Source: Candidatus Desulfosporosinus infrequens (GTDB lineage Bacteria > Bacillota > Desulfitobacteriia > Desulfitobacteriales > Desulfitobacteriaceae). From it: 39,788 nucleotides of DNA. The position numbers were made by a program, and so were the translations under genes. The stretch covers positions 1-39,788 of the forward strand of contig OMOF01000512.1 of assembly GCA_900290375.1 (NCBI GenBank). The letters are read 5' to 3'. The notes under the pieces are model-generated. The model was not told where the DNA came from, made no database searches, and saw only the letters and a program-made list of their open reading frames with translations. Below, piece after piece: positions 1-39,788 of this stretch (positions within the stretch are counted from its first letter, which is position 1; each line of letters begins with the position of its first letter).

Positions 1-1
1 C

Positions 2-547
2 CAACAAATACTGGAAGCTGAGGGGAAACTCCCTGATGTTGTCATGGCTTGTGTCGGTGGTGGAAGTAACGCCATCGGCATGTTTGCCAACTTTATCCCT
101 GACTCAAAGGTCAAACTTATTGGTGTTGAACCGGCCGGTTTGGGTATCGACACAGGGAAACACGCAGCTCCCCTCACTGCTGGAGCGCCCGGAATCGTAC
201 ACGGCTTTAAATGTTACGTCATGGCCGACGAAAAGGGTGAACCCCTCGCCACCCATTCCATATCAGCCGGTCTAGACTATCCCGGTGTCGGACCTGAACA
301 CAGTTACCTAAAAGACATTGGTCGTGCCGAGTATGTGTCCATCACAGACGACGAATCGCTCCAAGCTTTCCATCGCCTTTCCCGGACAGAAGGCATCATC
401 CCTGCGCTTGAAAGTGCACACGCTGTCGCCTATGCCATGAAGCTGGCCCCCACTATGAACCCAGACCAAATTATCATCGTCAACCTATCTGGCCGTGGAG
501 ACAAAGACGTCGAACAAATCTACGTAATGTCACAAAAAGCTCACTGA
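2..547 (+). CDS. trpB: Tryptophan synthase beta subunit (3' part)
   Basis: C-terminal ~181 residues of TrpB, the PLP enzyme that condenses indole with serine in the last step of tryptophan synthesis; the start lies left of the window and the frame is open from base 2. Visible are the phosphate-binding [12 protein letters not shown] loop, [36 protein letters not shown], the YVSITDDE segment, [12 protein letters not shown] and the terminal NLSGRGDKD, all typical of the TrpB1 type that works with TrpA. It is one of only two plus-strand genes here. Its TGA stop (545-547) lies inside the 3' end of the convergent mltG gene, which ends at 541, so the two coding regions overlap by 7 bases with no terminator between them. 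A trp operon presumably lies upstream, outside the window. Confidence 0.96.
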
Positions 548-1578
548 TAGAGTTTAATGTTTTTTAAATGTTCTGCATACGTCTTAGCAAACACATGATA
601 GCCATCTTTTTTAGCCACATAGTATAGAAAATCCGTTTGGGCCGGATACAATGCCGCTTGCAGGGAGGCATCTCCGGGATTGGCGATCGGCCCAGGCGGT
701 AATCCTTTGTGAAGATAAGTATTATACGGTGAAGAAATCTGAAGATCCTTATTCAATAGTTTTGGCTTTGGAGCGGCCAGCAAAAACTGGATCGTGGCAT
801 CAATTTGAAGGGGCTGGTTAATCTTTAAGCGATTCAAGATTACAGAAGCAATCAACGGGCGATCCGATTCTTTCACCGCCTCTTTTTCAACAAGAGAGCC
901 TAAGGTAACCCACTGAGGAATAGAAAGTTTCATTGTAACCAATTGTTTCTGCACCTCTGGGGTAAGTTCTTTAGCAAACTGTTGGAGGAGCAAATCGATC
1001 ACTGCATGGGGACTTGTTTTTATATAAATATAGTAGGTATTTGGAAATAAGTACCCTTCCAAACGATGAATTCCCTTCGGTGCTCCCTGCAAAAAGGGGT
1101 ATGGGAACGCATCATCCGTGATCACCTTTGTGAATTCCTCTTTGCTCCCAACCCCCTTTTGTACTAGCAGTGCGATAATTTGGTCCGTGGTGTACCCTTC
1201 TGGAATAGTCACACGCGTAAATTCCGCACCTGTGAGCAAATCATTGATAATTTCTGCAGGGGACATTGTCCGCGCCAACTGATAATCGCCAACATAAAGC
1301 TTGAAATTATCCTGACGCAACCAAGCTAACATTCTAAAGGCCCAAACGCTGCGTATGATATGACGCTGTTGTAATTTCTCTGCTAGCTGCTCCACTGTCA
1401 TTCCTTGAGAAATAGTAATCTTCTCACTATTACCGCTTGGAGAATAAGGCTGAGTCGCCCAAGTCCAGCAAGACCAGAACCCTAAACTCCCGACTAAGAG
1501 AACAAGTATAACCCCCTTAAAACTTTTCTGCATTTTTTTTGTTCTATTTGGGGACATACTCCCACGCTCTCTTTCCAC
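541..1578 (-). CDS. mltG: Endolytic murein transglycosylase MltG
   Basis: 345-residue YceG/MltG-family protein that cleaves nascent glycan strands in the membrane and is thought to set peptidoglycan strand length. A single N-terminal membrane segment (about residues 21-38, [15 protein letters not shown]) anchors it. A LysM-like region follows (about 50-120, [19 protein letters not shown]), then the catalytic domain with [12 protein letters not shown] (about 171-182), the probable catalytic glutamate in LGSLVEKEA (E231) and [20 protein letters not shown] (283-302). The start is uncertain: the open frame begins with GTG at 1578, while an ATG at 1557 (MSPNRTKK) is also possible; neither has a clear ribosome site. 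DUF1292 lies upstream on the same strand, as in B. subtilis yrzB-yrrL, but a strong hairpin separates them, so mltG may have its own promoter. Confidence 0.93.
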
Positions 1579-1699
1579 CTACTTTTAGAAATGTCTTGTA
1601 AGGTCATTGGAATCTCGTTTCATTGTACAACAGAACACGCGTTTCTTCCAGCTTGTCCTTAGCCCATTTCTCTATTTCTATGGATGCTTTCTGGACCGG

Positions 1700-1746
1700 A
1701 AAAGAAAAGAATTCGCTAAGATCATCTCAGCGAATTCTTTTCTTTT
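1700..1746 (-). terminator. Long hairpin terminator after DUF1292
   Basis: Perfect 18-bp inverted repeat (1700-1717 with 1729-1746, 11-nt loop). The distal arm ends in a T-rich tract on either strand, so it can work in both directions. It lies 26 bases past the DUF1292 stop and probably ends the alaS-ireB-ruvX-DUF1292 transcript before mltG. Confidence 0.8.
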
Positions 1747-1771
1747 CTATTCACGAATGCTTAATGGAGAG

Positions 1772-2092
1772 TTACTCGTCCTCTTCAGATTCTACCAAGT
1801 TTTCCCAGGCATCAGCCACTTTTTCCCACTCTTCATCGTCTTCGATGTCAAGTAGCATTTCGCCCCCCTCGGCATCTTTGCCGAGTTTAAGGATAATGGC
1901 CTCATCATCGTCCTCACCTTCGGATTCATCTTCCGAAATAGGCATCAAAACAAAGTATGTTGAGCCTTCAAGTTCCAAGGTATCGAGATGAAGAAACTCG
2001 TGGTCTTTTCCCTCATCATCTGTCAGAACAACTGTGTCAAACTCTTCAGAGTCATGCTCATCATGGTCATGATCATGTGGATGTTCAGTCAT
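1772..2092 (-). CDS. DUF1292 family acidic protein (YrzB-like)
   Basis: About 106 residues. Very acidic protein of the DUF1292 family, which sits beside ruvX and mltG in many Firmicutes; the biochemical role is not known. The core VVLTDDEGKDHEFLHLDTLELEGSTYFVLMP pattern of the family is present, followed by a run of Asp/Glu. The start chosen is the ATG at 2092 (MTEHPHDHDH), because AGAGGTG lies 6 bases before it; a GTG three codons upstream would sit inside that ribosome site. The first 20 residues alternate His and Asp/Glu (HPHDHDHDEHDSEE), a potential metal-binding tail that I do not regard as part of the family core. It is followed by a strong terminator. Confidence 0.88.
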   Translation of the reverse strand: MTEHPHDHDHDEHDSEEFDTVVLTDDEGKDHEFLHLDTLELEGSTYFVLMPISEDESEGEDDDEAIILKLGKDAEGGEMLLDIEDDEEWEKVADAWENLVESEEDE

Positions 2093-2156
2093 ATAATTCA
2101 CCTCTTATCAAAGAATATGGTCATTGTACTATTATAGGTAATGATTGTCAAATTAA

Positions 2157-2579
2157 TCACACTGGAATATTCCCCTTCTGCCGACGATCCAGATACCCCT
2201 GAAGTATAAAAACAGCTGCCATCTTATCAATCACGAGTTTCCGTTTGGCACGCGATACATCCGCCTCCAGAAGAGTCCGTTGGGCAGCCACTGTACTCAA
2301 CCGCTCATCCCATAACCCAACCGGCAGCCCAAACTCCAAACGCAAACGCTCGGCAAACTCATCGGTCAAGGCACAACGCGGCCCTAGCGTTCCATTCATA
2401 TTTTTCGGATAGCCAATCACGATTTCGTTCACTTCATATTCGCGAATGAGTTCACGCAACTCATCGATTTCCTGCTTGGAGCGCCTAATCGTCTTAATAC
2501 CCTGGGCTGTCCACAAAAAAGCATCACTAACTGCCACGCCAATCGTCTTCGACCCGAAATCTAACCCCATTATCCGCAT
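2157..2579 (-). CDS. ruvX: Putative pre-16S rRNA nuclease / Holliday-junction resolvase-like RuvX (YqgF)
   Basis: 140 residues, usual length for the YqgF family, an RNase H-fold nuclease implicated in 16S rRNA 5' maturation and originally annotated as a Holliday junction resolvase. The N-terminal [19 protein letters not shown] carries the first catalytic Asp. [17 protein letters not shown] and [15 protein letters not shown] carry the other family motifs, and [14 protein letters not shown] the C-terminal acidic residue. The ATG at 2579 is chosen because GGAGGG lies 6 bases upstream; the longer TTG-initiated frame from 2603 would run through this ribosome site. It lies between an aldo/keto reductase gene (33 bases upstream) and DUF1292 (64 bases downstream). 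Confidence 0.93.
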
Positions 2580-2612
2580 GATATTCCCTCCAAATTCCCC
2601 CAAGCGAATTGC

Positions 2613-3554
2613 TTACACAATCTTAAGACAAAAATGTGGGCAAACCCTTCCACAATACCCACACAGCACACACGCCTCATGATCCACCATAGCTACTTTT
2701 TCAAGGTGTAAAGCTCCCTGCGGACAAGCCTCCAAACAAAGTCCACACCCCTGACACCAGTCAGCAATATAAAGCTTCCGTTTTCTGTATTTAACAACCT
2801 CTCGCAACTCTCTTGAAATTTCTTGACCTGCCAACAAGAGAAGATTATAATCCACCTCTTCTCGACTAGACATTCCCAAGGCCAAGGCCTGCACGCCCTG
2901 AACACTTCGGACAAAGGCCACGGCTTTTTCTGGATCATGGGTTAAATGCCCGCCCCCGAAAACCTTCATAGCGTATATTCCAATACCCAATTCCGCGGCA
3001 AATGAAATAGCTTCGAGCATATCGCTTAAATTTCCATCGATAATCCCAAGACCCTGATAATTCAAGATTGGATGTATTATATCGAGACCTGGTTGGAGCG
3101 CCCCGGCCCGGACTCCGGCAACAGCATGCGTCGAAATCCCGATCCAGCGGACTATGCCCTTTTCCTTAGCCCGCAAAAGTTCTTCCCAAGCTTCTGAATG
3201 CCCCTGGAGAGTTAAGGCGCTTTCCTGTTCATGAAGCAGAAAAAAATCAAGTGTTTCTCGTTTAAGGGCGGTTCGCGCCTTTTCCAAGCTCTGGCGCATT
3301 TCTAGGGCTGTGACGGAGTATGATTTACTGATAATGCGGACATCCGGATGCCCTTTTGTTGCCGCAGCAATTTGCGCATAATTATCATAGATTTCCGCTG
3401 TGTCAATCCAGTTTACCCCTTGCTCAAGAGCATACTTCAGAACCGAAGTCCCTTCTTCTTCCGTTACACGTCCTTGTAAGGGGGATATAGCCAAACTTCC
3501 AAAGCACACCTCTGAAACTTCTGGCCCCCATAAACCGAGTTTAACCTGACGCAT
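2613..3554 (-). CDS. Aldo/keto reductase with C-terminal 2x[4Fe-4S] ferredoxin domain
   Basis: 313 residues. Residues 1 to about 255 form an aldo/keto reductase barrel: VNWIDTAEIYDNY carries the catalytic Asp and Tyr, IISKSYS the Lys and FFLLHEQES the His. The last ~50 residues add two Cys clusters, CQGCGLCLEACP and CVLCGYCGRVCP, typical of an 8Fe ferredoxin-like domain. This fusion class is widespread in anaerobes; the substrate is not known. The ATG at 3554 has AAAGGAG 6 bases before it. The gene interrupts the alaS-ireB-ruvX order usual in Firmicutes, and a terminator hairpin between it and ireB (3622-3652) suggests separate transcription from a promoter in the short gap. Confidence 0.9.
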   Translation of the reverse strand: MRQVKLGLWGPEVSEVCFGSLAISPLQGRVTEEEGTSVLKYALEQGVNWIDTAEIYDNYAQIAAATKGHPDVRIISKSYSVTALEMRQSLEKARTALKRETLDFFLLHEQESALTLQGHSEAWEELLRAKEKGIVRWIGISTHAVAGVRAGALQPGLDIIHPILNYQGLGIIDGNLSDMLEAISFAAELGIGIYAMKVFGGGHLTHDPEKAVAFVRSVQGVQALALGMSSREEVDYNLLLLAGQEISRELREVVKYRKRKLYIADWCQGCGLCLEACPQGALHLEKVAMVDHEACVLCGYCGRVCPHFCLKIV

Positions 3555-3621
3555 ATCGTTCTCCTTTCGAGACTAAGTTCAGGCATGAGAAGTGAGAACT
3601 AAGTTCGCAAAATCCAAGTTG

Positions 3622-3652
3622 AAAAACCCTCACCACATCAAGCGAGGGTTTT
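3622..3652 (-). terminator. Rho-independent terminator after ireB
   Basis: AAAACCCTC (3623-3631) pairs with GAGGGTTTT (3644-3652), with A/T runs on both sides. It starts 14 bases after the ireB stop on the minus strand. Confidence 0.8.
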
Positions 3653-3665
3653 CAATATATTTCAA

Positions 3666-3920
3666 TTATTTGGCATCCAGATACGTTCTGACCAGCTCTT
3701 CGATCAGTTCAAAACGCTCAAGTTTACGAATCATTGCTCGCGCCTGATTGTGGCTGGTAATATATACAGGGTCACCTGACATAAGATACCCAACCATCTG
3801 GTTTATTGGATCATATCCTTTTTCCTGCAATGCGGCATAGACTTTCTGCAATACATCGTGGGCAGAAACGTCTTCTTCTCCCACTGCCTTAAACATCATA
3901 GTTTCTTCCATTCGATCCAT
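3666..3920 (-). CDS. ireB: IreB family regulatory phosphoprotein (DUF965, YrzL)
   Basis: 84 residues, full family length. IreB is a small protein known in Enterococcus as a substrate of the PASTA kinase IreK and a negative regulator of cephalosporin resistance; in most Firmicutes it is encoded just after alaS, as here. The family core is clear: [66 protein letters not shown]. Phosphorylated threonines lie in the N-terminal tail in Enterococcus; here that tail ([13 protein letters not shown]) has a single Thr. The ATG at 3920 follows an AAAGGGGG site by 8 bases. A 59-bp hairpin repeat separates it from alaS. Confidence 0.92.
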
Positions 3921-3964
3921 TTGCCTATCCCCCTTTCGCCTTTCCTCCGCTCATCCTTCTCTTA

Positions 3965-4023
3965 AGGCACATTCAAGAAAATAACCAAGGCATCTTTGAC
4001 TTGTTATTTCCTTTCATATACCT
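3965..4023 (-). repeat. 59-bp hairpin repeat, copy 1
   Basis: Between alaS and ireB. It matches the sequence at 27448-27506 at 55 of 59 positions in the same orientation. The ends form an imperfect inverted repeat (AGGCACATTCAAGAAAATA against TTATTTCCTTTCATATACCT), with a ~20-nt central segment CCAAGGCATCTTTGACTTG. No coding potential is seen. Its placement between genes suggests a mobile or amplified intergenic hairpin unit. Confidence 0.85.
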
Positions 4024-4055
4024 AAAGATATTCTTGGCACCCCAATGATTCTCCT

Positions 4056-6689
4056 CTATTTTTTAAGAAATTTCTGGAGAAGCGCTGGGACCCGGTCAAT
4101 AGCTTCTCCCAGTTTGCTAGGATCTTTCCCACCCGCTTGGGCCATGTCCGGACGACCGCCACCACTACCACCTGTAATTTTGGCCACTTCTTTTATAATC
4201 TGCCCGGCATGCAACCCACTTAAACCTGTTGGCGTGACTACGGTCACCAAGTTAACCTTTCCTTCGCTTACTGAACCCAAAACAATCACCCCAGTTTTGA
4301 GCTTACCCCGCAAAAGATCCGCCATTTGACGCAGGCCCTCCATATCAGGCACATGAACCTGGGCAGCTATTACTGGAATTCCTTCGATCTCCTCAATGCG
4401 CTTCAGTAACCCTTCCGCTTCATTCCTGCCGAGTTTCCCTTGAAGTTGAACGATTTCTCGCTCAAGATCTTTCACTTGGCTAACCAGTCCGTTGACTCGT
4501 TTACTCACTTCTGTAGGCTGAGCTTTGAGGGTTTGGGCAACCTCCATCACTTGCTCATCAAGGGCACGGAGATAAGCTAAGGCTTCTAAGCCTGCCACAG
4601 CTTCAATCCGACGCAGCCCTGCCCCAATCCCTCCCTCGCTGAGGATTTTAACCAATCCGATTTCCCCGGTGGCTTTGACATGTGTTCCGCCGCACAATTC
4701 TTGACTGAACATCGCCATCCGGACGACCCGAACTGTCTCTCCATATTTCTCCCCAAACAGTGCTGTAGCTCCGCTGGATCTAGCCTCTACCAACGACATT
4801 TCCGTCGCTTCCACTGACATATTCTTTAACACGGCTTCATTGATCAGACCTTCTACCGCCCTCAGTCCATCGGTCGTCAACGGGGAAAAATGGGTGAAAT
4901 CAAAACGTAAGCGCTCTGGGGTCACCAAAGACCCTGCTTGTTGAACGTGTTCTCCTAAGACGGAACGCAAAGCAGCCTGAAGGAGGTGAGTCGCGCTGTG
5001 ATGACGAGTGGTGGCCTGACGCTCAACGTTATTGATTTCTGCTTCCACTGTTTCTCCAAGATGTATTACCCCGGTCATAACCTGAACACGGTGATACATG
5101 GTTCCAGTCACGCCTTTTTTCACTTCTAACACTTGCGCCTCAGCCCGAGGAGTTTTGAGCAAGCCTATATCAGACACTTGACCACCGCTTTCCGCATAAA
5201 ACGGGGTCTTAGTGAGGAAGACCAGGGCCTCTTCCCCTGCTCCTACATCCTGCATCTCCTTGCCGTCAACAAATAGTCCTTCAATCTGCGTCACAGCTGA
5301 AACTTGTTCATAGCCAATAAATGGTGTAACCCCTAAACGTTTTGCCTTTTCCATCAGTTCTGGACTCTCAACCACTGCACGCATTTGTTGAGATTGTTCT
5401 TTGGCCCTGAGACGATGCTCTTGGGCAGCCGTTTTATAGGACGCGAAATCAATAGACAACCCTTGTTCTTCAAGAATTTCTTCTGTCAACTCCACTGGGA
5501 AACCATAGGTTTCATAGAGATAAAAGGCATCCTGTCCCGTTAACACTGTCTCTCCTTGTTGGATGATCTCCTTGACCTTTTCTTGCAACATCTGAGTTCC
5601 TTGCTCTAACGTTGCTTGAAAGTTCTTCTCTTCCAACCTTAAATGGTTCAAAATAAAATTCTCGTTTTCCTTAAGTTCCGGATAAGCTTGGGCATAATCC
5701 CTTTGAATAATTTGAAAGACGGATTCTAAGAACGGTTTATTAATCCCCAAGAGTTTGGCATAACGAATAGCACGGCGTAGAATTCGGCGGAGGACATACC
5801 CTCTGCCTTCATTATTCGGTCGAATTCCATCAGCCAGCATAAAAGCTACCGCCCGGACATGGTCAGCTACCACTTTCAAAGCTTGATCATTTTTTAGGTT
5901 ATCCTTATACCTAATTCCTCCTAGGGCTGCCACATGATCAATAATAGGGCGGAATAAATCTGTATCGAAATTTGTCTCAACCCCCTGCATGACAGAAGCA
6001 ATCCGCTCTAAACCCATACCTGTATCTATGTTTTGCTTCGGCAGAGGGGTCAACACACCTGCTTCATCGCGATTATACTGCATAAACACTAAATTCCATA
6101 TTTCCAAGAATCGATCACAATCACAGCTACCCGCGCCACAATCAGGCTTTCCACACCCTCTTGCCTCTCCGAGATCTACATAAATTTCTGAGCAAGGGCC
6201 ACAAGGACCCGTCGGCCCAGCAGCCCAAAAATTTTCCGGATCCCCAATGATACGCTCGGGCTTAACACCAGCTTTCTCTATCCAGATTTGTTTTGCTTCC
6301 GTATCTTCGGGATAAATCGTCACCCAAAGTTTTTCGACTGGAATTTTTAAAACTTCTGTAATATACTCCCAAGCCCAAGGTATTGCCTCATTTTTAAAAT
6401 AATCCCCAAACGAAAAGTTTCCCAACATTTCAAAATAGGTATGATGGCGAGCCGTTTTCCCAACCACTTCAAGATCTGGGGTACGAACACACTTTTGAGC
6501 AGTTGTGGCCCGCGGAAAGGGAGGTTCAACACGGCGTTGAAAGTATGGTTTAAAGGGAACCATACCCGCGACTGTTAACAAAAGGGTCGGGTCATCTTTA
6601 GGAATCAGAGAAGCACTCGGTAACATTCTGTGCCCTCTAGCCTCAAAATACTTAAGAAACATGTCCCTTAATTCATTACCTGTATACAT
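4056..6689 (-). CDS. alaS: Alanyl-tRNA synthetase
   Basis: 877 residues, full length. Class II aminoacylation domain at the N-terminus (ELRDMFLKYFEARGHRMLPSASL, then TVAGMVPFKPYFQ and RTPDLEVVGKTARHHTYFEMLGNFSFGDYF), tRNA-binding region, then the editing domain with its zinc-binding HHSATHLL and CGGTH motifs, and the C-terminal C-Ala domain (GGRPDMAQAGG near the end). It charges tRNA-Ala and clears mischarged Ser/Gly. The ATG at 6689 has AAAGGAGTG about 9 bases upstream. The leader carries a T-box sequence and terminator, so expression probably responds to uncharged tRNA-Ala. ireB follows after a 59-bp repeat. Confidence 0.97.
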   Translation of the reverse strand: MYTGNELRDMFLKYFEARGHRMLPSASLIPKDDPTLLLTVAGMVPFKPYFQRRVEPPFPRATTAQKCVRTPDLEVVGKTARHHTYFEMLGNFSFGDYFKNEAIPWAWEYITEVLKIPVEKLWVTIYPEDTEAKQIWIEKAGVKPERIIGDPENFWAAGPTGPCGPCSEIYVDLGEARGCGKPDCGAGSCDCDRFLEIWNLVFMQYNRDEAGVLTPLPKQNIDTGMGLERIASVMQGVETNFDTDLFRPIIDHVAALGGIRYKDNLKNDQALKVVADHVRAVAFMLADGIRPNNEGRGYVLRRILRRAIRYAKLLGINKPFLESVFQIIQRDYAQAYPELKENENFILNHLRLEEKNFQATLEQGTQMLQEKVKEIIQQGETVLTGQDAFYLYETYGFPVELTEEILEEQGLSIDFASYKTAAQEHRLRAKEQSQQMRAVVESPELMEKAKRLGVTPFIGYEQVSAVTQIEGLFVDGKEMQDVGAGEEALVFLTKTPFYAESGGQVSDIGLLKTPRAEAQVLEVKKGVTGTMYHRVQVMTGVIHLGETVEAEINNVERQATTRHHSATHLLQAALRSVLGEHVQQAGSLVTPERLRFDFTHFSPLTTDGLRAVEGLINEAVLKNMSVEATEMSLVEARSSGATALFGEKYGETVRVVRMAMFSQELCGGTHVKATGEIGLVKILSEGGIGAGLRRIEAVAGLEALAYLRALDEQVMEVAQTLKAQPTEVSKRVNGLVSQVKDLEREIVQLQGKLGRNEAEGLLKRIEEIEGIPVIAAQVHVPDMEGLRQMADLLRGKLKTGVIVLGSVSEGKVNLVTVVTPTGLSGLHAGQIIKEVAKITGGSGGGRPDMAQAGGKDPSKLGEAIDRVPALLQKFLKK

Positions 6690-6774
6690 TTACGAACACT
6701 CCTTTAAAAGTTATAAAGAAAGGCTTAGTTTCCTCAGCCAACACTTAACTTTTCGAAATATAGTGAAATAAAAA

Positions 6775-6887
6775 TAATCCCACCCTACATCAATTGTCAG
6801 GGATGAGATTTCTTCGCGGTACCACCCTGCTTACCATACGGGCTAATGATACTTTTCTTCTCATTAATTTTGCAAAATTCCCATTGT
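6775..6887 (-). promoter_or_regulatory. T-box element of alaS (short leader)
   Basis: On the minus strand CAGGGTGGTACCGCG (6829 down to 6815) is a canonical T-box motif. AATCTCATCCCT (6810-6799) and AGGGTGGGATT (6785-6775) form the terminator stem, followed by ATTTTTATTT. The bulge UGGU would pair with an ACCA tRNA end, consistent with the A73 of tRNA-Ala. A small TAATGA/TCATTA stem and TTAGCC/GGTAA stem lie upstream. Only about 58 bases separate the predicted transcription start from the T-box motif, too few for a standard Stem I with a specifier loop. GCA at 6873-6871 and GCC are the only Ala codons within reach. Confidence 0.82.
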
Positions 6888-6893
6888 TTCTAG

Positions 6894-6923
6894 AGTATAT
6901 ACAGGGAATGTCTCCTTTGTCAA
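6894..6923 (-). promoter_or_regulatory. Sigma-A type promoter of alaS
   Basis: TTGACA (6923-6918) and TATACT (6899-6894) with an 18-base spacer, immediately after the stop codon of the upstream AI-2E-family gene. Start of transcription is expected near 6887. Confidence 0.75.
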
Positions 6924-6928
6924 CCACA

Positions 6929-7963
6929 TTAGATTTTAGAGGAAACCAGCTTAAAATAAATATGACTAAAAACGACTCGGATTATGGCGGCCAAGGGAAC
7001 GGCCAAGAACATACCCCAAAAACCAGCAATTTCTCCACCAGCTAATATTGAAAACACAATCCAGATCGGATGAAGACCAACACTATCACCCATAAGTTTA
7101 GGCGAGATAATATTTCCTTCAAGTTGTTGAACGATTAAAATGACCAAGGCAACCTTAAGAGCCATGGCCGAGGACTTCGTTAAGGTGAGCAAAACTGAAG
7201 GTATGGCCCCGATCAGTGGCCCAAAGTATGGAATAAGATCAAAAAAACCACAAATTAAGCCAATCAGCAGAGCGTACTCCATACCAACAAGTTTAACACC
7301 AACTCCTACCAGTATCCCGACAATTACCGCAACAACTAAGTTCCCATGCACAAATTGCCGGATTACATGGTTAATGTCTTGCCACAGCCGCCGCCATTCC
7401 ATCCGCCTGCGTTGAGGAATAACTCGAAAAAATCCATCTCCTAATCTTTTCCAATCAGCCAACAGATAGAGTGTTATTACTGGAGATAAAATGTAAAGAG
7501 TAATCGTGGAGAACGTATTAGGCAAATTAACTAAAAATAGATTAAGTCGATCTGCCATAATTACTTCTCCCTGCCCTAAATGTTGGTCCAAGACGAGTAC
7601 AACACGGCTGGGCAAACCAGTGGCCTTAAACTGCTCACGGAAACCTTCTATCCTTTCGGTGATCAACTGCATCGTGTTCGGTAAGACCACCGCCAATTTG
7701 CTAAGTTCATTATAGATTATCGGAACGATAATAAAAATAGTAGTAGCCAAAACAGCTATAATCAAGCTGGAAACAAGCGCAACCGATCTGTTCCGACTAA
7801 TTCCGTACCGCTCTAACCCCTCAACCAGGGGATTCAACAGATAAGCAAGTGCAAAGGCCAGGAAAAACGGACCTAAAATTGTCCTCACCTTGACAAGTAA
7901 AAGAATTCCTAAGAGTAGACAAGTCCCCATGAAAATCCATTTAAAATTTTTAGAGTTTATCAT
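6929..7963 (-). CDS. AI-2E transporter family (UPF0118/PerM-like) membrane protein
   Basis: 344 residues. Typical layout of the family: two N-terminal membrane helices (about 8-45, WIFMGTCLLLGILLLVKVRTILGPFFLAFALAYLLNPLVE), a third at about 62-85, a soluble helical stretch, then a cluster of five helices from about 150 to the end. The family signatures LNPLVEGLERYGISRNRSVALV and FDLIPYFGPLIGAIPSVLL are present. Members are permeases of uncertain substrate (AI-2 export for E. coli TqsA, Na+/H+ exchange for some others). The ATG at 7963 follows GGAGGGGGAAGGAT. In many Firmicutes such a gene sits directly upstream of alaS, as here. It ends just before the alaS promoter. Confidence 0.9.
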   Translation of the reverse strand: MINSKNFKWIFMGTCLLLGILLLVKVRTILGPFFLAFALAYLLNPLVEGLERYGISRNRSVALVSSLIIAVLATTIFIIVPIIYNELSKLAVVLPNTMQLITERIEGFREQFKATGLPSRVVLVLDQHLGQGEVIMADRLNLFLVNLPNTFSTITLYILSPVITLYLLADWKRLGDGFFRVIPQRRRMEWRRLWQDINHVIRQFVHGNLVVAVIVGILVGVGVKLVGMEYALLIGLICGFFDLIPYFGPLIGAIPSVLLTLTKSSAMALKVALVILIVQQLEGNIISPKLMGDSVGLHPIWIVFSILAGGEIAGFWGMFLAVPLAAIIRVVFSHIYFKLVSSKI

Positions 7964-8030
7964 ATCCTTCCCCCTCCAAGACCCATCGCGTTAAATAAAC
8001 ATTTGCGCATCGCACTATTAGATTGATCAT

Positions 8031-8061
8031 AAAGAAAAGCGCACAATGCGCGCTTTTCTTT
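8031..8061 (-). terminator. Hairpin terminator upstream of the AI-2E family gene
   Basis: Perfect 12-bp stem AAAGAAAAGCGC (8031-8042) with GCGCTTTTCTTT (8050-8061), 7-nt loop, T-rich on either strand. It closes transcripts coming from the PRC-barrel and zinc-ribbon genes through the repeat cluster. Confidence 0.8.
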
Positions 8062-8108
8062 AGGTAATATAGATGTTATAGTGTCTCAAGTTCCCTCGCA
8101 ACTAAGCT

Positions 8109-8297
8109 CAGGAAGAACCAACCGTCCCCCACTTGCACGCAGACGGTGCACATGAAATGTGCCGTCCCACCCAGATAACCTCACCGTTCCCCGACCCCAA
8201 GCCCAGGACGCAGTTTCACACAGCGCGACGTCTTTACGTAAGCAGCCCAGCAAACTTCCGTTCAAGCGACCGACCCCAGACACGGGGCAGTGCACAA
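8109..8297. repeat. Direct repeat unit A (189 bp)
   Basis: Matches 8332-8520 with about five substitutions (period 223 bp). It contains the hairpin GCACAT-GAA-ATGTGC extended by GACG/CGTC (8142-8166). Unlike unit B it is not followed by the AAGGAT hairpins: the sequence after GTGCACAA is AAATGCAAGAAAC instead of GGATGTGCAC. Confidence 0.9.
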
Positions 8298-8331
8298 AAA
8301 TGCAAGAAACAACCGTCCCCGATTGCACGCC

Positions 8332-8520
8332 CAGGAAGAACCAACCGTCCCCCACTTGCACACAGACGGTGCACATGAAATGTGCCGTCCCACCCAGATA
8401 ACCTCACCGTTCCCCGACCCCAAGCCCGGGACGCAGTGTCACACAGCGCGACGTCTTTACGTAAGCAGCCCAGCAAACTTCCGTTCAAGCGACCGACCCC
8501 AAATACGGGGCAGTGCACAA
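8332..8520. repeat. Direct repeat unit B (189 bp)
   Basis: Second copy of the 8109-8297 unit, about 97% identical by eye. Its right half is the left arm of the large structured element at 8436-8639. Confidence 0.9.
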
Positions 8521-8639
8521 GGATGTGCACTGCCGCCAACGCGCCAAGGATGGCGCTTTGGCGGGTACCCCGCTCCCCAGAGCAGGAGCTTGAACGGTTA
8601 GTTTGCTCTGCGTCGTAAGCACCGAGCGCTGTGTGACAC
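8436..8639 (+). other. Structured palindromic element with two AAGGAT-loop hairpins (candidate RNA or REP-type DNA element)
   Basis: Nested pairings, all readable by eye. Outer stem GTGTCACACAGCGC (8436-8449) with GCGCTGTGTGACAC (8626-8639), 14 of 14. Inner stem AGCAAACT (8472-8479) with AGTTTGCT (8600-8607) and GTTCAAGC (8483-8490) with GCTTGAAC (8588-8595). Hairpin GGCAGTGCAC-AAGGAT-GTGCACTGCC (8509-8534). Hairpin GCGCC-AAGGAT-GGCGC (8541-8556), extended by GCCAA/TTTGGC around a C/T mismatch. Smaller GCTCC/GGAGC hairpin (8572-8589) overlapping the inner stem. No clear promoter was seen on the plus strand, so transcription is unproven. The same architecture recurs at 24040-24335. Confidence 0.65.
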
Positions 8640-8657
8640 AAGTCCCTCACAAGTCCC

Positions 8658-8861
8658 TCACACAAGTCCCTCGCTGGCTACACCCACGTCGCTCGCGTCC
8701 ATTGTCAGATCATCCCAAGCCACCAAAGAGCCATCTTCCGCTAAATCATAAATAACAATTTTGTCAGTTTGAGTTGTAAATTCAACGCAACAATCCCAAC
8801 AATAGAACTGCTCTACTCCTACTTTTCCAATGGCACGTCCTGAGCATACCGGACAATTCAT
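8658..8861 (-). CDS. Small zinc-ribbon protein, unknown function
   Basis: 67 residues. Two Cys pairs, CPVC near the N-terminus and CWDC about 20 residues later, suggest a zinc ribbon; I do not recognise a named family. The ATG at 8861 (MNCPVCSG) is preceded by GGGAG 9 bases upstream; the open frame extends three codons further to a TTG. It starts 2 bases after the PRC-barrel gene ends, so the two are probably co-transcribed. The last ~13 residues (DASDVGVASEGLV) and the stop codon lie at the edge of the repeat cluster: the GAGGGACTTGTG repeat word encodes the terminal EGLV and leads into the TGA, so the native C-terminus may have been replaced. Confidence 0.7.
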   Translation of the reverse strand: MNCPVCSGRAIGKVGVEQFYCWDCCVEFTTQTDKIVIYDLAEDGSLVAWDDLTMDASDVGVASEGLV

Positions 8862-8863
8862 GG

Positions 8864-9352
8864 TCACCAACTCCCTTCATTTGTTTGATCCAAGGGGGAT
8901 ACTTGGTTATCGACAATTAAAATATCCTTCCCATCGATCATGACATGCGGCCTGAAAATAGTTCCCCTGCCATACAAAAGGTCAGCGAAGAGCCCATCGG
9001 AAACCTCGAATCCAACAATCTTTTCGACGGAATCATCAATGAAAACATCCTCGATAGTACCTCTTGCGTCTCCACCTTGGGTATAAACTTCGTTCCCCAC
9101 TTTGTCGGACCACCGTATCCCCTTAAGTTCTTCTGTAGTATTTTCACAAATAGTTAAAGCGTCCTTACCAACCGCTACTATGACCTGCCTTGGAATGCCT
9201 TTTGAAGACTGGAAGAAGTGCCCACCTTCTAAGAGAATTCCAACAACCTTATCTTTGTCATTGTCGAGGACCAGATCTTGAACCCAGCCAATCGAGTCCC
9301 CACTTTTCAAATCCAAAACGGGTAGTCCGATAATCTCTCGAGCGCGTCGCAT
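8864..9352 (-). CDS. PRC-barrel domain protein
   Basis: 162 residues with two PRC-barrel-like halves: residues about 3-75 (EIIGLPVLDLKSGDSIGWVQDLVLD, KVVGILLEGG) and about 85-160 (GNEVYTQGGDARGTIEDVFIDDSVEKIVGFEVSDG). PRC barrels are small beta domains found in photosynthetic reaction centre H subunits, in RimM and in many stand-alone bacterial proteins; in sporulating Firmicutes similar proteins resemble YlmC/YmxH or the YrrD type. The ATG at 9352 has GAGGTGG about 8 bases upstream. It lies just upstream of the zinc-ribbon gene and downstream of mnmA; a yrrD-like neighbour of mnmA also fits the B. subtilis order. Confidence 0.85.
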   Translation of the reverse strand: MRRAREIIGLPVLDLKSGDSIGWVQDLVLDNDKDKVVGILLEGGHFFQSSKGIPRQVIVAVGKDALTICENTTEELKGIRWSDKVGNEVYTQGGDARGTIEDVFIDDSVEKIVGFEVSDGLFADLLYGRGTIFRPHVMIDGKDILIVDNQVSPLDQTNEGSW

Positions 9353-9431
9353 TGATCTTCCACCTCGCTAACATAATTTCCTTTTATTACTTTGCCCTAT
9401 AATTCTATAACTTATGCATCTGTCATGCCTA

Positions 9432-9515
9432 AACAAGGATGTTCGAGGTTAGAACACCGCCATGGATGGCTAGGTGTCACCTCTTCGAACCTCGAACTTC
9501 GAACTTCGCCTTCCC
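9432..9515 (+). other. Hairpin cluster with AAGGAT and ATGGAT loops at the mnmA 3' end
   Basis: AAC-AAGGAT-GTT (9432-9443) is followed by ACACC-GCC-ATGGAT-GGC-(TA)-GGTGT (9454-9477). Imperfect pairing of GTTCGA (9441-9446) with TCGAAC downstream encloses the second hairpin, and TTCGAACCTCGAACTTCGAACTTCG (about 9483-9507) is a short-period direct repeat. The right part overlaps the last codons of mnmA on the other strand. Non-coding side 9353-9431 shows nothing else. Confidence 0.55.
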
Positions 9516-10618
9516 CGAGGATCAGAAATTATCTTCCCCCCGCCAACTACGATATTTTCTTGGTAAAAAACCACTGCTTGTCCAGGCGTGACTGCTCGTT
9601 GCGGTTGATCAAAACAAACCATCACGTCATAGCCTGCCTCTCTGTCACCGGGATAAACAGTCGCCTCGGCTCCTGATGAGTTATACCGGATTTTAGCTTT
9701 GACTTTTATGGGGCCTTGCAACTCCGAGATGGATATCCAGTTGAGATCGATCGCCCAGAGTGTATCCGTATACACATCCTGGTCTTCCCCTAACACAACT
9801 TCATTGCTCTCAGGATTTAAACCCACCACAAACATAGGTTTACCAAAGGTTACCCCTAGCCCTTTCCGCTGTCCCACTGTGTAGTGAATAATCCCTTGGT
9901 GCCTACCCAAACTATTCCCCGCTAAGTCCACAAAACGCCCCGGTTTAATATCCTCTTCTGACCGTTTCCGAACGAACGAAGCGTAATCATTGTTCGGAAT
10001 AAAACAAATCTCTTGGCTGTCCGGTTTGTCACCTACCCCTAAACCCCGTTCTTTGGCCATTATTCGAATTTGCTCTTTCGGGTAATCTGACAATGGAAAA
10101 AGAGTCTGAGCAAGCTGTTCCTGGGTCAACATATACAACGCATACGTCTGATCTTTGCGTACATCCATGCTCTTACTTAAGAGAAATCGTCCGCTATCCG
10201 GACTTCGTAGCACTTGGGCATAATGACCGGTTGCGATGTACTCTGCTCCTAGACCATGTGCTTTACGCAGTAGCTCGCCAAATTTAACATACTTGTTACA
10301 AGCTATACACGGGTTTGGCGTTTCTCCCGCTAGATAAGACTGGGTGAAATAATCCAGCACTGTCTCCTCAAAAAACGAACGAAAGTTCATGACATAATGA
10401 GGAATCCCCAGTAAAAAAGCAACCCGTCTTGCGTCGTCGATGGCTGAAAGAGAACAACAGCCTCCCTCTACCTCTGCGTCTGCCGATTTCCACATTTGCA
10501 AGGTAATCCCAATGACATCATACCCTTGTTCTTGAAGTAAAGCAGCGGCGATGGAACTATCCACACCGCCGCTCATGCCCACCACCACTTTAGGCTTAGC
10601 TATCAGAGCCATGCTCAT
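9470..10618 (-). CDS. mnmA: tRNA-uridine 2-sulfurtransferase (MnmA/TrmU)
   Basis: 382 residues. ATP-pyrophosphatase that adds sulfur to C2 of the wobble uridine in tRNA-Glu, -Gln and -Lys. The PP-loop SGGVDSS (16-22), the two catalytic cysteines C104 (NPCIACNKYVKFG) and C205 (SQEICFIP), and GHYAQ and DQTYAL tRNA-binding motifs are in place. The sulfur donor is the upstream cysteine desulfurase iscS. The ATG at 10618 directly abuts the iscU stop; AAAGGA lies 4 bases from it and 10 from a second ATG at codon 3. The normal end GGGKII is followed by an unusual tail, SDPRGRRSSKFEVRRGDT, whose codons come from the TTCGAA-type repeat at 9470-9507. Confidence 0.96.
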   Translation of the reverse strand: MSMALIAKPKVVVGMSGGVDSSIAAALLQEQGYDVIGITLQMWKSADAEVEGGCCSLSAIDDARRVAFLLGIPHYVMNFRSFFEETVLDYFTQSYLAGETPNPCIACNKYVKFGELLRKAHGLGAEYIATGHYAQVLRSPDSGRFLLSKSMDVRKDQTYALYMLTQEQLAQTLFPLSDYPKEQIRIMAKERGLGVGDKPDSQEICFIPNNDYASFVRKRSEEDIKPGRFVDLAGNSLGRHQGIIHYTVGQRKGLGVTFGKPMFVVGLNPESNEVVLGEDQDVYTDTLWAIDLNWISISELQGPIKVKAKIRYNSSGAEATVYPGDREAGYDVMVCFDQPQRAVTPGQAVVFYQENIVVGGGKIISDPRGRRSSKFEVRRGDT

Positions 10619-10996
10619 CTATTCCTTTTTTTCTTGTTTTTCACGATAATTTACAATCGCGGCATGAAGTGCGTCCGCGGCCAAATTCGAACAGTGCATT
10701 TTTGCTGGGGGAAGCCCTCCTAAGGCTTCTGCCACAGCGGCATTGGAAATTACCATAGCTTCATCAAGAGTTTTGCCTTTAACCATTTCCGTGACCATAC
10801 TGCTGGTGGCAACGGCTGCGCCGCAACCAAACGTTTTGAACTTCACATCTTTAATAATGTCTCCCTCGACGTCCAAATAAATCCGCATAATATCCCCACA
10901 TTTAGCATTCCCAACTTCACCAACGCCATCTGGATTCTCGATTTCACCGACATTGCGTGGATTCGTAAAATGGTCCATTACTTTTTCTGAATACAT
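10619..10996 (-). CDS. iscU: Fe-S cluster assembly scaffold IscU/NifU N-terminal type
   Basis: 125 residues, IscU-length. The three cluster-ligand cysteines are present: NAKCGD (C33, with the Asp two residues on), FGCGAA (C58) and MHCSNLA (C102). It receives sulfur from the adjacent cysteine desulfurase and builds [2Fe-2S]/[4Fe-4S] clusters for transfer. It is encoded 16 bases after iscS and abuts mnmA, so iscR-iscS-iscU-mnmA looks like one functional unit. In many clostridia this protein is annotated NifU although it lacks the C-terminal NifU domains. Confidence 0.94.
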   Translation of the reverse strand: MYSEKVMDHFTNPRNVGEIENPDGVGEVGNAKCGDIMRIYLDVEGDIIKDVKFKTFGCGAAVATSSMVTEMVKGKTLDEAMVISNAAVAEALGGLPPAKMHCSNLAADALHAAIVNYREKQEKKE

Positions 10997-11012
10997 CTGT
11001 TAGCTCACTCCC

Positions 11013-12200
11013 TTACTGTGCTTGTTTAATCCGCAAAACTTGGTCATAAAGCGGAGACATCATACGCAAACGCTCGACGATCTTTGGTAATTGATCAAGG
11101 ACATAATCAATTTCTTCTTCAGTATTTTGGCGCCCTAAGGAAAAACGCAACGATCCATGAGCAATCTCATGGACAAGCCCCATGGCGAGCAACACGTGCG
11201 AAGGATCAAGCGAACCTGAAGTGCAAGCTGAACCGCTTGAAGCAGCGATTCCAAGCATATCCAACGACAGTAACAGGGATTCCCCTTCAACAAAGCGGAT
11301 ACTGACATTTACATTATTCGGTAAGCGCTTTTCTCCACTAGGCCCATTTACTTTCACGTATTCAATGCGCTGCAGGATTCCATTGATCAGTTTATCTCGC
11401 AACTTCGTTTCGTGCCTAGCATCTTCAGCCATCCGTTGCCCAGCCAACTGACAGGCCTTGCCAAATCCAATGATTCCCGGAGTATTTTCCGTACCCGAAC
11501 GACGCCTTTTTTCTTGGCCTCCACCATGAACCAAAGGCACAACTCGTATCCCTTTACGAACGTAAAGTGCTCCAACTCCTTTGGGACCGTAGATCTTGTG
11601 ACCAGACACTGTCAGAAGGTCTACATTCATCTCGTTAACATCAATGGGAAGCTTTCCGAGGGACTGAACAGCATCGACATGAAACGTGATGCCGTGTTCC
11701 TTCGCCAGTTTTCCAATTTCAGCTATTGGCTGGATCGATCCGACTTCGTTATTGGCATGCATCACACTCATCAAAATTGTATCTGGCCGAATGGCCTTAC
11801 GAATGTCTTCAACAGACAGTAAGCCCTCTTCATCAACCGGTATAACTGTTAGCTCAAATCCATTCTTTGCTAAGTATTCACACGTTTCAAGTACTGCGTG
11901 ATGTTCAACCGCAGAAGTAATAATATGTTTACCCTTTTTGCGCAGTGTTTCTACGGTTCCAAGAATTGCCAGGTTATCCGCTTCAGTGCCGCCGCTGGTG
12001 AAGATAATTTCCTGAGGGGTGGCTCTGATCAATTCTGCCACTTGGTTTCGGGCTTCCTCTAGAGCCTGTTTAGCCTCCCTGCCAAAACTGTGAACACTTG
12101 ACGGATTTCCATATTTTTCGGTATAATACGTCATCATTAAGGTAGCAACCTCCGAGTCAACTGGGGTCGTCGCACTATGGTCTAAATAAACTCGCCTCAT
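11013..12200 (-). CDS. iscS: Cysteine desulfurase (IscS/NifS type)
   Basis: 395 residues. PLP enzyme that turns cysteine into alanine and a protein persulfide. Visible are the N-terminal YLDHSATTPVD, the PLP Lys in SGHKIYGPKG (K202), GGGQEKRRRSGTEN, and the mobile-loop catalytic cysteine in SGSACTSGS (C326). The ATG at 12200 has AAGGAGGG 6-7 bases upstream. It supplies sulfur to IscU and MnmA encoded downstream. A 107-base gap before it holds a palindrome (12257-12277), so it may have extra control beyond read-through from iscR. Confidence 0.96.
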   Translation of the reverse strand: MRRVYLDHSATTPVDSEVATLMMTYYTEKYGNPSSVHSFGREAKQALEEARNQVAELIRATPQEIIFTSGGTEADNLAILGTVETLRKKGKHIITSAVEHHAVLETCEYLAKNGFELTVIPVDEEGLLSVEDIRKAIRPDTILMSVMHANNEVGSIQPIAEIGKLAKEHGITFHVDAVQSLGKLPIDVNEMNVDLLTVSGHKIYGPKGVGALYVRKGIRVVPLVHGGGQEKRRRSGTENTPGIIGFGKACQLAGQRMAEDARHETKLRDKLINGILQRIEYVKVNGPSGEKRLPNNVNVSIRFVEGESLLLSLDMLGIAASSGSACTSGSLDPSHVLLAMGLVHEIAHGSLRFSLGRQNTEEEIDYVLDQLPKIVERLRMMSPLYDQVLRIKQAQ

Positions 12201-12256
12201 GGGGGCTCCCTCCTTATAGTTATTTAATGATTTGGTGTTGGATATTCATTCCCATT

Positions 12257-12277
12257 AAGGTTACTAGGGTTAACCTT
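12257..12277. promoter_or_regulatory. Palindrome in front of iscS, possible operator
   Basis: AAGGTTA-N7-TAACCTT, a perfect 7-bp dyad, lies 57 bases upstream of the iscS start, in the gap after iscR. Its size suits a dimeric regulator such as an Rrf2 protein, but no -35/-10 pair is obvious beside it and I cannot match it to a known IscR site. Confidence 0.4.
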
Positions 12278-12307
12278 TGAAGATTCTATACTAAAAGTTC
12301 ACAATGG

Positions 12308-12760
12308 TTAAATATAGTACATGTATAAACTGCGCTCCGCTTCAAGCTGCTTAGCATTTTCAAGCATCGTTTCAAGGGTGATGGAATCAAGCACATCTGC
12401 GATGGAGTTTCTGACTTTTTCCCAGATTGTCTTGGTTACGCAATATTCTGCTTTGGCGCAGCAAGCTGGTTCTTCCTCGGAAACGCAATCAACTGGAGCA
12501 ATGGGTCCTTCTAACACACGGATGATATCCCCAATTCTTATTTTATCCGGTTCTCGTCCCAAAATATAACCGCCCTGCGCGCCACGGACACTTTTTACTA
12601 GTCCCGATTTACGCAAACCGGACATGAGTTGCTCCAAATAATGTTCGGAAATGCCCTGTCTCTCTGCGATGCTTTTCAAAGAAGTCGGGCCTTCACCCAC
12701 ATGTTGAGCCAAATCAAACATGGCTTTCACGCCATACCGACCTTTGGTCGAGAGTTTCAA
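12308..12760 (-). CDS. iscR: Rrf2 family transcriptional regulator, IscR-like
   Basis: 150 residues. Winged-helix N-terminus typical of Rrf2 regulators (MKLSTKGRYGVKAMFDLA, then the recognition region SLKSIAERQGISEHYLEQLMSGLRKSGLVKSVRGAQGGY). A Cys-rich stretch DCVSEEEPACCAKAEYC (about 91-107) matches the place where IscR binds its [2Fe-2S] cluster, unlike CymR, which lacks these cysteines. It probably senses Fe-S status and controls this operon. The start is an unusual TTG at 12760, supported by AGAGG 8 bases upstream and by the standard family N-terminus. Confidence 0.93.
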   Translation of the reverse strand: MKLSTKGRYGVKAMFDLAQHVGEGPTSLKSIAERQGISEHYLEQLMSGLRKSGLVKSVRGAQGGYILGREPDKIRIGDIIRVLEGPIAPVDCVSEEEPACCAKAEYCVTKTIWEKVRNSIADVLDSITLETMLENAKQLEAERSLYMYYI

Positions 12761-12822
12761 CGCCCTTACCTCTTTTCTATGAGTGAACTTCTCTTCAAAT
12801 CAATTTTAATGTCCATGTGCAT

Positions 12823-12851
12823 ATCTTATTAAAACAGTCGGAATTTGTCAA
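12823..12851 (-). promoter_or_regulatory. Promoter of the iscR operon
   Basis: TTGACA (12851-12846), 17-base spacer, TAAGAT (12828-12823), about 60 bases upstream of the iscR start. It likely drives iscR-iscS-iscU-mnmA. Confidence 0.75.
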
Positions 12852-12944
12852 GAGTATTCCCCTCTAATCTACTTTTGTTTTTCGATCCTAAAAATAGCAT
12901 GCTTTTATTTTCAGTATTACGCTCTAGTTATTTTGTCATTTTGT

Positions 12945-12973
12945 TTGAAGCTATATACAAGAGTGAATATTAT
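12945..12973 (+). promoter_or_regulatory. Possible promoter of the plus-strand membrane protein gene
   Basis: TTGAAG (12945-12950), 17-base spacer, TATTAT (12968-12973). It faces away from the iscR promoter; about 90 bases of untranslated leader would follow. Confidence 0.45.
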
Positions 12974-13072
12974 GGTATAGAGGAGTGCCATTTGCTGGCT
13001 CATCTGTCTCTAGAATAGACTTATTTTCACAGTAATATAGATTCTTGAAAAACTTGAGGAGGGATTAAAATA

Positions 13073-13741
13073 ATGACAAATATGACGAAGGTGAATCAGA
13101 ACAGTTTTGCTTCAGGCTATCATTTTTACAAAATGTTCTGGGTATTTTTCATTTCTTCAATCTTAGGTTTCGTTATTGAAAGTTTATTTTGTTTGCTTCG
13201 TTATGGGTATATTGAAAGCCGCGCCGGCTTGATCTATGGCCCCTTCAGTCAAATATATGGTTTTGGGGCCGTTATTATGGTCTTAATTCTGCACAGAATT
13301 AATATTAAAAGAGAACTCCTCCTTTTTTTCGCGAGCGCATTTCTTGGAGGATTATTTGAGTTCAGCTGCAGTCTAATCCAGGAATTTGCTTTTGGGTTTA
13401 TTTCCTGGGACTATAGTGATTCACAGTTTAGTATTTTTGGCCGCACCAACTTGTTGTATTGTTTCTTCTGGGGTATACTTGGCGTTATATTAATTAAAGA
13501 TATTTATCCGTTTATGAGTCATCAGATTGAAAAGATTCCCAATAAAATAGGCGCGATAGTCTCTTGGGCGCTGATTGTATTTATTCTCTTCGACTTTTCA
13601 ATTTCCGCATTAGCTACCATCAGAGCGAATCAAAGATATCATGGCATTCTAGCAAGCAACTACGTTCAGACTTTACTGGATCAATATTATCCTGATTCCG
13701 TACTTAAGAAAATTTATCCCAATATGATCCACGTTAATTAA
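13073..13741 (+). CDS. Putative ABC transporter permease-like membrane protein (PF06541 type)
   Basis: 222 residues, about five or six membrane helices (roughly 22-42, 57-75, 83-105, 125-143, 160-180). The motif ESLFCLLRYGYIESRAGLIYGPFSQIYGFGAV early in the protein and the following LGGLFEFSCSLIQEFAFGFISWDYS are characteristic of the PF06541 family, annotated as putative ABC transporter permease with no proven function. The start has a strong GAGGAGGGATTAAAATA-ATG. It is one of only two genes on the plus strand and is convergent with the peroxiredoxin gene. Codon use looks more A+T-rich than the neighbouring operons. Confidence 0.85.
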   Translation: MTNMTKVNQNSFASGYHFYKMFWVFFISSILGFVIESLFCLLRYGYIESRAGLIYGPFSQIYGFGAVIMVLILHRINIKRELLLFFASAFLGGLFEFSCSLIQEFAFGFISWDYSDSQFSIFGRTNLLYCFFWGILGVILIKDIYPFMSHQIEKIPNKIGAIVSWALIVFILFDFSISALATIRANQRYHGILASNYVQTLLDQYYPDSVLKKIYPNMIHVN

Positions 13742-13914
13742 AATCAATTTAACGAGACTCAATCTCAAATTAATGCCTTAGCTGATTTTATTTTTAGAAT
13801 ATTCAATAACAAACCCTTTTATCAAAGCAAACTTGGGAGGGCTCCAACTTGGACGACCCTCTCAGTAGCTATTGAAGTCTGCACTATCCCCGGACCGCGC
13901 AGCGGTTTAGTAAT
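13742..13914. other. Convergent intergenic gap with hairpins
   Basis: Between the stops of two converging genes. GAGGG (13838-13842) and CCCTC (13857-13861) flank TCCAA/TTGGA, forming a nested hairpin at about 13836-13863. A second G+C-rich segment, CCGGACCGCGCAGCGG, follows near 13890. The first could end transcription in both directions, though no strong T run follows it. Confidence 0.45.
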
Positions 13915-14373
13915 TTATTTTAATTGCTGAATAACCTCCTCAACGTCTGGAAGCTGATGTATATCGTAAATTTTTATCCATAGAATTTTGCCGTTTTCAC
14001 CGACAATCACATTGGCACGCTCAGAAAATCCTTCCAGTTCACGAAATAAGCCGTAGGCTTTGGCGACTGCCCCATGCGGCCAGAAGTCTGAGGGCAATTT
14101 AAGATTGGCGATCTTGAGTTCCTTAGCCCAGGCATTTTTAGAAGGGACAGGGTCAACACTTAACCCTAATGGAATCGTATTAAGTGTTTCAAATCGTGCA
14201 TAATTAACCTCTAGGGATTTCATCTGTTCAGTGCAAACGGGGGTCCAAGCTAAAGGATGCCAAGAAAGTAATACTTTTTTACCTCTAAAATCATTTAAGC
14301 TGACTAAATTACCGCGATTATCCTTTAAATTAAACACCGGGGCATTAGCTCCGACTGTAATGGAATTTTCCAT
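13915..14373 (-). CDS. Peroxiredoxin (AhpC/TSA family, thioredoxin fold)
   Basis: 152 residues. Reduces peroxides through a peroxidatic cysteine in AWTPVCTEQM (C47), the T-x-x-C motif of the family; FRGKKVLLSWHPLAW precedes it. A second cysteine is not seen in the usual positions, so it looks 1-Cys, needing an external thiol. The ATG at 14373 has GGAGGG 6 bases before it. It lies 23 bases after the slipin gene, suggesting co-transcription. The thioredoxin encoded at 23 kb is one possible partner (inference). Confidence 0.88.
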   Translation of the reverse strand: MENSITVGANAPVFNLKDNRGNLVSLNDFRGKKVLLSWHPLAWTPVCTEQMKSLEVNYARFETLNTIPLGLSVDPVPSKNAWAKELKIANLKLPSDFWPHGAVAKAYGLFRELEGFSERANVIVGENGKILWIKIYDIHQLPDVEEVIQQLK

Positions 14374-14396
14374 TGTTTTCCCTCCAATTAAATTTG

Positions 14397-15359
14397 TTAC
14401 TTAACGACTGTTGATATAATTTCATCCTTACTTGGATTGAGGTCCTTACTTGGATTACTTGGATTACTTGGATTGAGATTGGAAGCTAAACTAGCTAAAC
14501 CCGAAATTCCACCTAGACCCATAGTCTCTACTACAGATGAAGGTACTATAACCATTGCCCCTTTTTCTTTGATCCCTTCGTATAAAATATTCATTGCTCT
14601 CAATTGCAAAGCCACTGGATTATTTTGATATGACTTAGCTGCTTCTGCAAATTTCTCCGCAATTTCAGTCTCAGCAGTTCCCAAGATAATTCTTGCTCTT
14701 CGTTCACGTTCCGCCTGGGCTTCGCGGCTCATAGCATCCTGTAACGCAGCGGGTAACACGACATCGCGAATCTCTACTCCTGCGACATTCACTCCCCACG
14801 GTTCAGTCCGCTTATCAATGACCAGTTTGAGTTCACGATCGATCCGTTCTCGATCAGAGAGCATTTCTGCTAAATTTGTTCTGCCGATAACGTCCCTTAA
14901 AGCCGTCTGTGCCGACCAAAAGACGGCCTCTTTGTACTTAGCAACTTCAAGCGCTGCTTTCTTGGCATCTAAGACAGACCAAAACAAAACCGCATCAACA
15001 TCAACGGGCACCGTATCTTTAGTTAAAGTTTGTTCAGCGTTAAACCCTGTAGCAATTGTACGATGATCTATCCAGTTGGTCACGGATTCTATGATAGGAA
15101 TAACAAAAAACAAGCCCGGTCCTTCTAAGCGATTGAATTTCCCTACTCTAAGAATAACCGCCTTTTCCCACTGATCAGCAACTTTTACACCAGTAGCAAT
15201 TAATATACTCAAAAAAACGCATATGACTATCCAGCCAATCCAACCCGTAAGATACGAAAGTAAGACGCCAGCAATTAAGAAAAGAAATGCTAATAACACT
15301 GATATTTGATTTGGTTTTTTGAATTCAAAATTCTGTATATTCATGTTTGGAGCCTGCAT
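14397..15359 (-). CDS. Slipin / stomatin-like SPFH domain protein
   Basis: About 320 residues. One or two N-terminal membrane segments (about 20-58, ISVLLAFLFLIAGVLLSYL and WIGWIVICVFLSILIATG), then the SPFH/band-7 domain (VADQWEKAVILRVGKFNRLEGPGLFFVIPIIES to about residue 230, including RTEPWGVNVAGVEIRDVVLP) and a coiled C-terminal part. Slipins oligomerise at membrane microdomains. The ATG at 15359 follows GAGGTG by 6 bases; the longer GTG start lies in that site. The C-terminus carries a short repeat, LNPSNPSNPSKDLNPSK, coded by a 9-base tandem repeat at about 14433-14477. No NfeD partner gene is adjacent; a peroxiredoxin gene follows instead. Confidence 0.9.
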   Translation of the reverse strand: MQAPNMNIQNFEFKKPNQISVLLAFLFLIAGVLLSYLTGWIGWIVICVFLSILIATGVKVADQWEKAVILRVGKFNRLEGPGLFFVIPIIESVTNWIDHRTIATGFNAEQTLTKDTVPVDVDAVLFWSVLDAKKAALEVAKYKEAVFWSAQTALRDVIGRTNLAEMLSDRERIDRELKLVIDKRTEPWGVNVAGVEIRDVVLPAALQDAMSREAQAERERRARIILGTAETEIAEKFAEAAKSYQNNPVALQLRAMNILYEGIKEKGAMVIVPSSVVETMGLGGISGLASLASNLNPSNPSNPSKDLNPSKDEIISTVVK

Positions 15360-15415
15360 TAAAATCACCTCATTTTCAAATATTATCCATCGTTCTCTAA
15401 TGTTCTCTAATGCTA

Positions 15416-16285
15416 CTATTCTAGTTCTTTCATAAACTTCTCAGCATCTCGTGGCTCCCAGACCCGATCGATGAGTGAAGGTCGATCAGCCAACCAAACC
15501 AGGCGATCGGCGAAGGTTGGTTTTTCCACACGGTAGAAGATACCGATGGGTATTTTCTCTCCCCATTCCATCGCTTGCTCCAGCGCGTGGTTCAGATTAC
15601 CCGTGTCATAATCCTTTGGTAATTCATAAACTCGATCTGCGTACCAACGATGGGTATTCACTTTATTGAAACTGACGCAGGGCTGGAGAATATCAATCAA
15701 GGCGTAGCCAGGATGGTTAATCGCTTCTTTCATTAGACTAATGAGGTGTTCCAGGTGTCCAGTGAATCCACGAGCTACAAAACTCGCCCCCGCCGCCAGA
15801 GCCAACAAGAGTGGGTTAAGCGGTTGATCAATATTTCCTTGTGTCTGAATCCCAGTCACCTGCCCAAGGGCTGTCGTTGGCGAAGCCTGCCCCTTGGTCA
15901 ACGCATAGATCTGATTGTCATGCACAAAATGGGCGATGTCTACATTACGTCGGATATTGTGAATAAAATGATTTCCGCCCTCTCCATACGTATCTCCATC
16001 ACCAGAATGAACGATCACCGTTAGTCCAGGATTGACGATTTTCGCCGCCACGGCTGGTGGCAAAGCACGCCCATGCAAGCCATTAAAAACGTTGGTTCGA
16101 ATATAATGAGGGAGTTTCGCTGCTTGACCGATTCCTGAGACCATCAGGATTTCTTCCGGTCGCTTATTTAATTCCAACAAGGCTGTCTTGATCGCCGTCA
16201 GAATAGCAAAATTCCCACATCCCGGGCACCAAGCAATTTCGTCGTCAGAATCAAATAGTTTTTGGCTTTCTGCTTCATTTGTCAC
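15416..16285 (-). CDS. korB: 2-oxoacid:ferredoxin oxidoreductase, beta subunit
   Basis: 289 residues. Thiamine-pyrophosphate subunit of a 2-oxoacid (probably 2-oxoglutarate) ferredoxin oxidoreductase. WCPGCGNF near the N-terminus, the TPP/Mg motif GDGDTYGEGGNHFIHNIRRN (95-114) and QPCVSFNKVNTHRWY are as in KorB/VorB-type subunits. Its start overlaps the end of korA by 11 bases, so translation is coupled. It makes acyl-CoA and reduced ferredoxin, or works in reverse for CO2 fixation, in an anaerobe. Substrate specificity cannot be settled from sequence alone. Just after the stop, TTCTCTAATG is tandemly repeated (about 15391-15412). Confidence 0.92.
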   Translation of the reverse strand: MTNEAESQKLFDSDDEIAWCPGCGNFAILTAIKTALLELNKRPEEILMVSGIGQAAKLPHYIRTNVFNGLHGRALPPAVAAKIVNPGLTVIVHSGDGDTYGEGGNHFIHNIRRNVDIAHFVHDNQIYALTKGQASPTTALGQVTGIQTQGNIDQPLNPLLLALAAGASFVARGFTGHLEHLISLMKEAINHPGYALIDILQPCVSFNKVNTHRWYADRVYELPKDYDTGNLNHALEQAMEWGEKIPIGIFYRVEKPTFADRLVWLADRPSLIDRVWEPRDAEKFMKELE

Positions 16286-17966
16286 TTGCTATAACCTCCT
16301 TAACCCGGTCCGAAATATACTGCCCGCTCATAGGTCTTCCATCATAACGCAAGATGCTGTGCGTACAATCAATCAAGGTTTCCTGACGGATCAGAGCTGC
16401 CAATTGACCCGTGGCATTTTGTTCTACATTAATCAGCATCGTGACGTTAGCTTTCATATCCGTCAGAAGCTTCGTCGGCAAGGGATAGATATCTCCGAAG
16501 ATTAACGCGCCAATGGAGTAGTCTTCCTCAAGGAGTTCGATCGCTTCCCGCACGGGTCCAGCGCTTGATCCCCAAGCTAAAAGCAAAATCTCAGGATCAG
16601 TCTGTCCAAAAACCCAAGGTTCCTGTGTCTCCTTCTTTAAATACGCTAAGCGTTGCAGCCTTTTTTTCGTCATAGCGACCCGCACGTTGGCTGCTTCCGT
16701 AATATGACCATCCTCAGTATGTTCATCACTATCCGCAAGAACGACCTGGGTTCCGCATCGACCGGGCACCAACCGTGGTGAAATTCCGTCCTCTGTCAAT
16801 TTGTAACGTTGATAGTGTTCCTGTTTCTTCCAAACCTCTTCCCCAGCCAAGGCACGCTCGATTGTCAGACTGGAAAAATCAAATGGCGGTATCGTCTGAT
16901 AATAATCCCCTAGATATTGATCTCCAAGTAGAATCACTGGAATCTGATATTTGTCCGCGAGATTGAAAGCTCGGACGGTTTGATAAAACGCATCTTCCGG
17001 ATCACGCAAGGCTATAACCATCCGTGGAAATTCCCCTTGAGAAGCCGTTAAGACAAAACTCAGATCCCCCTGCTCCGTACGAGTGGGAAATCCCGTCACT
17101 GGACCTGGGCGCTGAATTTCAGCGATCACCAGCGGTGTCTCCGTCATCGCAGCGAGGCCGAGTCCTTCAACCATCAGGCAAAATCCACCTCCAGACGTTG
17201 CCGTCATGGCTCTAGCCCCGGCATAAGAAGCCCCAATCGCCATATTGATCGCCGCAATTTCGTCTTCTGCCTGTTCCACCACAATCCCGGCCTCTTCCAT
17301 TTTATCGGCTAAGTAGGACATAATCCCAGTTGACGGAGTCATCGGGTATCCAGAATAAAAACTTACCCCTGCAGCCAACGCCCCCAAACCGATCGCTTGA
17401 TTACCTGTTACCATAATTCTCGGTTGAATTTCTGGGAAGTCAAGCTTGAATTGCGGTTCAACCAGTGTGTAACCTATTTCTAAGGCTCGACGGTTAACCT
17501 CAAAAATTTCCGCCTTAAAGAGACTATGCAGCACCGGCCAAACCTTTTCAAAGTCGAAATCAAAGAGACGCAAAACGGCACCGGCTGCTACGGTTCCTTC
17601 TGTCAATTTTGTCCCAGCTTCAATAGCCTTTTCTTTCAACGGGAGCCATAAGGCTTTTCCCTCACCGATCTCCGTACGGTAACTTTTGTCTCCTATCAGC
17701 ACACTTTGAGCAGACAGCCGAGAAGCATGAACCTCCACCGTTGTGGAATCAAGGGCTAAGAGAACATCAAGAGTCTCGCGATGGGAGTAAATTGGCCGAT
17801 TCGCAAACCTTATCTGATGAAAGTTGTGTCCGCCACGGACACGGGACATATAATCCTTATGGGAAAAAACCTCGACGCCCTGTTTTTTGAGGATTAATTC
17901 CAGTACTTTTGCGACTGTGTCAACCCCTTGCCCTGCAGCACCACCCACTAAGATATTAAAATCCAA
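16275..17966 (-). CDS. korA: 2-oxoacid:ferredoxin oxidoreductase, fused gamma-alpha subunit
   Basis: 563 residues. Residues 1 to about 175 are the gamma domain (FNILVGGAAGQGVDTVAK, SHKDYMSRVRGGHNFHQIRF). From about 185 the alpha domain follows (GNQAIGLGALAAGVSFYSGYPMTPSTGIMSYLA, EDEIAAINMAIGASYAGARAMTATSGGGF, TEQGDLSFVLTASQGEFPR), ending with a transketolase C-terminal-like domain. This gamma-alpha fusion with a separate beta subunit is common in anaerobic Firmicutes. No ferredoxin delta subunit is encoded here. The start is a TTG at 17966 with GGGGGAG 5 bases upstream. It lies after a 160-base gap that probably holds its promoter. Confidence 0.92.
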   Translation of the reverse strand: MDFNILVGGAAGQGVDTVAKVLELILKKQGVEVFSHKDYMSRVRGGHNFHQIRFANRPIYSHRETLDVLLALDSTTVEVHASRLSAQSVLIGDKSYRTEIGEGKALWLPLKEKAIEAGTKLTEGTVAAGAVLRLFDFDFEKVWPVLHSLFKAEIFEVNRRALEIGYTLVEPQFKLDFPEIQPRIMVTGNQAIGLGALAAGVSFYSGYPMTPSTGIMSYLADKMEEAGIVVEQAEDEIAAINMAIGASYAGARAMTATSGGGFCLMVEGLGLAAMTETPLVIAEIQRPGPVTGFPTRTEQGDLSFVLTASQGEFPRMVIALRDPEDAFYQTVRAFNLADKYQIPVILLGDQYLGDYYQTIPPFDFSSLTIERALAGEEVWKKQEHYQRYKLTEDGISPRLVPGRCGTQVVLADSDEHTEDGHITEAANVRVAMTKKRLQRLAYLKKETQEPWVFGQTDPEILLLAWGSSAGPVREAIELLEEDYSIGALIFGDIYPLPTKLLTDMKANVTMLINVEQNATGQLAALIRQETLIDCTHSILRYDGRPMSGQYISDRVKEVIASDK

Positions 17967-18079
17967 GTTCGCTCCCCCTTTAACTGAAGAATATATTTTT
18001 TATGCCTTAGATTTAATTCACCCACAAAGCATCACTTGTTAGTAGCTGTCATCTACAATAAAGATACCATTCCCAAGCT

Positions 18080-18107
18080 TAGAAAGTCCGCACTTGGCGG
18101 ACTTTCT
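18080..18107 (-). terminator. Terminator after wrbA
   Basis: TAGAAAGTCCGC (18080-18091) pairs with GCGGACTTTCTA (18096-18107), 4-nt loop; A/T-rich flanks. It lies 20 bases past the wrbA stop. Confidence 0.75.
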
Positions 18108-18127
18108 AAAGTTATTCTAGGAATGAT

Positions 18128-18739
18128 CTATTCTTTACCTTTTTTCAACCACTGAGCAACTTCAACCGTTCTTTTTGCTTGATGAAATACAGCATCTTTT
18201 ACATCTTCAACCATTTTGCCATCTTGCCCCTGAGTCACTGAGGTGCCATAAGGATTACCACCTGCTTTAAAAATCGAAGCATCTGTATAACCGGGCGACA
18301 CAATGATTGCCCCCCAATGCATCATTGAAGTATATAAACTTTTAATAGTAGCTTCCTGACCACCATGAGGATTCTGTGCAGAAGACATGCCACTGACTAC
18401 CTTGTTCATCAGCTTTCCTTGTGCCCACAAGCCACCTTGAAGGTCTATGAACTGTTTCATCTGTGCAGCTAGATTCCCAAATCGTGTCGGAACGCTAAAA
18501 ATAATGGCATCCGCCCAATCAAGATCATCTGAGCTTGCTTCCTTTATATCTTTTGTGGCTTCAGCATTTGCCTTCCATGCTGGATTGTTGTTAATAGCGA
18601 CTTCTGGAGCAAGTTCATGCACCTTGACCAGACGAACTTCCGCACCTGCCTCATTGGCAGCTTCCGCTGCCCACTGAGCTAACTGATAATTGATACCAGT
18701 CATGCTGTAATAAATGACTGCTAATTTAACTTTTTCCAT
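18128..18739 (-). CDS. wrbA: NAD(P)H:quinone oxidoreductase, WrbA type
   Basis: 203 residues. Flavodoxin-fold FMN enzyme that reduces quinones by two electrons, protecting against redox cycling. The FMN phosphate loop YYSMTGINYQLA, DAIIFSVPTRFGNLAAQMKQFID and the VSGMSSAQNPHGGQEATIKSLYTSMMHWGAIIVSPGYTD block are standard for WrbA. A GGGGC site 7 bases upstream of the ATG at 18739 supports the start. It is probably monocistronic: a terminator follows and the stress-type gene upstream lies 85 bases away. Confidence 0.93.
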   Translation of the reverse strand: MEKVKLAVIYYSMTGINYQLAQWAAEAANEAGAEVRLVKVHELAPEVAINNNPAWKANAEATKDIKEASSDDLDWADAIIFSVPTRFGNLAAQMKQFIDLQGGLWAQGKLMNKVVSGMSSAQNPHGGQEATIKSLYTSMMHWGAIIVSPGYTDASIFKAGGNPYGTSVTQGQDGKMVEDVKDAVFHQAKRTVEVAQWLKKGKE

Positions 18740-18823
18740 ATTAATTGCCCCTTCGTTTTTATAATAAATGGTTTTATTCTAATTCTACACAGCTGTAGGA
18801 ATAGATTGACTCTTATCAAGCAT

Positions 18824-19339
18824 TTATGCGCTATGAAGAGAAGACTCAACACTATTAGCTGCCTCAATAATCTTTTTCGCTTTTTCCACTTCTTCAAGCG
18901 TACCATGCGCAATCAACAGGAATTTATCCGACTTAAGCGACGTCTCGTATTTGAGGATACTGTCCTTTGGAATGCCCATACTGTATAAGGCTGCACCGAA
19001 AGCATTCAACCCGCCAATAATAGCCGCACCTTCGAGAGCGCCAATGATCCACGTCACCAGCGGACCGCCCACAACAAGGGGACCAATCCCAGGAATGAAA
19101 AAGAACGCGGACCCGAATAGAAATCCCCATAGTCCGCCCCAGAATGCCCCTAACTTTCCCCAGTATTTAACTCTGTCGCCCGTATTATAATAGCCCACCA
19201 CATGCTCATCCGTCTGATAATCCTTACCCACAACGGATAATTTCTTCATATCAAATCCTGCTTTCTGGAGTTCCTTGATAGCATCCTCTGCTTCGGGGTG
19301 GGTATCGAAAACCGATACAACCAAATTTTTCTCTGACAT
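18824..19339 (-). CDS. General stress protein 17M-like / glycine-zipper protein (YflT-like domain)
   Basis: 171 residues. The N-terminal LVVSVFDTHPEAEDAIKELQKAGFDMKKLSVVGKDY matches the YflT/heat-induced stress domain. A hydrophobic, Gly-rich centre (about 58-115, WGGLWGFLFGSAFFFIPGIGPLVVGGPLV...GALEGAAIIGG) can insert in membranes as a glycine zipper. A C-terminal beta-alpha segment with DKFLLIAHGTLEEVEKAKKII completes it. The exact role is unknown; relatives respond to stress or salt. The ATG at 19339 is preceded by AAAGG 9 bases upstream; a TTG three codons earlier is less likely. Confidence 0.82.
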   Translation of the reverse strand: MSEKNLVVSVFDTHPEAEDAIKELQKAGFDMKKLSVVGKDYQTDEHVVGYYNTGDRVKYWGKLGAFWGGLWGFLFGSAFFFIPGIGPLVVGGPLVTWIIGALEGAAIIGGLNAFGAALYSMGIPKDSILKYETSLKSDKFLLIAHGTLEEVEKAKKIIEAANSVESSLHSA

Positions 19340-19561
19340 TTCACACAACCTTTCTTCGTAATTGCTCCTGACTCTATTATGACTTCCCTACGAAGATTAC
19401 ATTCTACATTGAGTTAAATTTATCCTTCTAGTTACTTAAAATTATTTTCTTTTCATAATAATTATGATAATGATATCGGTAGAACAAGATTTAATGAGTA
19501 CAGCAAACAAAGATTACATTACCCTTTTACATCAAGATCAAGAACGATCAACCAAAAATAG
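19340..19561. other. A+T-rich intergenic stretch
   Basis: No gene. ATAATTATGATAATGATATC at about 19458-19477 is rich in NATWAT-like words and loosely resembles a Fur-type site, about 120 bases upstream of the stress-protein gene. No clear -35/-10 pair was found near it. Confidence 0.3.
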
Positions 19562-19592
19562 AAATCCCGCTGTTATGTTTTCAGCGGGATTT
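19562..19592 (-). terminator. Terminator downstream of the amylase gene
   Basis: AAATCCCGCTG (19562-19572) pairs with CAGCGGGATTT (19582-19592), 9-nt loop. On the minus strand it is followed by TCTATTTTTGG. It lies 70 bases beyond the amylase stop. Confidence 0.8.
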
Positions 19593-19661
19593 TGCTCATT
19601 CCTGTTATTCTGGACGATTTAACTATGATCTTACCTTTCATGGAGTCTCTCCCCTATCCAG

Positions 19662-21617
19662 CTAAGTATTGCTTATTTTCCTTAACAGAGCTCTTCCGCC
19701 CAGGGCAATTATTTGTAAGGCACTTAAGGTTTCCGGAGCTAACGTTTCACCATTTATTAGATCAGTTACAACCGTGGGAGGCTGCAACATAGTTTTGAGA
19801 TTCACTGTTCGTGTTTCCTCTGAATGACGATTAATAAGGATCATAATTTCTTCTTCGTCCCCTATCCGAGTGAAACCGTAAACATCTGGTTCAAAATAAA
19901 ACGACCTGAAGGCACCTGTCTGTAATACTTCAAATTCTGCGTGCATACGTAGCAGTCTTCGATACCAACTCAATAGTTCGCTGTCCTCTCTACCCCATAA
20001 ATAGGTCCCACGGTTATACGGATCAGCATAACCTTCTGCTCCCACTTCATCTCCATAATAAATACAAGGAACCCCGGGATAGGTCATTTGCACCAAACTA
20101 AACAATTTGAGCCGTTGCACAGCCAATTGTCGGGCATACGGGGAAAGTCGGTAGGCTCTTTGTTCTATCGTTGTCAGACTCTGCTCTGGCGGAGCATCGC
20201 CTAGAAGGGTTAAAATTCGTGCCGTATCATGACTTCCGATTAAGTTCATACACGCATAAAAGTTCTCATGGGGATAATTTTCATACAAACTCATAATCTC
20301 TTGATGCAAGGAACTGGAATCACTTTGTCCAAGCATGAAACGGAGGAAACTCGCGCGGAAAGGATAGTTCATCGTGGCATCCAGTTCATCCCCTGAAAAA
20401 TATTTGCGTTGTTTATCATAGCTTACTTTATTTGAAGCATCTTCCCACACTTCTCCGATCAGAACTGCATCAGGGCGAATAAGCTTAATCGCTTGCCGAA
20501 GTTCCTGAATGAACTCATCAGGAAGTTCATCGGCGACATCCAACCGCCAACCGGCAATCCCCATTTTTAACCACTTATTAATGACACTATTTTCTGATCC
20601 ATAAATAAACTGTCGGTAGGAAGCGTTCATCTCGTTTACTTCTGGAAGGGAATCAATCCCCCACCAGGATTGATATCCTTGGTTTAATTTACACTGATAC
20701 CAACTAAAATAGGGGGAATCACTCGATTGGCAGGCGGAGGCCCCAGGATAGTTACCATATTTATTAAAATAGATGCTGTCACTTCCGGTATGACCAAAAA
20801 CACCATCCAGTATAATAGAGATCCCAGATAGTTTTGCAGCGCCAATCAATTGTTCAAAAACCGTATCATCTCCATACATAGGATCGATCTTAAGATAATC
20901 CGCCGTATCATACTTATGATTACTTGGAGCGTCAAAAATAGGATTCAAATAAAGAATGCTTATGCCTAATTCTTTAAGGTAGGGCAATTTTTCAATGACC
21001 CCTTGCAACGTTCCTCCGAAAAAATCCCAATCGGTCACTCTGCCATTCTGGTCTTTGATATAGATTGGTGGATCAAACCAATTAGCATGCAACAAGGCAT
21101 TTTTCCGTGGAAAGAAGGTGAATCCTTTCTCGCGGTCGTTATAAAATCGATCGACAAAAATTTGATACATTGTTCCTTGCTTATACCACTTTGGTACTTC
21201 TATCGGTTTATGAACAGTAATTTGATAGGAAGTAGGCCCTTGTTCCCAAAGCTTACCCTCTCCGCCAAGCCCTTTCAAATTATTTCCATAATAATAAGTT
21301 TGAGATCCGACCCGAATCACAAAATAGTACCATATAAGCCCTGGACTGTTAGGTACTTCATAGTCTCCCTCGAATAGATCCTTTTCTGCAAAGGGTTCGG
21401 GTACTGAATCCGAAACTGAACTTTGACTAGTCTCGGTAATTCGATGCATAGGAATAGCTATTTCCCGATCTTTTTCCCAAATACGAAGAATGCAGGCATC
21501 AACATGAACCGAAAACGTCCTCAGACGGAAAGTTATCCTCTGTCCACACGAGACTGCGCCAAACGGTTCTCTGTAAAATAAATCGTGAGAATTATGAAAT
21601 GCATCAAACATCATCAT
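19662..21617 (-). CDS. Alpha-amylase family glycosidase (neopullulanase/cyclomaltodextrinase-like GH13)
   Basis: 651 residues from the ATG at 21617. An N-terminal beta-sandwich (about 5-135) precedes the (beta/alpha)8 barrel. All four GH13 regions are visible: DGVFGHTG, GWRLDVAD with nucleophile D360, LIGEVWED with acid/base E389, and LIGSHDT with D464. The N-terminal domain and the overall length suggest a neopullulanase, maltogenic amylase or cyclomaltodextrinase acting on short alpha-glucans in the cytoplasm; no signal peptide is seen. The start is chosen because GGAGG lies 5 (or 8, for the next ATG) bases upstream; the 20 extra codons before it lack a ribosome site. Confidence 0.9.
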   Translation of the reverse strand: MMMFDAFHNSHDLFYREPFGAVSCGQRITFRLRTFSVHVDACILRIWEKDREIAIPMHRITETSQSSVSDSVPEPFAEKDLFEGDYEVPNSPGLIWYYFVIRVGSQTYYYGNNLKGLGGEGKLWEQGPTSYQITVHKPIEVPKWYKQGTMYQIFVDRFYNDREKGFTFFPRKNALLHANWFDPPIYIKDQNGRVTDWDFFGGTLQGVIEKLPYLKELGISILYLNPIFDAPSNHKYDTADYLKIDPMYGDDTVFEQLIGAAKLSGISIILDGVFGHTGSDSIYFNKYGNYPGASACQSSDSPYFSWYQCKLNQGYQSWWGIDSLPEVNEMNASYRQFIYGSENSVINKWLKMGIAGWRLDVADELPDEFIQELRQAIKLIRPDAVLIGEVWEDASNKVSYDKQRKYFSGDELDATMNYPFRASFLRFMLGQSDSSSLHQEIMSLYENYPHENFYACMNLIGSHDTARILTLLGDAPPEQSLTTIEQRAYRLSPYARQLAVQRLKLFSLVQMTYPGVPCIYYGDEVGAEGYADPYNRGTYLWGREDSELLSWYRRLLRMHAEFEVLQTGAFRSFYFEPDVYGFTRIGDEEEIMILINRHSEETRTVNLKTMLQPPTVVTDLINGETLAPETLSALQIIALGGRALLRKISNT

Positions 21618-21680
21618 ATAATCCTCCAGTTTCCCTAACGGCCTGTTTAGGCAAGAAAGGAAATAATAAGTTCCCATCTG

Positions 21681-21705
21681 AAGGACAGCAATGATGGCTG
21701 TCCTT
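21681..21705 (-). terminator. Hairpin between rarA and the amylase gene
   Basis: AAGGACAGC (21681-21689) pairs with GCTGTCCTT (21697-21705), 7-nt loop, directly after the rarA stop. No good T run follows on the minus strand, so it may be a weak terminator or attenuator. Confidence 0.5.
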
Positions 21706-21706
21706 C

Positions 21707-22951
21707 TTATTTGTCCTTGTTAGAGTATTTTTTAAATACCCTTTCTTCGGCTCCAGAGTTTTGTGGCGTATAAAAGCAAGTATATTTAAGGTCTTTAGGT
21801 AAATATTCTAAGTGAGTATCGGGATGATCTATCGGATTTATATATTGACCCGTGCTGTTTTTTAATTGATTTGGCACATTAAAAGCTCTGGTTGTTTCAA
21901 CAGTTTTAAGAGCAGAATTAATAGCCTTATATGCTGAATTGGACTTAGGACTTTCACACAAATAGATAACAGCCTCAGCCAAAGGAATTCGCGCTTCCGG
22001 CATGCCAATGAATTCAACTGCTTGTTTTGCAGATATTGCCACTTGCAGGCATTGTGGGTTGGCAAGTCCTATATCTTCACTTGCTGAGATTACTATCCTT
22101 CTCGCTATAAATAAGGGGTCAACGCCTGAATGGAGCATCCGAGCTAACCAATACAATGCTGAATTGGTTTGGCTTCCTCTAATTGATTTTATGAATGCTG
22201 ATGTTAAATCGTAGAAATCGGAAGTCGTAATCCCATTCAGCCTAAATTGATAAGCGTCCTGTACCATTTCAAGTGTAATTTTATTCGAAGTTTGAGAGGC
22301 AATTTCTAAGGCATTAAGAGCACTGCGTACATCTCCATTGCAAACTTCGATCAAATACTTTAGAGCCTCTTCAGTAAGCTTAATATTCTTTAGACCTAAA
22401 CCATGATCCGTATCGATCAGAGAACGTTCAATGATTTTTTTAACATCTTCACTGGATAGGAAATCAAGCCGATAAACCCTACACCTTGAAGCCAACGGAG
22501 GGATTATATCATGCATAACACTTTCAGTTGTTGCGCCGATCAAAATAATCGTTCCGTTTTCGATAACAGGGAGTAGTGACATTTGTACATTGGACCTCAT
22601 TGCATGAATTTCATCGATAAAAACAATTGTTTTCTTTCCATGGAATTTTAGCCTATCTTTAGCTGATTCGATCACAGTTTTAAGTTCACTCGCAGTAAGT
22701 GATACAGCATTTAACCGCACGAATTCTGCATTCGTAGTTTTGCTGATTATTGAAGCTAAACTGGTTTTTCCTGATGCGGGAGGTCCTTGTAATATCATAG
22801 ATGAGACGCTATCGGTTTCTACCAATTTTCTTAGTAAAGTTCCTTTACCAAGAATGTGTTTTTGTCCGATAAAATCGTCTAAAGTTTCAGGCCTCATTTT
22901 TTCTGCTAAAGGAACATGATTTGTGTTTAACGCATAATCGAATAAATCCAT
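21707..22951 (-). CDS. rarA: Replication-associated recombination protein RarA/MgsA (AAA ATPase)
   Basis: 414 residues. Clamp-loader-like AAA+ ATPase acting at stalled replication forks. PLAEKMRPETLDDFIGQKHILGKG opens the protein; Walker A is GPPASGKTS (about 56-64) and Walker B is TIVFIDEIHAM. ATTESVMHDIIPPLASRCR carries sensor 1 and the Arg finger, and the C-terminal tetramerisation region includes GSQTNSALYWLARMLHSGVDPLFIARRIVISASEDIGLANP. The ATG at 22951 is chosen: AGAGGT lies 7 bases upstream, and the longer frame to 22990 reads through the terminator of trxA. B. subtilis also has rarA (yrvN) between aspS and the iscS/mnmA genes. Confidence 0.94.
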   Translation of the reverse strand: MDLFDYALNTNHVPLAEKMRPETLDDFIGQKHILGKGTLLRKLVETDSVSSMILQGPPASGKTSLASIISKTTNAEFVRLNAVSLTASELKTVIESAKDRLKFHGKKTIVFIDEIHAMRSNVQMSLLPVIENGTIILIGATTESVMHDIIPPLASRCRVYRLDFLSSEDVKKIIERSLIDTDHGLGLKNIKLTEEALKYLIEVCNGDVRSALNALEIASQTSNKITLEMVQDAYQFRLNGITTSDFYDLTSAFIKSIRGSQTNSALYWLARMLHSGVDPLFIARRIVISASEDIGLANPQCLQVAISAKQAVEFIGMPEARIPLAEAVIYLCESPKSNSAYKAINSALKTVETTRAFNVPNQLKNSTGQYINPIDHPDTHLEYLPKDLKYTCFYTPQNSGAEERVFKKYSNKDK

Positions 22952-22964
22952 TAATGATACCTCT

Positions 22965-22998
22965 AAAAAGCGATGCCTACGTTTAAGCATCGCTTTTT
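22965..22998 (-). terminator. Terminator after trxA
   Basis: AAAAAGCGATGC (22965-22976) pairs with GCATCGCTTTTT (22987-22998), 10-nt loop, with a T run. It ends the csoR-trxA transcript and lies directly upstream of the rarA ribosome site. Confidence 0.85.
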
Positions 22999-23061
22999 AT
23001 TTTCTTTTCAAGGTTTAGCGTTCACGAACGGGCGAGTATTGAACTGCCCTTGAATAAATAA

Positions 23062-23391
23062 TTAAATTTGAGCATCGAGCATTTTAACCAGATCCGCTTT
23101 TCCACGGAAACCGGTGGTTATGTCTACCACTTTGCCCCCCTTGAAAACGGCGATTGTCGGAATACTCATCACTGAATATTGGCTAGCAATTGGGGCATTC
23201 TCGTCCACATTGACTTTCCCTATGACAATTCGACCGGCATACTCATCAGCAAGTTCATCGATCACGGGAGCAACCATACGACATGGACTGCACCACGGAG
23301 CCCAAAAATCCACCAGAACCGCTTGTTCAGACTTAAGAACATCCGCCTCAAAGTTTGCAGTAGTAAAGGTTTTTACATTTGCACCTGCCAT
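23062..23391 (-). CDS. trxA: Thioredoxin
   Basis: 109 residues. Cytoplasmic disulfide reductase. The active site reads WAPWCSPCRM, so Ser replaces the usual Gly of WCGPC; this variant occurs in other thioredoxins and may shift the redox potential. DFWAPWC, GKVNVDENAPIASQYSVMSIPTIAVFKGG with the cis-Pro, and FRGKADLVKML complete the fold. The ATG at 23391 follows GGAGG by 7 bases; a TTG eight codons upstream opens the frame but lies before that site. It is encoded 31 bases after csoR and shares its promoter, which is not a common home for the main thioredoxin gene. Confidence 0.95.
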   Translation of the reverse strand: MAGANVKTFTTANFEADVLKSEQAVLVDFWAPWCSPCRMVAPVIDELADEYAGRIVIGKVNVDENAPIASQYSVMSIPTIAVFKGGKVVDITTGFRGKADLVKMLDAQI

Positions 23392-23422
23392 TAAAATTCC
23401 TCCTAAATTAATCAAATTTTAT

Positions 23423-23704
23423 TTACTTAATAAATTTGGTAAGCACCCCAATAAGCTCTTCAATCGCAGCTTCCTGGTCATGGTTTTCAACGGCGTTTTT
23501 CATACATCCTCGCGAATGGTGTTCAAAGACGATTGTGCCAACTCTATTGATTGCAGCACGAACTGCAGCTACTTGAATCAATACGTCAACACAATACTTG
23601 TCACTCTCAACCATGCGTTGAATCCCTTTTACCTGACCTTCAATTTTTTTCAGCCTGCGCATCAGATCCTCTTTGGATTCTGAATAAGGGGTCGAATTAG
23701 TCAT
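23423..23704 (-). CDS. csoR: CsoR family metal-sensing repressor
   Basis: 93 residues. All-helical DUF156/CsoR fold that releases DNA on Cu(I) binding. The ligand set C38 (KYCVDVL), H63 and C67 (EHHSRGCM) fits the copper-sensing C-H-C pattern; RcnR/FrmR types differ at these sites. RLKKIEGQVKGIQRMVE is the usual DNA-contact helix region. The ATG at 23704 has GGAGGA upstream. A CsoR-like operator sits between the -10 box and the start, so it very likely represses itself and trxA. No copper ATPase or copper chaperone gene is adjacent. Confidence 0.92.
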   Translation of the reverse strand: MTNSTPYSESKEDLMRRLKKIEGQVKGIQRMVESDKYCVDVLIQVAAVRAAINRVGTIVFEHHSRGCMKNAVENHDQEAAIEELIGVLTKFIK

Positions 23705-23720
23705 GCCGTCTATTCCTCCG

Positions 23721-23737
23721 ATACCCTAAGGGGGTAG
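23721..23737 (-). promoter_or_regulatory. CsoR-type operator
   Basis: ATACCCTAAGGGGGTAG, a G/C-tract dyad that closely resembles the B. subtilis copZA operator recognised by CsoR. It lies between the promoter and the csoR ribosome site. Confidence 0.75.
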
Positions 23738-23747
23738 CTATAAAGCT

Positions 23748-23777
23748 ATTATAGCTAATAACCCCCTCCCCTGTCAA
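23748..23777 (-). promoter_or_regulatory. Promoter of csoR-trxA
   Basis: TTGACA (23777-23772), 18-base spacer that contains GGGGAGGGGG, then a perfect TATAAT (23753-23748). The G-rich spacer may add a second repressor contact. Confidence 0.8.
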
Positions 23778-24039
23778 ACAGTTCTAGGAAAAAAATACCC
23801 AGAAATAAAATTGCACGTTCTTTCATTCACCGGCTTACCTATAACGAGGTAGAAACGTTTCTTAGCTATAAAAGCCCACAAAACGTATTCGCGTTAACTA
23901 ACGCGAACAGCGCCACAACCCCACGATCGTTCCAAATCCCATATACCCAAACCCGAGGAGTTTCTCAGCTAAATGCAAGCCAAGAACCGTCCCCACCTTG
24001 CGTCCCTCGGTCGTCCCAACCCCCGTTGACCCAAGCCAA
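23778..24039. other. Non-coding stretch with hairpin and degenerate repeats
   Basis: No gene. TTCGCGTT-AACT-AACGCGAA forms an 8-bp hairpin at 23888-23907. The words GTTTCTTAGCTATAAAAGC (about 23857), GAGTTTCTCAGCTAAATGCAAGC (about 23958) and GAAGTTTCTTAGCTTAG (24043) look like decayed relatives of the left stem strand of the 24040-24335 element. CCAAGAACCGTCCCC near 23980 resembles the AACCGTCCCC words of the 8.1-8.4 kb cluster. Confidence 0.5.
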
Positions 24040-24335
24040 GAGGAAGTTTCTTAGCTTAGTGAAGCACTTAGCGGAATTGCGTCAATGAGCGCAGACGATT
24101 TTGCGTGAAGAAACGCAACGGTTCACATGCGACGGAACAGGATGTTCCTAGTGTCGAATGCGCCAAGGATGGCATAGCATTCGACCAGAAAGCCCAGAGG
24201 TTTTGCGTTTTAGCAAAATCGTCAAGCGAATAGCAATGCAGCGTGTCGATCACGATAGTCTCCAGTGGAGAGTATCGCCGAAGCCGTGATCCCTCAAGGA
24301 ATACCTAGCGGCGTAGGATGCTAAGAAACTTCCTC
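24040..24335 (+). other. Large structured element with (A)AGGAT-loop hairpins (candidate non-coding RNA or MITE-like DNA)
   Basis: Outer stem GAGGAAGTTTCTTAGC (24040-24055) with GCTAAGAAACTTCCTC (24320-24335), 16 of 16. Inner stem GACGATTTTGC (24094-24104) with GCAAAATCGTC (24213-24223), 11 of 11, and AAACGCAA (24111-24118) with TTGCGTTT (24203-24210). Hairpin GGAAC-AGGAT-GTTCC (24134-24148). Hairpin GTCGAATGC (24153-24161) with GCATTCGAC (24177-24185), capped by GCC-AAGGAT-GGC. A further arm ATCACG/CGTGAT (24249-24254, 24285-24290) encloses TCTCC-AGT-GGAGA. It lies just past the aspS stop, in the antisense direction if the AGGAT strand is the RNA. No plus-strand promoter is clear. Confidence 0.6.
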
Positions 24336-24358
24336 TCACTTGCAATCATCTACTCCCT

Positions 24359-26143
24359 CTATTTCTTTTGATTTATCTCAAGATCCGTCTTAATGTGCAA
24401 TTCCTTTAATTGTTTGTCCGCCACCATTGATGGAGCCTGTACCATTATATCTGAAGCGCTTTGCGTTTTGGGGAAAGCAATTACGTCTCGGATGTTATCC
24501 TTTCCAGTTAAGAGCATAATCATTCGGTCTAACCCGAAAGCGATTCCACCGTGGGGTGGAGTTCCGTATTCAAAAGCTTCCAAAAGATACCCGAATTTAT
24601 CCATTGCTTCTTCCTCGGATATTCCTAATAAATTGAACAGTTTCTCCTGGGTACCTCGCCGATGTATTCGAATACTCCCTCCGCCAAGCTCTGTGCCATT
24701 AAGTACCATATCATACGCTTTAGACCGAACTCTAAGCGGTTCTGTCTCTAGGAGCGGCAAATCTTCATCCATGGGAGCCGTAAAGGGATGATGAATTGCG
24801 ATGTAACGTTGTTGCTCATCGTCATATTCTAAAAGTGGGAATTCTGTAACCCATAAGAAATTCATAGTATCTTCCGGAATCAGTCCTAAGCGTTTTGCCA
24901 ATTCCAAACGGAGATGTCCAAGTGCATCGGAGACAATAGCGTACGTATCAGCAACAAAAAATAAGATATCACCGGTTTCTGCGCGCATGCGTTCAAGCAA
25001 GGCACTCATTTCTTGCTCTGTAAAGAATTTAGCAATGGGGGATTTTATCCCTTCTTCAGCCAGGACAATCCAAGCCAAACCCTTCGCCCGATAAGTACTA
25101 ACAAACTTTCCCAGGTCATCGATCTCGCGCCGTGGCAACCCGGCACAGCCTTTGGCACAAATACATTTCACACTCCCACCGCCTGCCACCACACTGGCAA
25201 ACACTTTGAAGCCGGTCTTGCCCACAAGGTCTCCGACATCAATGAGTTCCATACCAAAACGCGTATCCGGTTTATCCGACCCGTAACGTTCCAAGGCTTC
25301 CTTATGGGTTAGACGCGGGAAGGGAAGGTCTAGGGATTTCCCCATCGTTTCTTGGAAAATCCGCGCCATCAATTGTTCCATCATAGAAAGGATGTCTTCC
25401 ACTTCGACAAAGGACATCTCAACATCAAGCTGGGTGAATTCCGGTTGACGATCCGCTCGAAGATCCTCATCTCGGAAACAACGGGCGATTTGGAAATACT
25501 TCTCCATCCCACTCACCATAAGGAGCTGTTTATATATTTGCGGTGACTGAGGTAAGGCATAAAATTCGCCTGGGCGAACACGACTCGGCACGAGATAGTC
25601 TCGGGCCCCTTCGGGTGAGGATTTGGTGAGTATCGGGGTGTCGATTTCATAGAAACCTTGTTTGTCAAAAAAAGCCCGCATAATTTGCATAACTTGATGC
25701 CGGATTTTGAACACAGCCTGCATTTCTGGTCGACGCAAATCAAGATAGCGATATTTAAGCCGCACTGTTTCGTCCACATCAACTTGATCCACAATATAAT
25801 AGGGGGGAGTTTTGGAGCCGTTTAGTATCTCAAGGGACTCCGCAATAATTTCGATCTTGCCTGTAGCTAAGTTCGCATTAATCATCCCTTGAGGCCGTGC
25901 GATGACTTGACCCAGAATAGACACTACAAACTCAGAACGAAGGCTTTCCGCTACAGAAAATCCAGTTCCCATTTTCTCTGGGTCAAAGACAACTTGAACA
26001 ATACCGGAACGATCCCGTAGGTCAACAAAAATCAATCCTCCGTGGTCACGACGGCGCTGAACCCAGCCCAGCAAACGAACGACTTCCCCAACTTTCTCTA
26101 ACCCTAATTCACCGTTTTCAACACGTTCTGAAAATATCGTCAT
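24359..26143 (-). CDS. aspS: Aspartyl-tRNA synthetase
   Basis: 594 residues, bacterial type with the GAD insertion domain. OB-fold anticodon domain first (VRLLGWVQRRRDHGGLIFVDLRDRSGIVQVVFDP), then class II motif 2 (FRDEDLRADRQPEFTQLDVEMSF), the insertion domain (about 280-420) and motif 3 (GIAFGLDRMIMLL). Whether it also charges tRNA-Asn cannot be decided here. The ATG at 26143 is chosen since AGAGAGGTG lies 6 bases before it; it begins one base past the hisS stop, so the genes are translationally coupled. The same T-box leader in front of hisS controls both. Confidence 0.96.
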   Translation of the reverse strand: MTIFSERVENGELGLEKVGEVVRLLGWVQRRRDHGGLIFVDLRDRSGIVQVVFDPEKMGTGFSVAESLRSEFVVSILGQVIARPQGMINANLATGKIEIIAESLEILNGSKTPPYYIVDQVDVDETVRLKYRYLDLRRPEMQAVFKIRHQVMQIMRAFFDKQGFYEIDTPILTKSSPEGARDYLVPSRVRPGEFYALPQSPQIYKQLLMVSGMEKYFQIARCFRDEDLRADRQPEFTQLDVEMSFVEVEDILSMMEQLMARIFQETMGKSLDLPFPRLTHKEALERYGSDKPDTRFGMELIDVGDLVGKTGFKVFASVVAGGGSVKCICAKGCAGLPRREIDDLGKFVSTYRAKGLAWIVLAEEGIKSPIAKFFTEQEMSALLERMRAETGDILFFVADTYAIVSDALGHLRLELAKRLGLIPEDTMNFLWVTEFPLLEYDDEQQRYIAIHHPFTAPMDEDLPLLETEPLRVRSKAYDMVLNGTELGGGSIRIHRRGTQEKLFNLLGISEEEAMDKFGYLLEAFEYGTPPHGGIAFGLDRMIMLLTGKDNIRDVIAFPKTQSASDIMVQAPSMVADKQLKELHIKTDLEINQKK

Positions 26144-26144
26144 G

Positions 26145-27416
26145 CTAAACACCTCTCTGAAACTTCTTTTTAATTTCTTCAACTGCCTTAACGAGTGGAA
26201 TCTCAATTTGATCCCCTAACCTTAAGTCTCGAATCAGGAGCAGATTTTGCTCTAGTTCTGTTTCCCCTAAGATCAAGGCATATTGAGCACCTAAGCGGTT
26301 AGCCGCTTTTAGTTGGGTTTTTAAACTTCGGCCTAACAGATCCATACTCACAGGGATACCCTGATATCTCAAGGCGCTTAGGAGTGCAAATCCCTCGTTC
26401 TCGGCTTTCTCTCCCAAAGCGATCAGCATAGCGAACAGCCTAGGTTTTTCCTCTGGGAGTTTATGTTGAACTTGAAGTGCAGCTAAAACGCGTTCCAACC
26501 CCATCGCAAATCCGATCCCTGGGGTTGGTGGTCCGCCAATTTCCTCCACCAGCCCATCATACCGACCACCTCCACAGATGGCACTTTGAGCCCCGATTTC
26601 TTCTACCATAACTTCAAAGGCTGTTTTTGTGTAATAATCCAAACCCCGGACCAGGCGCGGATTAACTCGATAAACCACTCCAGCTAGGCCCAATAAGACA
26701 AGAACCCTCTCAAAGTGGGTGCTACAATCCATGCAAAGGGTATCATGAGTTGTCGGAGCCCCTGTAGTCACCGCTTGACAGGTTGGGTTCTTACAATCGA
26801 GGATACGCAAGGGATTGCGTTCAAACCGTTCCCTGCAGTCATTACAAAGTTCGTTTTGGCGTGGGGTTAGAAATTCCTGAAGTTGTTTACGGTGCTTGGC
26901 CCGGCACGTCGGACAGCCCACCGAATTGACGTGCACTTCAAGCCCGGTAAGCCCGAGCCGTTGATAGAGATTCCAGACTAAGCTGATCACTTCTGCGTCA
27001 ACTACTGGTTGGTCAGCACCCAACACCTCAATTCCAAATTGGTGGAACTGGCGAAAACGTCCACTTTGCGGCCGTTCATAGCGAAACATCGGGCCCATAT
27101 AATACAGCTTCACAGGTTGAGGATGCCCGTAGAGCTTGTTTTCCACATAAGCACGGCATACGGAAGCCGTCAGTTCCGGACGAAGGGTCATCGAACGGTC
27201 CCCTTTGTCCATAAAGGTATACATTTCTTTCTTGACAATGTCTGTTGTCTGTCCAACACCTCGCTGGAAAAGTTCTGTTGCTTCAAATATTGGCGTACGA
27301 ATCTCTTCATACCCATATGCGCGACAGACTGTTCGAATAGTTTCTTCGAGATATTGCCATTGTTCAACCGTGCCTGGCAACAAATCCTGAGTCCCTTTTG
27401 GACGCTGAATCGACAT
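26145..27416 (-). CDS. hisS: Histidyl-tRNA synthetase
   Basis: 423 residues. Class II synthetase core: QRPKGTQDLLPG at the start, motif 2 region MTLRPELTASVCRAYVENKL and FRYERPQSGRFRQFHQFGIEV, and the His-specific RGLDYYTKTAFEV and GGGRYDGLVEEIGG. A Cys-rich insertion (CPTCRAKH, CNDCRERFERNPLRILDCKNPTC, CMDC) can bind zinc, as in many Firmicutes HisRS. A C-terminal anticodon-binding domain follows. The ATG at 27416 follows AAGGAGGG by 6 bases; the longer frame to 27455 runs into the leader. aspS follows without a gap. Confidence 0.96.
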   Translation of the reverse strand: MSIQRPKGTQDLLPGTVEQWQYLEETIRTVCRAYGYEEIRTPIFEATELFQRGVGQTTDIVKKEMYTFMDKGDRSMTLRPELTASVCRAYVENKLYGHPQPVKLYYMGPMFRYERPQSGRFRQFHQFGIEVLGADQPVVDAEVISLVWNLYQRLGLTGLEVHVNSVGCPTCRAKHRKQLQEFLTPRQNELCNDCRERFERNPLRILDCKNPTCQAVTTGAPTTHDTLCMDCSTHFERVLVLLGLAGVVYRVNPRLVRGLDYYTKTAFEVMVEEIGAQSAICGGGRYDGLVEEIGGPPTPGIGFAMGLERVLAALQVQHKLPEEKPRLFAMLIALGEKAENEGFALLSALRYQGIPVSMDLLGRSLKTQLKAANRLGAQYALILGETELEQNLLLIRDLRLGDQIEIPLVKAVEEIKKKFQRGV

Positions 27417-27447
27417 AGTTACCCTCCTTGATCCAAAATTTCTCCTC

Positions 27448-27506
27448 AGGCACATTCAAGAAAATATCCATGGCATCTTTGACTTGTTATTTTCTTTCAT
27501 ATGCCT
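27448..27506 (-). repeat. 59-bp hairpin repeat, copy 2
   Basis: Matches 3965-4023 at 55 of 59 positions, same orientation. It sits between the T-box terminator and the hisS ribosome site. Ends pair as AGGCA...TGCCT with AAGAAAATA/TATTTTCTT; the loop reads CCATGGCATCTTTGACTTG. The stem is better preserved here than in copy 1. Confidence 0.85.
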
Positions 27507-27515
27507 TTAAAAAAA

Positions 27516-27745
27516 GCCCTCGTTCCTTGCTTTGCGCAAGGGACGAGAACTTCTCGTGGTGCCACCCTAATTGACGGAATTTCTCCGCCCACTTTTCAGT
27601 CATTAACGAGACCAGTCGTGCAAAAATACTCCCATTTAGGGTGTTCTACCGAGTGTCTCTCGAGCTAGTTCCAGTCTTGCTAGCCCTCCCTGAAGAGAGG
27701 ATGACGCGGAATTTTCCTAAAAGGTATCGTAAGTATTTTATACAT
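27516..27745 (-). promoter_or_regulatory. T-box leader of hisS-aspS
   Basis: T-box motif AGGGTGGCACCACG (27568-27555 region) and a terminator, CTCGTCCCTTGC/GCAAGGAACGAG (27547-27519), followed by a T7 run at 27515-27509. AAAATACT (about 27738-27731) and AGTATTTT close a long Stem I; TACC/GGTA inside it bounds an internal loop with GAA-CAC-CC on its 3' side, so CAC (His) is the best specifier candidate. The bulge UGGC would pair with a GCCA tRNA end, as in tRNA-Asp (G73), not with the CCCA end of a standard tRNA-His. Leader length of about 180 bases before the T-box is normal. Confidence 0.9.
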
Positions 27746-27752
27746 ATCCGTC

Positions 27753-27782
27753 ATTTTATCAAAAAAAATTATAATTTGTCAA
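27753..27782 (-). promoter_or_regulatory. Promoter of hisS-aspS
   Basis: TTGACA (27782-27777), 18-base A/T-rich spacer, TAAAAT (27758-27753). Confidence 0.75.
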
Positions 27783-27817
27783 TTAACACTGCAACCTGTG
27801 CGTTTAAATGATCTACA

Positions 27818-28444
27818 TTACTTACACAAATAAGGATTATCCCGTTTTTCCTCTCCGATGCTGGTCTCTTCGCCATGCCCTGGGAAAACCCTAGTATCTT
27901 CCGGAAGGATCAGGAGTTTTTCCTTCACTCCTTGAAGAAGTTGATCTAACGATCCTCCTGGAAAATCTGTACGACCGATTGACCCGGCAAATAGCGTGTC
28001 CCCGCTAAAAAGACCTTCAGTGCATAAAAAACAAACACATCCTGGAGAGTGCCCGGGAGTTGAAATTACTTTTAAGAGTTGTTTCCCAATGCTAAGCTCT
28101 TGGCCATCCTGAAGCAGAAAATCCGCGCTTTGCAGAACGACATTTGACCCTACAAAACTGGAAAGGTTCTTTTTCGCATCGGTGAGCATTTCTGCGTCCC
28201 CTGCGTGGATCCCCACTAAGACATCCTCCCCTAAAAGAGCTTTGAGTTCATCCACAGCACCAATGTGATCCACATGCCCGTGGGTAAGCAGAATATAGTC
28301 TACTTGGAGACCCTTCTCCAAAATCCAGTGGTAAATCTTTTTTCCATCAGCCCCCGGATCAATAATAGCTGCTTTCTTACTTTCCATACAGGCGTAAAGG
28401 TAACAATTTGCCCCAAGGGCACCCAATGCTCGACCCTCAATCAT
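27818..28444 (-). CDS. MBL-fold hydrolase, glyoxalase II-like
   Basis: 208 residues. Metallo-beta-lactamase fold with the metal motif THGHVDHIGA, further His in STPGHSPGC, Asp in FSGDTLFAGSIGRTDFPGG and the last His in FPGHGEET. Length and motifs match YcbL/GloB-type hydrolases of thioesters. The ATG at 28444 is preceded by AGGAGG with 8 bases between; the ATG two codons earlier would be too close. It lies 12 bases after dtd, as the last gene of the recJ-apt-relA-dtd unit. Confidence 0.9.
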   Translation of the reverse strand: MIEGRALGALGANCYLYACMESKKAAIIDPGADGKKIYHWILEKGLQVDYILLTHGHVDHIGAVDELKALLGEDVLVGIHAGDAEMLTDAKKNLSSFVGSNVVLQSADFLLQDGQELSIGKQLLKVISTPGHSPGCVCFLCTEGLFSGDTLFAGSIGRTDFPGGSLDQLLQGVKEKLLILPEDTRVFPGHGEETSIGEEKRDNPYLCK

Positions 28445-28456
28445 CCACATTTCCTC

Positions 28457-28906
28457 CTAGAATTTCTTCTCACTATCTAAAAGTAACGTCACCGGTCCAT
28501 CGTTAATCAACTCTACATCCATTTGAGCCTGAAAAACTCCCGTTTCCACCTTTAAGCCATGATTACGGATTCCTGCCACAACACGCTCATACATGGCTTT
28601 GGCCTGCTCCGGCGGTGCAGCAGTCTTAAAGCTGGGACGTTTTCCGCTCCGACAATCACCGTAGAGGGTAAACTGAGAAACCATCAGAATTGCTCCACCC
28701 ACATCCTGTACGGAACGGTTCATTTTACCTTCTTCATCTTCAAAAATCCGCAGCCCCACAAGTTTATCAACCATCCAGGTTATATCGTCTTCTCCGTCTT
28801 CCTGCCCGACAGCTAAGAGGATCAAAAGTCCTGCCGAAATTTCCCCAACTCTTTCTCCATTTACTGTAACCGAGGCGCGTTTAACGCGCTGCACGACACT
28901 GCGCAT
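28457..28906 (-). CDS. dtd: D-aminoacyl-tRNA deacylase
   Basis: 149 residues. Removes D-amino acids (and Gly) from mischarged tRNAs. [18 protein letters not shown] at the start, the SQFTLYGD motif and the cross-subunit Gly-cisPro motif [11 protein letters not shown] are present. The ATG at 28906 is chosen: AGGAGGAAA lies 5-6 bases upstream and MRSVVQRV is the family N-terminus. relA ends one base away (28908), showing tight coupling as in B. subtilis relA-dtd. Confidence 0.96.
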
Positions 28907-28907
28907 C

Positions 28908-31157
28908 TTACTTTCCTCCTGCATGAATCCGCTTAACTTCCGTAATGTCTTTGACCTTACGAATTTTATTCATCACCATTTTAAGCTGTTCGAGGTTCCG
29001 TATTTCGATACGCAGCTGAATATCCGCCAGATTATCTTTCCCCACTCGAGCATTAATCCCTAAAATATGAGCACGCGTATCTAAAACAGTGTTCATGACC
29101 TCGGTAACCAAACGCGGCTTGTCCACGCCATAGATTTGAATATCAACAGGATAGATGGAATCGACCTGTTCAGCCCACACAACTTCAACGACCCGATCCC
29201 CCTCTTCTTGAGTGTGACCAAGGATATTATTACAATCACCACGATGAATAGATACCCCGCGACCCCTGGTAATATAACCGACAATGTCATCCCCGGGCAG
29301 CGGATTACAACACTGCGCGAAACGGACCAACACATTATCGACGCCTTTAACTCGGACCCCGTGAGAGGCTTTTCCGTATACATTTTGTGTTAGTGCTTTT
29401 CCCTCGTTTTGTTGAAGAGCCGCAAGTTGCAACTTTTCTTTTTCCTCTTTCGAGAGATCCTCACGCAAGCGCATGAGGACTTTATTGGAGGTTAGGACAC
29501 CGTCTCCAATCGCGGCATACAAATCCTCGATCGCAACAAAGTTTTGGCTCTTGCCATACGCGTAAAGGCTCTCTGATTTCAAGAAACTTCCCGGGTCAAG
29601 ACCGAGCTTACGGACCTCCCGCTCCAAACTTTCACGACCACGAGCGATGTTATCCTCTCGCTGCTCTTTCTTAAACCATGCCCTAATCCGGTTCTTTGCT
29701 TGCGAAGTTTTAACAATAGCCAACCAATCTCGGCTGGGTCCGCCTCCTTGTTTTGACGTCAGAATTTCAAGAATATCACCGTTGGTCAGTTTTGTCTCGA
29801 GGGGTACAATCCGTCCATTAATTTTTGCGCCAATGCAGCGATGCCCCACATCCGTATGAACGCGATAGGCAAAATCAATGGGACAGGAACCTGCTGGCAG
29901 TTCAACCACATCCCCTTTGGGAGTAAACACAAAAACGGTATCTGCAAATAAGTCGATCTTAAGAGATTCCATGAATTCTCCGGCATCCCGGGAATCATGT
30001 TGCCACTCCAACAACTGACGTAACCAAGAAAGTTTTTGATCAAAATTGACACTCGCCGTTTTGTTACCACTGTCTTTATGGCAGGCTTCTTTAGAGCCAC
30101 CTTCTTTATGACAGGCTTCTTTAGGACCACCTTCTTTGTACTTCCAATGTGCAGCGATACCGTATTCTGACGTTCTGTGCATTTCACAGGTCCGGATCTG
30201 AATTTCGAAAGGCTCCCCGTGAACTCCGATCAAGGTAGTATGTAGAGACTGATACATATTAGGTTTAGGCATAGCGATATAGTCTTTAAAACGCCCTGGT
30301 ATCGGTTTCCATAAAGTGTGGATAATTCCTAGTGCCCCATAACAATCATTGACAGATTCCACCACCACTCGAATTGCCATTAGATCGTAAATTTCGCTTA
30401 GTTCTTTATGCTGAGTAGTCATTTTATGGTAAATGCTATAAAAATGTTTGGGGCGACCAGCGATGTCTGCATAAATTTCCACTTCATCCAAGCGGTCTCG
30501 CATTTGCACGATAACCTCGTTGATATAGGCTTCCCGTTCCCGCCTTTTCAAGGCGATTCCTTCCACTAAATCATAGTATTCCTGAGGTTTGAGGTAGCGA
30601 AATGAAAGATCTTCCAGCTCCCATTTAATTCGGAAAATCCCGAGACGATTGGCCAGCGGCGCAAATATTTCCAGGGTCTCCTGAGCAATTTCCTTTTGTT
30701 TTTCTACTGAATGATATTTCAAAGTACGCATATTATGGAGGCGATCGGCAAGTTTAATCAGAATAACTCGGATATCCTTAGCCATAGCTAGGAACATCTT
30801 CCGCAAATTCTCTACTTGTTGCTCCATCTTACTCTTGTACTCTATCCGTCCGAGTTTAGTCACTCCATCAACAAGCAAAGCGATTTCCGAACCGAATTCT
30901 TTCTCGATATCTAAAATTGTATACGTTGTATCTTCCACGACATCATGAAGCAAGGAGGCCGCAATAGTTGCCTCATCCATTTCCAGTTCAACCAAAATCT
31001 GCGCGACTTCCAGAGGATGCAGAATATAGTCTTCCCCAGAGTTGCGCAGTTGCCCCCGGTGTGCCTCTTCAGCAAATTGATAGGCCTTTTCCACTATGGC
31101 TAATTGTGCCTGCGGAAAGGTTTTTTGCAGTTTTACCATTAACTCCGTGAAGGACAT
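28908..31157 (-). CDS. relA: Bifunctional (p)ppGpp synthetase/hydrolase, Rel
   Basis: 749 residues from the ATG at 31157, which follows AGGAG by 7 bases. Domains in order: HD hydrolase (about 40-190, with [12 protein letters not shown] and [12 protein letters not shown]), synthetase (about 225-345, with [12 protein letters not shown] and [17 protein letters not shown]), TGS (about 390-455, [31 protein letters not shown]), zinc-finger/helical part ([31 protein letters not shown]) and a C-terminal ACT domain. It makes and degrades the alarmone during starvation. Between synthetase and TGS there is an insertion with repeated [20 protein letters not shown] units. It belongs to the recJ-apt-relA-dtd cluster. 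Confidence 0.96.
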
Positions 31158-31200
31158 TGGCGAACTCCTCTCGTAGTGCAATATAACAATTGATGGCTAC

Positions 31201-31713
31201 TCAATATTGAACCAAAGAAAAAACAGGATAATCTCTCAGCTTCTCTCTTCCGTGTAAACTCGTCAATTCAATTAAAAATCCCATCCCAAGCACTGGGGCA
31301 TTGGTCTTCTTCATCAAATTAGCGGTCGCCAACATCGTTCCTCCAGTTGCCAACAGGTCATCCACGACAACAATTCGTTCACCAGGTTTAATGCCGTCCG
31401 CATGGACCTCTAAGGTATCAAAACCATATTCTAAAGCGTAAGTTTCTCTGATAGTTTCTGCAGGCAACTTACCCTGTTTTCGAACCGGAACAAAACCGAT
31501 TCCCAAGGAATAGGCGACCGGAGCGCCCAGCAGGAAGCCACGAGCCTCCGGACCAACGATCACATCCGGCTTCCATTGCTTAATTTTTTCTGTAAGGGCG
31601 TCAATGGCTGCATGATACATCTCGCCATTTTTTAGCAAAGTCGTTATATCCTTGTACGAAATCCCTTCTTTGGGAAAATCAGAAATCACGCGAATATGAT
31701 CTTTAAAGTCCAC
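31201..31713 (-). CDS. apt: Adenine phosphoribosyltransferase
   Basis: 170 residues, full length. Converts adenine and PRPP to AMP in purine salvage. [45 protein letters not shown] and the PRPP-binding [12 protein letters not shown] are typical. The start is GTG at 31713 with AAAGGTGG 7 bases upstream. It sits between recJ and relA as in B. subtilis. Confidence 0.96.
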
Positions 31714-31728
31714 GATCGTGCCACCTTT

Positions 31729-34227
31729 CTATACTATACGTCTATCCATTTTAATCCATTTTAATCCATTTTTATCTAGTGTTGTCTCTAATAATTCACG
31801 CTGAAACGTTTTTGCTCTGTCTAGCCACGCCTTCGCGTGCCGATAGCGTAAAGAGGAGTCTAGATCTAACTTATTCTGCACTGGAACCCACTCTATCGAT
31901 ATCTCTTCTGTATCCGTTCCCCCTAAGCAACGGATCAATCCCAATTCTTCAAATATTTTAAGGGCTGTTCGCCCATTCCGTGTAATTTTGGGATCAGATC
32001 CCCAGCGAAAAGGGTTCACTTCTTTCGCTTGGGTCAACAATTCCCTATAAATCCGGATAAGTTCTTCCCGAGCTAAGCATCCACACCTCTGACGAAGCCT
32101 TTCTTCATGGACGGTTTGAAATCCTGCAAGGGCAATACGATATATACCTAATTGTCGTAGTTTTTCGACTCCTTCTAATAAGTCCTCTTCCGTATGCGGG
32201 AGGCCAAGAATCAATCCCAAGCTTGCCTCCTCTTCCTGATTCTCATTCTGACTCATATTCAACGTCGCTAGCTTTGCCTTAGGATTTTCTTCCTGGCTAT
32301 CTTCCTTTTCCTTGTCAAGAAAGTCGTTCCATTGCAGAAGGCTTGGTACGCCTCCGACCATATCCCAAACCTGTATTTTTCCTTTATTACTAGGTAAAGG
32401 CCACTCTACACGGTCTAATTTACGCCAGTCCAACCACTCTATCTCCGGCTCATCCAAGGCCGCTGCCGTTTCCTGATAATAAGGATTCTTACTTTCTTCT
32501 GCTACAATTGTAGGGCGTCCCCCCCGCCAATCCGCTTCAACTTGAATATCTTTGATCATTAATTGAACGTCTTCTGGCCCTCGAAAGGTATTCCAATCTA
32601 AATTGAATGCAACATCTAATCTAGTTCCACCGTTCAACTCATTCAAACGTTCTCCTAGACGAAAAGCAATTCCTTCCTGTTTTCCTTGAAGTCCAAAACG
32701 GAATTTAAGATGACTCCGTTCTTTACCGACCGCACTGATGGAGTGAACCGGAATCCCGATACTTGCCAAAATAGGCCCAGGGTTTCCAAAACCGAACGGA
32801 GCCATTAGTTCAAGTTCATGAAGCAAATGCCCTGTAACCACATCCAGAGAAACATGCCTGTCAATTTTCAACTCTTCTTGAAAAAGAGTATCCGCAAAAG
32901 CCGAAGCTTGTTCATTCAACCCTGCTCTAAATCGTTCAATATCTTCTGTCCTGAGGGAAAATCCTGCTGCTGCTTTATGCCCACCAAATTTAGTTAAAAA
33001 ATGAGCTTGAGTGCTTAGCTGTTCCAGCACTGGATAACCGGAAATTCCACGAGCTGAACCCTTGGCCTCTTCCCCTTCTTCGACAATCATAAAAACAGGA
33101 CGATAATAACGTTCTACCAAACGAGATGCTACAATTCCGATCACCCCATGGTGCCATTTGTTTGACGAAAGGACAATCACCCTAGGTATGGGTTCCTTCT
33201 CCAGCTGAGCAATTGCGTCAGCCAGAATTACCTGTTCCGTTTCCTGACGCGACAGGTTTTCCTCAGTTAAAAGATGGGCAAGTTCGTTCGCTCGCTCGGT
33301 ATCCTCCGTCAGGAGAAGTTCCAACCCCAGACGGGCACTGTCCATACGTCCAGCTGCATTAATCCGTGGCGCGACCACAAAGCCGATTTGACCTGCTTTG
33401 AGAGATTTATGTTTAAGGCCACACTCTTCGAGAAGAGCACCCAATCCAGTATTAAGGGTTTCTTTCATCTGAAGAAGCCCATGATGGACAAAAATTCGGT
33501 TTTCACCAATTAGAGGGACTAAATCTGCAATCGTCCCTAAGGCTACTAGATCCAAGAGCTCGATTTCAGAGTGTATGCCCACTTCACTATTACCTAACGA
33601 TTGTAATAAAGCTTGAGCTAATTTAAATGCCACGCCAACACCCGCTAAATCACGAAATGGATACCCTGACTCTGCTAGCTTGGGATTTAATAAAGCAAAT
33701 GCCTTAGGCAAGATCTCAGGAGCTTCATGGTGATCCGTGATGATCACATCAATCCCCAGCGTTTGGGCAAGACCTACTTCTGGAACTGCAGTAACCCCGC
33801 AATCGACAGTAATAAGAACACTCACACCCGCCTTTGCGGCACGTTCAATAACCTCGGCATGTAATCCATATCCTTCGTCTTGACGGTGAGGAATATAGGT
33901 TACAGCTTGAAAGCCCAGATCACTTAGAACTTTGTATAACAAAGTGGTACTTGTCACCCCGTCTACATCATAATCTCCGTAGACAAGTACCTTTTCTTTT
34001 TGTTTCAAGGCCAAAGTCAACCGTTCAACAACTCGTCCCATATCGTGAAAGAGAAACGGTGAAAACAGATTCAAGAGCGTTGGACGCAGAAACTCGATCG
34101 CCTCTTCGGGCCGGCAAAAACCCCTTTGAGCAAGAATATCCGCGACGACCGGAGAAATTCCCAGGGACTCTCGGAGTTTGTCTGACGTTCGTCCAAAAGA
34201 TTGTGGCATTGACCATATTCGTTTCAC
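31729..34227 (-). CDS. recJ: Single-stranded-DNA-specific exonuclease RecJ
   Basis: About 832 residues. 5'-3' ssDNA exonuclease in recombination and mismatch repair. DHH domain motifs VYGDYDVDGVTSTTLLY and IITDHHEAP, then DHHA1 with TKFGGHKAAAGFSL and an OB-fold. A long C-terminal extension (about 560 onward), rich in acidic residues, is common in Firmicutes RecJ. The GTG at 34227 is preferred because AAGGGG lies 8 bases upstream; the open frame begins with another GTG three codons earlier. Near the 3' end TTTTAATCCA is tandemly repeated (31748-31770), coding the terminal LKWIKMD. Confidence 0.94.
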   Translation of the reverse strand: MKRIWSMPQSFGRTSDKLRESLGISPVVADILAQRGFCRPEEAIEFLRPTLLNLFSPFLFHDMGRVVERLTLALKQKEKVLVYGDYDVDGVTSTTLLYKVLSDLGFQAVTYIPHRQDEGYGLHAEVIERAAKAGVSVLITVDCGVTAVPEVGLAQTLGIDVIITDHHEAPEILPKAFALLNPKLAESGYPFRDLAGVGVAFKLAQALLQSLGNSEVGIHSEIELLDLVALGTIADLVPLIGENRIFVHHGLLQMKETLNTGLGALLEECGLKHKSLKAGQIGFVVAPRINAAGRMDSARLGLELLLTEDTERANELAHLLTEENLSRQETEQVILADAIAQLEKEPIPRVIVLSSNKWHHGVIGIVASRLVERYYRPVFMIVEEGEEAKGSARGISGYPVLEQLSTQAHFLTKFGGHKAAAGFSLRTEDIERFRAGLNEQASAFADTLFQEELKIDRHVSLDVVTGHLLHELELMAPFGFGNPGPILASIGIPVHSISAVGKERSHLKFRFGLQGKQEGIAFRLGERLNELNGGTRLDVAFNLDWNTFRGPEDVQLMIKDIQVEADWRGGRPTIVAEESKNPYYQETAAALDEPEIEWLDWRKLDRVEWPLPSNKGKIQVWDMVGGVPSLLQWNDFLDKEKEDSQEENPKAKLATLNMSQNENQEEEASLGLILGLPHTEEDLLEGVEKLRQLGIYRIALAGFQTVHEERLRQRCGCLAREELIRIYRELLTQAKEVNPFRWGSDPKITRNGRTALKIFEELGLIRCLGGTDTEEISIEWVPVQNKLDLDSSLRYRHAKAWLDRAKTFQRELLETTLDKNGLKWIKMDRRIV

Positions 34228-34274
34228 GTTATACACCCCTTAACTCTCCAACCTCTGCCAGCCGGATTCTGTCT

Positions 34275-35246
34275 TTATCTGGGCTCTGGCGACTGACCTC
34301 TGCCCTCTGTCTTAACTTCACAATTCTGGCAGGAGGAAGCGAGTCCTTCTTCAACCGGGCATTTTTCATCCCTGCTAACACATGGTTCTGCGTGAATCAG
34401 AACATGAGTACCCTGCAACTTATCATTGATTTCCTTCTCAATTATGTCACATAATTCATGAACGTCAATAACTGAAGCGTATTTCGCAACGACCAGATGC
34501 AAATCAACATGCCTTTCTGCTCCTGCCTTGCGAGTCCGTAGTTTATGAAATTCGACAAATTCGTCCCCATGAAATCGGAGGACTTCGCGAATAATTTCAC
34601 GTTCTTCATCAGGCAAGCTGACATCAACTAAGGGCGCGAACGCTTCCTTCGTCAAATCAAAGGAGGCCTTAATGATCATTAAGGCAACACCGAGTGCAAT
34701 GATCGGATCTAAAATGACCCAACCCGTCACCTGGATCATCAGAAGACCACTAAAAACACCGGCTGACGTATAAACGTCTGTCCGTAAATGCAAGGCATCC
34801 GCTTCAAGCGCCACAGAATCGGTTTGTTTCGCTACACGCATTAGGCGGGTGGAGACAATTAAGTTCATGATCGCAGAAACTCCCATGATGACCATTCCCC
34901 ATCCCAGATCTCCAACCTGGCCTTCTACACCGTTCATAATCTTATAAATCTTCTGAATCGCTTCAACTATAATCATTACAGCTGCGGCAAATATCAAAAC
35001 GGCTTCGATTGTGCCAGAAACATTTTCGATTTTTCCGTGTCCATAAGCATGGCGCGAATCCGCAGGTTTTCCCGACTCCCTCACTGCGAAGAGGGCAATG
35101 AAGGCCGCCACCATGTCAATCCCAGAATGAATTCCCTCTGACATGATACTAACTGACCCAGTCACTAAGCCAATTATGACTTTGGATAGTGTTAAAAAGG
35201 TATTTGAGAGCACAGATAATGAAGCAACCTGTATCTTTTCGTTCAC
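34275..35246 (-). CDS. Cation diffusion facilitator family transporter (CzcD-like)
   Basis: 323 residues. Six membrane helices; the site-A ligand motifs EGIHSGIDMV (H-x3-D) in helix 2 and EADALHLRTDVYTSA (D-x2-x-H-x3-D) in helix 5 mark a divalent metal/H+ antiporter. A cytoplasmic ferredoxin-like C-terminal domain with His residues (GAERHVDLHLVV) follows. The extreme C-terminus adds a Cys-rich tail, CVSRDEKCPVEEGLASSCQNC, likely to bind metal. The leader holds a probable Ni/Co riboswitch, so nickel or cobalt export is the best guess. It interrupts the usual secF-recJ neighbourhood. Confidence 0.92.
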   Translation of the reverse strand: MNEKIQVASLSVLSNTFLTLSKVIIGLVTGSVSIMSEGIHSGIDMVAAFIALFAVRESGKPADSRHAYGHGKIENVSGTIEAVLIFAAAVMIIVEAIQKIYKIMNGVEGQVGDLGWGMVIMGVSAIMNLIVSTRLMRVAKQTDSVALEADALHLRTDVYTSAGVFSGLLMIQVTGWVILDPIIALGVALMIIKASFDLTKEAFAPLVDVSLPDEEREIIREVLRFHGDEFVEFHKLRTRKAGAERHVDLHLVVAKYASVIDVHELCDIIEKEINDKLQGTHVLIHAEPCVSRDEKCPVEEGLASSCQNCEVKTEGRGQSPEPR

Positions 35247-35289
35247 TCTTTAACTCCCCCCAACGCGCTTTCTCCGATACATAAAAATA

Positions 35290-35375
35290 GGACTCCTTCT
35301 AAAAAAGGAAGTCCCGCAGATTCCTCCGCTGCCTCAATGCTATGAAGCCCAGCTGTTGCCTGACAATGATAGTTT
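35290..35375 (-). promoter_or_regulatory. Probable NiCo (czcD-type) riboswitch with terminator
   Basis: On the minus strand, from about 35375: TGTCAGGCAACAGCTGGGC, then GCATTGAGGCAGCGGAGGAA and TCTGCGGGACTT, resembling the conserved blocks of the four-way-junction NiCo riboswitch found in front of czcD-type exporters. GGACTTCCTT/AAGGAGTCC (35314-35290) forms a terminator followed by TATTTTTATG. The gene behind it is a cation efflux protein, which fits. A promoter with TTGCTT/TATCTT is possible near 35380-35410. Confidence 0.75.
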
Positions 35376-35425
35376 ATGTATAAGATACCAAATATTGCAC
35401 CTAAAAGCAAGATTTTTTATTTGAG

Positions 35426-35872
35426 TTAGAATGTTAAGATGTTTCCGTAAACAATCCATCCGAGACCTAAAATCAAACGCACTATCGTTGGGGCAAGGCT
35501 CCATAGAACCTGACTTTTTTTGTTTTTAGGAATAATACCGGTTCCGACCACTAAAGCTGAAAGGATTATGGCTACAACGGGCGTAACAAAGGCACCAAAG
35601 AGAACTAAGCTGATCAGTCCTCCAACCAAGCCATGTACGACCTTGCTTTTATTGGCAATTTTCCCAACAATAAGCAAGAGCAACATTCCAACTATTCCTC
35701 CAAGCAATAAAGGAATTTCCCAGTGCCAAAACTGTACTAGATCATGGCTAAGAAAATTAATTGCACTTAGAACGACAGTTGCTGCAAATGTTCCCCAAAT
35801 CCCTCCAAAGAAAATCATACCTGAGGACAGAAGGAGCGTTCCTTCTAATAATACCAGTTGAACGAATTCCAA
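35426..35872 (-). CDS. Small integral membrane protein, unknown function
   Basis: 148 residues, four or five hydrophobic segments (about 5-22, 24-42, 51-69, 78-110, 126-145), Gly-rich helices, few charges except IPKNKKSQ. I do not recognise the family with certainty; it resembles small DUF456-like or TIGR04086-like membrane proteins in size only. The start is a TTG at 35872 with GGAGGG 7 bases upstream, which I find convincing. It lies upstream of the riboswitch-controlled exporter and may be independent. Confidence 0.7.
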   Translation of the reverse strand: MEFVQLVLLEGTLLLSSGMIFFGGIWGTFAATVVLSAINFLSHDLVQFWHWEIPLLLGGIVGMLLLLIVGKIANKSKVVHGLVGGLISLVLFGAFVTPVVAIILSALVVGTGIIPKNKKSQVLWSLAPTIVRLILGLGWIVYGNILTF

Positions 35873-35963
35873 GCAACTTCCCTCCCCAGTACTTTTCTGT
35901 TAGTATAGCCCAATACTTCCAATCTGATCCGTAATAATATTCTCAGGACACCCACTAAACACA

Positions 35964-35990
35964 AAAAGGACCTCAAACGAGATCCTCTTT
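35964..35990 (-). terminator. Terminator after the tiny-protein cluster
   Basis: On the minus strand AGGATCTC-GTTT-GAGGTCCT (one mismatch) is followed by TTTTTGTG. It lies about 20 bases after the stop of the 32-residue gene. Confidence 0.75.
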
Positions 35991-36011
35991 GCTGTTAAGA
36001 TAAGAAAAGAT

Positions 36012-36110
36012 TTAAAATACAATTCCCAAAGCGATGAGCAAAAGAATAATCACGACAACAATTGCAATACCTGCGCCAACTCCAGTTCCAGTTCCAGCTC
36101 CACCAAACAT
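36012..36110 (-). CDS. Tiny glycine-rich tail-anchored protein, YjcZ-like (32 aa)
   Basis: A 32-residue protein: a Gly/Thr-rich head (MFGGAGTGTGVGAG) followed by one hydrophobic helix (IAIVVVIILLLIALGIVF) ending at the stop codon. This build is that of the YjcZ/tiny transmembrane sporulation proteins. The ATG at 36110 has AAGGGAGG 8 bases upstream, good evidence of translation. Two similar genes lie just upstream, so it is the third member of a paralogous set. Confidence 0.75.
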   Translation of the reverse strand: MFGGAGTGTGVGAGIAIVVVIILLLIALGIVF

Positions 36111-36146
36111 AGTATTGACCTCCCTTATACTACTTTTCTTCGCAAC

Positions 36147-36305
36147 TTAAAATATTACTCCTAAGGCAATTAAGATCAGAATCGCGATGGCGATAATACC
36201 CACACCTATGCCGCGACCTACGCCGACAGGTGCAACCGGTGCACATACAGGTGCGCAACAACCCGCGCCATAACCCCCAGCATGCCCTACTCCATATCCG
36301 TACAT
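36147..36305 (-). CDS. Tiny Gly/Cys-rich tail-anchored protein, YjcZ-like (52 aa)
   Basis: Head MYGYGVGHAGGYGAGCCAPV followed by CAPVAPVGVGRGIGVG, then a C-terminal helix IIAIAILILIALGVIF. The CCAPVCAPV stretch adds three cysteines absent from the 32-residue paralogue. AAAGGAGGGAATACA precedes the ATG at 36305. Spore-coat or outer-layer roles are known for some YjcZ-like proteins; a role here is inferred only. Confidence 0.75.
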   Translation of the reverse strand: MYGYGVGHAGGYGAGCCAPVCAPVAPVGVGRGIGVGIIAIAILILIALGVIF

Positions 36306-36352
36306 TGTATTCCCTCCTTTATTCCTCTAATTATAAGAATCGATAAAACCTC

Positions 36353-36484
36353 TTAGAATACTATTCCCATTGCGATTAACAAAAGAATAATCACAACCAC
36401 CACTGCAATTCCAGGTAGAAAGTTTGGTCTACATCCACATCCATCAACGCCGTCGACTGCGCCTACGCCTACGCCAAATGCCAT
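36353..36484 (-). CDS. Tiny glycine-rich tail-anchored protein, YjcZ-like (43 aa)
   Basis: Head MAFGVGVGAVDGVDGCGCRP, then a C-terminal helix IAVVVVIILLLIAMGIVF nearly identical to that of the 32-residue protein, showing recent duplication of the tail. AGGAGG lies 9 bases before the ATG at 36484. First gene of the trio, closest to a sporulation-type promoter. Confidence 0.75.
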   Translation of the reverse strand: MAFGVGVGAVDGVDGCGCRPNFLPGIAVVVVIILLLIAMGIVF

Positions 36485-36532
36485 TTTAAACAACCTCCTG
36501 TTTCTGATTACTATAATTAATTTTCTACACTG

Positions 36533-36560
36533 TAAGATATGTCAAAAAGAAAAAAATGTT
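36533..36560 (-). promoter_or_regulatory. Possible sigma-K type promoter of the tiny-protein trio
   Basis: CATATCTTA (36541-36533) matches the CATAnnnTA -10 of sporulation mother-cell sigma factors; an AC dinucleotide lies 16 bases upstream at about 36558, as expected for sigma-K. The leader would be about 40 bases. No sigma-A -10 at proper distance from the overlapping TTGACA was found. Confidence 0.4.
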
Positions 36561-36576
36561 ATTATTTTACAAAAAA

Positions 36577-36599
36577 CTCTCCAGATTAATCCAGAGAGC
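36577..36599 (-). terminator. Terminator after the polysaccharide deacetylase gene
   Basis: CTCTC (36577-36581 region) and GAGAG (36594-36598) enclose a small palindrome, GATTAATC; a T6 run follows on the minus strand. It lies about 18 bases after the stop. Confidence 0.7.
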
Positions 36600-36616
36600 T
36601 TTATGAAAAAGGATGG

Positions 36617-37519
36617 CTAGTACTTCGGATTCTGCAAGCGCCGCGAAAATTCGTTCATGCCCATATTGGCGAAACAATACACACGATGCACATGCCATTC
36701 ATCCTCCTTGTGATCTGCCCAACCCCGTTCTGTAGTAACAGCCAACAAATATCCAGTGTTTTTAACTGCCAGTACCACCTTATCATTGAAGTCCCCATAA
36801 GGATAGGCGAAGAAATCCACAGGATATCCCAGCCCCTTTTCTAATACTTCCTTTGAATTTTTAAGTTCACTTAACACTGTCGCGGCATCCATTTTCGACA
36901 AATAGGGATGATCGACCGTGTGTCCTTCAATTTGCCACCCATTAGCAGCTAGTTCTGTGAGTTGGGGCCAAGTCAAAAAGCCCTCTCCGTTTATATAGCT
37001 TGAAACCATGAAAATCGTTGCGGTAAAGCCATGTTTTTTTAGGATGGGCAACGCAGTCGTATAATTATCTACATAACCGTCATCAAAGGTGATCACAAAG
37101 GGTTTAGCCGGAAGGGTTCCCCCATGATATTCGGCCTGGTAAAATTGGTCTAAGCTTACGCTTTGATACCCTTTGTTCTGCAAATAAGCCATTTGAGCTT
37201 CAAACTGGTCTGGAGGAATTCTTAGTTCATTCCCTGCTTCTACTGCCACAGAATGGTAGTATAAGATGGGTACAGCTTGGTTTTCGGCCACGTCTGATGG
37301 TTTCGACTTGTTGTTTTCCGAATCAGAGAGTGCACTAGATTGATTTATTGAGGAAACTCTGGTCGAGAATCCGAGGGATGATAGTGTCAATACCGAAGAG
37401 TTATTCGACAATTTCAAGGAGGGTTTGACTCCTGCATAACAACGAATTCCAACTACAATAGCTAGCAACAGGAAACCGCAGGATAGAGCTCCAATTCCAA
37501 TAATTTTCTTTGACATCAT
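36617..37519 (-). CDS. Polysaccharide deacetylase, membrane-anchored or secreted
   Basis: 300 residues. An N-terminal membrane segment (about 5-26, IIGIGALSCGFLLLAIVVGIRC) is followed by a Ser/Asn-rich linker (30-80) and a NodB-type CE4 domain: ITFDDGYVDNY (metal Asp), EGHTVDHPYL (metal His pair), FFAYPYGDFND, and a late His-containing strand (WHVHRVYCF). Acts outside the cell on N-acetylated glycans such as peptidoglycan or poly-GlcNAc. ATG at 37519 or the next codon; GAGGAG lies 6 bases upstream. It lies between secDF and the YjcZ-like trio; a spore or envelope role is possible. Confidence 0.9.
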   Translation of the reverse strand: MMSKKIIGIGALSCGFLLLAIVVGIRCYAGVKPSLKLSNNSSVLTLSSLGFSTRVSSINQSSALSDSENNKSKPSDVAENQAVPILYYHSVAVEAGNELRIPPDQFEAQMAYLQNKGYQSVSLDQFYQAEYHGGTLPAKPFVITFDDGYVDNYTTALPILKKHGFTATIFMVSSYINGEGFLTWPQLTELAANGWQIEGHTVDHPYLSKMDAATVLSELKNSKEVLEKGLGYPVDFFAYPYGDFNDKVVLAVKNTGYLLAVTTERGWADHKEDEWHVHRVYCFANMGMNEFSRRLQNPKY

Positions 37520-37669
37520 TCACTGCTCCTCAAAATATAGATTATTATTCATTAAATCCTCATTATTAGAATTTTCTCGCCTCAGCTTGCCCTCTAAAAT
37601 TCTTTCTATTCCTAATTATAACTCACTTCTGATCTTGCTGAAATGTCCTTTCCATGCCCTTTCCATGCT

Positions 37670-37710
37670 AATTTAGAAGGACCGAGGCTACGCCTCGGTC
37701 CTTCTAAATT
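37670..37710 (-). terminator. Strong terminator after secDF
   Basis: Perfect 18-19 bp stem (37670-37687 with 37693-37710), 3 to 5-nt loop with TAC, A/T-rich outer arms. It starts about 60 bases beyond the secF stop. Confidence 0.85.
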
Positions 37711-37772
37711 AGAAAATACCCTTGTTACGAATAAATACCGACACCCTGTTGGGACAAATTCATAAGTTGCCT

Positions 37773-38720
37773 CTATGCACGAGCCGCCTTGCCACCTCTA
37801 CCTCGCGGATTCTTCATGTGCCGTTTAATTTCCACGAGGATTTGGCTGGCATTAAAGATCGAAGAATAGGCTCCACTAAATACCCCAATTAACATTGCCA
37901 AAGAGAAGACTTTTGTCGATTCCCCACCTAGGAAAAATATCGAGAACAAGGCGATCAGGACGGTGACGACCGTATTGACAGATCGACGCATGGTCTGCCA
38001 GACGGACTTATCTACCATATCCTCATAACTATCTCCCCTCTTCATCTTGGCCTCATTCTCACGAATTCTGTCAAAGATAACCACGGTATCGTTGATCGAG
38101 TACCCGAAGATTGTCAAAACTGCCGCCACAAAAGTCGAGTCGATTTGCCATCGGAAAAGAGAGAAAATTCCTAGCACCACTAAAACATCGTGTAATAAAG
38201 CGATAATCCCTGAAATAGCAAAAACAAACTGAAACCTAAATGAAATGTAGGCAATCATTAATCCCATAGCAATGAGTAAGGACCAAAAGGCGTTGCGGGT
38301 GAGTTCTTGTCCCATCGCAGGGCCTACCTCATCCTCTTGGAGAGTTTTCGCATCATACTGTCCGACCTTAGTTTGCAAGGCCGTCATTAATTCATTTCGT
38401 TTAACTTGTTCAAGTGCATCCGTTCTGATTAAAACGGAGGCATTTCCATTAGACAATTGCACCTGCCCGTCAAGCCCAACCGATTTCAGCGTATCCGTAA
38501 CTGCGGTCTGCGTCACCGGCTTGTTGAACGTCATCTCAATCATCGTTCCACCTTTGAAATCAATCCCTAAATTTAGGCCATGCATAAATAAAGAAATAAT
38601 TCCGGGTACAATAACCAATAATGATAGAGCGAACCACCAATACCGTTTCTTAACAATATTGAAATAGAGCGGATGTATTTTTTGGACTTCATCATAAGTC
38701 GCTGGATGCCCTTTTTCCAT
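37773..38720 (-). CDS. secF: Protein translocase subunit SecF
   Basis: 315 residues. Six-helix partner of SecD that uses the proton gradient to pull proteins through SecYEG. GLNLGIDFKGGTMIEM in the periplasmic-side P4 domain and the conserved GYSINDTVVIFDRIRE and the LLHDVLVVLGIF region are diagnostic. The ATG at 38720 overlaps the secD stop codon by one base (TAATG), so translation is coupled. In B. subtilis the two are fused; here they are separate genes. Confidence 0.96.
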   Translation of the reverse strand: MEKGHPATYDEVQKIHPLYFNIVKKRYWWFALSLLVIVPGIISLFMHGLNLGIDFKGGTMIEMTFNKPVTQTAVTDTLKSVGLDGQVQLSNGNASVLIRTDALEQVKRNELMTALQTKVGQYDAKTLQEDEVGPAMGQELTRNAFWSLLIAMGLMIAYISFRFQFVFAISGIIALLHDVLVVLGIFSLFRWQIDSTFVAAVLTIFGYSINDTVVIFDRIRENEAKMKRGDSYEDMVDKSVWQTMRRSVNTVVTVLIALFSIFFLGGESTKVFSLAMLIGVFSGAYSSIFNASQILVEIKRHMKNPRGRGGKAARA

Positions 38721-39788
38721 TATACAGCCCTCCTAACGCCAAACCATGTCGTCTTCATTTTTGGGCTGATTCCCACAACTAAACGTAACACAAGCCGTGT
38801 AAATGTAATTGCGGTAAACAAACTAGCGATAATCCCAACACCCAAGGTCAAAGCAAATCCTTTGATTGAACCGCTTCCAAAATAGTAAAGAGTCATCGCC
38901 GCAATAAACGTCGTTACGTGGGCATCGATAACGGTTACGAAAGCCCGGCTAAACCCAGATTCTACCCCAGAGCGCAACGATTTCCCAGCACGGACTTCCT
39001 CTTTTACTCGTTCATAGATAATGATATTAAAGTCCACGGCCATCCCGATGGAGAGAATAAAACCCGCAATGCCCGGAAGCGTTAGTACCACTCGAAACAT
39101 CCAGAAAATCCAAAGGACAATTAAGCCATACACAATCAACGAGAAATCAGCCACAACTCCGGGCACAAGATAGAACACCAGCATAAAGAGAACTATAAAA
39201 ATCAGACCATAAAGTCCAGCCTTAATGCTTTTGTGTAAGGAGTCAATCCCCAACGATGCACCCACCTGATGCTTCTCAGCAATGCTCATACTCACGGGCA
39301 AGGAACCGGAACGCATGAGAACGGCACTATTGGCGGCATCTGCCAAGGTTGAATACCCTGTGATCTCCGCTTGTCCGTTGAGAATAGGTGTGTTGACCGT
39401 TGGATTAGTCAGAACTTTATCATCCAGATAGATACCAATTCTTTGACCGATATATTTACTTGTTAAATCACCAAATTTCTTAGACCCATCGGCTGAAAAG
39501 GTTAAATTAACGACAAAGCCACCGGTATTGTTTGAGTCCTGCCCGGCCTTTGCATCTGTTAATTCATCCCCTTGTAACACAATATTTCCTTTGGGATCCC
39601 TGAACGTTAACTTTGCCGTAGTTTTTAGGATATCCACGGCTTTATCGGGATCAGAAACCCCCGCTAAATCGATTACCAACCGTTTTTTATCGTAGTCTGT
39701 TTGAACTATAGGTTCGGATACCCCCAGATCGTTGACCCGTTTAGCAATAATTGCTTTGGCTTTGTCCATATCATCGTTAGTAATCGGA
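38720..39788 (-). CDS. secD: Protein translocase subunit SecD (5' end beyond the window)
   Basis: C-terminal ~355 residues; the frame stays open to the window edge, reading PITNDD before MDKAKAIIAKRVNDLGVSEP, so the start is missing. The P1 head subdomain (VDILKTTAKLTFRDPKGN) and five of the helices follow, with GFILSIGMAVDFNIIIYERVKEE carrying the conserved helix-4 Asp used in proton coupling, and AFVTVIDAHVTTFIAAMTLYYFGSG. It works with SecF encoded next to it. Confidence 0.96.
   Translation of the reverse strand, partial: PITNDDMDKAKAIIAKRVNDLGVSEPIVQTDYDKKRLVIDLAGVSDPDKAVDILKTTAKLTFRDPKGNIVLQGDELTDAKAGQDSNNTGGFVVNLTFSADGSKKFGDLTSKYIGQRIGIYLDDKVLTNPTVNTPILNGQAEITGYSTLADAANSAVLMRSGSLPVSMSIAEKHQVGASLGIDSLHKSIKAGLYGLIFIVLFMLVFYLVPGVVADFSLIVYGLIVLWIFWMFRVVLTLPGIAGFILSIGMAVDFNIIIYERVKEEVRAGKSLRSGVESGFSRAFVTVIDAHVTTFIAAMTLYYFGSGSIKGFALTLGVGIIASLFTAITFTRLVLRLVVGISPKMKTTWFGVRRAV

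Follow-up and report, generated by a model that had tools for sequence, protein, structure and literature searches.

A dispersed family of folded, non-coding elements in Desulfosporosinus with the architecture of the TwoAYGGAY RNA motif

The RNA motif TwoAYGGAY has stood as an orphan since 2010, and the single hypothesis put forward for it is that it acts as a CsrA-binding small RNA; we found no test of this hypothesis. Binding of CsrA is proposed in the part of PMC4333381 accessible to us, where validation is described as in progress, and the accessible parts of the TwoAYGGAY literature mention neither dispersal of the motif nor insertion linked to TAG. The DNA analyzed here (the window) is a 39,788-nucleotide stretch of Candidatus Desulfosporosinus infrequens, and it contains one element of this motif, which we refer to as family B, together with a second structured element at 24039–24336, which we refer to as family A.

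8433–8642 (+ strand): family-B element, the TwoAYGGAY RNA motif (RF01731), with an Rfam match at 8466–8613 of 39.4 bits

The score of the window copy lies just under the Rfam cut-off of 43. Family-B copies above this cut-off include L096 (55.3 bits), L106 (48.9 bits) and L031 (44.8 bits), the maximum in the window's own genome being 48.9 bits, and TwoAYGGAY was detected above the cut-off in 23 of 30 genomes of the genus and in 0 of 14 control genomes. A leader, GACCCAAGCC, precedes many family-B copies and is common to family A. A second, broken family-B copy was seen at 8200–8375, whose left part continues as far as GCAGTGCACAA, where TGCAAG..AACCGTCCCC..TTGCA repeats interrupt it. On the other side of the element, a small ORF of 70 amino acids (8658–8870, − strand) ends with ASEGLV and its stop codon inside the tandemly repeated family-B right end, and its last codons were therefore apparently supplied by the element.

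The original prediction, made from the letters of the window, had remarked that the element at 24039–24336 parallels the one at 8436–8639 although their sequences differ, and the two indeed share one layout, the latter being TwoAYGGAY. In both families a stalk helix ends in a tip with two hairpins side by side, each with an A(N)GGA(Y) loop, and the overall length is similar; both occur in the same genomes, with a similar leader and the same junctions at TAG stop codons. At 24039–24336 the two neighbouring hairpins have loops of the A(Y)GGA(Y) type, AGGAT and AAGGAT, which are ATGGAT and ACGGAT in other copies. Unlike TwoAYGGAY, family A has no Rfam match, differs in its stem and core sequences, and has a tip module that is both optional and exchangeable. 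RF01731 does not match 24039–24336 at 43 bits or more, and because there is no match to the covariance model we have not filed family A under TwoAYGGAY. The kinship of the two families is architectural, and family B shows the same insertion pattern as family A.

The CsrA-sponge small RNAs CsrB, CsrC, RsmY and RsmZ likewise carry repeated GGA-loop hairpins, and the GGA motifs of 24039–24336 lie in hairpin loops that fit the published consensus for CsrA binding. Unlike these RNAs, family A is multi-copy, dispersed and mostly antisense to genes, and a promoter or terminator of its own was not seen. REP, BIME and REPIN sequences and other bacterial MITEs are, as family A is, short, non-coding, palindromic, multi-copy and intergenic, and they lie near gene ends; family A differs from them in its much longer fold, its compensatory conservation and the TAG directly at stop codons. 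The REP/BIME signature, GTAG or GGAG at the foot of a 20–40-nt palindrome, was not found: TAG alone is constant, the preceding base varies, and the element measures about 180–300 nt. Terminal inverted repeats, as in MITEs of the DDE type, are present and perfect over 17 bp, but they form the base of a long stalk. The small dispersed repeats (SDRs) of cyanobacteria are nested in one another, so that hairpin modules sit within other repeats as they do in family A. Family A differs in that its nested module, a double GGA hairpin in its own right, occupies a conserved GGA loop.

The fold at 24039–24336

The features of the element and of the sequence to its left are as follows.

24039–24336 (+ strand): family-A element, GGA-loop strand; an interrupted long hairpin with a tip module (17-bp terminal inverted repeat, dispersed copies, covariation)
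24039–24055 (+ strand): left arm of the outer stem, 17 of 17 positions pairing with 24320–24336
24320–24336 (+ strand): right arm of the outer stem, where the element has its right end; the aspS stop is 22 nt away
24094–24104 (+ strand): left arm of the 11-bp inner stem, partner 24213–24223 (centroid; covariation helix 6)
24213–24223 (+ strand): right arm of the inner stem (covariation)
24111–24118 (+ strand): left arm of the 8-bp extension of the inner stem, partner 24203–24210 (covariation helix 7)
24203–24210 (+ strand): right arm of the extension (covariation)
24131–24186 (+ strand): tip module M2 with two GGA-loop hairpins; elsewhere present, absent, or replaced or joined by M1
24134–24148 (+ strand): GGA hairpin 1, GGAAC-AGGAT-GTTCC (sequence, folding)
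24153–24185 (+ strand): GGA hairpin 2, GTCGAATGC-GCC-AAGGAT-GGC-ATA-GCATTCGAC (sequence, folding)
24251–24319 (+ strand): module X, the side arm; a dispersed repeat independent of the element, inserted in the window copy (copy comparison)
24012–24038 (+ strand): conserved left leader of the element, CGTCCCAACCCCCGTTGACCCAAGCC; a similar leader stands before most family-A copies
23974–24002 (+ strand): small separate repeat TGCAAGNNAAGAACCGTCCCC..TTGCG, which recurs beside and inside these elements
23886–23969 (+ strand): remnant of a second left leader, with a hairpin at 23886–23909, then ...GTTCCAAATCC..., and the left end GAGGAGTTTCTCAGC

The outer stem, predicted as 16 of 16 pairs, proved one pair longer, whereas the 11-of-11 inner stem and the 8-bp extension (8 of 8) lie exactly where they had been placed, and the two predicted (A)AGGAT hairpins were located at 24134–24148 (AGGAT) and 24153–24185 (AAGGAT). 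Inspection of the gap agrees with the earlier statement that these roughly 300 bases hold no credible gene, as none was found from the aspS stop at 24359 to the CsoR-like gene (23423–23704), both genes lying on the − strand. For 24039–24336, no Rfam family was found at gathering score in the window, and none at E≤5 in 23900–24400. A comparison with shuffled controls, which the original prediction had proposed, placed the folding energy outside the shuffled distribution on both strands: −115.8 against −81.8 ± 5.6 for the + strand (z −6.07; 0 of 200 shuffles) and −108.9 against −76.4 ± 4.5 for the − strand (z −7.24; 0 of 200 shuffles). With the window sequence alone, the inner 11-bp stem belongs to the centroid and lies outside the + strand MFE; it is backed by covariation, with double changes in 7 of the 13 pairs of helix 6, and the extension (helix 7) shows them in 5 of 9 pairs.

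Family A comprises a core of about 180 nt (about 178 nt in aligned copies) and a leader of about 75 nt, and the aligned core folds as a single interrupted long hairpin. Over 24 copies and 51 named pairs, pairing was kept in 89.5% of cells. Double changes affected 24 of the 51 pairs, compared with a mean of 12.1 in shuffled and 3–7 in slid versions, and the covariation score was 0.200, compared with 0.096 shuffled (0 of 500 shuffles) and 0.022–0.047 slid; the copies are related, so that the changes are not independent events, and the slid control, which retains this relatedness, is still far lower. As examples, AAACGCAA/TTGCGTTT is replaced by AAACTCAA/TTGAGTTT, AACCGCAA/TTGCGGTT or AAACACAA/TTGTGTTT in other copies, and the divergent copy L045 has a different outer stem that nonetheless matches perfectly, GGAGGAGCGTTTTCTGC/GCAGAAAACGCTCCTCC. 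Thus, where stem positions change in homologues they do so with compensation, and the excess of compensatory double changes over both controls leads us to conclude that the fold is conserved. The structure of 24039–24336 is real.

Copies, modules and stop-codon junctions

The element at 24039–24336 is one copy of a large, hitherto uncatalogued, non-coding, dispersed family in Desulfosporosinus. Family-A matches at E≤1e-4 were found in 39 of 61 genomes, including 29 of the 30 Desulfosporosinus genomes and often in many copies, with the reservation that part of the matches outside Desulfosporosinus may cover a sub-module alone. Besides many pieces, the window's own genome has a near-full copy (C957) and two that are shorter (C906, C498); flanking sequences differ between copies of the family. 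An exact search for the core pattern returned 19 places, every one in a single Desulfosporosinus MAG. A unique ncRNA gene is ruled out by this multiplicity. As to other candidates, a phage or plasmid origin found no match in plasmids, in phages or in a viral-contig pattern scan, and retron msr/msd and group II intron readings were without a family match. In two complete or near-complete genomes, most copies of both families lie in a single chromosomal stretch per genome, of about 0.6–1.1 Mb (G007:C1, 3.89–4.48 Mb; G009:C3, 3.80–4.86 Mb).

Between CGG and CAGAAAGCCC, the tip of a family-A copy is empty or holds M1, M2 or M1 plus M2. Both modules consist of two hairpins, whose A(N)GGA(Y) loops are ATGGAT/ACGGAT and AAGGAT in M1, and AGGAT and AAGGAT in M2, the type present in the window copy. 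About half of the family-A copies are without a GGA hairpin, yet these are conserved and multi-copy. Three loci (L038, L013 and L084) have a double-hairpin module, in inverse orientation, precisely in mid-loop between AAG and GAT, with the 10-bp host arms intact on both sides; only such 10-bp-arm cases with module content were counted as nested insertions, and a general scan for nested loop insertions with short arms gave the noise level of the controls. The side arm of the original prediction is present at about 24251–24319 and is not intrinsic to the fold. This module X occurs alone at about a dozen further places in the same genome and is missing from the other aligned family-A copies, and we therefore regard it as a separate repeat.

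Several accompanying repeats were also observed. Module X (CGATAGTCTCCAGTGGAGAGTATCG...GGCGTAGGATG) forms its own repeat family, with members in family A, in family B and in separate larger hairpin arrays (window 24251–24319, L007, L008, L009, L018, L023). The small repeat TGCAAGNNAAGAACCGTCCCC..TTGCA lies beside or inside elements and often marks a truncation (window 23974–24002 and many loci, among them L017, L019 and L005), and a further insert, CGAAGACACTGTCTTCGCACGTATTA..CTTGCAG, lies within loops of the GCCAAG/GATGGC type, between these two halves, in several genomes (L013, L046, L057, L066).

Junctions and orientations were counted from crude longest-ORF calls in related genomes, with some loci of shared ancestry, and the following counts are therefore not fully independent: right ends lay within −2 to +8 nt of a stop codon, in gene-sense direction, in 31 of 99 cases; this stop was TAG in 26 of the 31, against a background of 29% (p=5e-10); and orientation was '--' in 29–33 and '++' in 16–17 cases for family A, and '--' in 15–26 and '++' in 0–1 for family B. 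Since right ends sit behind gene-sense stop codons, the GGA strand usually runs antisense to its neighbour gene, for family B in 26 '--' cases against 1 '++'. The window copy follows this pattern, and its immediate surroundings are as follows.

24359–24361 (− strand): aspS stop codon TAG, followed by AGGGAG, with the element 22 nt on in gene direction
23748–23777 (− strand): perfect sigma-70-type promoter TTGACA-18-TATAAT of the next gene (CsoR-like), outside the element

The latter is the sole promoter-like site of the region, and none was found there on the GGA strand. Orthologous aspS gaps, which the original prediction had suggested inspecting for empty sites, are polymorphic for the element: it is full-length in the window's own genome (G000) and in G022, fragmentary in G002 and G026, and absent in about 25 species. 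In G000 and G022 the element comes after the aspS TAG, and in G026 a fragment lies directly behind this codon; in G025, a relative without the element at aspS, the stop is likewise TAG. The sites compared carried remnants or nested inserts; among them no clean empty site with both ends defined was obtained and no target site duplication was seen.

Proposed mobility and possible CsrA binding

We consider that 24039–24336 is probably a copy of a non-autonomous, non-coding mobile element inserted behind TAG, and the conserved fold suggests that it is recognized, and moves or is processed, as a folded single strand. Transposition machinery acting in trans would recognize this strand, either as ssDNA or as RNA copied back into DNA, and the end of the element would be joined 3' of TAG. 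Behind a stop codon an insertion leaves the gene intact and would for this reason persist, and survival at such sites would account for a GGA strand that is mostly antisense to its neighbour. The original prediction left a choice between a structured RNA and a mobile DNA element travelling as a folded single strand. The structure is conserved and dispersed, and the data, which are compatible with RNA and with DNA, lean toward a mobile element; movement is what we infer. No transposase or autonomous version of the element was found, and part of the spread could be due to gene conversion or recombination between copies.

Derivation from an IS200/IS605-type element, moved by a Y1 HUH transposase and inserted 3' of TAG into the lagging-strand template, is possible, if doubtful. 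Non-autonomous elements of this descent share with family A hairpin structure, a fixed orientation and, as the junctions suggest for family A, insertion 3' of a short fixed target, and Y1 proteins above the cut-off occur in 24 of the 30 genomes. However, the Y1 gene is absent from G029, which is 99% complete and element-rich, as well as from G003, G005, G013 and G024; none was found between these element ends, and family A also differs from IS200/IS605-derived elements in having no tied transposase and in the long stalk that joins both its ends. For co-directional genes the strand behind TAG is the lagging-strand template, and in complete genomes nearly all copies follow the corresponding replication-strand bias, but gene orientation confounds this bias, with 84% of the genes in the tested region on the same strand, and TAG stop codons could by themselves account for it. 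A SINE-like route, in which a resident reverse transcriptase uses TAG as its priming site to copy a GGA-strand RNA, is quite improbable. The right end alone is tandemly repeated in some copies (13-nt units in family B, about 38 nt in family A), as at the priming end of a retroelement, although slippage could also produce such duplications; RVT_1 proteins occur in 30 of 30 genomes, a ubiquity that makes their presence uninformative, and the GGA-strand transcript and a promoter for it are hypothetical. The frequent position of right ends directly behind stop codons, and a − strand that folds as well as the + strand (z −7.24), would also fit a terminator-like or stabilizing 3'-UTR element kept for use on the strand of the upstream gene. 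The stem is not followed by a U-tract, most orthologous aspS gaps are without the element and the modules come and go, and we regard this reading as very unlikely.

Apart from how the element spreads, the GGA strand might be transcribed as a small or antisense RNA whose paired GGA hairpins sequester a CsrA dimer, a role that we consider unlikely. The C-A(N)GGA(Y)-G loops fit the CsrA consensus, and any transcript of this strand could therefore bind CsrA; GGA is kept in the loops while the stems change, the hairpins are paired, weak Rfam hits fall in the TwoAYGGAY/RsmZ clan, and CsrA binding has been proposed for TwoAYGGAY itself. The csrA gene is present in 25 of the 30 genomes, and was not found in two near-complete Desulfosporosinus genomes, G026 and G025. 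In G026 (98% complete), where two stray module matches were noted as well, the GGA tip module occurs in 0 of about 24 readable family-A copies, compared with 10 of 19 copies of the Desulfosporosinus MAG. At the thresholds used, G025 (94%) is without TwoAYGGAY and family A. This correlation with csrA rests on these two genomes, since the csrA-positive G017 is without TwoAYGGAY and the family-A copies read in the csrA-positive G007 carry no modules. Standing against a regulatory RNA are also the mostly antisense GGA strand, the want of a promoter-like site on it here and of an evident leader promoter, the half of the copies that are conserved without a GGA hairpin, and modules inserted in inverse orientation. 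In the wobble test, with fixed G-T pairs set aside and many copies decaying, G-T (G-U) pairs on the GGA strand did not clearly outnumber A-C pairs, apart from a mild excess in family A; in family B there was none.

CsrA binding by the GGA hairpins is plausible; a plain CsrA-sponge RNA is hard to reconcile with the orientation and with nested modules that are inverted. Because of the antisense orientation, the inverted modules, the want of a promoter-like site and the mixed csrA pattern, CsrA sequestration is a possible account of the existence of the element rather than the leading one. TwoAYGGAY and family A might also form a single superfamily of mobile, self-nesting hairpins that colonize TAG stops and carry selfishly spread CsrA decoy hairpins, a proposal that we hold to be rather unlikely.

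Family A is a real new family that has the architecture of a known motif and is conserved, folded and mobile-looking. In these genomes, TwoAYGGAY and its sister family A resemble mobile elements in their dispersal and their link to TAG stops, and in testing the TwoAYGGAY motif its strand, transcription and mobility come first. If the modules bind CsrA, a global regulator would have its titre altered by an element multiplying in the genome; if they do not, family A would be a case of a mobile hairpin that mimics a conserved regulatory RNA.
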